DNA of 64,000 nucleotides, taken from positions 124,001 to 188,000 of the forward strand of contig NIRF01000001.1 of NCBI GenBank assembly GCA_002878375.1. The letters run 5' to 3'. Under the pieces are notes generated by a model. It had not been told where the DNA came from. It saw nothing but the letters and a program-made list of their open reading frames with translations, and made no database searches. The stretch comes from Dictyoglomus sp. NZ13-RE01 (GTDB taxonomy: Bacteria > Dictyoglomota > Dictyoglomia > Dictyoglomales > Dictyoglomaceae). Positions 1 to 64,000 of this stretch are shown piece by piece. The position numbers and the translations under genes are program-made. Positions within the stretch are counted from its first letter, which is position 1. Each line of letters begins with the position of its first letter.

Positions 1-332
1 TTTATAGGTTTGAATAATAATCTAAATGCTCCAAGTTTTACCGCTTCTTGTGCATAACTTAAGTTTCTATAGGCAGTAATAATTATAATCTTACTCTTTT
101 GATTTTTATTTTTTATTCGTCTTATCATTTCTAATCCGCTTATTCCAGACATTACAATATCTGTTATTATTATTTCGGGTTTAAACTTTTCTATTAAATA
201 CAAACCTTCGAAAGCATCTTCTGCTGTACCAATTAATTTGCAGTTGAATTTTTGCCAGTTTATAAACTTTTTGAGCCCCTCTCTGGTTATTTCTTCGTCC
301 TCCACAATAAGGACATTTACTATATATATCAC
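1..332 (-). CDS. Response regulator, receiver domain (YesN type), cut by window edge
   Basis: The first roughly 110 residues of a two-component response regulator, read leftward; the C-terminus lies outside the window. The receiver domain is clear: acidic pair in VLIVEDEE near the N-terminus, phospho-acceptor Asp in IITDIVMSG, switch Thr in IIITAY and the conserved Lys in LFKPI. It starts about 30 bases after the permease gene at 365-1201 and is probably the last visible gene of that sugar-transport operon. By analogy with the complete pair at 61107-63575, an AraC-type output domain is likely (inference). The GTG at 332 lies inside a good ribosome site (328-336), so the real start may be the in-frame ATA at 323. 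Confidence 0.85.
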   Translation of the reverse strand, partial: MIYIVNVLIVEDEEITREGLKKFINWQKFNCKLIGTAEDAFEGLYLIEKFKPEIIITDIVMSGISGLEMIRRIKNKNQKSKIIIITAYRNLSYAQEAVKLGAFRLLFKPI

Positions 333-364
333 CCCCACATAATTAACATTTACTTTCTTTAAGG

Positions 365-1201
365 TTAACCCTTAATCGCACCTGCAGTCAATCCTCTTAT
401 TACAAATTCTTGTAAAAGCATGTAAATTATTATGACAGGTATTATTGTTATTACAAGAGCTGCCATCATAGCGCCATAATTGGTACCGTATATACTTGAG
501 ACTAAAGAGAGAAGAACACAAATGGGTTGTTTGTCTCTTGTTGGGATAAATATCATAGACATAAATAGGTCATTATATGACCATAGAAATACAAAAATTG
601 CTACAGTTATAATACCAGGAATTGATAGAGGAAAGATTATTTTAAAAAGAATAGTTAACAAATTTGCTCCATCGATTAAAGCGGACTCTTCCAATTCTTT
701 TGGAAGGGTGGTCATGAAACTTGAGAGTACTAAAATTGCGAAGGGGAGATTTAAAGCAGTTTGAGTTATGATTAAAGATAGATGACTACCACCTATGCCT
801 ATTTTTCTAAATAAGACAAGAGCAGGAATTACTATAGAGAAAGCTGGAACCAACATAGCGGAGGTAAAAAAGGATTTTATTATCCCTGTTTTGATCTCAA
901 ATCTTGATAGGACAAAAGAAGCTAAACTAGATAATAACAACACTAATAAGACTACGCTTCCAGATATAATGAAGCTATTTATAAATCCTCGAAACATATT
1001 GATATTGCCATAGTTTCCTAATTGTTGATAATTTTTTAAGGAGATTTCCTTTGGTAAAGAAAGGGAATTAAGTAAAATTTCTGATGTAGATTTAAAGGAG
1101 TTGTTAATGACCCACAAGAATGGGAAAATAGTTGTTATTGCCCAAAAAACCAGAACTATGTAGCTTAGAATACTAAAAACTGACAATTTTCCCTTAGCCA
1201 T
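365..1201 (-). CDS. Sugar ABC transporter permease, MalG type (CUT1)
   Basis: 278-residue inner-membrane permease with about six hydrophobic helices. The EAA loop that docks the ATPase is visible as EESALIDGANLLTILFKIIF near residues 170-190. The C-terminus ends IKG, typical of MalG-like subunits. The ATG follows an AGGAGG site six bases upstream. It is 13 bases downstream of the partner permease gene and forms one operon with it and the binding-protein gene. No ATPase gene is present, so a shared MsmX-like ATPase elsewhere is likely (inference). The sugar cannot be named from sequence. Confidence 0.93.
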   Translation of the reverse strand: MAKGKLSVFSILSYIVLVFWAITTIFPFLWVINNSFKSTSEILLNSLSLPKEISLKNYQQLGNYGNINMFRGFINSFIISGSVVLLVLLLSSLASFVLSRFEIKTGIIKSFFTSAMLVPAFSIVIPALVLFRKIGIGGSHLSLIITQTALNLPFAILVLSSFMTTLPKELEESALIDGANLLTILFKIIFPLSIPGIITVAIFVFLWSYNDLFMSMIFIPTRDKQPICVLLSLVSSIYGTNYGAMMAALVITIIPVIIIYMLLQEFVIRGLTAGAIKG

Positions 1202-1214
1202 AACTTCCTCCTAT

Positions 1215-2084
1215 CTAATAAGTGATTCTATCTCTTTTTAGAACTCTGTTAGCAAAAATTGATAATATAACTCCCAATATGATAATTAATGTGCCAATTG
1301 TAGAAGCATATCCTTGATTTTGTCCTGTGAAGGCTACATTATAGAGGTATGTTCCTAAAACTTGACTGGCATTCATTGGACCTCCACCAGTTATAACATA
1401 AACAATATCAAAAACCTTAAAAGTTCCTACTATAGCAAGAGAAATAGCTACAGAAATTACATCCCAAATTAATGGAATTGATATATAAATTGCTCTATGA
1501 AATTTGGAGGCACCATCAATTAAAGCAGAATCATAAAAATCTTGAGGTATTTTAGAGAGAGCGGATAGGAATATCACAAAATAGAAGCCTACATATTGCC
1601 ATATAATTGGTATTAGTACCATTATTAGGGCACTATTTTCTGTTATCCATACAATCTTTTCCTTTCCTAAGGATGTTAAGATAGAATTTAAAAATCCATA
1701 ATCATATCCATAAGCTAAATAAAACATAAGTCCGATTGCTGTTCCAGAGATAGCAACAGGGAAAAAGTAAACAGTCCTAAAAAATTTGTATCCCTTAGAT
1801 ATTGAGTGTACTAATAGAGCAAGAATAAGAGCAATTCCTATTTGAAATATTATTACTGCAATTAACATAATCATAGTATTAAGAAGAGCTTTATGTACTG
1901 CAATATCTTCAATAAGTCTTTTATAATTCTCCAATCCAATAAAGCTTCTGAAGTTTGAAAAATCTCTCCAGTTATAAAAGCTATAATAAATAGTTGCAAA
2001 GAGAGGATAATAAATTAATATACCTGTTAAGATTAATGCTGGAAGTAGAAAAATTATTGCATATTTTTTATTTTTAAATACCAC
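1215..2084 (-). CDS. Sugar ABC transporter permease, MalF type (CUT1)
   Basis: 289-residue membrane permease with six predicted helices, paired with the MalG-type protein encoded directly downstream. The EAA motif is seen as DSALIDGASKFHRAIYISIP around residues 185-205. The start is GTG, nine bases after AGGAGG; the ATG inside that spacer opens only a six-codon frame. A strong hairpin (2112-2133) separates it from the upstream binding-protein gene, which would allow the binding protein to be made in excess. Confidence 0.92.
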   Translation of the reverse strand: MVFKNKKYAIIFLLPALILTGILIYYPLFATIYYSFYNWRDFSNFRSFIGLENYKRLIEDIAVHKALLNTMIMLIAVIIFQIGIALILALLVHSISKGYKFFRTVYFFPVAISGTAIGLMFYLAYGYDYGFLNSILTSLGKEKIVWITENSALIMVLIPIIWQYVGFYFVIFLSALSKIPQDFYDSALIDGASKFHRAIYISIPLIWDVISVAISLAIVGTFKVFDIVYVITGGGPMNASQVLGTYLYNVAFTGQNQGYASTIGTLIIILGVILSIFANRVLKRDRITY

Positions 2085-2111
2085 TTTTCATAGCCTCCTT
2101 ATTGAAAGAGT

Positions 2112-2133
2112 GGGGTGCCTAAAAAGGCACCCC
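2112..2133 (-). promoter_or_regulatory. Intercistronic hairpin between binding-protein and permease genes
   Basis: Perfect 8-bp inverted repeat (GGGGTGCC / GGCACCCC) with a six-base loop, just after the stop codon of the binding-protein gene on the minus strand. No U-run follows in the direction of transcription, so it is more likely an mRNA 3'-end stabiliser or processing hairpin than a full terminator. Such hairpins often keep the binding-protein message in excess over permease message (family knowledge). Confidence 0.7.
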
Positions 2134-2143
2134 CAAAGTTTAA

Positions 2144-3400
2144 TTATTGCTTGGCACTCTCATGAATTTTTCTTGCTTCCTCTAATAGTTTCTTGGCTGT
2201 CTTCTTTCCAGTTACCACATAAGCAAGATTAGTTCTTATATATGTGAATGCCTCTGGTGTAATTTGGGCATCAATAGGCATAGATACTGTGCGAGCTTTT
2301 TCCATCATATCATATCCAGTTTGAGCAGCAGGAGAAACATTCTCAACCTTGCACTTTATTGCGGGTACACCTCCAACAGCAATGAATTTGGCTTCTACCT
2401 CTGGTGAAGTAATATATTTAACAAATTTAGCAGGAATTCCTCCCTTTTTCTCATTTAATTCTTTACTTACATACCAACCAGAACCAAAACCACCAATTAT
2501 ATCTGTAGGATCTGCTTTACCTCCAGGTATAACAGGAACTGGCATAATCACAGTATTTAGTTTATCCTTCAGTCCACCTACACACCATGATCCATTTATC
2601 ATCATTGCAGCCTTCTTTTCATAGAACAATTCTCTTGCCTGTTCATCTTTAAGAGTTAATGCATCCTTTGGAAATGCACCTAAAAGGTACAATTTCTTTA
2701 TATATTCCAAGCCTGCCTCCCAAGAAGGATGGAATGGGGTATTATGTCCCTCTGGTCCTCCAGCAGAAAGTACTAAAGTTTCAATTAAATAGTATGAATC
2801 AAGAATAGAGCCTGCAATGGGTATTATCCCTTTTGCCTTGAACGTACTAATAGCTTTCAATAAATTGGTCCAAGTTGTTGGAAGTGCCAGCTTGTATTTA
2901 TCAAATAGATCCTTATTTACAAACAATCCTTCATAAAATCCAATAGTAGGCAAAGCATATATCTTTCCATCATATTCCTTTATTGGACCTTTATATCTAC
3001 AAAATTCTAAAGCTCCCTTATAGAAATTTTTACCCCAATCCTTATCTTTTTCTAATTCTTCATCCCAAGAATAAACTTTTCCTGTTTTTAAAAGGGGTTC
3101 TGCATCTGCTCCAACAAAGAAAAATGCTACATCTGGTTCGTTACCTGAGGCATAATCTGTTTTTATCTTTGTTCTTATCAAATCACCTGAGGTTGGAGTT
3201 GCTTCGTCAATTATTTCCACATTTGGATACCTTTTCATGAAATCTTTTATTACACTCTGCCATACTGCTGTCCATGGATCCTCACCTGTAAAGTAAGTCA
3301 CAGCTCTGATCTTTACTTTTTCTTGAGCAGAACCTATAAGGGTAGAAATGAGCAAAAAGGAGATTAGGAGAAGGAGTGGTAAACTTTTAAATCTTCTCAT
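2144..3400 (-). CDS. Extracellular sugar-binding protein, family 1
   Basis: 418-residue substrate-binding protein of a CUT1 ABC transporter. Residues 1-25 form a Sec signal (MRRFK, hydrophobic stretch, GSA cleavage site) without a lipobox cysteine, so the protein should be soluble outside the inner membrane. Features of the family include the WQSVIKDFMKRYP start, EYDGKIYALP, a WCVGG region and a C-terminal lobe rich in Lys. It heads an operon with two permeases and a response regulator. AGGAGG lies seven bases before the ATG. The ligand is unknown; an oligosaccharide is likely. Confidence 0.92.
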   Translation of the reverse strand: MRRFKSLPLLLLISFLLISTLIGSAQEKVKIRAVTYFTGEDPWTAVWQSVIKDFMKRYPNVEIIDEATPTSGDLIRTKIKTDYASGNEPDVAFFFVGADAEPLLKTGKVYSWDEELEKDKDWGKNFYKGALEFCRYKGPIKEYDGKIYALPTIGFYEGLFVNKDLFDKYKLALPTTWTNLLKAISTFKAKGIIPIAGSILDSYYLIETLVLSAGGPEGHNTPFHPSWEAGLEYIKKLYLLGAFPKDALTLKDEQARELFYEKKAAMMINGSWCVGGLKDKLNTVIMPVPVIPGGKADPTDIIGGFGSGWYVSKELNEKKGGIPAKFVKYITSPEVEAKFIAVGGVPAIKCKVENVSPAAQTGYDMMEKARTVSMPIDAQITPEAFTYIRTNLAYVVTGKKTAKKLLEEARKIHESAKQ

Positions 3401-3521
3401 AAGAAAATCCTCCTTTAAAAAATATTTTCACTAAAAATATACTTTGGGTAGATTTATTTATGAATGGTAAAGGTTTGTTATTTTTTGAAAAATTTTGGGA
3501 ATTTTTATAGATATAAAAGCT

Positions 3522-3977
3522 CTATCTTCTTTTGATGAGTAAGCTTATTCCAATTATAATAAGTGTAATTGGAATTAAAAGATTAATATAATTAGAAAGC
3601 TTTTCTTGAAATATTAAAATTAACCCTATTGTGGTTAAAATAATACCCGGATATAATGGCCAGTACCTCTCACCAGAATATTTTGAAAATTTTGAAGTAT
3701 GTACAAAATATATAGCTATAAAGGAGAGACCTAAGAGTGGGAGAAAGTATATTCCTTCTACATAAACAAGATCTCTTAATAATAAATATATTCCTACTGC
3801 TGTTAATATGCATCCTGGAATCAAAAAGCCTATATTCTTACCAAACCTCTTATACATATAGAGAAAGGAAATAGCAAAAATAAATATGATTGATGAGCCA
3901 GATAAAAGATGAAAGTTAATTAGTGTCAAAAAGATACCTATTAACAATAAAATCATTCCTAAAATTTTCTGGTCCAT
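3522..3977 (-). CDS. Small integral membrane protein, LiaF/LiaI-like TM repeats
   Basis: About 151 residues, almost entirely hydrophobic, with six predicted helices arranged as three similar pairs (ILLLIGIFLTL, ILTAVGIYLLL, ILTTIGLILIF) joined by short basic loops. This G-x4-G-I pattern resembles the LiaI/LiaF-type transmembrane region (family memory, not searched). I chose the ATG at 3977 because GGAGG lies six bases upstream; the TTG four codons earlier overlaps that site. The gene is divergent from uvrC and alone. Function unknown; a role in envelope stress is only a guess. Confidence 0.7.
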   Translation of the reverse strand: MDQKILGMILLLIGIFLTLINFHLLSGSSIIFIFAISFLYMYKRFGKNIGFLIPGCILTAVGIYLLLRDLVYVEGIYFLPLLGLSFIAIYFVHTSKFSKYSGERYWPLYPGIILTTIGLILIFQEKLSNYINLLIPITLIIIGISLLIKRR

Positions 3978-4000
3978 TTTTTCCTCCAAAGTTTTTTATT

Positions 4001-4006
4001 ATTATA
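4001..4006 (-). promoter_or_regulatory. Probable -10 element for the small membrane protein gene
   Basis: Reads TATAAT on the minus strand, about 24 bases before the chosen ATG and upstream of its GGAGG site. No convincing -35 box was found, so confidence is limited. It lies back-to-back with the uvrC promoter. Confidence 0.4.
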
Positions 4007-4021
4007 TCATTTTTTATATTC

Positions 4022-4050
4022 TTGACTTTTTTGCTCTGAATATATAAAAT
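4022..4050 (+). promoter_or_regulatory. uvrC promoter, giving a very short leader
   Basis: TTGACT at 4022-4027 is followed by TATAAA at 4043 (15-base spacer) or TAAAAT at 4045-4050 (17-base spacer). The start site would fall near 4055-4058, only about 4-7 bases before the uvrC ATG at 4062, and no ribosome site lies between. This points to a leaderless or near-leaderless message. Confidence 0.55.
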
Positions 4051-4061
4051 TTATCAAAAAA

Positions 4062-5849
4062 ATGACTGAGAATTCCTTATATGAAAAAGCATTAAGTTTT
4101 CCTGAGGCTCCAGGGGTATATATCTTTAAGGATACCCAGGGAAGAGTAATTTATGTTGGAAAGTCTAAATCCCTCAAAAAAAGAGTACTTTCTTATTTTA
4201 AAGACAATTCTATCAAAAGCCAATTAATCTTAAAAAGAGCAAAGGATTTAGACTACATTATTACCGATTCTGAAGTGGAAGCATTCCTATTAGAATCCGT
4301 ATTAATCAAAAAGAATAAACCCATATTTAATGTGCAATTAAGAGATGACAAACAATATCCATTATTAAAGCTAACTCTTAATGAACCATATCCAAGATTA
4401 ATTCTTTCAAGAAGAATTGAAAATGATAATGCAAGATATTTTGGACCATTTCCCCAGGGGAGTACAGTAAGGGAAACTATTTCAATAGTTAAAAAGATAT
4501 TTAATCTTAGGAGTTGTAAGTGGAATTTACCTAATAAAAAGCCTAAAAGACCATGTATCTATTATGATTTGAAAAGATGTTATGCTCCATGTCAAGGATA
4601 TATTACTCAGGAAGAGTATAAGAAGATTGTTGATGAAGTTCTATTATTCTTAGAAGGAAAATATCAAGAATTGATAAAGATACTTATGGAAAAAATGAGA
4701 CAATCTGCAGAAAAATTAGAGTTTGAAAAAGCCATTAAGTATAGAGAGCAGATAAGATATTTACAAAATCTTGGTGAAAAGCAGAAAATTATCTCCTTTA
4801 ACAATGAAGATAAGGATTTAATTCAGATTGTTCGTGAGGATGGTACCGCTAAAGCATTAGTCTATCTTATAAGGGAAGGTAAATTAGTGGAGAAAAGATT
4901 ACATACTTTAAAGATTCCTCATACCGAAGATATATCAGTAAAAGAAATTCTTACTGGATTTTTAACTCAATATTATTCCCAAAGGGATATCCCAAGTAAA
5001 GTTATCATTCCAGTAGATTTGGAAGAGGAAAAAGAAGATCTGGAAAAATTTTTATCTAATAAAAAAGGTATTCATGTAAGCATAAAGCTTCCAGAGGGAG
5101 AAGAAATTGAGCTAATGGATATGGCTTTAAAGGACTTGAATATAATTGAGATTAAAAAGGATAAGATATGGAGAGGATTATTAGAATTACAAAAAATTTT
5201 CAATCTTGATTCAATTCCTCTTTGGATTGAAGGGTATGATATATCCAATCTTCAGGGTAAAGAAGCGGTAGGATCGAGAGTCGTTTTTTATAAAGGATTG
5301 CCCTACAAAGATAGATATAGAAGATACAAGATAAAATTTACTGATGAAGAACCAAATGATTATCAAATGCTTCAGGAAGTTATGGAGAGAAGGCTTAATG
5401 ATAAAGAAGATGAAATTTCAGATGTAATATTAATAGATGGAGGGAAAGGACAGTTAAATGCAGTCTTAGAGGTGTTTAAAAAATATAATATATATCCCAA
5501 ACTAATTATTGCATTAGCTAAGAGAGAGGAAGAAATATATGTTCCAGGTAAGAAGGATCCTATAAAATTGGAAAAGGATTCACCTGCTTTACATATCTTA
5601 CAAAATGTTAGAGATGAAGCCCATAGATTTGCTCTTTCATACCATAGAAAATTAAGAGGTAAGAAGATTATAAATAGTCAAATTTTAAATATTCCTGGCT
5701 TAGGTGAAAAGAGAATGAAAATATTACTGGATAAGTTTGGTAGTATAAATGAATTGAAAAAGGCTTCCTTAGATGAATTAGTAAATATAAAAGGAATTCC
5801 TAAGAATTTGGGAGAGAAGATTTATATGTATTTACATAAAGAATCATAA
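4062..5849 (+). CDS. uvrC: Excinuclease ABC subunit C
   Basis: 595-residue UvrC, the dual-incision nuclease of nucleotide excision repair. In order: GIY-YIG nuclease (residues 12-95, with APGVYIFKD and IYVGKSKSLKKR), a cysteine cluster near 150-175, UVR motif for UvrB binding (about 205-235, LEFEKAIKYREQI), the RNase H-like second nuclease domain (about 380-500, with EGYDISNLQG and LIDGGKGQ), and a C-terminal helix-hairpin-helix pair (IPGLGEKR, IKGIPKNLG). Normal length. No ribosome site precedes the ATG, and the promoter sits immediately upstream. It is a single-gene unit before the pdxS promoter. Confidence 0.97.
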   Translation: MTENSLYEKALSFPEAPGVYIFKDTQGRVIYVGKSKSLKKRVLSYFKDNSIKSQLILKRAKDLDYIITDSEVEAFLLESVLIKKNKPIFNVQLRDDKQYPLLKLTLNEPYPRLILSRRIENDNARYFGPFPQGSTVRETISIVKKIFNLRSCKWNLPNKKPKRPCIYYDLKRCYAPCQGYITQEEYKKIVDEVLLFLEGKYQELIKILMEKMRQSAEKLEFEKAIKYREQIRYLQNLGEKQKIISFNNEDKDLIQIVREDGTAKALVYLIREGKLVEKRLHTLKIPHTEDISVKEILTGFLTQYYSQRDIPSKVIIPVDLEEEKEDLEKFLSNKKGIHVSIKLPEGEEIELMDMALKDLNIIEIKKDKIWRGLLELQKIFNLDSIPLWIEGYDISNLQGKEAVGSRVVFYKGLPYKDRYRRYKIKFTDEEPNDYQMLQEVMERRLNDKEDEISDVILIDGGKGQLNAVLEVFKKYNIYPKLIIALAKREEEIYVPGKKDPIKLEKDSPALHILQNVRDEAHRFALSYHRKLRGKKIINSQILNIPGLGEKRMKILLDKFGSINELKKASLDELVNIKGIPKNLGEKIYMYLHKES

Positions 5850-5858
5850 AACTTTATT

Positions 5859-5896
5859 TTGACAAAATAAAAAAATGGGAGTATATGATGTATAAT
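5859..5896 (+). promoter_or_regulatory. Promoter of the pdxS-pdxT-mcsA operon
   Basis: TTGACA at 5859-5864 is followed after 17 bases by TATATG (5882-5887). A perfect TATAAT lies a little further on at 5891-5896 but at 26 bases from the TTGACA. Either could serve as the -10. An AAAGGGGG ribosome site at 5906-5912 follows. No CtsR-type operator (tandem heptads) is apparent. Confidence 0.55.
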
Positions 5897-5921
5897 TAAA
5901 ATTGAAAGGGGGTATATAATA

Positions 5922-6809
5922 ATGGAAATATTAATAGGAACCGAAAAGGTAAAAAGAGGGCTTGCACAAATGCTAAAAGGTGGAGTAATAATGGATGTAA
6001 CTAATGCAGAGCAAGCAGAAATTGCTGAAAGTGCAGGAGCTGTTGCAGTTATGGCATTAGAAAGGGTACCTGCGGATATAAGGGCACAAGGTGGAGTAGC
6101 AAGAATGGCAGATCCTAAGAAAATAAAGGAAATTATGTCCGCTGTTAGTATACCTGTAATGGCAAAGGTTAGAATTGGGCATTTCGTTGAAGCTCAAATA
6201 TTAGAAGCCTTAGGCGTTGACTTTATAGATGAAAGCGAGGTTTTAACTCCTGCGGACGAAAAATATCATATAAATAAACATATGTTTAAGGTGCCTTTTG
6301 TATGTGGAGCAAGAGACTTAGGAGAAGCTCTAAGAAGAATAGCAGAAGGAGCAGCAATGATTAGAACAAAAGGTGAGGCAGGAACAGGAAATGTGGTTGA
6401 GGCAGTAAGACATATGAGGCAAATAATGGATGAGATAAGAAGTCTTGCACTCCTTCCAGATGAAGAATTAGTGACAAAAGCTAAAGAATTAGGAGCTCCT
6501 TTAGATCTCGTCATAGAGACGAAGAAGTTAGGAAGACTTCCAGTAGTCAATTTTGCAGCTGGTGGAATAGCAACTCCTGCGGATGCTGCATTGATGATGC
6601 AACTTGGTGCTGATGGTGTATTTGTTGGTTCTGGTATCTTTAAATCAAAGGATCCTAAAAAGAGAGCAAGAGCAATAGTTCTTGCCGTAACTTATTACAA
6701 TGATCCTTATATTCTTGCGGAAATATCAGAAGACTTAGGTGAGCCAATGCCTGGTATAGATGTTAGACAACTTTCAGATAAAGATTTATTACAAGTAAGA
6801 GGTTGGTAA
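5922..6809 (+). CDS. pdxS: Pyridoxal 5'-phosphate synthase, PdxS subunit
   Basis: 295-residue (beta/alpha)8 synthase that makes vitamin B6 from ribose 5-phosphate, glyceraldehyde 3-phosphate and ammonia in the DXP-independent route. The first Schiff-base lysine is in MAKVRIGH (near residue 81) and the second in RTKGEAGTG (near 149). The phosphate loop [10 protein letters not shown] and [10 protein letters not shown] are intact. Length is normal. It receives ammonia from PdxT, encoded just downstream. Confidence 0.98.
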
Positions 6810-6811
6810 AA

Positions 6812-7381
6812 ATGAAGGTAGGAATATTAGCAATTCAAGGTTCTGTTGAAGAACATAAAAAATCACTTGAAAGATTAAATATTGAAAGCGTTCTTGTTAA
6901 GAAAGCAAAAGACTTAGATTTTATAGATGGATTAATCTTGCCTGGTGGAGAAAGCACAACTTTCTTAACCATATTGAAAAATATGGACATGTTTGATTAT
7001 TTGGGAGAAAAAATTAGGAATGGACTCCCTATAATGGCAACTTGTGCTGGATTAATTATATTGGCTAAACATATAGAGAATCATCCAGAGCAAGAAACTC
7101 TTGGCGTTTTAGATATTACTATATCAAGGAATGCTTATGGTAGACAGAGAGAAAGTTTTGTAACTTATCTAAATATTCCTATTTTGGGAGATGCTCCCTT
7201 TGAATCAGTTTTTATTAGAGCTCCTCAAATATTAAGCGTTGGAGAAAAAGTTAAGGTACATGCTACTTTTAATGAAAAGCCTGTTTTTGTGGAAGAAGGA
7301 AATATTTTAGGTTTAACTTTTCATCCAGAACTTACTGAGGATCTCAGAATACATAAATACTTTATTCAAAAGATTAGTTGA
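6812..7381 (+). CDS. pdxT: Pyridoxal 5'-phosphate synthase, glutaminase subunit PdxT
   Basis: 189-residue class I glutamine amidotransferase that feeds ammonia into PdxS. The oxyanion motif LPGGESTT, the nucleophile Cys in ATCAGLI (near residue 79) and the His-Glu pair in TFHPEL near the C-terminus complete the triad. I chose the ATG at 6812, two bases after the pdxS stop, which gives the usual [10 protein letters not shown] start; a TTG three codons upstream is possible. Its end overlaps the region preceding mcsA. Confidence 0.97.
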
Positions 7382-7383
7382 AT

Positions 7384-7839
7384 ATGCTCTGTCAAAATTG
7401 TAAGAAGGAGCAGGCGGAATATTTTATAGTAATAAATGAGGGAGATAAAACAAAAAAACTATCTCTCTGTAGGAATTGTTTTATTGATATTTATAAAAAA
7501 TTGTTAGGTGAGACTTTTAATATGTTATTAAATATATTTGATAAAAATTTTGGAGATGTTAAAAGGTGTCCTACTTGTGGCAGATCATTAGATGAAATTT
7601 TAGAGAGCAAAAAAGTAGGATGCTTTAACTGTGTTAAAACTTTTGGTGATGAAATAAATAAATTAGTTGAGAAAATACATGGCAAAAAGGTCTACAAAGG
7701 GAAGACACCTCTTTTCCATGGCGATAAAAGAGAGGAAATATTAAGAAGTAAGATTCTCTTATCAAAAGCTATAGAAGAGGAGGATTATGAGAAGGCAGCT
7801 AAGATTAGAGACTATTTAAAAAATTTGGAGAAGGGTTGA
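7384..7839 (+). CDS. mcsA: McsA-like zinc protein with UVR motif
   Basis: 151-residue McsA homologue, in Firmicutes the activator of the arginine kinase McsB and a CtsR modulator. Four CxxC pairs (CQNC, CRNC, CPTC, CFNC) in residues 1-85 should bind two zinc ions. The C-terminus carries a UVR motif (IEEEDYEKAAKIRDYLKNL), expected to contact McsB or ClpC. ATG at 7384 is two bases after the pdxT stop; a TTG two codons earlier is possible. Four bases separate it from the McsB-like gene. No ctsR gene is present here. Confidence 0.88.
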   Translation: MLCQNCKKEQAEYFIVINEGDKTKKLSLCRNCFIDIYKKLLGETFNMLLNIFDKNFGDVKRCPTCGRSLDEILESKKVGCFNCVKTFGDEINKLVEKIHGKKVYKGKTPLFHGDKREEILRSKILLSKAIEEEDYEKAAKIRDYLKNLEKG

Positions 7840-7843
7840 AGTC

Positions 7844-8890
7844 ATGAATAATTTTGTATATAAATATTTGGGCTGGATTAATGATGATTTTTCTTATAGA
7901 GATGTATTTATTAGGACGAAAATCCGCCTGTTAAGAAATGTGGCGGATTTTCCTTTTCCTGAGGAGCTTGATGAAAAGAAAAGAAAAAGATTTTTGAATA
8001 GTATTGATTGGTGTTTAAAAAATGATAGTTTTTTAAAAAATTTTAACTATATAAATTTTGAAAAAGTACCCCATAATATAGCAATTTCATTAGTGGAAAA
8101 GGGTATTATTGATAATGAAATTAAGAATAATGAAGGTAAAAGCTTATTGATAGATAAAAAGGGAGCTACAAGCATTTTGATAAATGAAGAAGAACACTTC
8201 CAATTCCAAAAACTTGTTGCTGGTTTTGATTATGAAGATAGTTTGTTTGAGCTTTTTAATTTGGAAGACATTTTTTCACAATATTTTAAATTTGCGTATG
8301 AACCTAAATTGGGTTATATTACATCATCTATAGAAAATTGGGGTCATGGAATAAAAATAACTTCTATAATTCAATTAACTGGGCTTTCTCAGAGTGGTGA
8401 ACTTTCTTCTCTAAGTTCATATTTAAAGAAAAATAAAATTAATTTAGTAAAGCTTTATGAGGAATATGATTACACTATTGGAAGTCTATTTAAAATAACT
8501 ATAGAGTCTGGAATATCATCTTCAGGTACTTTAGAGACAAAAGTAAAGAGAATTATAAATAAAATTGTAGAGAAAGAGAGAGAGGCAAGAAATTACTTAA
8601 TGGAAGAAGATAAAATATTTTTAGAGGATTTGGTGAGTAAATCTGTAGGAATGATAAAATATAGCAAGTTATTAAGTTTTATTGGGGCTTTGGAATTGCT
8701 TTCAAATATAAGATTGGGTAAATATCTTGGAATTGTGTCCATCCCTGTGAAACTTATTGATGTTCTTTTTATATTGGTTCATCCAGTCCATCTTCAAATG
8801 AGATATGGTGGGAGTCTAAAATCTCCCCACATAGAAATTTTGCGAGCAAATTTATTGCGTGAAGTTTTCAAAAGTTATAAAATAGTATAG
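7844..8890 (+). CDS. McsB-like protein arginine kinase homologue, active site degenerate
   Basis: 348 residues, placed between mcsA and clpC as in Bacillus. The phosphagen-kinase fold is recognisable end to end: VFIRTKIRLLRN, LINEEEHFQFQ, GYITSSIENWGHGIK, LYEEYDYTIG and a C-terminal RANLLRE. Set against McsB (alignment by eye from memory), several ATP-contact arginines are replaced: the SSRIR position reads TKIR, EEDHIRIQ reads EEEHFQFQ, GLRAS reads GIKIT, and VRGIYGEG has no Arg. The Cys of TSCPTN is Ser, and the RDxxRA allosteric motif reads IEILRA. The glutamate of the GEG motif and the EE pair remain. It may be a pseudokinase or an adaptor. Confidence 0.8.
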   Translation: MNNFVYKYLGWINDDFSYRDVFIRTKIRLLRNVADFPFPEELDEKKRKRFLNSIDWCLKNDSFLKNFNYINFEKVPHNIAISLVEKGIIDNEIKNNEGKSLLIDKKGATSILINEEEHFQFQKLVAGFDYEDSLFELFNLEDIFSQYFKFAYEPKLGYITSSIENWGHGIKITSIIQLTGLSQSGELSSLSSYLKKNKINLVKLYEEYDYTIGSLFKITIESGISSSGTLETKVKRIINKIVEKEREARNYLMEEDKIFLEDLVSKSVGMIKYSKLLSFIGALELLSNIRLGKYLGIVSIPVKLIDVLFILVHPVHLQMRYGGSLKSPHIEILRANLLREVFKSYKIV

Positions 8891-8918
8891 GGAAGTGTAT
8901 TAAGGAGGTGCATATATT

Positions 8919-11369
8919 ATGATGGACAAACTAACACAAAGAGCATATAGAGTACTCTTATTGGCACAAGAGGAGGCAAGAAGACTCAACTACTCTACAG
9001 TTGGGACTGAGCATATTCTATTAGGTCTTATTCGTGAAGAAGGGGGAGTTGCTGCCCAAGCCCTAATCAACTTGGGATTGGATCTTAATTACTTGAGGGC
9101 AGAAATTGAGCGTCTTATTGGTCGTGGAGATGGGACCTCCTATGGAGCACTTCCCTTTACTTCTCGAGCTAAAAAGGTCTTAGAATATGCTTCGGAGTCT
9201 GCTCAAGAACTTAATCATAATTACATAGGTACAGAACACTTATTGTTAGGACTATTAAAAGAGGGAGAGGGTGTTGCAGCTCATGTCTTGGAAGAGATGG
9301 GAGTAAGGCTTGAAGATGTAACTATTGAAATTTTAAAAATATTAGGTGAACCTATCGATCCAAGTAAACTAAGAAGTAGAGGATTAACCACACAAAGGAA
9401 GAGAAAACCAATTACTGCTACTTTAGATGAATTTGGTAGAGATTTAACTCAGCTTGCAAGACAAGGAAAGCTTGATCCCATAATTGGTAGAGAGAAGGAA
9501 TTGGAGAGAATTATTCAAATACTTAGCAGAAGAACCAAGAATAATCCTGTATTAGTAGGAGAGCCAGGAGTTGGTAAAACTGCTATTGTTGAAGGATTGG
9601 CACAAAAAATTGTTATGAATGAGGTACCTGAGGTTCTCATGAATAAGAGAATTGTTGCTATAGATATGGGAACAATAATTGCAGGTACTAAATATAGAGG
9701 AGAATTTGAGGAAAGAATGCAGAGAATAATAGAAGAAGTAAAGATGGCAAAGAATGTAATACTCTTTATTGATGAGATACATACCTTAGTTGGAGCAGGT
9801 GCTGCAGAAGGTGCAGTGGATGCAGCAAATATTTTAAAGCCATCTTTAGCTAAAGGTGAGATCCAGTTAATTGGAGCAACTACACCTACCGAATACAGAA
9901 AATATATTGAAAAAGATGGTGCATTAGAACGAAGATTCCAACCCGTAAGAGTAATGGAGCCAACTTACGAGGAGACTATTCAGATTTTGAAGGGGTTAAG
10001 AGAAAGGTATGAAAACTTCCATAGGGTAAAAATTCCTGATGAGACCATAGAGGAAGCAGTTAAACTTTCCGTTAGATATATTACAGATAGATTCTTACCT
10101 GACAAAGCTATTGATATTATAGACGAAGCATCAGCGAGAGTAAGGCTAATGAGGGTTAAAAACTCTGCCTTCAGCAATTTAGAGAAAGAATTGCAGAGAA
10201 TTAGAGAACAAAAAGAAATTGCAATTAAGAATCAAAATTATGAGCTTGCTGCAAGACTAAGGGATGATGAGAGAAAATTGGAGGAGTACATAAGAAATCT
10301 TGAAGATACATCTTCGGTGGAAGAAAGAGTTGTTACACCTGAAGATGTAGCTCAAGTTGTATCAATATGGACTGGAATTCCTGTGGCACAACTATTAATG
10401 GAGGAAAGAGAAAGACTGCTAAGGATGGAGGAAGAATTACATAAAAGAATTATATCTCAAGACGAGGCAGTAAAAGTTGTATCCAAAGCAATAAGAAGAT
10501 CAAGATCAGGGTTAAAAGATCCAAAGAGACCTATAGGAGCCTTTTTATTCTTAGGTCCTACTGGTGTTGGAAAGACTGAGCTTGCAAGAGCATTAGCAGA
10601 GTATCTCTTTGGAAATGAAAATGCCCTTATCAGACTTGATATGTCTGAATATATGGAAAGACATACAGTTTCAAGATTAATTGGAGCACCACCAGGCTAT
10701 GTGGGATATGAAGAAGGTGGTCAACTCACAGAAAAAGTACATAGAAGACCTTATTCTGTAGTTCTTTTTGATGAAATAGAAAAGGCTCATTCTGATATAT
10801 TCAATATACTATTACAGATTATGGATGATGGACAGCTTACAGACGGACAAGGAAGAAAAGTAGACTTTAAGAATACTATACTTATAATGACCTCTAATTT
10901 TGGAGCTGAGTACTTCAAGCAGGAATCTACACTAGGCTTTGCTTCTAAGGAAGATAGGGAAAAGTCCTTTGAAAATATTAAAAGCTTAATAATGAGTGAG
11001 ATAAAGAAATACTTCAGACCAGAATTTTTGAACAGATTAGATGAGATTGTATTCTTCCGTCCATTAACAAGAGACGATCTTAAGAAGATTGTAGAAATAT
11101 TATTAAAACCAGTTATAGAAAGATTAAAGGAGAAAAAGATCACATTAGAGGTTGACGATGAGGTCAAAGCCTTCCTGGTTGATAAAGGATATGACCCACT
11201 ATATGGTGCAAGACCACTTAAGAGAACTATTCAAGCCTATATTGAAGATCCATTAGCTGAATATATTTTAGAAGGAAGATTTAATGAGGGGGATGTTGTA
11301 AGAGCAGAGTTTGATAAAGAAAATAATAGAATAGAATTCAAGAAGGTGACCTTAGTAGCAAACAGATAA
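8919..11369 (+). CDS. clpC: AAA+ unfoldase ClpC
   Basis: 816-residue Hsp100 unfoldase that partners ClpP in protein quality control. Domains: two N-terminal Clp repeats (residues 1-145, each with GTEH(I/L)LLGL), first AAA+ module with Walker A GEPGVGKT and Walker B LFIDEIH, a short coiled middle domain with a UVR-like segment ([19 protein letters not shown], near 430-445), and second AAA+ module with GPTGVGKT and LFDEIEKAH. The N-domain glutamates that bind phospho-arginine in Bacillus appear kept ([20 protein letters not shown]). AAGGAGGTG lies eight bases before the ATG. Fourth gene of the pdxS-led operon. Confidence 0.97.
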
Positions 11370-11382
11370 TGCTTGAAATTTA

Positions 11383-12735
11383 ATGACAAAGCTAAAGGTA
11401 AAGTATGTATGTCAGGTTTGCGGTTACGAATCAATAGGATGGTTTGGAAAATGTCCTAACTGTGGTACTTTTGGCTCATTAGTAGAAGTAAAGGAAGAGC
11501 CATCACAAAGAAAAGAAACAAGACTTGAAGCTAAAACATATTATTTAAAGGATGTAGACTTAGCTGAGACTAAAAGAATAATAAGTAATTTTAAAGAATT
11601 TGATGATTTATTAGGAGGGGGTATTGTTCCTGGTTCTCTCTTACTCCTTGCAGGTGAGCCTGGTATTGGAAAATCTACTTTATTACTTCAGCTTGCGTTT
11701 TCTTTACAAGAAAATGGTTACAATGTTCTTTATGTATCAGGTGAAGAATCTTTATCTCAGATAAAATACAGAGCGGAAAGAATTTCATCTAAAATACCTC
11801 CTGTAAAATTTTTGGCTGAAAATAATTTAGAACTAATATTAGATATACTAAATAGAGAGAATTTTTCATTGGTTATTATTGACTCAATACAAACTATTTA
11901 TTCTGATGAATTCCCTACATCTCCTGGTAGTGTTGTACAAATTAGAGAATGTACTTCAAGATTAATGAGAGTTGCAAAGAAAAAAAATACTGCTCTTTTT
12001 CTAATTGGGCATATTACAAAAGAAGGAGATATTGCAGGTCCAAAATTATTAGAACATTTAGTGGATGTGGTTTTGTATTTAGAAGGGGAAAGATATCAAG
12101 AGCTAAGAATACTAAGAGCTATTAAAAATAGATTTGGACCCACAAATGATCTTGCCCTATATGAGATGAGAAACGATGGTCTTGTGGAAGTTTCTAATGT
12201 ATCTAAGAAATTATTAGAAGGAAGAAATAAAAACATATCAGGTTCTTTAGTGGTTCCTGTGATTGAAGGGACAAAGTCTATCTTGGTAGAGATACAATCA
12301 TTAATAAGTAGAAGTAATACTACATTTCCACGTAGGCTTAGCATAGGTGTAGATATAAATAAACTGGCGATGATAATAGCAATTCTTGAGAAAAAACTAA
12401 ATTTAAAACTTTTTGATAAGGATGTATTTTTTAATGTAATTGGAGGAATAAAAATTAATGAACCTGCAATCGATTTAGGTATTGCATTTTCTTTAATTTC
12501 TTCATATTATGATAATGTATTTCCAGAAGATACTGTAGTTTTTGGGGAGGTTGGCTTAGGGGGAGAGGTGCGATCAGTAAGTAATATTGAAAAAAGAATA
12601 AAAGAAGCCCACAAACTTGGCTTTAAAAAGGTAATACTACCAAGAACAGAAAGTATTTCAAAGTTTAAAGATATCATGTTATTTCCTATTTCAAGCATTG
12701 AAGAGGGGGCAAAAATAGTTTGGGGGAGAGAATAA
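11383..12735 (+). CDS. radA: DNA repair protein RadA
   Basis: 450-residue RecA-like branch-migration ATPase. It has a four-cysteine zinc finger (CQVCG...CPNCG, residues 9-28), a RecA core with Walker A GEPGIGKST near residue 90, the RadA signature KNRFG near 248, and a C-terminal Lon-protease-like domain (GVDINKLAMIIAILEKK onward). The ATG at 11383 is 13 bases after the clpC stop, so translation is probably coupled. Same neighbours as in Bacillus. Confidence 0.97.
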   Translation: MTKLKVKYVCQVCGYESIGWFGKCPNCGTFGSLVEVKEEPSQRKETRLEAKTYYLKDVDLAETKRIISNFKEFDDLLGGGIVPGSLLLLAGEPGIGKSTLLLQLAFSLQENGYNVLYVSGEESLSQIKYRAERISSKIPPVKFLAENNLELILDILNRENFSLVIIDSIQTIYSDEFPTSPGSVVQIRECTSRLMRVAKKKNTALFLIGHITKEGDIAGPKLLEHLVDVVLYLEGERYQELRILRAIKNRFGPTNDLALYEMRNDGLVEVSNVSKKLLEGRNKNISGSLVVPVIEGTKSILVEIQSLISRSNTTFPRRLSIGVDINKLAMIIAILEKKLNLKLFDKDVFFNVIGGIKINEPAIDLGIAFSLISSYYDNVFPEDTVVFGEVGLGGEVRSVSNIEKRIKEAHKLGFKKVILPRTESISKFKDIMLFPISSIEEGAKIVWGRE

Positions 12736-13784
12736 TGGAACTTAAAAAATTTGCTATTAATGCTATTAAAACTGTTGCCCCTGGAACTCTATTAAGAGAG
12801 GCTTTAGAGCAAATTTTAAAAGCTAAAACTGGAGCGTTAATTGTTATTGGGGACCTTGATAAGATCAAACCTTTAATGAATGGGGGCTTTCCCTTAGATA
12901 TTGATTTTACTCCAAATAAATTATATGAGCTTTCAAAAATGGATGGAGCTATTATTTTAAGTAAGGATTGCAAAAAAATTCTTTTTGCAAATGTAATACT
13001 TCTTCCTGACTCAAATATACCATCCCAGGAAACAGGCGCGAGGCACGCAACTGCGGAAAGAGTTGCAAGACAGACTGGTCAACTGGTTATTAGTGTATCC
13101 CAAAGAAAGGATACAATAACCCTATACCAAAACGACTGGAAATATAGATTAAGAGATGTTGAAGAAATTTTAGCAAAATCAACTCAGGCATTACAAACCT
13201 TAGAAAGATATAGGAATATATTTGATAACCTTCAACAAAGATTAAATACCTTGGAGTTAGAAAATCAAGTTACTATTTCAGAGGTACTTTTCTATTTACA
13301 TAGAATCGGAATGCTTATCGCTATTGGAAAAGAAGTAGAAACTTATCTTTTAGAACTGGGAAATGAGGGTAGATTGATAGAATTACAATTGGAGACTCTA
13401 CTAGCTGGAGTATATGAAGAGGGGCTTCTTGTGGTAAAGGATTATGCAAAGAAAGACGATTATGAGTCTATATACGAAAATCTTATAAATAATTTTAAGG
13501 GAGATTTTCAAACCTTCTCCATAGTGGCAGGAGAAAATTTGGGATATTCCAAAGAGGATATAAATTTGAATATTACTATTATTCCTCGAGGATATAGATT
13601 ACTTAGTAGATTATCATTTATACCTGCTAATGTTATGGATAATATTATCAAACATTTTGGAAATCTTCCCAAGATACTTGAGAGTAGTTTAGAGGATCTC
13701 GATAGTATCGAGGGTATTGGGGAGGTGAGAGCAAAAAGAATCAAAGAGGGACTTCTAAGACTTCAAAAATCAGTAATTCTCTAA
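12735..13784 (+). CDS. disA: DNA integrity scanning protein DisA (diadenylate cyclase)
   Basis: 349-residue protein combining an N-terminal DAC domain (residues 1-145), a helical linker and a C-terminal helix-hairpin-helix DNA-binding region (SIEGIGEVRAKRIKEG). Active DisA makes c-di-AMP from two ATP and signals DNA damage. The DGA motif is intact (MDGAIIL). The second motif, normally RHR in GTRHRTAER, reads RHA in GARHATAER, so a phosphate-binding Arg is missing; activity is uncertain. I chose the ATG overlapping the radA stop by one base (TAATG), with GGGGGAGAG upstream, rather than the TTG at 12720. Confidence 0.95.
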   Translation: MELKKFAINAIKTVAPGTLLREALEQILKAKTGALIVIGDLDKIKPLMNGGFPLDIDFTPNKLYELSKMDGAIILSKDCKKILFANVILLPDSNIPSQETGARHATAERVARQTGQLVISVSQRKDTITLYQNDWKYRLRDVEEILAKSTQALQTLERYRNIFDNLQQRLNTLELENQVTISEVLFYLHRIGMLIAIGKEVETYLLELGNEGRLIELQLETLLAGVYEEGLLVVKDYAKKDDYESIYENLINNFKGDFQTFSIVAGENLGYSKEDINLNITIIPRGYRLLSRLSFIPANVMDNIIKHFGNLPKILESSLEDLDSIEGIGEVRAKRIKEGLLRLQKSVIL

Positions 13785-13822
13785 TTATTTATTTCTAAAG
13801 TTATTTGGAGGAATGATTTTTT

Positions 13823-14626
13823 ATGAAAAAGGAATTAAAGTTATTATTGGCAACTAATGTGGTTCCATTTATTGGTTTGATTTTTATAGTAATATGGCTA
13901 ATTTTGGGTGGAAATAAACAAATTTCACTGTTTTTATTGATTTTTTTCTCACTTTTTTTCTTGATTGGCTTTTATTATTTTTATATAAGAAGAAGACTTT
14001 TTTCAGACATTTTTAATTTCCCAGCAGTAAAGATATTAGATACAAGCGTCATTATAGATGGAAGAATTGTAGATATATTAAGAACAAATTTTATAGAGGG
14101 AAAAATAGTTATACCTCGTTTTGTACTTAAAGAATTACAAATGTTAGCAGACTCTTCAGAATCTCTAAAAAAGAATAGAGGAAGGTATGGATTAGACAAT
14201 TTGTCCAAAATAAGAAAGGATTTAGGAGAGCAAGTAGTAATAGTTGAAAAAGATTTTCCAAATGTTCATAGTGTAGATTCTAAACTAATTAAATTAGCAA
14301 AATTTCTTAATGGAAAGATAGTAACTAACGATTATGGTTTAAATAAATTAGCCAAAATCGAAGGAGTAACAGTCTTAAATATAAATGAACTTGCAAATGC
14401 CCTAAAACCTATCTATCTACCAGGAGAAGAAATCCAGCTGAATATTATTAAGGAAGGGAAAGAAATAGGTCAAGGAGTAGGTTATCTTGAAGATGGTACT
14501 ATGGTAGTTGTTGAAAATGGAAGGAAATATATAGGTTCAAATGTGAAAGTCACAGTTACAAGTGTGTTTCAAACAGCAGCTGGAAGGATTATTTTTGGAA
14601 GAGTTAGGGAGGAGAAAAAGGTTTAA
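13823..14626 (+). CDS. yacL: Membrane-anchored PIN-TRAM protein (YacL family)
   Basis: 267 residues: two N-terminal membrane helices (residues 10-55), a PIN nuclease domain (about 68-195) with acidic residues in LDTSVIIDGR, VLKEL, VDSKL and TNDYGLNK, and a C-terminal TRAM domain (about 205-262). Shorter than Bacillus YacL (about 366 residues, four helices) because the membrane part is reduced. Probably a membrane-tethered ribonuclease; the substrate is unknown. GGAGG lies nine bases before the ATG. The position after disA matches Firmicutes. Confidence 0.93.
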   Translation: MKKELKLLLATNVVPFIGLIFIVIWLILGGNKQISLFLLIFFSLFFLIGFYYFYIRRRLFSDIFNFPAVKILDTSVIIDGRIVDILRTNFIEGKIVIPRFVLKELQMLADSSESLKKNRGRYGLDNLSKIRKDLGEQVVIVEKDFPNVHSVDSKLIKLAKFLNGKIVTNDYGLNKLAKIEGVTVLNINELANALKPIYLPGEEIQLNIIKEGKEIGQGVGYLEDGTMVVVENGRKYIGSNVKVTVTSVFQTAAGRIIFGRVREEKKV

Positions 14627-15318
14627 TGAAAATTATCGGAATTTTACTTGCTGGCGGAAAGGGTAGGAGATTTGGAAATGAGGATAAACTGTTACAAGAA
14701 ATAGATGGGAAACCTGTAATATACTATTCTTTACTTGTTTTGGAAAAAACAGATGGAATTGACGAGGTATTATTAGTTAGTGATGATAAGAAAATAAATA
14801 TTCTAAAAGATCTTGTAAGGGATTGGGATTTAAGGAAGGTTAAGGATGTAATAGAGGGAGGAAAAGAAAGACAAGATTCTGTTTTTAATGCGATAAATTC
14901 CATATCTCAATGCGATTATGTTTTGATTCATGATGGGGCGCGTCCATTTATATCTGTAAGCCTTGTAGAGAAAATTATAAAAGAAGGTATAGAAAAAAAA
15001 GCAGTTATAACTGCAGTTCCAGTAAAGGATACTATAAAATTAGTTGGAAGTGATAAAAGAGTAGAGAGTACATTGCCGAGAGAAAAACTTTGGCAGATAC
15101 AAACTCCTCAATTTTTTGAGTTTTCTATTATTAAGGCTGCCCATGAGAATGCTAAAAAAGATAACTTTTATGGCACCGATGATGCGGTATTAGTAGAAAG
15201 ATTGGGTATACCTGTTTATATAATAGAAGGAGAACAATGGAATATTAAAATTACTACAAAAGAGGATTTGGAGTTAGCAAAATGCATAATAAAGAAAAGA
15301 TATACAGAGTTGGCATAG
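14626..15318 (+). CDS. ispD: 2-C-methyl-D-erythritol 4-phosphate cytidylyltransferase
   Basis: 230-residue IspD, third enzyme of the MEP isoprenoid pathway, which joins MEP to CMP. The nucleotide loop LLAGGKGRRFG with a following Lys (DKLL), IHDGARPF near residue 105, AVPVKDTIK and TPQFF are all present. Its ATG overlaps the yacL stop by one base, and its last 37 bases overlap ispF in another frame. Confidence 0.97.
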   Translation: MKIIGILLAGGKGRRFGNEDKLLQEIDGKPVIYYSLLVLEKTDGIDEVLLVSDDKKINILKDLVRDWDLRKVKDVIEGGKERQDSVFNAINSISQCDYVLIHDGARPFISVSLVEKIIKEGIEKKAVITAVPVKDTIKLVGSDKRVESTLPREKLWQIQTPQFFEFSIIKAAHENAKKDNFYGTDDAVLVERLGIPVYIIEGEQWNIKITTKEDLELAKCIIKKRYTELA

Positions 15319-15791
15319 GTTATGATATTCATCCCTTCTGTGAAGGGAGAAAACTATTTTTAGGTGGTATTGAAATTCCCTTTCATAAAGGACTAAAAGG
15401 GCACTCGGATGGAGATGTATTAATCCATTCAATAATGGATGCATTATTAGGAGCCATGGGGCTTCCTGATATCGGTTTTTTCTTCCCCAATACTGAGCCA
15501 AAATATGAGAATATAAGAAGTACAGAACTTTTAAAGGTAATAAGGCAAAAAATAAAAGAAGGTAATTTTTACATAGAGAATATTGATTCTATGATTATCG
15601 CAGAAGAACCCAAAATTATGCCCCATAGAGAAAATATAATAAGAAACTTAGCAGATCTTTTAGAAGTTCCTAATTCAACAATTAATATAAAGGCTACTAC
15701 TAATGAAGGATTAGGAGTTATTGGTAAGGGAGAGGGAATTGCAGTTTTTTCAATAGCATTATTATCAAAGGAGAAGAATAATGGAGAATAA
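15282..15791 (+). CDS. ispF: 2-C-methyl-D-erythritol 2,4-cyclodiphosphate synthase
   Basis: 169-residue IspF, the MEP-pathway cyclase. Metal ligands are seen in GYDIHPF (Asp, His) and HSDGDVLIHSIMDALLGA. The FFPNTEP loop and the C-terminal TTNEGLGVIGKGEGI motif are intact. It begins 37 bases inside ispD in a different frame, a compact variant of the IspDF fusion found elsewhere, and overlaps the rlmB start by 11 bases. Confidence 0.97.
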   Translation: MHNKEKIYRVGIGYDIHPFCEGRKLFLGGIEIPFHKGLKGHSDGDVLIHSIMDALLGAMGLPDIGFFFPNTEPKYENIRSTELLKVIRQKIKEGNFYIENIDSMIIAEEPKIMPHRENIIRNLADLLEVPNSTINIKATTNEGLGVIGKGEGIAVFSIALLSKEKNNGE

Positions 15792-16500
15792 AATTTATGG
15801 GAAAAATCCTGTTTTAGAGGCTTTGAATAGCGATATTAGTTTTAATAAAATATTAATTGCAAAGGATATACACAAAGACAAAAAAATAAGTAAGATCATT
15901 TCCTTAGCAAAGGAAAAGGGAATAGTGTTAAGATTTGTAGATAAGAAAATTATTGATGATGAAGTAAAAGACAATACCCAAGGGGTTTTAGGTTATATAT
16001 CTGAGATAAAATATTACGAATGGGACGAAATAGAAAATGTTATAGATAAAAAGAAAGATTTTATAGTTATATTAGATCATGTTCAGGATCCGCATAATCT
16101 GGGATCAGCTATTAGAACTTGTGAGTTTGGAGGAGCAAAAGCAGTAGTAATTCCTAAGGATAGAGCTTCTCAGGTAACTTCTACAGTTTATAAGACTTCA
16201 TCAGGTGCAGTGAGTTATATTCCAATAGTGAGGGCCACGAATATTAATCAATTTATTAGAAAATTAAAAGAGAGTGGATGGTATATTGTGGGGGCAGATT
16301 TAGATACTGATAATCTATATAGTGAAGTAGATTATAAGTTCCCACTTGCTTTAGTTATTGGAGGAGAAGAAGGTTTGCATAGATTAGTCAGAGAAAGTTG
16401 CGATATTTTAGTTAAAATTCCTAAGTTTGGTAAAGTTGAGTCTCTTAATCTTTCTGTTGCATTAGGTATATTAATATACAAAATTAGAGAAAAAATATGA
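15781..16500 (+). CDS. rlmB: 23S rRNA (guanosine-2'-O-)-methyltransferase RlmB family
   Basis: 239-residue SPOUT methyltransferase of the TrmH/RlmB group. The N-terminal substrate domain begins YGKNPVLEAL. The trefoil-knot motifs are LDHVQDPHNLGSAIRT (motif 1, with catalytic Asn and Arg), VIGGEEGLHRLV (motif 2) and VESLNLSVALGILIY (motif 3). RlmB modifies G2251 in 23S rRNA in E. coli; the exact target here is inferred. It follows ispF with an 11-base overlap. Confidence 0.92.
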   Translation: MENKIYGKNPVLEALNSDISFNKILIAKDIHKDKKISKIISLAKEKGIVLRFVDKKIIDDEVKDNTQGVLGYISEIKYYEWDEIENVIDKKKDFIVILDHVQDPHNLGSAIRTCEFGGAKAVVIPKDRASQVTSTVYKTSSGAVSYIPIVRATNINQFIRKLKESGWYIVGADLDTDNLYSEVDYKFPLALVIGGEEGLHRLVRESCDILVKIPKFGKVESLNLSVALGILIYKIREKI

Positions 16501-17387
16501 AGGATGAATTAAAGGATTTCCTATTTTACTTAAAATATGAAAGAGGACTTTCCGAAAATACCTTTCTTTCTTACAAGAAAGATCTGGAGGATTTTATAAA
16601 TTTTCTTTCTAAGAATAATATTTCTATAAATGAGCTTAATAAAAAGATATGGCAAGAGTACTTATCTCTGTTGCATGCAAATTATACACCCCGTTCCATA
16701 TCAAGAAAAATTTCAGCTATCAGATCATTTTTTAAATTTCTTGTTAGAGAGGGATATCTTAAGAAGAATTTTGCAAATTTTATCTCTACTCCAAGAATTC
16801 CTCAATATTTACCCGAATACTTAGATGAAAATGAGGTGTCAAACTTCTTAGATATTCCCTCAACTTTATCACCTCTTGGGAAGAGAAATCAAGCTATTTT
16901 GGAGACCTTATATGCAACAGGAATGAGAGTTTCTGAGCTTGTAAATCTAAATATTGAAGATATAGATTTAGAAAAAGGATTAGTTAAGTGTTTTGGAAAA
17001 GGTGGAAAGGAAAGAATAATACCCTTAGGAGATTATGCAAAAGAAAGTATCCAAAGATATTTAGAAATAAGACATACTTTTAAACCTAAAGAAAAAGAGA
17101 GGGCACTATTTCTCAATAAAAAAGGAGAAAGAATAACAAGACAGGGAGTATGGTTAATAGTTAAAACTTATTCCCAAATTTTAAATCTGCCGAAGAAGGT
17201 CTCTCCTCATACCTTTAGACATACTTTTGCTACCCATTTGTTATCTCATGGAGTAGATATAAGAATTGTGCAAGAATTATTAGGTCATGCCAGTATATCC
17301 ACTACTCAAATTTATACACATATTACATCTAAAAGGCTTCATGAGATATATAAAAATTCTCATCCATTATTAAGGAGGAGCCAATGA
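16497..17387 (+). CDS. xerD: Tyrosine recombinase XerC/XerD
   Basis: 296-residue recombinase of the normal Xer size. The N-terminal SAM-like core-binding domain (1-85) contains [13 protein letters not shown]. Catalytic residues: Arg in ATGMRVSEL, Lys in [10 protein letters not shown], HxxR in SPHTFRHTF, His in LLGHASIS and Tyr in TQIYTHI. It most likely resolves chromosome dimers at dif. It sits in a housekeeping operon with four-base overlaps on both sides and no mobile-element hallmarks, which argues against a phage integrase. Confidence 0.93.
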
Positions 17388-18547
17388 GAGTTTTATTAAT
17401 AGTATTAGATGGTGTTGGAATTGGTGAGTTACCTGATGCGTATAAATACCATGACGAAGGAAGTAATACTTTAGCTAATACCGCAAAGGCAGTTGGTGGT
17501 TTAAAACTGCCAAATCTTGAAAAGATGGGACTTGGAAATATTCATCCAATCCTCGGTGTAAATCCAATTAGTGAACCTACATCCTATTACGGAAAAATGG
17601 CGGAAAAATCTCCGGGAAAAGATACCACTACTGGACATTGGGAGATTTCAGGAATAATTTTAGATAAGCCATTCCCTGTATATCCAAATGGATTTCCAAG
17701 GGAAATTATTGAAGAGTTCGAAAAGAGAATAGGTAGAAAAACATTAGGTAATATACCTGCCTCTGGCACTGAAATAATACAAAAATTGGGAGAGGAACAT
17801 ATCAAAACTGGCTATCCAATTGTATACACCTCTGCTGATAGTGTTTTTCAAATAGCTTGTCATGAAGAAGTTGTTCCTGTAGAAGAGCTGTACAGAATGT
17901 GTGAAATTGCAAGAGAAATTCTTCAGGGGGAGCATGCAGTGGCGAGAGTAATTGCAAGACCCTTTTTAGGAGAAAAGGGGAATTTTTATAGAACACCAAG
18001 AAGAAAGGATTTTTCTTTACCTCCTCCAAGAAAGACCCTTCTTGATTATCTAAAAGATAATGGTAATAATGTAGTTGGAATTGGAAAAATAGAAGATATA
18101 TTTGCAGGAAGAGGGATAACATATAGCATGCATCAGGATAATAATAAAGAAGGTATGGAAAATATCTTGAAGGCTTTAGATTTATTTGATGAGGGTTTAA
18201 TATTTGCAAACTTGGTGGATTTTGACATGTTATATGGTCATAGAAATAATCCAGAAGGTTTTGCAAAAGCATTAACTGAGTTTGATGAATTTTTACCTCT
18301 TCTTTTTACAAAATTAAATGAAAAGGATATATTGGTCATTACTGCAGATCATGGGAATGATCCCACTACACCAAGCACAGATCACTCTCGGGAATACGTA
18401 CCTTTGCTAATTTACTCAAAGTCTTTCAAAAATGCAAGATCCCTTGGAGTTATACCAACCTTTGCATGTCTTGGGAAAACAATAGCTGAAATTTTTGGGG
18501 TTGATAATGAACTTGATGGTGAAAGTTTTTCAAAGGAGCTGAGGTGA
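17384..18547 (+). CDS. deoB: Phosphopentomutase
   Basis: 387-residue DeoB of the alkaline-phosphatase superfamily, converting (deoxy)ribose 1-phosphate to 5-phosphate. Metal and phospho-acceptor motifs include [11 protein letters not shown] (N-terminus), [11 protein letters not shown] (catalytic Thr near residue 85), [11 protein letters not shown] and [18 protein letters not shown]. It overlaps xerD by four bases. It works with the nucleoside phosphorylase encoded next to feed nucleoside pentose into the pentose phosphate pathway. Confidence 0.97.
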
Positions 18548-18552
18548 TAAAG

Positions 18553-19857
18553 ATGAGAATGGTGGATATTATAATTAAAAAAAGAAATGGGGATGCTCTA
18601 ACAAGGGAAGAAATAGATTTTGTTATTGATAACTATCTTAATGGAGAAATCCCAGATTATCAAATGTCCGCCTTTTTAATGGCAGTTTATTTTAGAGGAA
18701 TGACTACTGAAGAGATATCCTATTTAACATTAAAAATGGCAAGAAGCGGAAAGATTGTTGATCTATCAGATATTCCTGGTTTAAAGGTAGACAAACATAG
18801 TAGTGGAGGAGTTGGAGATAAAACTACTCTTGTCTTTGCACCTTTAATTTCTGCTTACGGTTTACCTATTGCCAAAATGTCTGGAAGAAGTCTTGGACAT
18901 ACTGGGGGAACAATAGATAAATTGGATTCTATACCAGGTTTTAGAACAAATTTAGGATTTGAGGAGTTTATAAATCAGGTAAAAAGGATAGGAATAGCAA
19001 TTATTGGACAAAGTGAAAATCTTGTACCTGCAGATAAGAAAATATATGCTTTGAGGGATGTAACAGGAACGGTAGATTCTATACCTTTAATTGCAAGCAG
19101 TATAATGAGTAAAAAAATAGCTGGAGGAGCGGACATCATAGTTTTGGATGTAAAAACTGGAAGTGGAGCATTTATGAAAAGTTACGATGAGTCAAAATCT
19201 TTAGCTAAGTTGATGGTTGATATTGGAAAGAGTTTAGATAAGAAAATGTGTGCAGTGATATCAAACATGGATGAACCATTAGGTAATATGATAGGGAACT
19301 CTTTGGAAGTAATAGAAGCAATAGAAACTTTAAAGGGTAATGGTCCTTCAGATTTAAAAGAATTAGTATTTGCATTAGCAACAGAGGCGATCCTACTTTC
19401 TGGATTAGATAATGATGTGAATATAATAAGAAACAAGCTTGAAAACCTAATTGATAAAGGTTATGCATTGGAGAAATTTAGAGAAATGATTATATCCCAA
19501 GGTGGGGATCCAAATGTTATAGAAAACTACAAATTATTCCCTCAGGCAAAAATACAAAAGGATATCTTCTCAAGAGAAGAAGGATATATAACAAAATTGG
19601 ATGCATACTTAATTGCTCAATGTGTAATTGCTTTAGGTGCTGGTAGGAGTAAAAAAGATGATGTTATTGATCTATCTGTAGGGGTTAAGATTCATAAGAA
19701 ATTAGGTGAGAAAATAGAAAAGAATGAGCCAATTGTTACTTTTTACGCAAACGATCCTAATAAACTGGACTTGGCGGAAGAACTGTTTAAAGAAGCCTTT
19801 AGTATTGGAGAGATACCTCCTGCTAAGGAGCCTTTAATCTTAGATATAATAAAATAG
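18553..19857 (+). CDS. pdp: Pyrimidine-nucleoside phosphorylase
   Basis: About 434-residue homodimeric phosphorylase that cleaves thymidine, deoxyuridine or uridine to base and pentose 1-phosphate. The family signature is clear: DKHSSGGVGDKTTL (phosphate loop), SGRSLGHTGGTIDKLDSIPG, and the catalytic Lys/Arg region LRDVTGTVDSIPLIASSIMSKK. Either thymidine-specific (DeoA) or broad (Pdp) activity is possible; neighbours and length favour Pdp. I chose the ATG at 18553 because GAGGTGAT, overlapping the deoB stop, is well spaced for it. Confidence 0.95.
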   Translation: MRMVDIIIKKRNGDALTREEIDFVIDNYLNGEIPDYQMSAFLMAVYFRGMTTEEISYLTLKMARSGKIVDLSDIPGLKVDKHSSGGVGDKTTLVFAPLISAYGLPIAKMSGRSLGHTGGTIDKLDSIPGFRTNLGFEEFINQVKRIGIAIIGQSENLVPADKKIYALRDVTGTVDSIPLIASSIMSKKIAGGADIIVLDVKTGSGAFMKSYDESKSLAKLMVDIGKSLDKKMCAVISNMDEPLGNMIGNSLEVIEAIETLKGNGPSDLKELVFALATEAILLSGLDNDVNIIRNKLENLIDKGYALEKFREMIISQGGDPNVIENYKLFPQAKIQKDIFSREEGYITKLDAYLIAQCVIALGAGRSKKDDVIDLSVGVKIHKKLGEKIEKNEPIVTFYANDPNKLDLAEELFKEAFSIGEIPPAKEPLILDIIK

Positions 19858-19871
19858 GAGGTACTTAATTG

Positions 19872-20477
19872 ATGATATTTGATATCTCAAGCATACAAGA
19901 ATTTATATGGAGAATTACCGCCGTATTAATTGCTATAACAATTCATGAGTATTTTCATGGAAAAGTTGCAGAATGGGAAGGAGATCCCACTCCAAGACTT
20001 TCAGGAAGACTATCATTAAATCCATTAGCCCATATAGATATAATTGGATTTCTTATGTTGATTTTATTTAGGTTTGGATGGGCAAAACCTGTTCCCGTTA
20101 ACTTCTACAACCTAAAAAGGGGAAGAAAAAGTGTAATTTTAGTATCCTTGGCAGGCCCTTTATCTAACATAATATTAGCATTTTTACTAAGTATATTTTG
20201 GAAATTTGACCTATCTCTACCTGTTAATTTTGTAAGATTCGTAGTTGAGCTTGCCATTTTAAACCTTTATTTAGGTATTTTTAACCTTATCCCTATACCA
20301 CCCTTAGATGGTTCTCACATTTTAGAATCTATTCTTCCATACAAATATAGGCATTTTTATGATATGTTAAGTTACTATAGTTTTTTTATTCTTATTTTTT
20401 TAATCTTGACAGGAATACTTTTTAGGATCATATATCCTATATTAAACTTTTTCATATATCTATTGGGACTTTATTGA
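19872..20477 (+). CDS. Site-2-type membrane metalloprotease, M50 family
   Basis: About 201 residues, four to five membrane helices. The zinc motif HEYFH (HExxH) lies in the first helix near residue 27, and the second ligand motif NLIPIPPLDGSHIL near residue 140. These short, PDZ-less proteases (YwhC-like) are widespread in Firmicutes and thermophiles; their substrates are mostly unknown. AGGAGGT overlaps the end of the preceding gene. TTG at 19869 is an alternative start. It closes the long pdxS-led cluster. Confidence 0.9.
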   Translation: MIFDISSIQEFIWRITAVLIAITIHEYFHGKVAEWEGDPTPRLSGRLSLNPLAHIDIIGFLMLILFRFGWAKPVPVNFYNLKRGRKSVILVSLAGPLSNIILAFLLSIFWKFDLSLPVNFVRFVVELAILNLYLGIFNLIPIPPLDGSHILESILPYKYRHFYDMLSYYSFFILIFLILTGILFRIIYPILNFFIYLLGLY

Positions 20478-20515
20478 TATAATTTATGCTATAAATTTGG
20501 GAGGAGTTTATAGTT

Positions 20516-21508
20516 ATGAAGGATGGAAGAATCTTAAGTGGTATGAGACCAACAGGAAAATTACATTTAGGGCATTGGTTAGGGGTATTAGATAATTGGG
20601 TAAAGTTGCAAGATGCATACGAATGCTATTTTGAAATAGCGGACTGGCATGCCTTAACTACACATTATAGAGAAACAGAAAGCATAAAAGACAATATCTT
20701 TCAGATGACATGCGATTGGTTAGCTGTTGGAATAGACCCAAATAAGAGTGTAATCTTTAGACAGTCTGATATTACTGAACACAGTGAATTATTTTTATTA
20801 TTTTCAATGTTTGTTCCTCTTCCCTGGCTTGAGAGAAATCCTACTTATAAGGAACAATTAAGAGAGATGGAGGGAAGAGATTTATTTACCTATGGATTTT
20901 TAGGATATCCTGTACTTCAAGCTGCTGATATTTTAATTTATAGAGCGGATACAGTTCCAGTTGGAGAGGATCAATTGCCTCACTTGGAGTTAACAAGGGA
21001 AATAGCAAGAAGATTTAATTATTTTTATAAACCTATATTTCCTGAACCACAAGCAAAGCTTTCTGAAGTACCTGCCTTAATAGGAACCGATGGTAGGAAA
21101 ATGCATAAGAGTTATGGAAATACCATTCCATTAGATACTGAGGAAGAGGAATTAAAAAAGATAGTAAGAAATATGGTAACTGATCCAGCCCGAATAAGAA
21201 GAAATGATCCAGGACATCCGGAGGTATGTCCTGTTTTTGCATATCACAAAATCTTCAATAAAGAAGAAGTAAACTATATAGAAAACGCATGTAGAACTGC
21301 AGAAATTGGCTGTGTGGATTGTAAGATGAAATTGTTTGAAAAACTAAATGCTTATATGTCCCCAGTAAGGGAAAAGAGAAGGGAATATACAAAACATCCT
21401 GATTTGGTGTGGGACATAATAAGGGAAGGAAATAAGAAAGCCAGAGGAGAAGCACAAAAAACAATGGAACTTGTACGTGAGGCAATGGGGCTGAGAATTT
21501 GGAAATAA
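20516..21508 (+). CDS. trpS: Tryptophanyl-tRNA synthetase
   Basis: 330-residue class I synthetase. The HIGH-type motif is PTGKLHLGHWLG near residue 12 and the KMSKS-type motif is GRKMHKSYGN near 195. The specificity region EIADWHALTTHY is present. GGGAGGAG precedes the ATG, and a TATAAT at 20478-20483 may be part of a promoter in the short gap upstream. No T-box leader could fit in the 38-base gap. Its end overlaps the start of scpA. Confidence 0.97.
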   Translation: MKDGRILSGMRPTGKLHLGHWLGVLDNWVKLQDAYECYFEIADWHALTTHYRETESIKDNIFQMTCDWLAVGIDPNKSVIFRQSDITEHSELFLLFSMFVPLPWLERNPTYKEQLREMEGRDLFTYGFLGYPVLQAADILIYRADTVPVGEDQLPHLELTREIARRFNYFYKPIFPEPQAKLSEVPALIGTDGRKMHKSYGNTIPLDTEEEELKKIVRNMVTDPARIRRNDPGHPEVCPVFAYHKIFNKEEVNYIENACRTAEIGCVDCKMKLFEKLNAYMSPVREKRREYTKHPDLVWDIIREGNKKARGEAQKTMELVREAMGLRIWK

Positions 21509-22153
21509 TAGTAAATCCTTTCTATAAAATTAAAGATATAATTAAGACAGTAGACGTCCAGTCTTTCCCTTTAAAAAGGTTAGTTGAGCAATATAAAGAT
21601 TTAGGAAAAGAAAAATGGAAAGATTTGGAGCTAACCTCGTACTTTTTGGATACTGCTTTAGATATTTTAGATATAAAGATGAAATTTTTTTTTTGCACAG
21701 AATGCGAATGAATTGGAAGTTTTTGAAGAAGAAAAGAAAGTGGCCTTAGAATCTAATTGGCAGGAAATAAAGAGGTATTTGGAGGTACAAGAGGAAAAAG
21801 GAATAAGGGTCTTTTGGAGAAGAAGAAAAAAAGAATTTTATCTAAAAGAGGATGAAAAAATTAACATTACTCAAGTTTACTTATCTTGGAAGTACAAAAA
21901 TAAGTTCTTATTAAATAATTTTAGTTTTCCTAAAGACGAACTAAATTTGGAAGAAAAGATAAACAAAATAATAAATTATGATAAAATTAGATTCAGTTTT
22001 CGAGAATTAACTTATGGTTTAAAGAAAAGAGAGATTGTTTATTATTTTCTTGCGGTTTGTCAATTAGTAAGTGAAGGAAGACTTAAAGTATATCAGGACA
22101 AATTTTGTGGAGATATAGTATTGGAGAAGATTCTTGAGCATGCAAGATTATGA
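21499..22153 (+). CDS. scpA: Segregation and condensation protein A, reading frame broken at T10
   Basis: Kleisin of the SMC-ScpAB condensin. The frame from TTG 21499 ends at TGA after 70 codons. The rest (about 145 codons) continues in the next frame. The break lies at ten consecutive T (21685-21694); with nine T the frame is open throughout and gives about 217 residues reading KMKFFFAQNANELEVFEEE across the site. N-terminal helices (LVEQY, SYFLDTALDILDIK) and the C-terminal winged helix (FSFRELTYGLKKREIVYYFLA) match ScpA, though the usual GPLDLLL start is not evident. Transcript slippage, a mutation or a sequence error could each explain it. Confidence 0.8.
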
Positions 22154-22634
22154 TGAATTTTTAAAGAAAGCTATAGAAGCTATTTTATTTGTCTCCGAAA
22201 AAGGAGTTAGCATATCAGAATTGTCTAAAATTTTAAATATTAGTGAAGAGAAAGCCTTATCTTTTATGGATGATTTAATTAGAGAATATGAAAATAGAGG
22301 TATAAATATCTATAAAATTAATGGAAAATATGAGATGGGCACCTCCCCTATGGTCTCTTCCATTATTGCTAAATTTTTAGAAGATAAAAGAGAGAAATTG
22401 AGTAAACCTGCATTAGAGACTTTAGCTATAATTTATTATCATCAGCCAATAACAAAGGCTGAAATTGAGGAGCTTAGAGGAGTAAATTGCGATGGAGTAA
22501 TAAATCAATTATTAGAAAGAGGATTAATTAAGATTGTAGGAAGAAAAGAAACTATTGGAAGACCTTTCCTTTATGGGGTTACAGAAAACTTCTATAAATA
22601 TTTTCTTATTGAGGACGAAAAATGCAAACTTTAG
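22140..22634 (+). CDS. scpB: Segregation and condensation protein B
   Basis: About 164 residues forming two winged-helix domains that bind ScpA. Family motifs include KAIEAILFVSEKGVS at the N-terminus, LSKPALETLAIIYYHQPITKAEIEELRGVN and GRPFLYGVTENFYKYF. The ATG at 22140 overlaps the end of scpA by 14 bases, so translation is coupled to the frame restored after the T10 run. It is intact, which suggests that the condensin is in use. Confidence 0.94.
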   Translation: MQDYDEFLKKAIEAILFVSEKGVSISELSKILNISEEKALSFMDDLIREYENRGINIYKINGKYEMGTSPMVSSIIAKFLEDKREKLSKPALETLAIIYYHQPITKAEIEELRGVNCDGVINQLLERGLIKIVGRKETIGRPFLYGVTENFYKYFLIEDEKCKL

Positions 22635-23320
22635 GAGAAATTTTTAAAAAGGAAAGAGAAAGACAAAACAAAAGCATAAAAGAAATAGCAAATATTTTAA
22701 AGGTTAGTGCAAGATATTTGATTGCTATTGAGGAAGATAAACTTGATGAAATTGATGTAGCAGATATTTATAAAAAAGGAATAATAAGAAATTATGCGCG
22801 TTATTTAGGAATTGATGAGAATGAGGCAATTTCGTTATATGAAACCCAATATCAAAAACCAATTATTCAAGAAATAAAGAAAGTAGAAAGAAAGCAAAAG
22901 TCATTTGTTTATTTAATATACGGCATAGTATTTGTTATAATAATAATATCCTTTTACCTTATTTATAAAAGTTCTAAAAGCGTTCCTCCTGAAGTTCCAA
23001 AAACATTTACTTATACATATACTTATACATACAATGAGACTTATACCGAGCAAGAAAAAGAAACTTATACTGCTTCCCAGGTAGAAGTATTAACACCAAC
23101 TATTAAGGTAAAAGCCTATGATAGATGTTGGGTTAGAGTAAGTTATGATAATAAAGTGGTTTTTGAAGGAACTTTAAAAAGTGGTGATGAATTCACATGG
23201 ACATATCCATATTTAGAATTTTATGTGGGTAATGCGGGAGGAATTGAAATTTTTTATAATGATAAATCTATTGGAATATTAGGAAAGAAAGGAGAAGTAA
23301 AAAAGGTAAAAGTTCCATGA
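22622..23320 (+). CDS. RodZ-like protein: HTH, one membrane helix, outer C-terminal domain
   Basis: 232 residues: a Xre/HTH_25 domain (1-75, LGEIFKKERERQNKSIKEIA), a basic juxtamembrane segment, one membrane helix (about 96-116), a Thr/Tyr repeat linker (TFTYTYTYTY...ETYT) and a C-terminal DUF4115-like beta domain (IKVKAYDRCWVRVSYD). This is the RodZ layout; RodZ links MreB to the elongation machinery and shapes rods. Overlaps scpB by 13 bases and rimO by four. Confidence 0.85.
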   Translation: MQTLGEIFKKERERQNKSIKEIANILKVSARYLIAIEEDKLDEIDVADIYKKGIIRNYARYLGIDENEAISLYETQYQKPIIQEIKKVERKQKSFVYLIYGIVFVIIIISFYLIYKSSKSVPPEVPKTFTYTYTYTYNETYTEQEKETYTASQVEVLTPTIKVKAYDRCWVRVSYDNKVVFEGTLKSGDEFTWTYPYLEFYVGNAGGIEIFYNDKSIGILGKKGEVKKVKVP

Positions 23321-24567
23321 AGAAGGCAAGAATAATATCTTTAGGATGTGCAAAAAATCTTGTAGATACAGAAAGGCTTATGTATGCTCTAAAAGAGCAA
23401 GGCTATGATTTTACCCCTTTTGAGGAAGAGGCGGATTTGATCTTAGTGAATACTTGTGCATTCATTGCTCCAGCTTGTGAAGAAGCTGAGGAGAATATAA
23501 AAAGTTTAGAGAAATTCAAAAAAGAGGGAAAAGAACTAATCGTATGCGGTTGTTATGTGGAGAGATACAAAGAAAAAATAAAAGAAAAATTCCCCTTTGT
23601 TGACAAATTTCTTGATTTAAAATCCTACGAAAATCTTGGAATAAAAGAGGATAAAAGGTTTAGAGTAACCCCAAAACATTGGTCCTATGTAAAGATTTCC
23701 GAAGGATGTATCAACTTTTGTAGCTATTGTACCATTCCATATATAAGAGGTCCATTAAGAAGTAGACCTATAGAAAACATTGAGAAGGAAATTAAAGAAT
23801 TAGTTCACGATCAAGTAAAAGAGATCATTCTCATTGCTCAAGATACCACAAGATATGGAGAAGATTTATATGGAAAGCCTTCTTTATTGGATCTTTTAAA
23901 GGTTATTGAAGGATTAAAAGGGGACTTTTTTGTAAGAATTTTATATATGTATCCAACAAGACTTACCCAAGAGCTTTTATCTTTTATTAAATCTTCAGAT
24001 AGGATTGTTCCTTACTTTGATATCCCATTACAGCATGTTAATGATAAAATCTTGAAGCTTATGAGAAGAACTTATTCAAAGGATGATATTATAAAATTAT
24101 ATTTAAATATTAGAGAAACTTTTCCAGAAAGTGTTATAAGAACCACATTTATCGTAGGATTTCCAGGAGAAGAAGAGGAAGATTTCAATGAACTTTTATA
24201 TTTCATTGAAAAATTTACCTTTGAAAGGTTAGGAGCCTTTACATATTATCCAGAGGAAGGAACATTAGCTTATAATTTTGATAATAAAGTACCTGAAGAG
24301 ATTAAAAAGCAGAGGCTTGATTTGTTAATGACAAAACAGCAAAAAATATCCAAAAAACTCAATAATAATCTTTTAGGAAAGGAATTTGAAGTTTTTATTG
24401 AAGGAAAAATAAGAAATGGATATTTGGCAAGAAGCTGGAGAGAAGCGCCAGAGGTAGATCCTTTTATCATTATAAAAGATAGTAATCGAAAATTTAATGT
24501 AGGGGATAAATTGAAAGTAAAGATAGAAAAGGCAGGTATATATGATCTATGGGGAAAAGTCATTTAA
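23317..24567 (+). CDS. rimO: Ribosomal protein S12 methylthiotransferase RimO
   Basis: 416-residue radical-SAM methylthiotransferase. The N-terminal domain has three cluster cysteines (SLGCAKN, NTCAF, CGCY). The radical SAM cluster is CINFCSYC near residues 133-140. A TRAM domain occupies the last 60 residues. SLGCAKNLVDTE at the N-terminus and the short linker are typical of RimO rather than MiaB, which is encoded separately at 52134-53456. Start overlaps the previous stop (ATGA). Confidence 0.95.
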   Translation: MKKARIISLGCAKNLVDTERLMYALKEQGYDFTPFEEEADLILVNTCAFIAPACEEAEENIKSLEKFKKEGKELIVCGCYVERYKEKIKEKFPFVDKFLDLKSYENLGIKEDKRFRVTPKHWSYVKISEGCINFCSYCTIPYIRGPLRSRPIENIEKEIKELVHDQVKEIILIAQDTTRYGEDLYGKPSLLDLLKVIEGLKGDFFVRILYMYPTRLTQELLSFIKSSDRIVPYFDIPLQHVNDKILKLMRRTYSKDDIIKLYLNIRETFPESVIRTTFIVGFPGEEEEDFNELLYFIEKFTFERLGAFTYYPEEGTLAYNFDNKVPEEIKKQRLDLLMTKQQKISKKLNNNLLGKEFEVFIEGKIRNGYLARSWREAPEVDPFIIIKDSNRKFNVGDKLKVKIEKAGIYDLWGKVI

Positions 24568-25067
24568 TTCCTAATTACTTAACAGCTCTCAGAATAATAT
24601 TAACTTTTCCTATAGTAATACTTCTGCTCCTTGGAAATTACGAATTAATAGCTGGAATCATATTTCTTATCGCCATATTTACTGATTATTTGGATGGAAA
24701 AATTGCAAGGGCTTATAATCAAGTCTCCAACTTAGGTAAATTTTTAGACCCATTGGCAGATAAAATACTGGTTCTAAGTATTTTAATTGTTCTTGTAGAA
24801 AAAAATATGATCTCTTCTTTAATTCCTATAATTATTCTTACAAGAGAATTTGCTGTATCAGGATTAAGAATGGTGCTTGCCCAAAAAGGTATTGTCCTTT
24901 CTGCGTTAAAAGAAGGTAAAGTAAAAACTGCTCTTCAAAACCTCTCTCTTATTTTCTATCTTTTTAAAATACCTGCGAAGGAATATATACTTGTCTTAGC
25001 TCTTCTCATTACCATATATTCAGGTATTACATATTTTGTTAAAAACTGGAAGTATTTATCGGAGTAA
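24549..25067 (+). CDS. pgsA: CDP-diacylglycerol-glycerol-3-phosphate 3-phosphatidyltransferase
   Basis: 172-residue integral membrane CDP-alcohol phosphotransferase. The family motif DGx2ARx8Gx3Dx3D is complete: DYLDGKIAR...GKFLDPLADK, residues 48-73. NYLTALRI at the N-terminus is usual for PgsA, which makes phosphatidylglycerol phosphate. Five to six helices. Overlaps rimO by 19 bases. The rimO-pgsA order is common in Firmicutes. Confidence 0.93.
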   Translation: MGKSHLIPNYLTALRIILTFPIVILLLLGNYELIAGIIFLIAIFTDYLDGKIARAYNQVSNLGKFLDPLADKILVLSILIVLVEKNMISSLIPIIILTREFAVSGLRMVLAQKGIVLSALKEGKVKTALQNLSLIFYLFKIPAKEYILVLALLITIYSGITYFVKNWKYLSE

Positions 25068-25071
25068 GTAT

Positions 25072-25629
25072 ATGAAGAGATTATTTATTGCTATTGATTT
25101 GCCTTTTGAAATAAAGAAGAAGATTGATGAATGTAAAAAAACATTAGAGGTAAATATTAAGCATGGAGTAAAGTGGGTCGAATTAGAAAATTATCATTTT
25201 ACTATAAAGTTCTTAGGAGAAACTCAAGAAGAAAAGATAGAATCTATTAGTAAAATAATAGAAGAAATCTCATCAGAATTTAAACCTTTCTATATCTCTT
25301 TTAAAGAATTAGGAGTTTTTCCTAATTTTAAAAACCCAAGAGTTATATGGATAGGAATTGATGAAGGATTAGATGAGATGCAAAATATATTTAATACATT
25401 AGAAAAAAGAATAACAAAGCTTGGTTTTCCAAAAGATGAAAAGGAGTTTTCTCCCCACTTAACCTTAGGAAGAGTAAAAGAAAGATTAAAGTGGAAAGAA
25501 GATTGGAAGATTGATATTCCAGAAATAAGATTTTTAGCTATTGAGTTAACTCTTTTTGAAAGCCAATTATCTTCTCAAGGACCAACTTATATACCTTTAT
25601 ACCGCAGTAAATTCAAGAAAAATGGCTAA
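25072..25629 (+). CDS. thpR: RNA 2',3'-cyclic phosphodiesterase (2'-5' RNA ligase family)
   Basis: 185-residue two-histidine phosphoesterase. Both catalytic motifs are present: YHFTIKFLG near residue 47 and SPHLTLGRV near 130. The family hydrolyses 2',3'-cyclic phosphate ends and ligates 2'-5' in vitro; the natural substrate is unclear. I chose the ATG at 25072, seven bases after GGAG, since it yields the usual MKRLFIAIDLP start. Last gene of the trpS-led cluster. Confidence 0.92.
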   Translation: MKRLFIAIDLPFEIKKKIDECKKTLEVNIKHGVKWVELENYHFTIKFLGETQEEKIESISKIIEEISSEFKPFYISFKELGVFPNFKNPRVIWIGIDEGLDEMQNIFNTLEKRITKLGFPKDEKEFSPHLTLGRVKERLKWKEDWKIDIPEIRFLAIELTLFESQLSSQGPTYIPLYRSKFKKNG

Positions 25630-25726
25630 AAAAGATAAAAATCGAAGAAAAAAGCAATTTTATTTAAAATCACTCTAAAAAACAAGAAAAATATCCTAAA
25701 AATTCCAAATTTCTCCATAAAAACTC

Positions 25727-25755
25727 TTGCTAAATTTGAAACTTAGTGATAAAAT
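25727..25755 (+). promoter_or_regulatory. Promoter of speD-speE
   Basis: TTGCTA (25727-25732), a 17-base spacer, then TAAAAT (25750-25755). A start near 25762 would leave a leader of about 30 bases containing GAAAGGGGG before the GTG of speD. The preceding 100 bases after thpR are A/T-rich and show nothing else I can name. Confidence 0.6.
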
Positions 25756-25793
25756 CTCTTTCGTAAAAATTTCAGAAAGGGGGCGAGACCAAA

Positions 25794-26225
25794 GTGAAAA
25801 TAACAGGGAAGTCTCTGGGGAGACATATTTTAGCGGAGATGTATAACTGCAATAGAGAGGTACTAAATGATCTACAAAAAATAAAAGAGATCATGACAAA
25901 AGCTGCAATAATCGCAGGTGCAGAAGTAGTGGAAGTAGTATTTCATCAATTTAATCCTTATGGAGTAAGTGGAGTAGTTGTTATCTCTGAATCGCACCTG
26001 GCTATTCATACATGGCCAGAATACGGATTTGTAGCAGCTGATTTATTTACCTGCGGAGATCATGTAGATCCCTGGAAGGCTTTTGAGTATTTGCAAAGTG
26101 AGCTTCAGGCAGAACAAGTTATGACTTTTGAAGCAAAAAGAGGTGTTCTGCCTTTAGATGCAGATCAATTTTCCTATAAGCCTTATAAGAATGAGAAAGT
26201 TGAGGAAAAGGAAAAGGTAGGTTGA
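25794..26225 (+). CDS. speD: S-adenosylmethionine decarboxylase proenzyme
   Basis: 143-residue bacterial class 1B SAM decarboxylase, a pyruvoyl enzyme that supplies decarboxylated SAM for polyamine synthesis. Self-cleavage is expected at the Ser of [12 protein letters not shown] near residue 63. The FTCG motif with its catalytic Cys follows near residue 83. Start is GTG after AAAGGGGG. It has its own promoter and is followed by speE. Confidence 0.97.
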
Positions 26226-26256
26226 CTAAAATTTATTAAAGATAGGTGGAATAAAA

Positions 26257-27168
26257 ATGAATGCTTACTGGTTGATTGAAAAAAACCATCCCAGTGAGAT
26301 TCACTGGCATGGAATAGAGAAATTTATTTATGTAGACGAAACGCCATACCAAAAGGTTGAAATAATTGAAAGTCCTTTCTATGGTGTTTGCTTAGTATTA
26401 GATGGTAGGATTCAGTCCAGTGAAAAGGACGAGTTTATCTACCATGAGGCGTTAGTCCACCCAGCTATGATTTTACATCCGTCTCCTCAGAGAGTATTAA
26501 TTTTAGGTGGAGGAGAAGGAGCCACTTTAAGAGAGGTATTAAAATATAAGGAAGTAGAAAAGGCTGTAATGGTTGATATAGATGAAAAAGTAGTAAAAAT
26601 ATCCCAGGAATTTCTCAAAAGTTGGCACAAAAACTCTTTTTTTGATAAAAGAGTAAGTTTACTTTTCAGAGATGCAAGGGCTTTCTTAGAAGAAACCGAT
26701 GAAAAATTTGACGTAATAATAAGTGATCTTTCAGAGCCAATGGCAGGTAGTCCATCAGTTAAATTATTTACTTATGAGTTTTACAATATCGTAAAGAACC
26801 ATTTAACTGAAAATGGTATTTTTGTAATGCAAGCTAGTACTTCTCATCACTTAAAATTGAAATTTCATTCTGTCATGAGTTCTACTTTGAGAAATATATT
26901 TGGGATGGTATTTTCTTATCAAGCTTATGTTCCAGTGTATGATTTCATATGGAGTTTTATATTTGCCAGTGATAAAATAAACCCAAAGGAATTTTCAGAG
27001 GATTATATTAATAAAAGATTAGAAGAAAAGAATATTATTGATTTAAGATTTTATGATGGTGAAACTCACAAAATGATGTTTTCACTACCTAAACATGTAA
27101 GAGAAATTATAGAAAAGGAAAATACAGTTGCCTATGATTCTAATCCTCTATATATGGTAGAGGATTAA
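26257..27168 (+). CDS. speE: Polyamine aminopropyltransferase, SpeE family
   Basis: 303-residue enzyme that transfers aminopropyl from decarboxylated SAM to a polyamine. Motifs: ETPYQKVEI, LDGRIQSSEKDEFIYHE, ILGGGEGATLREVLKY, VDIDEKV and the catalytic loop ISDLSEPMAGSPSVKLFT. That loop differs from the common putrescine enzyme (D-S-T-D-P) and looks closer to thermospermine synthase or other long-polyamine enzymes (family memory). Spermidine synthase is the default call; an alternative acceptor is quite possible in a thermophile. Confidence 0.92.
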   Translation: MNAYWLIEKNHPSEIHWHGIEKFIYVDETPYQKVEIIESPFYGVCLVLDGRIQSSEKDEFIYHEALVHPAMILHPSPQRVLILGGGEGATLREVLKYKEVEKAVMVDIDEKVVKISQEFLKSWHKNSFFDKRVSLLFRDARAFLEETDEKFDVIISDLSEPMAGSPSVKLFTYEFYNIVKNHLTENGIFVMQASTSHHLKLKFHSVMSSTLRNIFGMVFSYQAYVPVYDFIWSFIFASDKINPKEFSEDYINKRLEEKNIIDLRFYDGETHKMMFSLPKHVREIIEKENTVAYDSNPLYMVED

Positions 27169-27183
27169 ATTTAGGAGGTATTA

Positions 27184-27306
27184 ATGTTTTGCTGTGAAGA
27201 GTGTCCATATTACAAAGAATGTCAAAATCACAAGATAGGTTGCTGTCAACGTTGCCCTCACTTTAACGAGTGCTATGATACAAAGGAAAATTTCAATTCT
27301 GACTAA
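27184..27306 (+). CDS. Cysteine-rich 40-residue protein with duplicated CCxxCPxxxEC motif
   Basis: Short gene preceded by a perfect AGGAGGT site. The product carries two copies of an 11-residue unit, CCEECPYYKEC and CCQRCPHFNEC, separated by seven residues. The eight cysteines fit zinc or iron-sulfur binding. It lies 15 bases after speE and 12 before the next tiny gene, apparently in one transcript. I do not recognise a family. It could be a metal-binding adaptor; no function can be assigned. Confidence 0.75.
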   Translation: MFCCEECPYYKECQNHKIGCCQRCPHFNECYDTKENFNSD

Positions 27307-27318
27307 AGGAGTACTGCA

Positions 27319-27426
27319 ATGAAGAAGAAACAAGAAAAGATTGTTAAGATTGTAGCTATTATTGTTGCAGTTTTTTTCTTGCTTAGTATATTTATTATCT
27401 GGGGAATGTATATCTTTAGTAGGTAA
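27319..27426 (+). CDS. 35-residue single-helix membrane peptide
   Basis: Begins MKKKQEK and has one long hydrophobic helix (about residues 9-32) ending FSR, so the N-terminus should face the cytoplasm. AAAGGAG lies eight bases before the ATG. Its stop codon shares one base with the aroK ATG (TAATG), so translation is probably coupled. It resembles the DUF4044-type small membrane proteins of Firmicutes only in general form. Function unknown. Confidence 0.7.
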   Translation: MKKKQEKIVKIVAIIVAVFFLLSIFIIWGMYIFSR

Positions 27427-27947
27427 TGAAGTCTTCCCTATCGTTAATTGGATTCATGGGAAGTGGTAAAACTGTAATAGGGAAGAAGTTATCTATTTAT
27501 TTAAATGGTTTTTATTTTATGGATTTAGATAATTATATTGAAGAAAAGTACAAAATGAGTATTAACGATATTTTCAAGGAAAAGGGAGAAGAGTATTTTA
27601 GAGAAATAGAAAGCCTATGTTTAAAAGAAGTTTTTAGCTTGGAAAAGAAGATTATTTTATCAACAGGAGGGGGAGTAATTTTAAAAGAAGAAAATAGAAA
27701 GATTCTAAAAGAAAATAGTACTGTTATTTATTTAAAAGGAAGTTTTGAAACCTTATTAGAACATCTAAAAGATATTAAAGAAATAAATAAGAGACCTCTT
27801 TTGAAAAAGAGATGGAATGAACTTTACAATATTTGGAAGATGAGACTTCCTCTCTATGAGGAAACCTGTGATATTACTATAGATATTGATAATAAAAGCG
27901 TAGATACTATTGTTAAAGAGGTGTTGACAAAGGTAAATTATGATTAA
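27426..27947 (+). CDS. aroK: Shikimate kinase
   Basis: 173-residue P-loop kinase phosphorylating shikimate at O3. Walker A GFMGSGKT, the shikimate-binding DLDNYIEEK and FREIE (Arg), STGGGVIL and the lid region KRPLLK are all visible. First enzyme gene of the aromatic cluster; it overlaps aroQ by eight bases. Confidence 0.96.
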   Translation: MKSSLSLIGFMGSGKTVIGKKLSIYLNGFYFMDLDNYIEEKYKMSINDIFKEKGEEYFREIESLCLKEVFSLEKKIILSTGGGVILKEENRKILKENSTVIYLKGSFETLLEHLKDIKEINKRPLLKKRWNELYNIWKMRLPLYEETCDITIDIDNKSVDTIVKEVLTKVNYD

Positions 27948-28386
27948 GGTGCTCATATTACATGGACCTAACCTAAACTTGTTGGGAATTAGAGAACCTA
28001 ATATATATGGAAATGTGAGTTTTCAAAAACTAAACGAATTAATTACAGAAAAAGCTAAGGAAAAAAATATAGAAGTAAGAATACTACAGTCAAACTGGGA
28101 AGGTCAACTTATAGATTGGATACAAGAATATAGAGAATGGGCGGATGCTATAGTAATTAATCCAGGTGCATTAACCCACTATAGTTACTCTCTGAGAGAT
28201 GCTTTGGCTTCCTTTGAAAAACCTGTAATAGAGGTTCATTTAAGTAATATATATAAGAGGGAAGAATTTAGACATCATTCAGTTATTGCTCCTATAGCTT
28301 TAGGACAGATATCAGGCTTTGGAATAAACAGTTATCTACTCGCCTTAGAGGCTATTCACCTTTACTTTTCTTCTTTAAAATCTTAA
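27940..28386 (+). CDS. aroQ: 3-dehydroquinate dehydratase, type II
   Basis: 148-residue type II dehydroquinase. The N-terminal signature HGPNLNLLGIREPNIYG contains the catalytic Tyr. Further motifs are QSNWEGQLIDWIQ, INPGALTHYSYSLRDAL and EVHLSNIYKREEFR. The usual dodecameric enzyme removes water from 3-dehydroquinate. An additional promoter follows directly after its stop. Confidence 0.96.
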   Translation: MIKVLILHGPNLNLLGIREPNIYGNVSFQKLNELITEKAKEKNIEVRILQSNWEGQLIDWIQEYREWADAIVINPGALTHYSYSLRDALASFEKPVIEVHLSNIYKREEFRHHSVIAPIALGQISGFGINSYLLALEAIHLYFSSLKS

Positions 28387-28387
28387 A

Positions 28388-28416
28388 TTGACAATCCATC
28401 AAATTTTTGATACATT
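28388..28416 (+). promoter_or_regulatory. Internal promoter before aroE
   Basis: TTGACA (28388-28393), exactly 17 bases, then TACATT (28411-28416), placed right after the aroQ stop. The start would be near 28423, about 30 bases before the aroE ATG. It would let aroE-C-B-F-tyrA-aroA be transcribed separately from aroK-Q. No attenuator-like leader is visible. Confidence 0.6.
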
Positions 28417-28451
28417 ATTCCACAAATTAATTTATTTTTGGGATGGATATT

Positions 28452-29300
28452 ATGAAATTTCACATAAAAATTTTAGGTTTAATAGGATATCCTTTAGAAC
28501 ATTCAATTTCCTATATACTCCATAATTTTGCCTTTAAAGAATTAAATATTCCTGCAGTCTATGTTAATTTTCCCATTCCAATGGAAAAATTTCAAAAAGC
28601 AGTAGAAGGCTTAAAAGTCCTTCCCATCTATGGATTGAATGTAACAATTCCATATAAAGAATCAATAATACTCTATTTAGATGAAATATCTCTATTGGCG
28701 AAAAAGGTTAAAGCGGTAAATACAATAAAAGTAAAAGAAGATAAGTGGTATGGAGACAACACTGATATTCCTGGCTTTATTAAAACGTTAGAAGAAATTA
28801 AACTTCCAAAAGACATTCCATATTTAATATTGGGAGCTGGTGGGGCTGGAAGAGCAATTGGTTTTTCTTTGTGTGAATACCAAGTTAAAAAAATTTATAT
28901 TACAAATAGAACAGAAGAGAGGGCTATAAATTTGATTAAAGATTTAAGTTTTAATTATCCTAATATAAATATTCAGTTTATACCATGGGATAAAATTGAG
29001 TATATAAATGATTATCCATTAGTTATTATTAATACAACATCTATAGGACTTGATGGTAAAAGCTTACCTGTAAATGATAATTTTATAAATCCAGATAAAG
29101 TTTATTTTGTCTATGATATTATTTACAACCCTTATAAAACTCCTTTAATCTTGGAGGCGGAAAAAAAGAAAATACCATATAAAAACGGATTAGATATGTT
29201 AATATATCAGGGAATATATGCATGGGAGATTTGGTTTAATATGAGTCCCCCTTTTGAACTACTCAAAAAGGTAGGAGAGGAGTACTTATGCGATTCTTAA
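28452..29300 (+). CDS. aroE: Shikimate dehydrogenase
   Basis: About 282-residue NADP-dependent reductase making shikimate. Shikimate-binding residues lie in GYPLEHSIS, NVTIPYKE (catalytic Lys) and NTDIPGF. The Rossmann loop is GAGGAGRAI near residue 125, followed by TNRTEERA. I chose the ATG at 28452 because GGGATGG is well spaced for it; ATG 28443 is an alternative. Overlaps aroC by 13 bases. Confidence 0.95.
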   Translation: MKFHIKILGLIGYPLEHSISYILHNFAFKELNIPAVYVNFPIPMEKFQKAVEGLKVLPIYGLNVTIPYKESIILYLDEISLLAKKVKAVNTIKVKEDKWYGDNTDIPGFIKTLEEIKLPKDIPYLILGAGGAGRAIGFSLCEYQVKKIYITNRTEERAINLIKDLSFNYPNINIQFIPWDKIEYINDYPLVIINTTSIGLDGKSLPVNDNFINPDKVYFVYDIIYNPYKTPLILEAEKKKIPYKNGLDMLIYQGIYAWEIWFNMSPPFELLKKVGEEYLCDS

Positions 29301-30454
29301 CGGCGGGAGAATCCCATGGACCTTGTCTTATTGCAATTATAGAGGGTTATCCTGCAGGAGTAAAAATAGATATTAATTTTATAAATAAAGAATTAGAGAA
29401 AAGACAGAAGGTTTATGGAAGAGGCGGTAGAATGAAAATAGAAAAGGATGAGGTTGAGATACTTTCTGGAGTTAGGGGGTCCTATTCTTTAGGTTCTCCT
29501 ATAGCCATTAAAATAAGAAATAAAGATTGGGAGAACTGGAAAAATAAGATGGATGCATTAAATAGAAAAACAGAAAATCCCATTACAATACCAAGACCTG
29601 GTCATGCAGATTTTGCAGGAAGCATTAAATATAATCATGAAGATATTAGAAATGTGTTAGAAAGGGCAAGTGCAAGAGAAACTGCAATAAGAACTGCTGT
29701 GGGAGCTTTTGCTAAATTATTATTAAAGGAATTTGATATTGATACCATAAGTTATACAGAATCTATAGGAAATATTAAAGATGATTTTAAAGATATTTCC
29801 TGGGAAAAAATAAAGGAGAGAGCGGACCTTTCTGATTTAAGATGGATAAATAAAGAAACAGAGGATGATGTAAAAAATCTTATAGACAAGATTAGAGATG
29901 AAGGAGATACTTTAGGGGGTACTTTTATAGTTATGATAAGAAATGTTCCTATAGGACTTGGAAGTTATACTCATTGGGATAGAAGGCTGGATGCTCTTTT
30001 AGCTTCTGCAATTATAAGCATTCCATCAGTCAAGGGAGTTGAAATAGGTGAGGCATTCTATAGTGCAAAACATAAAGGATCTGAAGTATTAGATGCTTTT
30101 GAAGATAAGGATGGAATAATTAAGAGAAAAAGCAATTTTGCAGGTGGCATTGAGGGTGGAATTTCAAATGGTGAAATTATATTTATAAGAGGGGCTGTTA
30201 AGCCAGTTCCTACTTTAAGAAGACCTTTAAAATCCTTTGATTTTAAAGAAAAAAATATAAAAGAAAGTTTTTACGAAAGAAGTGACGTATGTGTAGTTCC
30301 AGCAGTTGGAATAATTGCTGAAGCAATGGCCTCATGGGTAATTGCGGATGAATTTCTCAAAAAATTTTCGGGAGATCATATAAATGAGATTAAGAAAAAT
30401 TTCTTCCAATATAAAGAATATGTGGAAGAGCGATTATGGAAGAAATTAGAATAA
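29288..30454 (+). CDS. aroC: Chorismate synthase
   Basis: 388-residue FMN-dependent lyase that converts EPSP to chorismate. Signatures: GESHGPCL at the N-terminus, RPGHADFAGS near residue 100, RASARETA near 130 and the C-terminal RSDVCVVPA. Residues that bind FMN and EPSP look intact, and length is normal for the long bacterial type. Overlaps aroE by 13 and aroB by 19 bases. Confidence 0.97.
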   Translation: MRFLTAGESHGPCLIAIIEGYPAGVKIDINFINKELEKRQKVYGRGGRMKIEKDEVEILSGVRGSYSLGSPIAIKIRNKDWENWKNKMDALNRKTENPITIPRPGHADFAGSIKYNHEDIRNVLERASARETAIRTAVGAFAKLLLKEFDIDTISYTESIGNIKDDFKDISWEKIKERADLSDLRWINKETEDDVKNLIDKIRDEGDTLGGTFIVMIRNVPIGLGSYTHWDRRLDALLASAIISIPSVKGVEIGEAFYSAKHKGSEVLDAFEDKDGIIKRKSNFAGGIEGGISNGEIIFIRGAVKPVPTLRRPLKSFDFKEKNIKESFYERSDVCVVPAVGIIAEAMASWVIADEFLKKFSGDHINEIKKNFFQYKEYVEERLWKKLE

Positions 30455-31512
30455 ACATACCAAATAACGAATACTCTATATATATTGGTAAGAATTGTCT
30501 TTCGTACTGCTCTAATTTTACCAATTCTTACTCCTCTATATTTATAGTTACCCATCCATTTTTGGCTTGGCAGTATGGTGATCAATTAAAGAACTCCTTA
30601 GAGGAAAAAAATTACTCTCCCAATTTTATCTTTGTCCCAACAGGGGAAAAAAGTAAATCTATAAAGGAATTTGTAAAAATTCATAGGACCCTTGCAAAAC
30701 TCAATGCGGATAGAAAATCTTTATTAATTGCTCTTGGTGGCGGTGTTATAGGCGATCTTGTAGGATTTGTTGCGAGTACCTTTTTAAGAGGAATTGATTA
30801 CTACCAAGTTCCTACCACATTACTTTCACAAGTTGATAGTTCCATCGGTGGAAAAACAGCCATCAATATACCAGAAGGAAAAAATTTAATAGGCTCTTTC
30901 TATCATCCTAAAGCAGTTTTTATAGATGTAAAAACATTAGATACTTTACCAGATAGAGAGTTTAGGAATGGACTTGCAGAGGTCATTAAATATGGAATCA
31001 TATTAAATGAGGATTTATTTGAATTTTTAGATAAAAATTATGAAAAAATTTTAAAAAGAGATGAAAAAGCTATACTTCATATTATTAAAGAGAGTATATT
31101 GTGCAAAAAATATGTAGTAGAAAAAGATGAAAAAGAGAAGAACCTCAGAATGATCTTAAATTTTGGGCATACTATTGGTCATGCTATTGAAGCAAGAGGT
31201 CGATATAGCAAATATTTACATGGAGAGTGTGTTGCTATTGGTATGTATCTTGCAGTAAGGATAGCATATGTATTAAATATTTGTTCAAAGGATACCTTAG
31301 ATAGAATAAAAAATATACTAATGAAATATGGATTTGATATTAATTCTCCTTATAAATCTTCCGCTCTTTTCCCATACATGTTAAGAGATAAAAAAGCCAT
31401 ATCTAAAAACTTGAGATTTATTCTACCAAAAAAGATAGGGGAGGTCACCATAGAAGAAAATATTCCTATTGAGATAATAAAGGATGTTATTGATAAAAAG
31501 GAGGATTTCTAA
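30436..31512 (+). CDS. aroB: 3-dehydroquinate synthase
   Basis: 358-residue NAD- and zinc-dependent enzyme of the second shikimate step. NAD-binding ALGGGVIGDLVGF, substrate loop TTLLSQVDSSIGGKTAIN, zinc ligands in NGLAEVIKYG, NFGHTIGHAIE and HGECVAIGM. Overlaps aroC by 19 bases and is two bases from aroF. Confidence 0.97.
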   Translation: MEEIRINIPNNEYSIYIGKNCLSYCSNFTNSYSSIFIVTHPFLAWQYGDQLKNSLEEKNYSPNFIFVPTGEKSKSIKEFVKIHRTLAKLNADRKSLLIALGGGVIGDLVGFVASTFLRGIDYYQVPTTLLSQVDSSIGGKTAINIPEGKNLIGSFYHPKAVFIDVKTLDTLPDREFRNGLAEVIKYGIILNEDLFEFLDKNYEKILKRDEKAILHIIKESILCKKYVVEKDEKEKNLRMILNFGHTIGHAIEARGRYSKYLHGECVAIGMYLAVRIAYVLNICSKDTLDRIKNILMKYGFDINSPYKSSALFPYMLRDKKAISKNLRFILPKKIGEVTIEENIPIEIIKDVIDKKEDF

Positions 31513-31514
31513 AC

Positions 31515-32540
31515 ATGATAATTGTTTTAAAGCCGGATGCAACCGACGAAGATATTCAGAAAATTGTTGAAAAACTTAAGGAATTTAATTACGGAGCCCA
31601 TATATCAAGAGGTGAAACAAGAACGGTTATTGGTGCTGTTGGCGAAAAAAGAATGGAAGAAAAAATCCTAATAATGGAGCAATTGGAGGTTTTTCCATTT
31701 GTTGAAAAGGTCATACCTATTTTAACCTCTTATAAATTAGTTTTGAAAGAAATAAAGCCCGATGGAACAAAAATCAAAATAAATGACATTGTAATTGGAG
31801 GAAAACAAATAATTGTAATGGCAGGACCATGCGCTGTAGAAAGTAGAGAACAATTAAGAGAAACTGCAAAATTTGTTAAGGAAAAAGGAGCTAAGATATT
31901 AAGAGGTGGAGCTTATAAACCAAGGACCAGTCCTTACTCTTTCCAAGGACTTGGGGTGGAAGGATTAAAATTACTAAAAGAGGTAAAAGAGGAGTTTAAT
32001 ATACCTGTAATAACTGAAATTATGGATCCAAGGGACTTAGAAATAGCATTAGATTACATAGACATTATTCAGATTGGTGCTCGAAATATGCAGAATTTTT
32101 CTCTTCTAAAAGAAGTTGGTAAAGTAAAGAAGCCAGTCCTATTAAAAAGGGGTCCTTCTGCAACCTTAGAAGAATTTTTGTTTGCAGCAGAATACATATT
32201 ATTAGGAGGAAATAGTGAAGTGATTCTTTGTGAAAGAGGTATTAGAACCTTCTCAGACTTTTCAAGAAATACCTTAGATTTATCTATAGTACCTGCTCTT
32301 AAAGAGAAGACTCATTTGCCAGTATTTGTGGACCCAAGTCATGGAACAGGGAGTTATAAATTAGTACCAAGCATGGCAAAAGCGGCAATAGCCTGTGGGG
32401 CGGATGGATTAATAATTGAAGTACATCCAAATCCTGAGAAGGCTCTTTCCGATGGACCACAATCTTTAAATTTCCAGGCTTTCGATAATTTAATGCAGGA
32501 ACTTAGAAATATAGCCTCTGCTATAGGAAGAGACCTATGA
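31515..32540 (+). CDS. aroF: 3-deoxy-7-phosphoheptulonate (DAHP) synthase, type I-beta
   Basis: 341-residue first enzyme of the shikimate pathway. A ferredoxin-like regulatory domain (residues 1-70, MIIVLKPDATDEDI) precedes the barrel, as in the Thermotoga enzyme, where it gives feedback inhibition by tyrosine or phenylalanine (family knowledge). Catalytic regions: MAGPCAVESREQL, RGGAYKPRTSPYSFQG, LLKRGPSATLEE, CERGIRTF and VDPSHGTG. No chorismate mutase domain is attached. Confidence 0.96.
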   Translation: MIIVLKPDATDEDIQKIVEKLKEFNYGAHISRGETRTVIGAVGEKRMEEKILIMEQLEVFPFVEKVIPILTSYKLVLKEIKPDGTKIKINDIVIGGKQIIVMAGPCAVESREQLRETAKFVKEKGAKILRGGAYKPRTSPYSFQGLGVEGLKLLKEVKEEFNIPVITEIMDPRDLEIALDYIDIIQIGARNMQNFSLLKEVGKVKKPVLLKRGPSATLEEFLFAAEYILLGGNSEVILCERGIRTFSDFSRNTLDLSIVPALKEKTHLPVFVDPSHGTGSYKLVPSMAKAAIACGADGLIIEVHPNPEKALSDGPQSLNFQAFDNLMQELRNIASAIGRDL

Positions 32541-33400
32541 GGATCGGAATTATAGGATTAGGACTAATTGGTGCTTCTTTGGCAAAGGCTTTTAAAAATA
32601 ATAGCCTTTATGTTTGGGGTATCGATAAAGATGATAATGCAATAGAAGATTTAAGGTCTGAGAATATAATTGATAAGGGATATTCCACTATTGAGGAGGC
32701 AAAGGATGAATTAAAAGAGAGTGATTTTATATTTATTTGTGTATATCCATCAATGGTAAAAAAAATATTAGAAAGTATAAAACCGTATTTAAAGGAGGAC
32801 CAAATTGTTATAGATTCAGCCAGTACAAAACAAAAAATTGTATTTTTTGCAAATAAAGATCCATTATTGACAAAAGTGTTTATCGGAGGTCATCCTCTTG
32901 CAGGAAAAGAAAATTCAGGATACAAAAATTCATCCGCAGACTTATTTAGAGGGAAGATATTTTTTTTAGTTCCTTCACAGGAAGTTACCTTTTTAAAAAT
33001 AGATAAGGCTAAAGAATTGATAGAAAGTATTGGAGCAAGGGCAATGATTACAACCCCAATATATCATGATATAACCTTAGCTTATATAAGCCATCTTCCC
33101 CAAATTATTGCATATATTTTAGCGGATACTAGTATTAATAGAGATAGAGGAAAAACTTTTGGTACTGGTTTTAAGGATACTACAAGAATAGCAAAAAGTC
33201 CTGTCCCATTGTGGTTAGATATAATAAAGGAAAATAAAACACATATACTTAAATCCATGAGAGATTTTTATTCAAATTTTATTAGAGTTTACAATGCTAT
33301 TGAAAAAGAGGAATGGGAAGAATTAGAGAAGATATTTAAAACTGCAAGAGAAAAAAGATTAAAAATTGAGGAGATAAATAATGAAGCTAATAAAAACTAA
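32537..33400 (+). CDS. tyrA: Prephenate/arogenate dehydrogenase
   Basis: 287-residue dehydrogenase of tyrosine synthesis. The Rossmann loop GLGLIGASLAKAF sits at the N-terminus, the substrate His in GGHPLAGKENSG near residue 115, and the helical dimerisation domain follows with LAYISHLPQIIA. Substrate (prephenate or arogenate) cannot be set from sequence. No chorismate mutase gene is seen in the window. Overlaps aroF by four bases and aroA by 20. Confidence 0.94.
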   Translation: MRIGIIGLGLIGASLAKAFKNNSLYVWGIDKDDNAIEDLRSENIIDKGYSTIEEAKDELKESDFIFICVYPSMVKKILESIKPYLKEDQIVIDSASTKQKIVFFANKDPLLTKVFIGGHPLAGKENSGYKNSSADLFRGKIFFLVPSQEVTFLKIDKAKELIESIGARAMITTPIYHDITLAYISHLPQIIAYILADTSINRDRGKTFGTGFKDTTRIAKSPVPLWLDIIKENKTHILKSMRDFYSNFIRVYNAIEKEEWEELEKIFKTAREKRLKIEEINNEANKN

Positions 33401-34682
33401 AAAAAGTTCTGGATTAAAGGGAAATATAGAGGTTCCTGGTGATAAATCTATCTCTCATAGAGCCTTAATATTTTCTTCTTTGGCTACAGGAATCTCTAAA
33501 ATCCATAATTTTCTCTATGCTCAGGATTGTCTATCTACTCTAAATTGCTTAAAAAGTTTAGGAGTAAATATTTACAGAGAGAATGAAGTATTAGTAGTTG
33601 AAGGAAAGGGACTAAGAGGATTAGAAGAAGCGGATGATGTATTATATGCAGGGAACTCAGGAACAACTGTAAGACTTATGTTAGGAGTATTGGCTGGACA
33701 GCCAGGAAAAACAAATGTAATAACAGGAGATAATTCCTTAAGAAGAAGACCTATGAAAAGAGTAGTTGATCCCCTTATAAAAATGGGTGGAGTATTTCTG
33801 GGAAGAAAGGAAAGTAATTTCTTACCAATAGCTATTAGAGGAAATTACTTGAAAGGAATAGAATATGATTTACCAGTAGCAAGTGCCCAAGTAAAGTCCG
33901 CACTTCTCTTAGCAGGACTTCTTGCAGAAGGTAAAACTATTATAAGGGAGCCATCTTTATCAAGAAACCATACTGAATTAATCTTTGAATATCTCAATTT
34001 GCCTTTAAATAAGAGGGGATTGGAATTAGAAACTCATGGAGTGGAAAATTTCTTTGCAAAAGATTTTTATGTACCAGGAGATTTTTCATCCGCAAGTTTT
34101 TTAATAGCTGGAGCTTTATTAGTTCCAAACTCAAAACTTATAATTAAGAATGTAGGTATAAATCCAACAAGAATTGGAATGCTAAAAATTTTAAAAGATG
34201 CTGGTGCTAAGATAGAAATATTAAGAGAGGATGAATGGGGAAAAGAAAAAGTAGGAAATATTTTAGTTGAAACTTCAGAAATAAAAGGATTTACAGTAGA
34301 GGGAGAAATTGTTCCTACTTTAATTGATGAGGTTCCAATTCTTGCAGTTATTGCTACTCAAGCAAAAGGCAAAAGTTATTTTAGAAATGTGGAGGAATTA
34401 AAAGTAAAAGAATCAGATAGAATAAAAGCAATATTAGAGAATATACGAAGAATGGGAGGAAAGGGTGAAGAAATAGAGAATGGTTTTGTTATTGAGGGAC
34501 CAGTAAATTTGAAGGGAGCAGAAATAAATTCATACAATGATCACCGAATTGCCATGTCCTTTATTATAGCTGGACTCATATCTGAAGGAGAAACAATAGT
34601 GGAAAGAGACAGCATAGATATATCATTTCCCAATTTCATTGATATTTTAAAGGGTATTGGAGGTGAAATTTTTGAGTTATGA
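33381..34682 (+). CDS. aroA: 3-phosphoshikimate 1-carboxyvinyltransferase (EPSP synthase)
   Basis: 433-residue two-domain enzyme joining PEP to shikimate 3-phosphate. Signatures: PGDKSISHRALI (PEP-binding Lys), YAGNSGTTVRLMLGVLAG, GDNSLRRRPM, ASAQVKSALLLAGL, and the C-terminal KVKESDRI and NDHRIAMSF. The GNSGTTVR stretch has the ordinary Gly-Thr arrangement. Overlaps tyrA by 20 bases and the regulator gene by 11. Confidence 0.97.
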   Translation: MKLIKTKKSSGLKGNIEVPGDKSISHRALIFSSLATGISKIHNFLYAQDCLSTLNCLKSLGVNIYRENEVLVVEGKGLRGLEEADDVLYAGNSGTTVRLMLGVLAGQPGKTNVITGDNSLRRRPMKRVVDPLIKMGGVFLGRKESNFLPIAIRGNYLKGIEYDLPVASAQVKSALLLAGLLAEGKTIIREPSLSRNHTELIFEYLNLPLNKRGLELETHGVENFFAKDFYVPGDFSSASFLIAGALLVPNSKLIIKNVGINPTRIGMLKILKDAGAKIEILREDEWGKEKVGNILVETSEIKGFTVEGEIVPTLIDEVPILAVIATQAKGKSYFRNVEELKVKESDRIKAILENIRRMGGKGEEIENGFVIEGPVNLKGAEINSYNDHRIAMSFIIAGLISEGETIVERDSIDISFPNFIDILKGIGGEIFEL

Positions 34683-34983
34683 ACCAAAGTGGGTTGACGA
34701 TAATATAAAAGTATTAGTCAAAGCTATTTTAACCCTAAAGAATGAAGAAGAAGTTTTAAGATTTTTAGAGGATATTTGTACTATTAATGAGATAAAGGAA
34801 TTAGCTCAAAGACTAATGGTAGCAAAGATGCTATATGAAGGAAAATCTTATGAAGAGATAGAAAAAACAACTGGCACAAGTTCTGCAACGATTAGTAGAG
34901 TTAAAAAGTTTCTATATTATGGAGCGGATGGGTATAAAATCGCATTAAGCAGAATCCTAAATAAAAAGGAAGAGGGAGAATAA
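34672..34983 (+). CDS. TrpR-like HTH protein, YerC/YecD family
   Basis: 103-residue helical protein of the Trp-repressor fold. The helix-turn-helix is KSYEEIEKTTGTSSATISRVKKF (listed by position, residues 57-79). TTG at 34672 is chosen because GGAGGTGA lies just upstream. In Firmicutes the YerC group has no proven effector. Its place at the end of the aromatic operon makes it a good candidate to regulate that operon in response to an aromatic product (inference). Confidence 0.85.
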   Translation: MSYEPKWVDDNIKVLVKAILTLKNEEEVLRFLEDICTINEIKELAQRLMVAKMLYEGKSYEEIEKTTGTSSATISRVKKFLYYGADGYKIALSRILNKKEEGE

Positions 34984-34993
34984 ATCTCCCTCT
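34971..34993 (-). terminator. Terminator between convergent aro and opp operons
   Basis: Perfect 9-bp stem, AGAGGGAGA / TCTCCCTCT, with a five-base loop. It overlaps the last codons of the TrpR-like gene. On the minus strand a T-rich run (TCCTTTTTATTT) follows, so it should stop transcription of the oligopeptide operon; on the plus strand the run is weaker, but the hairpin may still act both ways. Confidence 0.7.
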
Positions 34994-34994
34994 C

Positions 34995-35972
34995 TTATGC
35001 ATACAACCAACACTTTACCCAATGATTATCAGAAACCATTATTTCAGGTGGTTCTTGTTTACATTTATCCATAGCTTGCGCACATCTTGGCGCAAATCTA
35101 CATCCTTCTGGAGGATTTATGAGATTTGGTGGTTCTCCAGGAGGAACATCTCTTAATTTTTTTCTATTTTCAGGATCTGGATCGGGAATTGCTGAAAGAA
35201 GTGCTCTTGTATAAGGATGCATTGGATTATTCAAAAGTTCTTTTGTATTTGCCCTCTCTACTAAATTTCCCGCATACATGATGAATATCCAATGAGAGAA
35301 AGCTCTTACAGTAGCAAGATCATGAGTTATATAAATCAAACTCATATGAAGTTTATCCTGTAATTCTCTTAATAGCTCAAGGATCTCTATTCTTACTGAT
35401 GCATCAAGCATTGATACAGGTTCATCCGCCACAACAAGCTTCGGATTCATAATTAAAGCTCTTGCTATAACAACCCTTTGCATCTGTCCACCACTAAGCA
35501 TATGAGGATACTTAGGAGCAAAATCTTCTACAGGAGTTAATTTAACACTCTCTAAGGCTTTTAATATCATCTCTCTTCTTTCTTGTGGAGTACCAATTTT
35601 ATGAATAAGAAGAGGTTCCTCAAGAATCCTATAAATGGTAAGGTGGGATGGAAGTGCTCCAAAGGGATCTTGCTGAACTAAACCTGTCTCTTTTCTATAC
35701 CACTGAAGTTCTTTAGAATCTAAATTTGTTATATCTTTTCCATCAAAATAAATCTTACCAGAAGTGGGTTCATAGAGCCTTAAAATGGTCTTTCCAAGAG
35801 TCGTTTTACCACTTCCACTTTCCCCAACAAGGGATATAGATTCTCCCTTTTTCAATTCAAAATTTATTCCATCAACGGCTCTTACATATAGAGGATGAGA
35901 AAGTAATCCTTTTCTAATCTCAAACCATACTCTTAAATTTTCAACTTTTAATAAAATATCGTTGTTATTCAT
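34995..35972 (-). CDS. Oligopeptide/dipeptide ABC transporter ATPase, OppF type
   Basis: About 325-residue ATPase. Walker A GESGSGKTT, Q-loop VQQDPFGALP, ABC signature LSGGQMQRV, Walker B LVVADEPVSMLD, then the oligopeptide-family C-terminus with PPEGCRFAPRCAQAMDKC, whose cysteines bind an iron-sulfur cluster in related proteins. ATG at 35972 is preferred over GTG 35981 because AGGTGA lies five bases before it. Overlaps the OppD-type gene by eight bases. Confidence 0.94.
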   Translation of the reverse strand: MNNNDILLKVENLRVWFEIRKGLLSHPLYVRAVDGINFELKKGESISLVGESGSGKTTLGKTILRLYEPTSGKIYFDGKDITNLDSKELQWYRKETGLVQQDPFGALPSHLTIYRILEEPLLIHKIGTPQERREMILKALESVKLTPVEDFAPKYPHMLSGGQMQRVVIARALIMNPKLVVADEPVSMLDASVRIEILELLRELQDKLHMSLIYITHDLATVRAFSHWIFIMYAGNLVERANTKELLNNPMHPYTRALLSAIPDPDPENRKKLRDVPPGEPPNLINPPEGCRFAPRCAQAMDKCKQEPPEIMVSDNHWVKCWLYA

Positions 35973-36933
35973 GGCTCTCACCTATATAACATTTTGCATA
36001 GTGTTCTTCTCCTTTTTTAAACATAGGAGGTTCTTTTACTCTACAGATATCCATTACATATTGACAGCGAGGATGGAATCTACAACCTTGAGGCGGATTG
36101 ATTAAACTTGGAGGAGATCCTGGAATAGATCTTAACTTTTTATCAGTTCTAAGAGTTGGTACACTATTTAAAAGCATCATAGTATAACCATGGGCTGGTC
36201 TACTATAAAATTCATCTGCAGGACTTATTTCTACAATCTCGCCAGCATACATAACTGCTACCCTATCTGCTAATTCACTTGTAGTAGCTATATCATGGGT
36301 TATAAAGATATAGCTTAAATTCAATTCTTTCTTGAGTACCTTTAAAAGATTCATAATATTTGCTTGAGTAATAATATCTAATGCAGAAGTGGGCTCATCA
36401 AGAATTACAATTTGAGGGTTTGTTATTAAAGCCATAGCTATGACAACTCTTTGCTTCATTCCTCCAGAAAGCTCAAAAGGATATCTTTCTGCAAAGGACT
36501 CAGATATTCCAACCAAACTAAGTATTTCTTTTGCTCTCTTATAGGCAGATTCTTTATCCATTCCCATATGTACAATCAATGGTTCTGCTACTTGATACAC
36601 TACCTTTAAAACAGGATTCAGAGAGTTCATTGCTCCTTGAAATACCATAGAGATTTTACTCCAACGAACATTTTTTCTAAAACTCTCCTCGTTTAGTGAT
36701 AGAATCTCTTGTCCATCTAAATATATTTCACCAGATACCTTCTCTAAATTTCTTGGAAATAATCTAATAATTCCTCTTGCTAAAGAGCTTTTCCCACAAC
36801 CTGACTCTCCTACTATAGCTAAGGTTTCACCTTTTCTTAATTCAAAACTAACATTTCTAACAGCTTCTAAACTTCCCTTTCTCGTCTTGTAAGAGAGTGT
36901 AAAATTATTTAGCTTTAAAAGTACTTCCTCCAT
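35965..36933 (-). CDS. Oligopeptide/dipeptide ABC transporter ATPase, OppD type
   Basis: 322-residue ATPase pairing with the OppF-type subunit. Walker A GESGCGKSS, LSGGMKQRV signature, Walker B IVILDEPTSALD, and the C-terminal INPPQGCRFHPRCQYVMDIC cysteine motif. AGGAG precedes the ATG. Member of a five-gene transport operon with OppA at its head. Confidence 0.94.
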   Translation of the reverse strand: MEEVLLKLNNFTLSYKTRKGSLEAVRNVSFELRKGETLAIVGESGCGKSSLARGIIRLFPRNLEKVSGEIYLDGQEILSLNEESFRKNVRWSKISMVFQGAMNSLNPVLKVVYQVAEPLIVHMGMDKESAYKRAKEILSLVGISESFAERYPFELSGGMKQRVVIAMALITNPQIVILDEPTSALDIITQANIMNLLKVLKKELNLSYIFITHDIATTSELADRVAVMYAGEIVEISPADEFYSRPAHGYTMMLLNSVPTLRTDKKLRSIPGSPPSLINPPQGCRFHPRCQYVMDICRVKEPPMFKKGEEHYAKCYIGESHE

Positions 36934-36945
36934 CTCTTTGCACTC

Positions 36946-38337
36946 CTATATCTCCTTTAGTTTTGGATTTACAATTCTATCAATGACAAAACCTAATAAT
37001 GAGAAGGAAATAGCAGTTAAAATTAAGAGAAATGATGGTTCAAGAACCCAATAATAATATCCTTTGTATAATGCTCCATTTTGAAAAGCATCCTCAATTA
37101 CTCTTCCCCATGTAGGTTGTGTTGGATCAAGAACACCAAAAAGAGAAAGAATTGCTTCCAAAAATACATAGGCAGGAATTGAAATTATAAGGCTTGGAAT
37201 TACTGGAGGAAGTATCTTTGGAATTATATATAAAAACACTATCCTCCAATTACTGGCACCATAAGCTTTTGCAGCCTCTATATAAGGAAGACTCTTCACT
37301 TGAAGTACTAATGCTCTCTGGGTTTTTACTGCAGACCCAAAAAGGCTTAAGAATATAAGAACAATTAATAGCTTCCAAAGGGTAAGTTTGTAAAATATAG
37401 ATATCATTATCATAAGGGGAAGGAAGGGAAGAACCATGTAAATCTCGGTGAGTCTTTGAATTAAAGAATCTACTTTTCCTCCAAACCAACCACTTATAGT
37501 TGCAAGAATTAAATGTAAAAAGGTAATACTAATAGAAGCACCTAAACCAAAAGAAAGGTCAAGGGGAGTTCCCCAAAGGAGTGCTAAATCTATTGGTCTT
37601 CTTATATGGTCTGTTCCTGCTATTCCATAAACCTTTCCATATATTATAGGTTCTATTTCAATCTCATCTTCATTATTACTAAATTCTACTTCAATATACA
37701 GGTTGTATCTACCTTTTTCTATATTAAGATTACCAGAGGTATCTACAAAAAGACCTCTCTGAACAGTTACAGGATATGTAGGATAATATCCTAACTTTGA
37801 TGTTAAATATTCTGTAAGTTTATTTTCAATGGAGGTCTCATTCGCTAAATATAAGGTATCATTTTCTCCTCTTAATCTATGCTCTATGAGTATAATCTTA
37901 TCTCCATTTGGTTTTCCCCAAAAAACCCTTAGTAGGGGAGGTTCACTTTTATAAGAGCTTTTTAAGAATATATTAAACTCAGATGGAAAATCATCATAAT
38001 TAAAATCAAAGGAATAAGCAAATTCTACCTTTTTTGGATTTTGTGAAATCACATTTATTTTAGCATCCTTTTCAGTAAGATGTATGTTTTTTGGAAGCTT
38101 TTTCCCTGTAAAGAATCCCCACCAAACAGGAAGAGCATTTCTTGGATTTTTTAGCCAAGCCTGACTATCATTCCATAGAGTGATAGCTTTGTCGTATGGA
38201 ATCGTAAAAACTGCATATAAAGTCAATATAATAAAGAAGGCAAAAATGAGTAAAGAAAATATTCCAGTCTTATACCTTAAAACTTCTTTTACTATTCCCT
38301 TTAAACTATAACTTGAAGTAAGTTCCATTTCATCCAT
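36946..38337 (-). CDS. Oligopeptide ABC transporter permease, OppC type, with large insert
   Basis: 463 residues against about 300 for normal OppC. The N-terminal helix (about 28-50) is followed by roughly 200 mostly polar residues (about 53-250), rich in beta-type sequence, before the remaining helices. The permease core is normal, with the EAA loop PYIEAAKAYGASNWRIVFLY. The insert replaces the short first periplasmic loop and may contact the long binding protein (inference). ATG at 38337 is chosen, six bases after GAGGTG; GTG three codons earlier lies in that site. Confidence 0.9.
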   Translation of the reverse strand: MDEMELTSSYSLKGIVKEVLRYKTGIFSLLIFAFFIILTLYAVFTIPYDKAITLWNDSQAWLKNPRNALPVWWGFFTGKKLPKNIHLTEKDAKINVISQNPKKVEFAYSFDFNYDDFPSEFNIFLKSSYKSEPPLLRVFWGKPNGDKIILIEHRLRGENDTLYLANETSIENKLTEYLTSKLGYYPTYPVTVQRGLFVDTSGNLNIEKGRYNLYIEVEFSNNEDEIEIEPIIYGKVYGIAGTDHIRRPIDLALLWGTPLDLSFGLGASISITFLHLILATISGWFGGKVDSLIQRLTEIYMVLPFLPLMIMISIFYKLTLWKLLIVLIFLSLFGSAVKTQRALVLQVKSLPYIEAAKAYGASNWRIVFLYIIPKILPPVIPSLIISIPAYVFLEAILSLFGVLDPTQPTWGRVIEDAFQNGALYKGYYYWVLEPSFLLILTAISFSLLGFVIDRIVNPKLKEI

Positions 38338-38347
38338 TTTTTTCACC

Positions 38348-39415
38348 TCATATTCTTACTCTTGGGTCAATAAGTGCATAGATAAAGTCCAATATTAAAA
38401 CAGTACCTGCTAAAAGATATGCATAAATGACAGTAACTCCAACAATTACAGGAGCATCAAATAGACCTATAGCACGAGAAAGAACCATACCGAGACCAGG
38501 CCAATTGAAAATGGATTCAGTAACAATAGCTCCCATCCATGAACTTATTACTGTTAAAGCAAAGTTTGTTATTATTGGTGGAAGGGCAGGGCGTAAGATA
38601 TATTTTCTTTCAATATCTTTTGCTGGAAGACCTTTTGCTTTTGCCACCTCTACATAATCCTCAGTTGAGAAAATGAGGAAGAAATTCCTCTCACTATAAA
38701 TCCCTAAGAATAGTGGACTTATTATCCATGCAGTTAAAGGAAGTATCATATGTTTAATTACACTTAAGGCGTATTCCCATGGAGTAGGAGGAGGTGGAAA
38801 ATCTACAAATCCACCAGGTGGAAGAATGTGGAGCCATGAATAAAAAATCATAATAAGGAATATTCCATAAAACCATCCTGGAATAACAGAGGTAGGAGAA
38901 AGGTATACTACTAATTTATCCCAAAAAGAACCGTACCTTCTTGATAATTTTAAGCCAAGATATAAGTTCAGGAAAAAGCTTATCACAGTAGCTGTTGTGA
39001 AAAGTAATATGGTAAGTGGGAGTCTCTCAAGAATTATATTTTTTACCTGCATAGAACCACTATCACTTGTCATATACATTGCGGTCCCTAAATTTAAAAC
39101 AATAGCATTCTTTAAGTGATATAAACTCCTTATAAGGAAAGGCTTATCTAAACCTCTCCTTTTTAATTCATTCCTTACTCTACTCTCTATGAGCCTTTGT
39201 TTTTGCTCTTCAGTAAATCCTCGGAGAGTTGGATCATCCTTGATACGCATTGCTACTTGCATTCTAATCTCTGTCTCTGCCATCTTATCTACGTATCCAC
39301 CAGCATTTGCAATAACAATAGTTAAATAGACAGAGATTACAACCGTTATAAAAAGTACGATAGCTCTTTTGCTGAAATACCTTAATATTTTTAATAGTCC
39401 TTCTATGGAACTCAA
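38348..39415 (-). CDS. Oligopeptide ABC transporter permease, OppB type
   Basis: 355-residue permease with an N-terminal helix (17-36), an extracytoplasmic segment (about 37-110) and five further helices. The ATPase-docking loop is DYVEVAKAKGLPAKDIERKY. A TAG stands in frame three codons upstream. TTG at 39415 directly abuts AGGAGG with no spacer, so the true start may be the in-frame ATA at 39406, nine bases after the site; no other usual start codon precedes the first helix. Confidence 0.92.
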   Translation of the reverse strand: MSSIEGLLKILRYFSKRAIVLFITVVISVYLTIVIANAGGYVDKMAETEIRMQVAMRIKDDPTLRGFTEEQKQRLIESRVRNELKRRGLDKPFLIRSLYHLKNAIVLNLGTAMYMTSDSGSMQVKNIILERLPLTILLFTTATVISFFLNLYLGLKLSRRYGSFWDKLVVYLSPTSVIPGWFYGIFLIMIFYSWLHILPPGGFVDFPPPPTPWEYALSVIKHMILPLTAWIISPLFLGIYSERNFFLIFSTEDYVEVAKAKGLPAKDIERKYILRPALPPIITNFALTVISSWMGAIVTESIFNWPGLGMVLSRAIGLFDAPVIVGVTVIYAYLLAGTVLILDFIYALIDPRVRI

Positions 39416-39452
39416 CCTCCTTTTCTATAAATTAATTTTATTCAAAAAAAAG

Positions 39453-39478
39453 ACCCAGGGAGGATATCCTCCCTGGGT
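39453..39478 (-). terminator. Intra-operon terminator after the OppA-type gene
   Basis: Perfect 26-base palindrome starting ACCCAGGGAGG, so a stem of about 11 bp with a tiny loop, followed on the minus strand by CTTTTTTTG. It lies 16 bases after the binding-protein stop and before the permease genes. Partial read-through would give much more binding protein than permease. Confidence 0.85.
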
Positions 39479-39493
39479 TAATATTATACTATT

Positions 39494-41602
39494 TTATTTC
39501 AAAAATTTAACATTCTTTAATAGAACTGTATGAGCAACTGTATCTGCCTTCTCTAAGTAGTAGGGACCATTACTTACCCAGAAGTGTTTGAATCTATTGT
39601 ACCAATTGCTGAGATTTTCATATCTTTCCTTAGCAGAACTTTCTGATACGTATTTCTTTACGAAGTTGGCAAAAGGTATGTATCCATCCTTTTGTGACTT
39701 ATCCAACATATCTTTTAATATAGGTAGGCTTGGACCACCAATATAGTTCATCCATTCAACCTTCTTTGCCTCCGCTTTATCTGCAGAGAAAGCAAGTTTA
39801 TCTTCCTCTTCTGCTCTTATTCCAATAGCAAGGTCATGCCATGGAGTAAGAGCGGAGCTTGTAGGCCATAAAGCGGTAAGTTCTGCATCTAACTCTGCAT
39901 AGTTTGTATAATACTCAATTACTAATGGATGTTCTTTAACTATTTTCCATGCTACAAAAGATTCTCTCCATGAATTGAAGTAATCAACATAACTTTCATC
40001 ATATAGCTTACTATCTTTGCTTGCTCTCTCAAATGGCAATATGAATTCCACAATATAATCCGCAAGACTTAAAACAGACCCATCATGATATTTCACTTTT
40101 CCTATTACGTCACCATAGTTAACCACAACCTTAACCTTTGCAGTTTTTACACCTGCTTCTCCTGCAGTAACCATTGTCTGTTTCTTTACATCCCAGCCAT
40201 ACCATGCATCAGATGGTACTGTAACAGTATTTACCTTCTTGAATTTTAACCAGTCAGAACCTTTATTTGGGAAGGTTGGAACTTCAGAGCTCACAGTAAG
40301 ATCTGCACTTTCAATTCCAAGAAGTATAGGAAGTCCATTATATGGATGATAGATCCAATTTCTTCCAAAAGTTGCTTCCCAGAAAATGGTATCATATACC
40401 CAATTGGAGCCTGCTACTGGGTTCCATGGGTCAATAATTACTTCTGCCATTCCTGCCTTAACACTTCCGCCCTCTTTTCCAGCAATTCTTAAAGTATATG
40501 GCCATACTCTTGCGGAATTACCACCAGCATAATCTACTGCAATATCAATATTCTTTCTTCTTGCCCAAGCTGCCTTCTGATCTATCAAGAAGACTCTTAC
40601 TGAATCCTTTAGACAAAGCTTTAAAGCTTTTCTCATTAAGTAGTTTCTTTCCGCTAAGCTCTTAAATGTTCTTTGAGCAAGCTTGTTTGCAACATCTCTA
40701 AATTCCTTGTCGGGTTTATAAGCTCTCCAAAGAGGAGAATAGGACATAGGAGAGTCTGGTAAATAGAAGAATTGGAAGTTATCAGACATATCTCTTGCAA
40801 GAACTGTTGTAATCCAACCACCGGTATATATATCCCATTGTCCTTCTGCAGGGTCTCCCCTTACCCATAGAGGAGATGCCTCACGAGAAGTTTTATACAT
40901 TCTTTCTACTGTAAATCCTAATTTTTCAAGTTGTGTTGAAACATAATCTCCTATTTGCTTTCTCCTATCCTCAGTTCTTATTATGAATTTTACAGTAACT
41001 GGCTTATCTTTATAATACCACTTTCCTCCTTTAAGCTCTGCACCCATCTTTTTCATTTCATCAGAGATAATCTTTTTTCCTTTTTCAAAGTCATACTTAT
41101 ACAAGCTCTCTAACTGTTGTATTGTATCTTTATACCTTTCATACTCTGGGAATCCTTTATTTAATGGCAAAAGTTTTGGTTCTGCAAGTCCGCCCATAAT
41201 TTCGTCCACAATGTATTGTCTATCTATTACAATATTCATTGCCTCTCTTATCTTCTTGTTGCTGAATGGATTCAATCTTCCATCCTTGTATGTGGGTCCT
41301 ACAGGGTTAAATGTTAGCTCATAGTAAAGTCCAAAGGATGTTCCATATGTGAGATTTGGATCCTCTTTTACTCTTCTGAAAAGCTGTGGATCACTAATTT
41401 CATTGAAATATATATCTATATCGCCTTTGGATAACATTTCAACGGCTTTTGCCAAGTCTTTTTCTGGTACAAAGGCTATTTGATCTAACCAACCATTTTT
41501 ATTTACCTGAACCGTTTGGGCTGATGAGGAGAAAACAAGTAAAGAAAGTAGAACTAAAACAATAGCTATGGAGATTTTTGGACCCTTAAGCCCTTTCCAC
41601 AT
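39494..41602 (-). CDS. Oligopeptide-type extracellular solute-binding protein, family 5
   Basis: 702-residue binding protein, longer than the usual 520-600. Residues 1-28 form a Sec signal ending SSSAQ with no lipobox Cys. Family-5 features include NPFSNKKIREAMNIVIDRQYIV and GDPAEGQWDIYTGGW. GGAGGTGAT sits seven bases before the ATG, and a near-consensus promoter lies at 41640-41668. In thermophiles this family often binds oligosaccharides rather than peptides, so the ligand is open. Confidence 0.9.
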   Translation of the reverse strand: MWKGLKGPKISIAIVLVLLSLLVFSSSAQTVQVNKNGWLDQIAFVPEKDLAKAVEMLSKGDIDIYFNEISDPQLFRRVKEDPNLTYGTSFGLYYELTFNPVGPTYKDGRLNPFSNKKIREAMNIVIDRQYIVDEIMGGLAEPKLLPLNKGFPEYERYKDTIQQLESLYKYDFEKGKKIISDEMKKMGAELKGGKWYYKDKPVTVKFIIRTEDRRKQIGDYVSTQLEKLGFTVERMYKTSREASPLWVRGDPAEGQWDIYTGGWITTVLARDMSDNFQFFYLPDSPMSYSPLWRAYKPDKEFRDVANKLAQRTFKSLAERNYLMRKALKLCLKDSVRVFLIDQKAAWARRKNIDIAVDYAGGNSARVWPYTLRIAGKEGGSVKAGMAEVIIDPWNPVAGSNWVYDTIFWEATFGRNWIYHPYNGLPILLGIESADLTVSSEVPTFPNKGSDWLKFKKVNTVTVPSDAWYGWDVKKQTMVTAGEAGVKTAKVKVVVNYGDVIGKVKYHDGSVLSLADYIVEFILPFERASKDSKLYDESYVDYFNSWRESFVAWKIVKEHPLVIEYYTNYAELDAELTALWPTSSALTPWHDLAIGIRAEEEDKLAFSADKAEAKKVEWMNYIGGPSLPILKDMLDKSQKDGYIPFANFVKKYVSESSAKERYENLSNWYNRFKHFWVSNGPYYLEKADTVAHTVLLKNVKFLK

Positions 41603-41639
41603 AAATCATATCACCTCCAAGGATTTAATTTTGATTTTT

Positions 41640-41668
41640 ATCATACTAACTAACAAAATATTTGTCAA
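41640..41668 (-). promoter_or_regulatory. Promoter of the oligopeptide-type transporter operon
   Basis: On the minus strand: TTGACA (41668-41663), exactly 17 bases, TATGAT (41645-41640). The start near 41632 leaves a leader of about 30 bases with a perfect ribosome site. Its -35 box is only about 10 bases from the -35 of the divergent tRNA promoter. Confidence 0.75.
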
Positions 41669-41678
41669 TCCTGTAAGC

Positions 41679-41706
41679 TTGACAAAAATTAAAAAAAACA
41701 TATACT
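41679..41706 (+). promoter_or_regulatory. Promoter of the tRNA cluster
   Basis: TTGACA (41679-41684), a 16-base A-rich spacer, TATACT (41701-41706). The start would be near 41713, about 10 bases before tRNA-Gly. Confidence 0.75.
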
Positions 41707-41722
41707 AAAAGTAGTTTTTGAT

Positions 41723-41797
41723 GCGGGTGTAGCTCAGAGGTAGAGCATCGGCTTCCCAAGCCGAGGGTCGCGGGTTCAAATCCCGTCGCCCGCTCCA
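41723..41797 (+). tRNA. tRNA-Gly (CCC)
   Basis: Cloverleaf with 7-bp acceptor stem (GCGGGTG with CGCCCGC), D-loop AGCTCAGAGGTAGAGC, anticodon loop TTCCCAA giving anticodon CCC, and T-arm GGGTTCAAATCCC. The CCA end is encoded. First of three tandem tRNAs. Confidence 0.96.
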
Positions 41798-41805
41798 AAA
41801 TAAAA

Positions 41806-41881
41806 GGCGGCGTCGCCAAGTGGCTAAGGCAGGAGATTGCAAATCTCCCATTCCCCGGTTCGAGTCCGGGCGCCGCCTCCA
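41806..41881 (+). tRNA. tRNA-Cys (GCA)
   Basis: Acceptor stem GGCGGCG/CGCCGCC, anticodon stem GGAGA/TCTCC with loop TTGCAAA giving GCA, and T-arm CGGTTCGAGTCCG. CCA is encoded. Eight bases after tRNA-Gly. Confidence 0.96.
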
Positions 41882-41887
41882 AAAAGT

Positions 41888-41962
41888 GGGGCTGTGGCGC
41901 AGAGGGAGCGCGCTTCCATGGCACGGAAGAGGTCGGGGGTTCAAGTCCCCCCAGCTCCACCA
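41888..41962 (+). tRNA. tRNA-Ala (GGC)
   Basis: Acceptor stem GGGGCTG/CAGCTCC has the G3-U70 wobble pair that marks alanine tRNAs. Anticodon stem CTTCC/GGAAG with loop ATGGCAC gives GGC. CCA is encoded. Ends 25 bases before the next protein gene. Confidence 0.95.
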
Positions 41963-41987
41963 AAAATTTTAAATCAGGGAGAGAAAA

Positions 41988-42674
41988 ATGAGACTCTTCC
42001 TTTTTTTATTATTAATAATATTAATTTTTTCCTTTACTTGGGCGGAAGATACCAACCTATTATTAAAGGTTGCTCAAGAACAGGAGAATATTTTTTGGCA
42101 AAACAAAGAGAATTCATATATATCCTGGAATATTGCAGTAGATAATTATACAAAGTTATATCAGGTTTATAATAACACAAAATTACAAGAAAAATTAGTA
42201 AGACTACATATAGAAGGAGCTTTAATAAACAAAAAGAATCTAAACTTTTTTAACTTTCATTATGGTTATTCAACAAATTATCCCTTGAAGGTAATTTTAC
42301 TGAACTTAAAAGATTATCCTAAATTTGATCTACCTATCTTTAATAAAACTATCCCTTTCTTTATAACAATTCAAAACCTTGGCGATAAAGATCTTGATTT
42401 AAACAAAACGAAATTTTACTTAGAAAATGTGTCTGGAGGGCAAGAAGTTTTATTAAATAATGAGCAAATCTATAGAGATCTATTAAAAGAAAGTGTTCCA
42501 GCCATCCCTATAAACAAAGTTCTGAAAGCAAAAGACAGTTTTTCATTTATAATCATATTTAGTTATAATAATAGGGCACCAAAGATACTTAGAATTGAAA
42601 ATGGAAATACCCAATTAAATGTTATATTTTTTGAGAATATAATTTTAATTGATCCAAATTCTACCACAGGATAA
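41988..42674 (+). CDS. Exported protein of unknown function
   Basis: 228 residues. Residues 1-19 form a Sec signal (MRLFLFLLLIILIFSFTWA-E). The rest is polar with a helical first part (20-85) and a beta-rich second part (about 100-215, LKVILLNLKDYPKF, FFITIQNLGDKDLD) that recalls an Ig-like or transglutaminase-associated fold but matches no family I know. GGGAGAG precedes the ATG. It lies between three tRNAs and nfnAB and may be co-transcribed with both. Confidence 0.75.
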   Translation: MRLFLFLLLIILIFSFTWAEDTNLLLKVAQEQENIFWQNKENSYISWNIAVDNYTKLYQVYNNTKLQEKLVRLHIEGALINKKNLNFFNFHYGYSTNYPLKVILLNLKDYPKFDLPIFNKTIPFFITIQNLGDKDLDLNKTKFYLENVSGGQEVLLNNEQIYRDLLKESVPAIPINKVLKAKDSFSFIIIFSYNNRAPKILRIENGNTQLNVIFFENIILIDPNSTTG

Positions 42675-42696
42675 TTTATAAAGGGGGTAAATTTAA

Positions 42697-44917
<2,221 letters not shown>

Positions 44918-44931
44918 GCTTAGGTGATCCC

Positions 44932-45177
44932 ATGAAGAAGAAATATTCATCCGCTCTAAGAAGAATTGAGGGACAGATAAGAGGAATAGAAAGAATGATA
45001 GAAGAGGGGAGGGACTGTAAGGAGATAATATCTCAGATATCCGCAGTTAGATCCGCATTGAAAAGAGTTGGTATACTTATTATAGAAGAACATGCAAAAA
45101 GTTGTGTATTAAGGAATGACGAAAATCTTGAAGAAGAACTTCATAATCTCTTGAAAGACTTGCAATCTCTTTTGTAA
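44932..45177 (+). CDS. csoR: CsoR/DUF156-family metal-sensing repressor
   Basis: 81-residue helical repressor. The Cys-His-Cys copper triad of CsoR is present with correct spacing: Cys in RDCKEI, His 25 residues later and Cys four after it (EEHAKSC). The N-terminal RRIEGQIRGIERMIEEGRDC is the DNA-binding signature. This pattern favours Cu(I) over the sulfur-sensing CstR type, which lacks the His. No copper pump gene is adjacent, so its targets are elsewhere or are nfnAB (open). Good GGTGAT site before the ATG. Confidence 0.88.
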   Translation: MKKKYSSALRRIEGQIRGIERMIEEGRDCKEIISQISAVRSALKRVGILIIEEHAKSCVLRNDENLEEELHNLLKDLQSLL

Positions 45178-45197
45178 TTAAATATAATGAAGTATGG

Positions 45198-45274
45198 GCG
45201 CCCGTAGCTCAACTGGATAGAGCGGCGGACTACGAATCCGTAGGTTAGAGGTTCAAGTCCTCTCGGGCGCACCA
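45198..45274 (+). tRNA. tRNA-Arg (ACG)
   Basis: 77-base cloverleaf. Acceptor GCGCCCG/CGGGCGC, D-arm AGCTCAACTGGATAGAGC, anticodon loop CTACGAA giving ACG (A34 is normally edited to inosine), T-arm AGGTTCAAGTCCT, encoded CCA. It lies alone between csoR and an exported-protein gene. Confidence 0.96.
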
Positions 45275-45294
45275 TATTCATAAGGGAGGGATCA

Positions 45295-45858
45295 ATGAAA
45301 AGAAAAATTTTATTAGCTCTCCTCATACTTTTTTTAACAAATCCATCTTTTGCAGGTACATGGGGCTATTCCCTTCAAGAAAATTCATATAATTATATTA
45401 CTTTTTTGGATGCAGGCTTTATTTTTTCACCTTTCTCTCCTTATATCCTTTTAAATTATGCAGTTGATAAAAATATGGTTATTTGGGGCGGAATTCATGA
45501 CTCACTTCGTTTTGGGGGAAATCTAAAACTATATCCAAATTTAGCTTTAGGAATAGAGCACAGAAATAACCAAAATTATTTTGAGATTTTAGTACCATTC
45601 CTTTTAGAGAAGCTTAAAGGTGGAGTTCAATTAAATATTGGTGCTTTAGGTAATAGTGATGTTAATTTAGAAGGAGCATTCTCTTATCCTATTAATAATT
45701 ATGTAACGGTTGGTGGATATTTCTTATTTCCTTTTAAAGAAGCAGGAAAAGTATTAATTTTTGGCAGATACTACTTCAAAGATTTTTATATTACTTTAGC
45801 TTTGGATGGTAATTCCTTTTCTTTAAGTATCCTTAAATATTTAAAATTTAAAAAGTAA
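45295..45858 (+). CDS. Exported beta-rich protein, possible small outer-membrane barrel
   Basis: 187 residues with a Sec signal (1-20, ending SFA-G). The mature part alternates hydrophobic and polar residues in about ten short strands separated by turns rich in N, G and D (GGNLKLYPNLALGIEH, VTVGGYFLFPF). This looks like a small beta-barrel or autotransporter-like strand set. No family recognised. The ribosome site AGGGAGGG is good. If it is an outer-membrane protein it supports a two-membrane envelope. Confidence 0.65.
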   Translation: MKRKILLALLILFLTNPSFAGTWGYSLQENSYNYITFLDAGFIFSPFSPYILLNYAVDKNMVIWGGIHDSLRFGGNLKLYPNLALGIEHRNNQNYFEILVPFLLEKLKGGVQLNIGALGNSDVNLEGAFSYPINNYVTVGGYFLFPFKEAGKVLIFGRYYFKDFYITLALDGNSFSLSILKYLKFKK

Positions 45859-45871
45859 GGAGAGATGAAAA

Positions 45872-46690
45872 TTGCCATTAACAGGTAATTTAAGAGAATT
45901 TGATTTGGCATCTTTAATTCAGTTTATTAGTGGAAAGGGTGAAACGGGAACTTTAGTAATTCAAAGAAGTTATAGAAAGGGAAATATATATTTCAAAGGC
46001 GGAAGGGTGATACATGCTCAAGCAGGAAATATCTTTGGAATGGAAGCTTTTTTGGAGCTTTTTACCTGAAATGAAGGAAGTTTTGAATTTCAATCAGGAA
46101 ACCTTCCAGACGTACCAACTACCATTGATTTTTCTCCAGAAGGATTGATTTTAGAGGCTGCAAGGATTACTGATGAATGGAACGAAAAGAAAAAACAACT
46201 TAAATCTTTAACCGTAGTTCCCTATTTTGTGAGACCAGAATTTGCAGTGCCTTCCGCTGTGCAAGTCTTACTTCTTAGGAAGAAACCAGAAACTATGACT
46301 CAAGAAGAGAAAGAAAGATTTGTACTTTCAAATATTGATGGGAGAAGAGATTTTGCTACTATTGCAAGAATGAGTAGTGTACCGACCCTTATGGCAATTG
46401 ATGTTGTACTGCAAAATATTAATCAAGGGAGATTAGCAATAAGAGAATTAGTAGACCTACAAGAGATTGTTCCTGAACTTACTGGAAATGTATCATCCCC
46501 TAATCCTGCTACCCAGAAAATGATTAAAGCTATTGACGGAAGGAGAAATTTAGAGGAAATACTATTGGAAATTGAAGAAGAAAGAGGTAAAATTATCCCG
46601 GAATTTGTAAACTTAGTGAAAGGTAGAAGAATAAGATTATTGAAAGGAAGTGAACATTTAACAAGATTAGAACAGGAGAGGTTATATTGA
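45872..46690 (+). CDS. DUF4388 (PATAN)-like protein, frame interrupted by TGA
   Basis: A single frame from TTG 45872 to 46690 except for TGA at 46067-46069. Before it: the PATAN start MPLTGNLREFDLASLIQFI and GTLVIQ...GNIYFKGGRVIHAQ. After it, in the same frame: NEGSFEFQSGNLPD. The TGA stands where DUF4388 proteins normally have Trp (LFTW-NEGSFEF, from memory). The remaining 180 residues hold two repeats beginning IDGRR, probably winged-helix modules. Either a nonsense mutation of TGG, a sequence error, or UGA read-through. DUF4388 proteins act in polarity or two-component output; the role here is unknown. Confidence 0.75.
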
Positions 46691-46691
46691 T

Positions 46692-48101
46692 ATGAAATAT
46701 GATGTAATAATAGTAGGTGGTGGACCTGCAGGAATATTTACTGCATTAACTCTTGTAAACTCAAAAGAGAAAAATCTACCTAAAATTTTAATCATTGAAA
46801 AGGGTGAATTAACAAACAAGAGGATTTGTCCAGCAAGGACAAATAATAAAGGATGTATTTTATGTCCAAGATGCGCATTAGTTTCTGGATGGGGAGGAGC
46901 AGGAGCTTTTAGCGATGGAAAATTAACCTTTTCAACGGAGATAGGTGGTTGGCTTAAAGATTATATTGGGGAAAACAAACTTTTAGAACTTTTGGATATT
47001 GTTGACAGTATTTATACAAAATTTGGTGCCAATCAGCCCCTCATTAAACCTGATCCAGTAATATTCGAAAAGTTTCAAAGAAGAGCAGTCTCTGCAGATC
47101 TTAGATTAGTATATTATGCCATTAGGCATTTGGGGACTGAAAACTGTGGTCCTATTCTTCTAAACATGTATGAATATATAAAAGATAAAGTTGATATCTT
47201 GTTAAATAGTCAAGTAACAAGACTCCTTGTTAATGATGGTAAAGTTTATGGAGTTGAATTAGAAGATGGAAAAATTTATTATGGTGACTATGTAGTTGTA
47301 GCACCAGGTAGGGAAGGGGCAAAGTGGTTTGGAGAAGAAGGTAAGAGAATTGGTCTTTCATGGAGTATAAATCCAGTAGACATTGGAGTGAGGGTTGAAA
47401 TTCCTGCTTTAGTAATGAAGGAACTAACAGACTATTTATATGAGGCAAAATTTATCTACTATACTAAGACCTTTGATGATAAAGTGAGAACGTTTTGTAT
47501 GAATCCATATGGAGAAGTGGTTATGGAACAAAATGAGGGTATAATTTCAGTAAATGGTCACAGTTTTGCAGAAAAAAAGACTGAAAACACAAACTTTGCA
47601 ATATTAGTATCTAAAAACTTTACAGAGCCTTTTAAAGATCCCATTTCTTATGGAAGAGCAATAGGAAGCTTAGCAAACTTACTTAGTAATGGTGTAATAT
47701 TGCAAAGGTTAGGGGATTTATTGGCAGGAAGAAGATCCACTTGGGATAGAATACAAAAAGGCATGGTTGTACCCACTCTAAAGGAGGCAGTACCTGGAGA
47801 TTTAAGCTTAGTATTACCTTATCGATATCTTGTTAATATAATTGAGATGTTGCAAGCTTTGGATAAGGTAACCCCTGGTGTTTATTCAAGGCATACACTC
47901 CTATATGGAGTTGAAGTAAAGTTCTATTCTGCAAGAGTAAAGCTTAATTCAAATCTGGAAACAGAGATAAAGAATCTATTTGCAATAGGAGACGGTGCAG
48001 GTATAACAAGAGGCTTATCCCAAGCATCAGCCTCAGGCATAATAGTTGGACAAGAAATCTTAAAGAGATTGTCCCTACCTATACCGCAATTTTCTTTTTA
48101 G
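46692..48101 (+). CDS. FAD-dependent oxidoreductase, COG2509 type
   Basis: 469-residue flavoprotein. The N-terminal dinucleotide loop is VDIIVGGGPAG-like (DVIIVGGGPAGIFTAL), followed by a cysteine-rich segment (ICPARTNNKGCILCPRC) and GWGGAGAFSDGKL. The C-terminal FAD motif is LFAIGDGAGITRGLSQASASG. Such uncharacterised dehydrogenases are common in Firmicutes, and the substrate is unknown. The ATG lies one base after the DUF4388-like gene's stop. Ends tail to tail with the amidohydrolase (four-base overlap). Confidence 0.88.
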   Translation: MKYDVIIVGGGPAGIFTALTLVNSKEKNLPKILIIEKGELTNKRICPARTNNKGCILCPRCALVSGWGGAGAFSDGKLTFSTEIGGWLKDYIGENKLLELLDIVDSIYTKFGANQPLIKPDPVIFEKFQRRAVSADLRLVYYAIRHLGTENCGPILLNMYEYIKDKVDILLNSQVTRLLVNDGKVYGVELEDGKIYYGDYVVVAPGREGAKWFGEEGKRIGLSWSINPVDIGVRVEIPALVMKELTDYLYEAKFIYYTKTFDDKVRTFCMNPYGEVVMEQNEGIISVNGHSFAEKKTENTNFAILVSKNFTEPFKDPISYGRAIGSLANLLSNGVILQRLGDLLAGRRSTWDRIQKGMVVPTLKEAVPGDLSLVLPYRYLVNIIEMLQALDKVTPGVYSRHTLLYGVEVKFYSARVKLNSNLETEIKNLFAIGDGAGITRGLSQASASGIIVGQEILKRLSLPIPQFSF

Positions 48102-49594
48102 ATGTTTTTATAGACCAATTGACCTTTTGATATTACAGCAACGACTTTTATTTCAGAATAGAAATCCTTAGGACTTGTATTAAAAGGATCTTTATTGAGA
48201 AATACAATATCCGCATACTTTCCCTTTTCTATGCTTCCTTTTTCCTTCTCTGAGAAGGAAGCATAAGCCCCATTTATTGTAAACATCTCTATGGCGGAAT
48301 TAATATCTAAAGATTCTGCTTCATTAGGATGATTTAATGCGGAGTGGATTCCTAAAATAGGATCCAAAGGAGTTATTGAACTATCTGAACCTCCACATAA
48401 TTTAACTCCTTCTGAATATATGGACTTCAGAGGCATTACCCTTTGAGCCCTTTCTTCACCTAAGTAATTCTCATAAAGCTTCCCCTTTCCACCCCAATAG
48501 TGAAGAAAACTTGGCTGAGTTGATATAACAACTCCCAATTCCTTTGCCAATTTAATATGTTCTTTTTTTGGAAACTCAAAATGCTCAATTCTATGTCTAT
48601 GTTCTCTCGGATTTTCATTAATAACTTTTTGATAGGCTTTCAATAAAAGATCTATTCCTCTCTCACCAACTGCATGAAAAGCTAATTGAAGTCCCTCATT
48701 ATGGGCTGAACGAATAAAGTTCTCAAGATTTTCTCTTTCCCAGTATAAGATTCCAGTAGTAGGCTCAATTAAATAAGGTTCATAAAAGGCTGCAGTCATA
48801 CTACTTACTGAACCGTCAACAAGTAAACAGCCTCCAATTCTTGGAAGATTTAATGATTTAACCTTAGAAATAGATGTAGTTTGGTAATAGATAATTATTT
48901 GAACTGGTAAATAGTGTTGAAGCCCCAATAATAATTGGGGAGTATTTGGAGGAGAAGTATAACCACCTTCTAAGGCATGAATAGTGGTTATTCCTTTTTC
49001 AACTGCCTTTTTTGTTATCTTTATTATACCTTGTACTAATAGTGATACATCAATTTTCTGATATACTTTTCCAATAGCAATTTGATGATTTGTTCCTATT
49101 AATATATTATCTCCTTCTGTATCAACTTCGAGAAGTTTTTTAGCTAAGCTATTTATAATACTTGAATGGGAGTCCTTTCTAATAATTATTACAGGATGAG
49201 AAGGAAAATGTTTATCCAATTCCTCAATTGTAATATTCCTATTTTCTATTACTCTCTGAAAATCAAACTCCTTTGCTATTATCCATTCTTTTTCTGGTAA
49301 ACTATCTCTAATAGCCTCTAAAGCTTTTATTATTTCTTTAATCGATGTAAAATTGCTTAGATCAAGAGAAACTTCTGTAATAGCTGAATTTGCAAGATGT
49401 ACGTGGGAATCTATAAAACCTGGTAAGCCAAAGTATTGAGAAAAATCTAATATATCAAAATTTTCGTTTATAGGAGGATCATGTAATCCAAGATCTACTA
49501 TCTTACTTCCCTCAATTAGGACCCACTTTACTATTTCCTTATTCTTGTTTTGAGTATAAATATTATTTCCAATAACTAATAATTTATTTTTCAT
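48098..49594 (-). CDS. Amidohydrolase family protein, YtcJ-like
   Basis: 498-residue metal-dependent hydrolase of the amidohydrolase-3 group. Metal ligands: GFIDSHVHLANS near residue 60, FHAVGERG near 305, RIEHFEF near 335 and CGGSDSSITPLDP near 395; a small beta domain is formed by both termini. No export signal. The substrate is unknown, possibly a cyclic amide or N-acyl compound. TATAAT ends six bases before the ATG, with no ribosome site, so the message is probably leaderless. Confidence 0.9.
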   Translation of the reverse strand: MKNKLLVIGNNIYTQNKNKEIVKWVLIEGSKIVDLGLHDPPINENFDILDFSQYFGLPGFIDSHVHLANSAITEVSLDLSNFTSIKEIIKALEAIRDSLPEKEWIIAKEFDFQRVIENRNITIEELDKHFPSHPVIIIRKDSHSSIINSLAKKLLEVDTEGDNILIGTNHQIAIGKVYQKIDVSLLVQGIIKITKKAVEKGITTIHALEGGYTSPPNTPQLLLGLQHYLPVQIIIYYQTTSISKVKSLNLPRIGGCLLVDGSVSSMTAAFYEPYLIEPTTGILYWERENLENFIRSAHNEGLQLAFHAVGERGIDLLLKAYQKVINENPREHRHRIEHFEFPKKEHIKLAKELGVVISTQPSFLHYWGGKGKLYENYLGEERAQRVMPLKSIYSEGVKLCGGSDSSITPLDPILGIHSALNHPNEAESLDINSAIEMFTINGAYASFSEKEKGSIEKGKYADIVFLNKDPFNTSPKDFYSEIKVVAVISKGQLVYKNI

Positions 49595-49600
49595 GGTAAA

Positions 49601-49606
49601 ATTATA
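49601..49606 (-). promoter_or_regulatory. -10 box placing transcription at the amidohydrolase start codon
   Basis: TATAAT on the minus strand, six bases before the ATG at 49594. A normal 6-8 base distance would start RNA at or within a base or two of the ATG. The -35 region is poor; TTGTCA is present but only 11 bases upstream. Confidence 0.5.
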
Positions 49607-49615
49607 TCATAAATT

Positions 49616-49644
49616 TTGACAAGACAAAAAATTTAAATTAAACT
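49616..49644 (+). promoter_or_regulatory. Promoter of the Fur-family regulator gene
   Basis: TTGACA (49616-49621), 17 bases, then TAAACT (49639-49644). Start near 49651, immediately before GAAAGGAG. The element overlaps the divergent amidohydrolase promoter region, so one regulator could affect both genes. Confidence 0.55.
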
Positions 49645-49661
49645 ATGTTTGAAAGGAGAAA

Positions 49662-50054
49662 ATGATGTTCAGGGAAACAAAACAGAGAAAAGTTATATTA
49701 GATATAATTAAAAATACAAAGGAACATCCAGATGCTTTGTGGGTATTCCAAAAAGCCCAGGAAATGGGCACAAAGATAAGCTTGGGCACCGTATACAGAA
49801 CTTTAGAGCTTTTGGCAAAGGAAGGTAAGGCTAAAAAGTTTTATGATACCCATGCAGTGGCACGATACGATGGAGATGTTTCTCCACACCACCACTTAAT
49901 ATGTAAAGTTTGTGGGAAGATTATCGATTGGGAAAATAATGATTTAGATAAGATGATTTTAGAAATTGGTTCAAAAAGTAACTTTAAGGATATTTCTTAT
50001 GAAGTAATAATATATGGTATTTGTCCAGAATGCCAAAGGAGAAATCAAAAATGA
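49662..50054 (+). CDS. Fur-family metalloregulator, PerR-like
   Basis: 130-residue repressor: winged helix (1-80, TVYRTLELLAKEG) and a dimerisation domain with two CxxC zinc pairs (CKVCG, CPECQ). RYDGDVSPHHHLIC resembles the PerR regulatory site with Asp and His ligands, so peroxide sensing is as likely as iron sensing. It overlaps the GGDEF gene by four bases. A direct target could be its own operon or the divergent amidohydrolase. Confidence 0.9.
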   Translation: MMFRETKQRKVILDIIKNTKEHPDALWVFQKAQEMGTKISLGTVYRTLELLAKEGKAKKFYDTHAVARYDGDVSPHHHLICKVCGKIIDWENNDLDKMILEIGSKSNFKDISYEVIIYGICPECQRRNQK

Positions 50055-50710
50055 GTAAGAATAGTATTTTTATAATTTTATCTTTGTTATTACTTTTTAT
50101 TTTGTTCTACAAAAGCTTTTGGCTTTCTATAGTAGGTGTTGTAATATTGGGTATAATGAACTATCTATATTTTAGGAAACCAAAAGATTATCCATTGCTA
50201 AATAAAGACTTTATTTATGATCCTACCACCAATTTAGTCTCCGCTATATATTTTAGGCATCATTTAACTGAAGATTTCCAAAAGGCAAAAAGAAATAATA
50301 AGCCTTTATCAATCTTAGTATTTGATATAGACCATTTCAAAGAAATAAACTTAAATTTAGGTTTTAGATTTGGCGATCTATTACTTTATGAGATCGCTCA
50401 AATTGTAACCTCCTGCTTGAGAACCTCTGATGTTCTCTCTTATTTTGGTGGAGATGAATTTGGAGTAATCTTAGCAGATATTGATAAAGAGAATGCTGTT
50501 AAGGTAGGAGAAAGAATTAGAAATAGGCTTACATCTTCCCCTCTAACTATATCTGTGGATGGAAGAGAAGAAAAAATTCATTTCACTATAAGTATGGGAG
50601 GGGCTACTTTAACTCCTGAAATGGAGACCCCTTTAGACCTTTTAGATAGAGCAAGACTTAATCTCGAAAAGGCAAGAAGACAGGGAGGAAACAACTTTAT
50701 ATTCGAATAA
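50051..50710 (+). CDS. Membrane-anchored diguanylate cyclase (GGDEF)
   Basis: About 219 residues: two adjacent membrane helices (about 5-40) and a full GGDEF domain. Active-site FGGDEFGVIL and the metal Asp in LVFDIDHFKEIN are intact, so it should make c-di-GMP. No inhibitory RxxD is obvious before GGDEF (LRTSDVLSYFGGDEF has RTSD, possibly one). ATG 50051 overlaps the Fur stop (ATGA), with AGGAG inside the end of that gene. A PdtaS-like kinase follows directly. Confidence 0.92.
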   Translation: MSKNSIFIILSLLLLFILFYKSFWLSIVGVVILGIMNYLYFRKPKDYPLLNKDFIYDPTTNLVSAIYFRHHLTEDFQKAKRNNKPLSILVFDIDHFKEINLNLGFRFGDLLLYEIAQIVTSCLRTSDVLSYFGGDEFGVILADIDKENAVKVGERIRNRLTSSPLTISVDGREEKIHFTISMGGATLTPEMETPLDLLDRARLNLEKARRQGGNNFIFE

Positions 50711-52141
50711 ATGGAGTTAACATCCAAAGACACCGTATTTCTCGTAGAAGAATTCAAAAACTATATAAATTATCTACCTCTAATTGCTGATTTAATTGCA
50801 TCTGATATTTACCTATATCAACCAGCGGTAGATATATCCGCAGGTATATTAGTAGCAGAAGCAAGACCGCGTGTTGTGCCACCTCTTTCTATACGTCAAG
50901 AAATTGGTAAAATTGTCTATTTTGAAGAGGACGAAGGATTAAGAGAGATATTTCAAAATAATAAGAGTACCTTTAAAAAGGCAGGAATTATGGTAGGAGG
51001 TTTTCCAGCAGAAGAAGAGATCATTGCACTAAAAAAGAGAACAAAAATTATAGGAGCAATAAAGATAATTCGTAATTTATTAATTCATAATGAATTTCCA
51101 TATAATGTAAGGGCTTTCAAAGAATCTTCTTATTGGTTAATCAGATCTCTAATAAAAGGTGAGCTACAATGGAAAGAATATGTAGAGCCTATTAAGGAGC
51201 AGGAAAGTATTTTGATTTTAGATAGAGATGGAATTATATTATTTTCAAATCTACCTGGTATGAGGTTATTTAGAAGTTTAGGAGAAATAGGAAACATTTG
51301 GGGGAAGAAAATAAAAGATGAGTTTTTTCAAAAATATGTTGAGGAAAAAGGGAAAACGCTTTCTGCCTATGGAGAAGAGACTTACGAGGAAGTAGATGAG
51401 GAGAGAAGAATTTTTTATAAAAGAATTCTACCAATAACAAGGGATGGGAAAAATCCTTGGAGGTATTACTATATAATAAAAGAAATAACAGAGATTAAAG
51501 AAAAAGAGAAGGAACTAAGGTTTAAATCTGTATTGTTAAAGGAGATACATCATAGAGTAAAAAATAATCTACAGACAATAGCAAGTCTTTTAAGATTACA
51601 AATGAGAAGATTAGACTCTGAGCCAGCCCGATATATAATTCAGGAAAGCATAAATAGAATTAACAGTATTGCTTTAGTTCATGAATCTTTATCAAGGTTT
51701 GAAGAGGATAGAGTGAATATAATTGAAGTGGCGGAAAAACTTTTGCAAGCATTTAAACAAACCTATGCAGAACTTCCTTGCGAATTTCATTTTGTTAAAA
51801 CAAGGAAAAACTTATTTTTATCATCTAAGTACGCAACATCCGCCAGTTTGATAATAAATGAGCTTTTGCAAAATGCAGTAAAGCATGGATTAAATAAGGA
51901 TAAGAATGTGTCTATAATCTTGAAAATTGATGTAAATAATGATTATGTAACAATAGAGGTTGTAAATAAAGGAGAAAATTTATCAAACATAAGTACAGAT
52001 ACAAAAGGAAGCTTAGGATTACAATTAATACAACTTTTAACAGAAGAGGAACTAAAAGGGAAATTGGATATAATAATATTAGATGATAAGTTTAGAGTTA
52101 AAGTAACATTTCCAAGAATAGAAGGAGAGGAAAATGGCTAA
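50711..52141 (+). CDS. Sensor histidine kinase, PdtaS-like (HisKA_2)
   Basis: 476-residue soluble kinase: N-terminal GAF-like H_kinase_N domain (1-145, LIASDIYLYQP, ARPRVVPP), PAS domain (about 155-265), HisKA_2 phospho-acceptor region with LKEIHHRVKNNLQTIASLL (His near 280), and ATPase domain (LIINELLQNAVKHGL, GSLGLQLI). In actinobacteria PdtaS pairs with an ANTAR antiterminator PdtaR; no such partner gene is in the window. Begins immediately after the GGDEF stop. Confidence 0.9.
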   Translation: MELTSKDTVFLVEEFKNYINYLPLIADLIASDIYLYQPAVDISAGILVAEARPRVVPPLSIRQEIGKIVYFEEDEGLREIFQNNKSTFKKAGIMVGGFPAEEEIIALKKRTKIIGAIKIIRNLLIHNEFPYNVRAFKESSYWLIRSLIKGELQWKEYVEPIKEQESILILDRDGIILFSNLPGMRLFRSLGEIGNIWGKKIKDEFFQKYVEEKGKTLSAYGEETYEEVDEERRIFYKRILPITRDGKNPWRYYYIIKEITEIKEKEKELRFKSVLLKEIHHRVKNNLQTIASLLRLQMRRLDSEPARYIIQESINRINSIALVHESLSRFEEDRVNIIEVAEKLLQAFKQTYAELPCEFHFVKTRKNLFLSSKYATSASLIINELLQNAVKHGLNKDKNVSIILKIDVNNDYVTIEVVNKGENLSNISTDTKGSLGLQLIQLLTEEELKGKLDIIILDDKFRVKVTFPRIEGEENG

Positions 52142-53456
52142 GTATTATATATTAACTTATGGTTGTCAAATGAATAAGTCAGATTCAGAGAAATACGCAG
52201 GAGTATTTGAATCTATGGGGCATACACCTGCAGACTCCATAGAATCTGCGGATATTATTTTGTTAAATACATGTTCTGTTAGAAAAAAGGCAGAGGAAAA
52301 AGTAATTGGAAAGTTAGGAGAACTTAAAAAAATTAAAAAGAAAAATCCGAAGGTTATTATAGGTATTGCTGGATGCATGGCGCAAAGAGTAAAGGGTGAA
52401 TTTATTGAGCAATTCCCATATGTAGATTTTATCCTTGGAAGTTATGCCTATACTAAACTTCCTGATGTTATTAAAAAATTAGAGGAAGATAAAAGACCTC
52501 AGGTTGCAGTAGAAGAGGAACCAATTCCTCAAGATATACCATGGTCCATGATAAGAAGAGAATCTTCTTTTCAAGCCTGGATCCCTATAATCTATGGTTG
52601 CAATAATTTTTGCACCTATTGTATTGTTCCATATCTTAGAGGTAGGGAAAAAAGCAGACCCTTAAACGATATTGTTGAAGAAGCAAAGAGCTTGGCAGAT
52701 AAAGGAGTTGTTGAGATTACATTATTAGGACAAAATGTAGATTCTTATGGAAAGGATCTTGGGAATGTAGATTTAGCGGATCTCTTACAAGAGTTAAGCA
52801 AGATAGATGGAATAAAAAGGATTAGGTTTTTAACCTCTCATCCAAGAGATATGAGCTTAAAGCTAATAAAAACAGTTGCAGAGTTAGATAAGGTCTGTAA
52901 GCATTTCCATATACCACTTCAAGCTGGATCAGACCGAATCTTACAAAGAATGAATAGAGGCTACACATATGAACAGTATAAAAAACTTATAGAGACTATA
53001 AGAGAATTTATTCCATCTGCAGCGTTTTCTACCGATATTATTGTTGGATTTCCTGGAGAAGAGGAAGAAGACTTCCTAAAAACAAGAAAGGCTATAGAAG
53101 AACTTAGGTTTGATACTGTAAATCTTGCTATTTACTCAAAAAGACCAGGCACTTTGGCAGAAAAATTTGAGGATTACGTACCCTTAGAGAAGAAAAAGGA
53201 GTGGTTTGAAGAAATTGAGAATCTCCAAAGAAAAATAATTTTAGAGAAAAATCAAAGCATGGTGGGAACTTCCGTAATTGTTCTTGCAGAATCTATAAAT
53301 CCGAAAAATAAAGAGGAATTGATGGGAAGAAGTGAAGGGTATAAATTAGTATTCTTCAAAGGAGATAAAAATAAAATTGGAAAGTTCTTTAAAGTTAGAA
53401 TAACTAAGGCAGGACTCTGGTCGTTAAAAGGAGAAGTTATAGAGGAGTTGATGTAA
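52134..53456 (+). CDS. miaB: tRNA-2-methylthio-N6-dimethylallyladenosine synthase
   Basis: 440-residue methylthiotransferase. Three N-terminal cluster cysteines (YGCQMN, NTCSVR, GCMAQ), radical SAM motif CNNFCTYC near 155 and a TRAM domain at the C-terminus. TYGCQMNKSDSE is diagnostic for MiaB, which adds methylthio to i6A37 made by MiaA; miaA lies 4 kb downstream in the same cluster. Overlaps the kinase gene by eight bases. Confidence 0.97.
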   Translation: MAKYYILTYGCQMNKSDSEKYAGVFESMGHTPADSIESADIILLNTCSVRKKAEEKVIGKLGELKKIKKKNPKVIIGIAGCMAQRVKGEFIEQFPYVDFILGSYAYTKLPDVIKKLEEDKRPQVAVEEEPIPQDIPWSMIRRESSFQAWIPIIYGCNNFCTYCIVPYLRGREKSRPLNDIVEEAKSLADKGVVEITLLGQNVDSYGKDLGNVDLADLLQELSKIDGIKRIRFLTSHPRDMSLKLIKTVAELDKVCKHFHIPLQAGSDRILQRMNRGYTYEQYKKLIETIREFIPSAAFSTDIIVGFPGEEEEDFLKTRKAIEELRFDTVNLAIYSKRPGTLAEKFEDYVPLEKKKEWFEEIENLQRKIILEKNQSMVGTSVIVLAESINPKNKEELMGRSEGYKLVFFKGDKNKIGKFFKVRITKAGLWSLKGEVIEELM

Positions 53457-53457
53457 G

Positions 53458-56025
53458 ATGGAAAACATGACTCCTCTTTATAGGCAATATAAATCTATAA
53501 AGAGCAAATTTCCAGACTCTATATTACTTTTTAGATTAGGCGATTTTTATGAAGCCTTTGAAGAAGATGCCAAAATTGTTGCACAAGAATTAGATATTAC
53601 ATTAACTTCTAAAGAGATAGGAAAAGGACAGAGAATTCCAATGGCTGGAGTTCCATACCATGCAGTAGACAGCTATTTGGCAAAATTGGTAAACAAAAAG
53701 TATAAGGTGGCAATATGTGAGCAAATGGAAGACCCATCAAAAGCCAAAGGTCTTGTAAAGAGAGAAGTCGTTAGAATTATAACTCCAGGAACAGTCTTAG
53801 AAGAGACCATTTTAGATGAGAAAACTAACAATTATCTATCATGCTTATATAGTAAGAGTTCAAATAATATTGGTCTTTCCAGTATAGATATATCTACAGG
53901 AGAATTTATCTCAACTCAATGGATTGGAAATGATGCAGAAGAAATTATACTTTCAGAGCTAATTAGATTAAAACCTAAAGAAATTATATTAAATATAGAT
54001 TTTTCAGAATATCATTACCAATTTTTAGAAGAGATTAAAAAAAGCCTTGATCCTAAGATTGTTTTAATTTCTGAGGAGTATTTTACAAATGCACCAGAGA
54101 ATAATATAGAAATTGACTTTGATTATGAATTGGCTTTAAAAGCAACGTATGCAGTTTTAAATTACGTAAAAGATGTTATGTTTATAATACCAACCCATAT
54201 AAAAAAAGTTACATATTATCAACCCCAACAGTACCTAATATTAGATAGCACAGCCATAAAACATTTGGAGCTTTTAGAAACTGTAAGAGAAGGACAAAGA
54301 AAGGGAAGTTTGCTATGGGTTTTGGACAAAACAAAAACCTCAATGGGATCAAGACTTTTAAAGAAATGGATCCTTCAACCATTATTAAATATATCTCTCA
54401 TTAAAGATAGACAATCCGCAATAAAGGAATTTATAGAAAAAGAGAGTTTGAGAAGAGAGTTTGAAAATCTATTAGAATCCTTCCCTGATTTAGAAAGACT
54501 TAATTCAAGGATTAATTATAATACCGCATCACCGAAAGAATTGATTTCATTAAAGCAAGCTTTATCCTATCTATCTCCCATAAGAAAACTCATGGAAAAA
54601 TTAGAATCTAAAAGATTAGTTGAAATGAAAAATGAGCTTCCTAATTTAGAATTTCTATATGAATTATTAGATAAAGCTATTGTAGATTCACCACCCTCTA
54701 CATTAAAAGAAGGGGGATATATTAAAGATGGATTCTCTAAAGAGCTTGATGAGATTAGAGAAATATTGAAAAATAGTCAGAAATGGCTCATAGATCTGGA
54801 AAATAGAGAAAGAATTAAAACAGGAATAAAGTCCCTTAAAATAGGTTATAACCAAGTCTTTGGTTATTATATTGAAGTCACAAAGCCAAACTTAAATTTA
54901 GTCCCTGATTATTATATAAGAAAACAAACCTTGACGAATGCTGAAAGATTTATAACTCCTGAACTAAAGGAGTTGGAGAATGAAATCTTAAGAGCTCAAG
55001 AAAATGTACAAAAACTTGAGGAGGAGATTTTCAATAATATAAGACAAGAGGTTATTAAATACTCGAATGATATTATGAAATTAGCACAAATAGTCGCGGA
55101 AATAGATGTATACATCTCATTAGCAAAATGTGCCTTAGAATATGAATATATATGTCCTCAAATAACTAACGATTATGACATTATAATTAAAAAGGGAAGA
55201 CATCCAGTTATTGAAAGAATGTTACCGCCTGGTGCCTTTGTACCAAATGATACTTACTTAACAAAAGATAAATTTATTAATTTGATAACTGGACCAAACA
55301 TGGCAGGAAAATCAACATACATAAGACAAACCGCTCTAATTGTTATTATGGCTCAAATGGGCTCATTTATACCTGCAGAAGAAGCTAAAATAGGAGTTGT
55401 AGACAGAATATTTACGAGGATTGGAGCATGGGATGACATATCTTCTGGAGAAAGCACTTTCTTTGTAGAAATGAAGGAAGTAGGGAATATAATTAAGAAT
55501 GCAAAAGAAAGAAGCCTAATAATTTTAGATGAAGTAGGAAGAGGGACAAGTACCTATGATGGTATAAGTATTGCTTGGGCTGTCGTGGAGTATATTCATA
55601 ATAAAATAAAAGCAAAGACCCTTTTCGCTACTCACTATCATGAACTTACAGAACTTGAAAATGAACTAAAAGGATTAAAAAATTTAAGTGTTCTTGTACA
55701 GGAAAAGGGGAAAGAAGTCATCTTTTTACATAAGATTATAGAAAAGCCAGCAGATAAAAGTTATGGTATCTATGTGGCTCAACTTGCTGAACTTCCCACA
55801 GAAATTATTGAAAAAGCATATAAAATTTTGGGACAATTAGAAAAGAAGAGGGAAGCAAGTAAAAAAGAGATAGAGCAATTGCCACTTTTTAGTCTTTATG
55901 AGAATAAAAGCGCCATAGAGAAAATTAGAAAGGAAATAGAGGAGCTTGACATAAACAGTCTTACTCCTCTTGATGCCCTTTTAAAACTAAATCAATGGAA
56001 AGAGATCCTGAAAAACAATGGGTAA
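53458..56025 (+). CDS. mutS: DNA mismatch repair protein MutS
   Basis: 855-residue mismatch-recognition ATPase. The mismatch-binding motif is LFRLGDFYEAF (the Phe-x-Glu form reads FYE, near residue 27). The clamp and lever domains follow, then Walker A TGPNMAGKSTYIRQ, the GESTFFVEM signature and Walker B LIILDEVGRGTS. A C-terminal helix-turn-helix is present. It starts one base after miaB and overlaps mutL by eight bases. Confidence 0.98.
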   Translation: MENMTPLYRQYKSIKSKFPDSILLFRLGDFYEAFEEDAKIVAQELDITLTSKEIGKGQRIPMAGVPYHAVDSYLAKLVNKKYKVAICEQMEDPSKAKGLVKREVVRIITPGTVLEETILDEKTNNYLSCLYSKSSNNIGLSSIDISTGEFISTQWIGNDAEEIILSELIRLKPKEIILNIDFSEYHYQFLEEIKKSLDPKIVLISEEYFTNAPENNIEIDFDYELALKATYAVLNYVKDVMFIIPTHIKKVTYYQPQQYLILDSTAIKHLELLETVREGQRKGSLLWVLDKTKTSMGSRLLKKWILQPLLNISLIKDRQSAIKEFIEKESLRREFENLLESFPDLERLNSRINYNTASPKELISLKQALSYLSPIRKLMEKLESKRLVEMKNELPNLEFLYELLDKAIVDSPPSTLKEGGYIKDGFSKELDEIREILKNSQKWLIDLENRERIKTGIKSLKIGYNQVFGYYIEVTKPNLNLVPDYYIRKQTLTNAERFITPELKELENEILRAQENVQKLEEEIFNNIRQEVIKYSNDIMKLAQIVAEIDVYISLAKCALEYEYICPQITNDYDIIIKKGRHPVIERMLPPGAFVPNDTYLTKDKFINLITGPNMAGKSTYIRQTALIVIMAQMGSFIPAEEAKIGVVDRIFTRIGAWDDISSGESTFFVEMKEVGNIIKNAKERSLIILDEVGRGTSTYDGISIAWAVVEYIHNKIKAKTLFATHYHELTELENELKGLKNLSVLVQEKGKEVIFLHKIIEKPADKSYGIYVAQLAELPTEIIEKAYKILGQLEKKREASKKEIEQLPLFSLYENKSAIEKIRKEIEELDINSLTPLDALLKLNQWKEILKNNG

Positions 56026-57724
56026 GATTCAAATTTTACCAGAAAATATAAGAAATAAGATTTCTGCAGGAGAAGTTGTAGAAAGACCAGTTTCTGTAGT
56101 AAAAGAACTGGTTGAAAATTCAATAGATGCAAAGGCAAAAAAGATAATAATAGAGGTAAATTCTGCAGGAGAAGAGTTAATTGCTGTTACAGACAATGGT
56201 GAGGGAATGACTGAGGATGATGCTATCCTTGCTATTAAACCTTTTGCTACAAGCAAGATAAAAACTGAAGAGGACTTAAATTATATAACTACCTTAGGTT
56301 TTAGAGGGGAAGCTCTTTCAAGCATTGCAAGTGTTTCAAAAATGGAACTTAGAACAAAAACAGAAAGTAGTCCTGGGGTATATCTTAGAATTGAGGGGGG
56401 AGAAATAAAAGATAGTAGACCATGGGAAGGAAAAGTAGGAACTTCTATTAGGGTTTATGACCTATTCTATAACGTTCCAGTAAGAAAGAAATTTCTTAAA
56501 TCTCCCTTAACAGAGGGAAGATTAATACAGGAATTTATAGAAAGAATCTCTTTGGCTTATCCAGAAATATCTTTTCAGTTTTTTGATGATGGTAAAGAAA
56601 AGTTATTTACCTCAGGGAATAATAATGTAGAAGATGTTATTTTGGAAATATTTGGAAAAGAAGTTTTGGAGAATTTAATATTTTTTGAAAAAGAGGAAGG
56701 AAATTATAAAATTTATGGATATATATCAAAACCAGGCAAACTTGTTGCAGTTAGAGCTCAAGATATTATATTTCTTAACAGAAGAATAATTAGAAATATT
56801 TCAATATCACAAGCCATAAAGAGTGGATATAAACATAGATTAAGAGAAGATTTCTATCCCTTCTCCATAATAAATCTTTTCGTTCCATATGAAGAAGTAG
56901 ACGTAAATGTTCATCCTACAAAAAGAGAGGTCAAATTCCATAATGAATCAAAAATAATGTCCTTTATATCAAGCTCTATACAAAATGCTTTAGAAAAATA
57001 CGAAGAAAACTTAAGAAAAATTATTTTACCAAGTAAAGAAGTTAAGGAGGAAAAGGAAGAAATAAAGTTAGATTTCTCAAATAAATATGAAAGTCTGAGT
57101 CTTCCTCTTAAAGAATCAGCTACATATGTTGAAAAAACGCCTCATAGATTTTATTCATATTACGATATTAAAATTATTGGTCAAGCCTTCAATAATTACC
57201 TGATTTTGGAGTATAAAGATAAATTATTGATCATGGATCAACATGCAGCCCATGAGAGAATTCAATATGAGAATCTCAAAAAGCAAAAGAACACTATAAA
57301 AGGAAATGAAATCCTGTTTCCACTAATTATTAAAATCTCACAGATGGAAAAAAAGCTCTTAGAAGAAAAGAAAGAAGTTTTAGAAAAATTTGCCTTTTAT
57401 TGGGAAGAATTCGGAAAAGATCATATAAGGATTATAAGTCTTCCCAAAGAGATCTCTAAATTGGACAATTACTCCATTGAGATGTTTTTTAGAGAATTAA
57501 TAGAAGATTTGGGAGAGAAAAATTTGGAAGAGATGGAGGATAAATTAATAAAAACTATAGCCTGTCATAGTGCAATTAGAAGCGGTGAAATATTAATTGA
57601 TGAAGAAATTTATGCTTTAATTAAAACTATTGTTGAAGAGAAAATACCCCTTGCTTGTCCTCATGGAAGACCAATAATTTGGGAAATAAGTAAAGAAGAA
57701 TTAGAAAAAAAGTTTCATCGATGA
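56018..57724 (+). CDS. mutL: DNA mismatch repair protein MutL with endonuclease motif
   Basis: 568 residues. GHL ATPase motifs [20 protein letters not shown] and [12 protein letters not shown] lie in the N-terminal part. The C-terminal dimerisation domain has the DQHA(x)2E(x)4E nuclease motif ([12 protein letters not shown]), [10 protein letters not shown] and CPHGRP, so this is a nicking-type MutL as in bacteria without MutH. Overlaps mutS by eight and miaA by four bases. Confidence 0.98.
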
Positions 57725-58674
57725 AAATTCCCATAGCTGTAATATTAGGTCCCACAGGAGTAGGTAAGACAAAATTATCCATTAAATTAGCTCCAAAGCT
57801 AAGAGCTGAAATAGTTTCTGTGGACTCCATGCAAATTTATAAAGACATGAACATTGGTACCGCAAAGCCAACAGAGGAAGAAAGAAAAAAGATACCTCAT
57901 CACTTAATTGACATTGTTCCTCCAGAATATCCCTTTACAGTAGCTGAATTTAAAAGTATTGCAGAAAAAACTATAGAGGATATTTTTTCAAGAAGAAAAA
58001 TACCCCTTCTTGTAGGTGGTACAGCCTTATACTTTAAAGTGCTTTTTGGACATTTTTCTCTTCCTAATATACCTCCAGATTTCGAATTGAGAAAAAAATT
58101 GAGAGAAATTATTGAGAAAGAGGGAGAAGAAGTATTACATAAAAAACTCATGGAAATAGATCCTATAGCAGGAAGAAAAATTCATCCTCATGATCACAAA
58201 AGGATAATAAGGGCTCTTGAAGTATATCTAAAAACAGGAAAAACAATAAGTGAATTAGCAGGTTCAGAAAATGAGAAATATTTGGCAGTAAAAATAGGTC
58301 TTTTTATGCCAAAGGAGCTACACTATAAGATTTTGGAGGAAAGAATAGAAAAAATGATAGATTCGGGTTTAGTTGAAGAAGTAAGGAGTTTGTGGGAGAG
58401 AGGTATTGACGAAAATTTTGTCTCAATGCAAGGCATAGGTTACAAAGAAATATTAAAATACTTAAAAGGAATCTACACTCTTGAAGAAGCTAAGGCAGAG
58501 ATAGTAAAAAGAACAAAACTTTTTGTAAAGAGACAATTCACATGGTTTAAAAAGGATAGCGAAATACATTGGATAGACGTCTCTAAACATGATGAGAATG
58601 AATTAGTTAATATGGTGTATGATATAATCATAAAAGAATGGAAGGAAAAAGGATTTGACTACTATAAATTTTGA
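57721..58674 (+). CDS. miaA: tRNA dimethylallyltransferase
   Basis: 317-residue P-loop enzyme adding dimethylallyl to A37 of tRNAs reading U-starting codons. Motifs: [55 protein letters not shown] and the C-terminal [14 protein letters not shown]. It supplies the substrate of MiaB encoded upstream. No hfq gene follows, unlike many genomes. Confidence 0.97.
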
Positions 58675-58693
58675 AGAAAGGCGGTGTTATTAA

Positions 58694-59899
58694 ATGTTTA
58701 AAAAAGCAAAAAGAATTGAGAACTTACCACCATATCTTTTTGCAAGAATTGATCAATTAAAAGAATCTGCAATCCAAAAAGGAATTGATGTTATAAGTTT
58801 AGGAATAGGAGACCCAGATAACCCAACTCCTCTTCCTGTTGTAGAAAAACTTTGCGAAGAAGCTCTAAAGCCAGAAAATCATAGATATCCTTCTTATGAG
58901 GGCTTATATGAATACAGAAAAGCTGTAGCGGATTGGTATAAATATAGATTTGATGTAGATTTGGATCCTAAGAAAGAAGTTTTATCGTTGATTGGATCAA
59001 AAGAAGGCTTAGTACATATGTTGTGGGGAGTAGTTGACGAGGGAGATATTGTACTTTGCCCTGATCCTGGATATCCTGTTTATAAAATTGCTACAATTCT
59101 ATCTGGTGGTATTCCTTATTCCATACCATTGAAGGCAGAGAATAGATTTCTTCCAAAATGGGAAGATTTAGATAGCGAGATTGTTAAAAAAGCAAAAGCA
59201 ATGTTTCTAAATTATCCAAGTAATCCAACGGGCGCAGTGATGGACTTAAAAGATTTAGAAACTGCAGTAGCTTTTGCAAAAGAAAATGATCTCATTATAT
59301 TTTATGACAATGCCTATTCAGAGATAACCTTTGATGGTTTTGTTGCACCAAGCATTTTACAAGTAAAAGGGGCAAAGGATATTGCAGTTGAATTTGGCTC
59401 CTTATCAAAAACATTTAATATGACGGGTTGGAGGATTGGTTATGCAGTAGGAAATGCAGATTTAATATCTATATTATCAATAGTAAAGACCAATGTAGAT
59501 TCTGGAGTTTTCCAGGCTATTCAATATGCAGGGATTAAAGCTCTAAATGAATTAAGAGATTTTCCTAAGGAAAGTTGCAAGATTTATCAAAAGAGAAGGG
59601 ATATGGTTCTTTCTGCTTTTGAAGATCTGGGAGTTCCTATAATCCCACCTAAAGGAACTTTCTATGTGTGGGTACCTGTTCCCGAGGGCTTCACTTCTAC
59701 TGATTTCTCCGCATTACTTCTTGAGGAAGTAGGAGTTTTAGTAGTACCAGGTATTGGATATGGAGATTATGGGGAAGGTTATATTAGAATTTCAACAACA
59801 ATAAAGGAAGATAGATTAGTAACAGCTTTAGAGAGAATTAGAAACTTCTTAAGGAGGGACGATTGGAGATCGAAAAAGCCATCCTTGTTGCTAAAGTAG
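58694..59899 (+). CDS. dapL: LL-diaminopimelate aminotransferase
   Basis: 401-residue class I/II PLP aminotransferase. N-terminal ENLPPYLFARIDQLK and LGIGDPDNPTP are typical of the DapL group, which makes LL-DAP in one step for lysine and peptidoglycan. PLP Lys is in SLSKTFNMTGWR near residue 237; the YDNAYSEITFDG and NYPSNPTGA motifs are present. Other aminotransferases of this group can act on aspartate or aromatic acids, so specificity is likely but not proven. Overlaps hflX by 37 bases. Confidence 0.88.
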   Translation: MFKKAKRIENLPPYLFARIDQLKESAIQKGIDVISLGIGDPDNPTPLPVVEKLCEEALKPENHRYPSYEGLYEYRKAVADWYKYRFDVDLDPKKEVLSLIGSKEGLVHMLWGVVDEGDIVLCPDPGYPVYKIATILSGGIPYSIPLKAENRFLPKWEDLDSEIVKKAKAMFLNYPSNPTGAVMDLKDLETAVAFAKENDLIIFYDNAYSEITFDGFVAPSILQVKGAKDIAVEFGSLSKTFNMTGWRIGYAVGNADLISILSIVKTNVDSGVFQAIQYAGIKALNELRDFPKESCKIYQKRRDMVLSAFEDLGVPIIPPKGTFYVWVPVPEGFTSTDFSALLLEEVGVLVVPGIGYGDYGEGYIRISTTIKEDRLVTALERIRNFLRRDDWRSKKPSLLLK

Positions 59900-61110
59900 A
59901 TGATTTTGAGGGATTAGAAGAATTAAAATTACTTTCACAGACAGCTGGAGCCAAAATTGAAGATATTGTTTTTTATAGAAAGGGATCTATAAATCCTGCG
60001 TATCTTATCAGTGAGGGAAAGGTAAAAGAACTTTCTGAAAAAGTTCTAAGATTACATTGCGACGTAGTTATATTTAATGAAGACCTAACTCCTACGCAAC
60101 TTAGAAATTTAGAAAGGGAGATCCTATGCAAAATTGTTGACAGGACCACATTAATTTTAGATATTTTTGCACAGCATGCCCACACAAAGGAAGGAAAAAT
60201 ACAGGTGGAACTTGCTCAACTCGAGTATCTATTACCAAGACTTGTAGGGAGGGGGGAGGTCTTTTCCCGTTTAGGAGGAGGAATTGGTACAAGAGGTCCA
60301 GGAGAGACTAAACTTGAAATTGATAGGAGAAAAATAAGAGATAGAATCCATTTTTTGAAAAAAGAATTGGAGGAAGTTAAAAAGGAAAGAGATATTCAAA
60401 GAAAAAACAGAAAAGATATATATAAAGTTGCTCTTGTGGGATATACAAATGTTGGAAAGTCATCCTTATTCAATCTTCTAACAAAATCTAATGTAAAAGT
60501 AGAAAATAAACTTTTTGCTACATTAGATCCAACTGTAAGAAAAGTAAGATTGGAAAATAATTGGGAGTTTCTTGTAATTGATACGGTAGGGTTTATTAAA
60601 AATCTTCCACCTCCTTTAATGACTGCTTTTAGAGCAACATTAGAAGAGGTTGTATACGTTGATTTAATTGTACATGTAATAGATATATCTAATCCAAACT
60701 TTGAAAAACAAGTGGAAGTTGTTGAAAGTTTGCTTGAAGATATTGGAGTAGAAAATAAAACCATTATTAGAGCATACAATAAAATTGATTTACTATCAAA
60801 AGAGGAGTTGTCATTTCTTAAAAAGTCTTTAGATTTTAGACCAGGAGTTTTCATATCTGTACTTAAAAATATTGGTATTGATAAATTAAAAAACTTGATA
60901 GTAAAAAATCTTTTAAAAGGGACAAGACGCTATATTTTAAATATTAGTTATGATTCCTGGATAGACTTTCAGAAGTATTCAAATAGGATCTACATAGAGA
61001 AACAGGAATTTAACGAAAGAGAAGCTAAAGTAATAGCAAGGGTTCCTAAGGAATATAAAAAATATTGCAGTAAATATATAAAAAGGGAAGAAAAATTTGG
61101 AGTCTTTTAG
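59863..61110 (+). CDS. hflX: GTPase HflX
   Basis: 415-residue ribosome-associated GTPase that can split stalled ribosomes. N-terminal HflX domain (1-180, with QVELAQLEYLLPRL and GGIGTRGPGETKLE), then the G domain: G1 GYTNVGKSS, G3 DTVGFI, G4 NKID. TTG start eight bases after AAGGAGG, inside dapL. Its stop overlaps the stop of the convergent sensor-kinase gene by three to four bases, with no terminator visible between the two operons. Confidence 0.95.
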   Translation: MEIEKAILVAKVDDFEGLEELKLLSQTAGAKIEDIVFYRKGSINPAYLISEGKVKELSEKVLRLHCDVVIFNEDLTPTQLRNLEREILCKIVDRTTLILDIFAQHAHTKEGKIQVELAQLEYLLPRLVGRGEVFSRLGGGIGTRGPGETKLEIDRRKIRDRIHFLKKELEEVKKERDIQRKNRKDIYKVALVGYTNVGKSSLFNLLTKSNVKVENKLFATLDPTVRKVRLENNWEFLVIDTVGFIKNLPPPLMTAFRATLEEVVYVDLIVHVIDISNPNFEKQVEVVESLLEDIGVENKTIIRAYNKIDLLSKEELSFLKKSLDFRPGVFISVLKNIGIDKLKNLIVKNLLKGTRRYILNISYDSWIDFQKYSNRIYIEKQEFNEREAKVIARVPKEYKKYCSKYIKREEKFGVF

Positions 61111-62825
61111 GATGAGATCAAAGGTACTTTTATAGTAATAACTGTACCAATTCCAAGCTTGCTCCAAATTTTTAAAGAAAAGTTATCATTATATATTAAT
61201 CTTAATCTTTCATAAGTATTAATTAATCCAATGTGTTCTGAAAAATCATTATTGCTATTAAGTCTAAAATTAATTTCTTCAAGCTTTTCTCTACTCATTC
61301 CAATACCATTATCTATTACTACTACTTTTAATGCGTTATTATCAATCTCCATTATTTTTATTTTGATGCCACACTTTCTCTCACTTGGTTTAATTCCATG
61401 ATAAATAGCATTCTCTATTAATGGCTGAAAAAGGAGCTTCATTATCTTCTTATCTAATACACTCTCTTTGTATTGCCACTTAACATAAAACTTATCTTTG
61501 TATCTTGCTTTCGCTATATTTATATAACATTTTGTGTTTTCTATCTCCTCTTTAACTGAGATAAGGGTTTTAGGATTACTTAGAGAATATTTTAGGATGG
61601 TCGCTAAATTTTCAATCATTTCCGTTATCTCATTGGGTTCCCCGGTAAGGGCTAAGGTCTTCAAATATAAAAGCTCCAAAGTATTAAATAAAAAATGGGG
61701 ATTCATTTGAGACTGCAAAGCTAATAATTCTAATGCTTGCAATTTCGTTTTTAAATAGTGCTGTTCTATAAAATTTCTCACAATATTATACATAATATAG
61801 CCATACTCATCATTTGGAGTTAAGGATACATCAGGTAATGACTTATTTGAAGTTGCTGAATTTATAATGTCAATAATCTTCTTTATACTTCCATAATTTA
61901 TCTTTGCTATTACATATGAGGTAAAAAGTGCAACAATTAGAAATACTAATAGTAAAATTGAAATTAACTTCAATAGTTTTAAAGGGACATTATAAAGATA
62001 TTTATTGGGAATTATTGAAAGATAGCTTATATTGTAAGCGTCAGATTTTAGTTCAGTTATCAAATAGTTTTTATTCTCTTTCACATACTTTGAATAAAGA
62101 TCCTTTTCATCCTCATCTAAATTTGAGCATAGAATATTTTTGTTTTCATCTAACACAAAAATCACTTGTTCCGGAAAAAAAGTAGATAAATTAAGCAGAT
62201 TTTTTATATAGTTCAAATACAGGTTAACCACAATAACACCTTCATCTACTTTTGAAAATGCGGGCTTTATTTTTCTATATAATGTTAAAACCTCAATTGG
62301 ATTTTCTAAGAAATTATATGGGTTGATTCTTCTTCTTTCTATCCAAATTAACTCACTTTTATTATTTTTAAAATTCTTAAACCAATCTTTATCAAAGTAA
62401 TTATCAACTTTAGTAATCCCATCAGGTGTAACTATAAAGTTTTGGTTAGAATTCTCGAAATATACATAAATAGAATATATATAGGGTTTTGAATAGGAAA
62501 TTGAGTTTAATATACTTTTTATGCTCTCAAGCTCTAACACATCTTCCAACTTATATATGTTAGCATTTAGGATCCTTCTTAGTCTTAATGCAGTATCTTT
62601 GTTAATCCCAAATATCATATATAAATAATCAACTTCGTTTAGTATAAGCTCCAGGTTATTTTTATTTTGAGAAAGAAGAGTCAAAGCATTCTTATTGATC
62701 TCGTTTTTAATATATTGTTCAATCAAAACATAAGACAAAAACCCAAAAACAATGATAATAACAACTGGCAAAATAGATATTAAGGCAAAATTTTTTAAAA
62801 ATATCTTACTTCTTTGTACTTTCAT
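61107..62825 (-). CDS. Sensor histidine kinase, YesM type
   Basis: 572 residues: membrane helix (about 12-35), a large extracytoplasmic sensor region (about 36-280, Cache-like), second helix (about 284-308), linker, then the His_kinase domain with QSQMNPHFLFNTLELLYL (phospho-His) and an ATPase domain (LIENAIYHGIKP, VVIDNGIGMS, LGIGTVITIKVPL). It pairs with the AraC-type regulator encoded immediately upstream (TAAATG junction) and probably senses a sugar imported by the adjacent transporter. Confidence 0.94.
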   Translation of the reverse strand: MKVQRSKIFLKNFALISILPVVIIIVFGFLSYVLIEQYIKNEINKNALTLLSQNKNNLELILNEVDYLYMIFGINKDTALRLRRILNANIYKLEDVLELESIKSILNSISYSKPYIYSIYVYFENSNQNFIVTPDGITKVDNYFDKDWFKNFKNNKSELIWIERRRINPYNFLENPIEVLTLYRKIKPAFSKVDEGVIVVNLYLNYIKNLLNLSTFFPEQVIFVLDENKNILCSNLDEDEKDLYSKYVKENKNYLITELKSDAYNISYLSIIPNKYLYNVPLKLLKLISILLLVFLIVALFTSYVIAKINYGSIKKIIDIINSATSNKSLPDVSLTPNDEYGYIMYNIVRNFIEQHYLKTKLQALELLALQSQMNPHFLFNTLELLYLKTLALTGEPNEITEMIENLATILKYSLSNPKTLISVKEEIENTKCYINIAKARYKDKFYVKWQYKESVLDKKIMKLLFQPLIENAIYHGIKPSERKCGIKIKIMEIDNNALKVVVIDNGIGMSREKLEEINFRLNSNNDFSEHIGLINTYERLRLIYNDNFSLKIWSKLGIGTVITIKVPLISS

Positions 62826-63575
62826 TTAAATGTGAAAATCCACTTGGCGATTTCCAAAATATTTCTTAAAAGCTCTTGTAAAGTTTTTTGGATTTTTATA
62901 TCCTACCATTTCTCCTATCTCATATATTCTATATATTGGTATTTTCAAAAGCTCCATAGCCTTCTTCATCCTGATTTCCGTTAAGTAATCGGAAAAAGTT
63001 CTTCCTGTTTTTTGTTTGAATAATCTACTTAGGTAATATGGGTTCATATAAACTAATTTGGCAGCGGACTCTAAAGTAGCTTCTTTATAATTATGCTCAA
63101 CATATTCTTTTACGATACCAATCACTTTATCTACATTATTCAAATCTGTTAGTTTGTTTTCTTCTAAGGAATTTGAATATTCTAATTTATTGGTTCTTTC
63201 ATTATCAAGTTCTTTTTTAATAATTGTAAATATTTCTATGATCTCATTGTATCTTGCTGGTTTTGTTATATAATATCTTACACCGTATTTCATACCTTTT
63301 TGCGCATATTCAAATTCCTGATAACCACTAATAAAAACAACCTTCATAGGAAATTTATAGGTATATATAACATGTGCCAAATCAATTCCAGACATAAAAG
63401 GCATTTTAATATCGCAAAGAACCACATCTACAGAATTTTTCATTAAAAAATCCAGTGCCTGTTTTCCATTTTCAAAGAGACCTACAACTTTAAATCCAAG
63501 CTTTTCCCAAGGAAAACATTTACATAATCCTTCTCTTATTTCATTTTCATCTTCCACTATTATTAAACTGTACAT
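62826..63575 (-). CDS. Response regulator with AraC-type DNA-binding domain, YesN type
   Basis: 249 residues: receiver (1-120; IVEDENE, CDIKMPFMSG with the phospho-Asp, FISGY, ITKPA) and a C-terminal AraC double helix-turn-helix (about 150-245, ESAAKLVYMNPYYLSRLFKQ). Short for the YesN group, which often has 350-540 residues, because the linker is minimal. No clear ribosome site before the ATG; it follows the permease gene by 11 bases. Likely activates the neighbouring sugar-transport operon. Confidence 0.93.
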   Translation of the reverse strand: MYSLIIVEDENEIREGLCKCFPWEKLGFKVVGLFENGKQALDFLMKNSVDVVLCDIKMPFMSGIDLAHVIYTYKFPMKVVFISGYQEFEYAQKGMKYGVRYYITKPARYNEIIEIFTIIKKELDNERTNKLEYSNSLEENKLTDLNNVDKVIGIVKEYVEHNYKEATLESAAKLVYMNPYYLSRLFKQKTGRTFSDYLTEIRMKKAMELLKIPIYRIYEIGEMVGYKNPKNFTRAFKKYFGNRQVDFHI

Positions 63576-63586
63576 ACAATATTATT

Positions 63587-64000
63587 TTATCCCTTAATAC
63601 CTGTGGTTGCTATACCTTCAACAAAGTATTTTTGAGCAGAGAAAAAGATCAATGTACATGGAATCAAAGAAATGACAGTCATTGCCATAATTTGATTCCA
63701 ATTTACCTCTGTAGTACTATCAATACACATTCTTAGACCTAAAGAAACTGTATATTTGTCTACACTGTTAATATAAATAAGAGGATTTAGAAAATCATTC
63801 CATGTCCATATAAATTGAAATATAGCCATTGATATAATAGCAGTCTTAGAAAGAGGTACAATAATCCTTAATAATATTTGTAAAGAGTTACATCCATCTA
63901 TTTTTGCAGCCTCTTCAACCTCTTTTGGAAGTGTTCTCATGAATTGGATCATCATAAACACAAAGAAGGGTGTTACAGCAAAAAGGGATGGTATAATAAA
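63587..64000 (-). CDS. Sugar ABC transporter permease, MalG type, C-terminal part
   Basis: The last 137 residues of a CUT1 permease; the frame remains open to the window edge, so the N-terminus lies beyond it. The EAA loop EEAAKIDGCNSLQILLRIIV is present, as is WTWNDFLNPLIYIN and a C-terminus ending GIKG. Gene order permease, regulator, kinase mirrors the left end of the window. Confidence 0.92.
   Translation of the reverse strand, partial: FIIPSLFAVTPFFVFMMIQFMRTLPKEVEEAAKIDGCNSLQILLRIIVPLSKTAIISMAIFQFIWTWNDFLNPLIYINSVDKYTVSLGLRMCIDSTTEVNWNQIMAMTVISLIPCTLIFFSAQKYFVEGIATTGIKG

Follow-up and report, generated by a model that had tools for sequence, protein, structure and literature searches.

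The McsB protein of Dictyoglomus sp. NZ13-RE01, a member of a genus of heat-loving bacteria, retains the McsB fold around a degenerate arginine-kinase active site and an altered phospho-arginine receptor site. We interpret it as a pseudo-arginine-kinase (pseudo-McsB) that has been kept as an McsA-bound, phosphorylation-independent adaptor or regulator of ClpC(P), a reading to which we assign a probability of roughly 60%. That the protein has no arginine kinase activity is, as far as sequence can tell, very probable; that it still acts together with McsA on ClpC or on ClpC clients, independently of phosphorylation, is likely, at a lower level of confidence. The gene lies within a 64,000-nucleotide stretch of contig NIRF01000001.1 (the window, to whose numbering the coordinates in Table 1 refer). 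The Dictyoglomota are represented in our collection by seven genomes: the host, G001 and G002, which belong to one genus, and G003–G006, which belong to its sister genus.

The open reading frame is intact from its ATG start through all 348 codons, with mcsA and clpC on either side, so that the association expected of an mcsB gene is present. By profile its product belongs to the ATP:guanido phosphotransferases (Pfam PF00217, 1.2e-22), and the host genome (1.93 Mb, 99.99% complete) encodes no other PF00217 protein. McsB structures are its best solved relatives (phmmer, 1.2e-31 to 6fh1), and AlphaFold2, working from 55 aligned sequences, predicted a model of high confidence (mean pLDDT 93.8, pTM 0.91) that Foldseek matched to the G. 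stearothermophilus and B. subtilis McsB structures (6fh1, 6tv6) with a TM of 0.89–0.92 over ~350 columns. Both the phosphotransferase and the dimerisation domain are accounted for by the model and the phmmer match, and the fold is thus legible end to end, as an earlier note on this DNA had claimed. The protein falls far below the curated NCBIfam cut-offs (178.4 vs 500 bits for NF053707, 215.9 vs 385 for NF002194).

Table 1. Features of the pseudo-mcsB locus in window coordinates. In the residue rows, the first residue named is numbered as in pseudo-McsB and the second as in B. subtilis McsB; Arg341 carries its B. subtilis number.
Feature	Positions	Strand	Description
uvrC, pdxS, pdxT	4062..7381	+	Upstream neighbours, conserved; same order in both genera
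mcsA	7378..7839	+	153 aa; UVR motif and both zinc fingers (CxxC...CxxC) retained; starts with TTG at 7378 or with ATG at 7384
pseudo-mcsB	7844..8890	+	348 aa; McsB fold; arginine-kinase active site degenerate, as is the phospho-arginine receptor site
K26, replacing nucleotide-contact Arg29	7919..7921	+	Alignment; R29K kills B. subtilis McsB (PMC7235348)
E116, catalytic E121, kept	8189..8191	+	Alignment; Asn in G001, Asp in G002
Q120, replacing Arg125	8201..8203	+	Alignment; Gln in 3/3 genus genomes; R125K inactive (PMC7235348)
S162, replacing Cys167	8327..8329	+	Alignment; C167S kinase-inactive (PMC7235348)
K171, replacing Arg176	8354..8356	+	Alignment; R176K inactive (PMC7235348)
V202, replacing Arg207	8447..8449	+	Alignment; R207K inactive (PMC7235348)
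E207, catalytic E212, kept	8462..8464	+	Alignment; Asn in G001
F279, replacing Ser285 of phospho-arginine receptor site	8678..8680	+	Phe in 3/3 genus genomes; site from PMC8370763
I330-E331, replacing Arg337-Asp338 of phospho-arginine receptor site	8831..8836	+	Site from PMC8370763; R337K inactive (PMC7235348)
Arg341 of receptor site, kept	8843..8845	+	
clpC	8919..11369	+	816 aa; N-domain nearly identical to sister genus; equivalents of Glu32 and Glu106 (GTEH motifs) kept
radA, disA	11383..13784	+	Downstream neighbours, conserved; same order in both genera

In what follows, residues are numbered as in B. subtilis McsB, from an alignment with the G. stearothermophilus and B. subtilis proteins and their relatives in which the codons were checked. 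With the McsB family (PF00217; NF053707; PDB 6fh1, 6tv6, 8gqd) pseudo-McsB shares the full two-domain fold, the gene order mcsA-mcsB-clpC, and residues R31, R34-N35, E121, H123, the GY[IL]TS loop and R341-A342, whereas R29, R125, C167, R176, R207, R337, D338 and S285 are replaced and the YwlE partner is lost. The five nucleotide-contact arginines R29, R31, R125, R176 and R207 read K, R, Q, K and V, leaving one of five in place. The earlier note had picked out the same four replacements by eye, and they hold at the aligned positions; in its comparison of TKIR with SRIR the arginine-to-lysine change is real, but the threonine is not meaningful, since STRIR occurs in the sister genus. Its reading of the RDxxRA motif as IEILRA is likewise correct, and R341 is the sole survivor of the receptor site as defined in PMC8370763 (R337, D338, R341 and S285 read I, E, R and F). 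To that list we add C167S, S285F and the state of the catalytic glutamates, both kept here yet both asparagine in G001: residues 121, 212 and 167 are Glu/Glu/Ser in the host, Asn/Asn/Ser in G001 and Asp/Glu/Tyr in G002. Alignments with McsB sequences placed no other arginines at the vacated positions.

Single arginine-to-lysine changes at R29, R31, R34, R125, R176, R207 or R337 abolish the kinase activity of B. subtilis McsB in vitro, and C167S is treated as a kinase-inactive form (PMC7235348). On these data, pseudo-McsB is altered at five positions that do not tolerate even lysine (R29, R125, R176, R207 and R337), and at C167. The pattern of changes could also be read as that of a nucleotide- or phosphate-binding sensor, or of a kinase with altered chemistry, in which lysines would bind a phosphorylated ligand and the protein would phosphorylate some other acceptor or signal to McsA and ClpC. 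K29 and R31 do not vary within the genus, position 176 stays basic (K, K and R in the three genomes), so that some positive charge is left, and the host species keeps E121 and E212; but arginine-to-lysine changes here already kill the B. subtilis enzyme (PMC7235348), position 207 is a valine in the host, C167 is lost in all three genomes, and both catalytic acids are asparagine in G001. We consider this reading unlikely, including the altered kinase that the earlier note had offered as its second option, against which the G001 asparagines weigh. Because both glutamates are kept in the host and some of the replacements are lysines, weak residual nucleotide binding or activity may persist.

The degenerate state is a property of the genus. 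The McsB proteins of G001 and G002, 52–54% identical to pseudo-McsB, carry the same kind of changes, and all three share K29, Q125 and F285, lack the cysteine at 167, and have a hydrophobic residue followed by glutamate at 337–338. Those of the sister genus, which are 37–39% identical to pseudo-McsB and encoded in the same operon order, are canonical at all examined positions (catalytic, nucleotide-contact and receptor residues alike) in all four genomes. The sharing of these substitutions by three of three genomes, against the canonical state in four of four, takes them beyond chance. In a tree, the seven Dictyoglomota proteins form one clade (100% SH-aLRT) and the degenerate three a single branch within it, implying vertical inheritance from a canonical ancestor; with all four sister-genus proteins canonical, the change is a derived loss.

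Selection has continued to act on the gene. Between G001 and G002, mcsB has a dN of 0.15 and a dS of 0.81 (dN/dS ~0.19), compared with 0.09 and 0.98 between G003 and G004, and purifying selection thus acts on it in this genus, if a little less strongly than in the sister genus. The roughly twofold higher dN/dS, together with the fact that no other operon gene evolves as fast as mcsB and mcsA (~39% and ~44% identical to their sister-genus counterparts, against 52–93% for the other neighbours), is what might be said for a decaying gene, one whose activity is lost and whose frame persists by inertia or by translational coupling with clpC. A dN/dS of ~0.2 argues against this, as do intact frames in three species ~50% diverged in protein, the shared and fixed substitutions, the high-confidence intact fold and the retention of the McsA zinc fingers, and we regard such decay as very unlikely. 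Recent gene decay of mcsB was rejected on the dN/dS and the intact frames. An intact frame, purifying selection and a derived loss of catalytic residues together describe a pseudoenzyme kept by selection.

The phosphatase that would undo arginine phosphorylation shows a matching distribution. A YwlE-type sequence (C[TS]GNTCRSPMAE, in which we take the Thr of GNTCRS to be the selectivity residue) is encoded in all four sister-genus genomes in the order prmC-ywlC-ywlE-rpiB-glyA, followed to contig ends. In all three genomes of the host genus the order prmC-ywlC-rpiB-glyA is the same and ywlE is exactly missing between ywlC and rpiB; direct searches of these three genomes for YwlE returned only a CTHNSAR-type relative, which is separate from YwlE and also occurs in the sister genomes except G005. 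Three matches to a YwlE DNA pattern were discarded as not being phosphatase ORFs, which leaves the counts unaffected. YwlE is the cognate phosphatase of McsB and owes its phospho-arginine selectivity to a single residue (PMC5506225). Across bacteria, a dead McsB site goes with a missing YwlE (21/49 vs 3/26, Fisher p=0.008), although independent phylogenetic pairs are not significant; outside Dictyoglomota the link is only suggestive, and for this reason we restrict the YwlE argument to this phylum. More than half of the canonical-McsB genomes in a survey of 80 genomes are without the YwlE GNTCRS signature; these may rely on a different phosphatase or on none at all.

The change of residues essential in B. 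subtilis, its spread across the genus and the loss of the cognate YwlE in that same genus together argue that arginine phosphorylation has been lost. A still-active arginine kinase of unusual geometry, with other residues standing in for the lost arginines, would be in keeping with the presence of E121 and E212, with the lack of any other PF00217 protein in a genome that is 99.99% complete, and with the phospho-arginine pockets of ClpC, which we checked as corroboration of the loss of the circuit and found unchanged. These pockets also anchor the resting state of ClpC (PMC12583610), however, so their conservation cuts neither way, and five experimentally essential positions are changed (PMC7235348), the receptor site is lost, YwlE is cleanly absent and G001 lacks both catalytic acids. 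We regard continued kinase activity as very unlikely.

The partners are retained. The earlier note had pointed out that McsA, ClpC and the operon order are kept, and the order uvrC-pdxS-pdxT-mcsA-mcsB-clpC-radA-disA is indeed identical in both genera (in G005 and G006, to the contig ends). The host ClpC is 88–90% identical to those of G001 and G002, and ClpP was found in all seven Dictyoglomota genomes. McsA of the host genus scores 61.6 bits against a curated McsA cut-off of 210 and evolves at about the rate of McsB, while ClpC hardly changes. A stand-alone 144-residue Clp_N protein, with two repeats like those of the ClpC N-domain, is encoded in three sister-genus genomes (L053:1510-1941, L054:1495-1926 and L055:1495-1926, all on the minus strand) and was not found in the three host-genus genomes; it is possibly a free phospho-arginine reader that was lost in parallel.

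CtsR, sought as a remaining target, was found in none of the seven Dictyoglomota genomes, and neither CtsR nor CIRCE operators were found within the window. The absence of this usual target would also suit an inhibitory role, in which pseudo-McsB keeps ClpC or McsA switched off until stress sets in, and in B. subtilis ClpC does keep McsB inactive in a complex, with McsA as the stress sensor that controls McsB (PMC5506225). An adaptor and an inhibitor would look alike in sequence, and we judge the inhibitory role quite unlikely.

Pseudo-McsB is not alone in its degeneracy. We sampled 386 genomes across bacterial families, 143 of which had a PF00217 match, and scored ~140 proteins at seven essential McsB positions, calling degenerate those that kept four or fewer. 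All seven positions are kept in most of the proteins, but 25, spread over 20 families, are degenerate, and 19 of these adjoin or are fused to McsA. In this set R29, R31, E121, R125, C167, R176, R207 and E212 are conserved at 8–36%, compared with 88–100% for R34-N35, H123, G172, E251 and R341. The tree of surveyed proteins requires between six and eight state changes; well-supported branches force three or more of these, and long branches blur the exact number. Examples come from Hydrogenedentota (L119, L133, L137 and L146) and from a Spirochaetia MAG (L163); further homologues with several essential residues replaced occur in Clostridia (L117 and L118). Two lineages from different families (G262 and G125) have natural fusions of a two-zinc-finger McsA with a degenerate McsB domain (L187:3786-5468 and L192:3741-5441, both on the plus strand), in which the McsB domain was confirmed by Pfam and the McsA part was recognised from phmmer matches and the CxxC pattern. 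Like pseudo-McsB, these relatives (G009, G125, G262, Hydrogenedentota and others) have lost active-site residues and kept the structural motifs RN, H123, G172, E251 and R341, mostly beside mcsA; unlike it, they belong to other lineages and carry other replacements, and in two of them McsA is fused. We tentatively suggest that pseudo-arginine-kinases are a widespread class: about one-sixth of McsB lineages would have given up arginine phosphorylation but retained McsA and, in many cases, ClpC. Full-text literature searches, with subscription papers mostly outside their reach, returned no description of a natural kinase-dead McsB.

The retention of McsA, ClpC and ClpP, the purifying selection and the McsA-fused dead relatives make a scaffold or adaptor the best remaining explanation. 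Of the earlier suggestion that the protein kept such a role after losing arginine phosphorylation, the loss is well supported by the changed essential residues, their spread through the genus and the missing YwlE, and the role itself is probable. Pseudo-McsB would descend vertically from an active McsB whose kinase activity was lost along with the receptor site and the YwlE phosphatase, and the folded protein, bound to McsA and useful to ClpC, would have been retained. It would form a complex with McsA, as co-conservation and the fusions in two lineages suggest; this complex would bind ClpC, its clients or both, would control ClpCP as an adaptor or regulator that needs no phosphorylation, and would very probably not phosphorylate arginine. 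The McsA step draws support from the fusions and from the GY[IL]TS loop, which pseudo-McsB has kept; in the S. aureus complex, the McsA zinc finger sits on the loop that runs to the catalytic cysteine (reviewed in PMC12467219).

There is an engineered parallel in B. subtilis, where mcsB-C167S has a milder effect on MgsR turnover than deletion of the gene (half-lives of 12.3 and 17.7 min), which its authors read as a kinase-independent adaptor role of McsB (PMC7235348). Both are inactive kinases kept as folded proteins, but C167S is a single laboratory change, whereas the loss in pseudo-McsB is natural, genus-wide and at many sites. With respect to ClpC, the adaptor function of B. subtilis McsB depends on its kinase activity (PMC5506225), so that a ClpC adaptor working without kinase activity would be a step past current knowledge.

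McsB's roles as kinase and as adaptor, hard to separate in B. subtilis, appear to have been separated by nature in this genus, where the kinase site, the receptor site and the phosphatase are lost and McsA, McsB and ClpC are kept. Comparison with the sister genus is thus a direct route to what McsA-McsB does without phosphorylation. The annotation "protein arginine kinase" needs care, as genomes of this kind, with about one-sixth of McsB proteins affected in our sample, may make no phospho-arginine. If the degenerate proteins are indeed a widespread class, McsA-McsB would have an original, phosphorylation-independent function with ClpC, and arginine tagging would be a separable layer.
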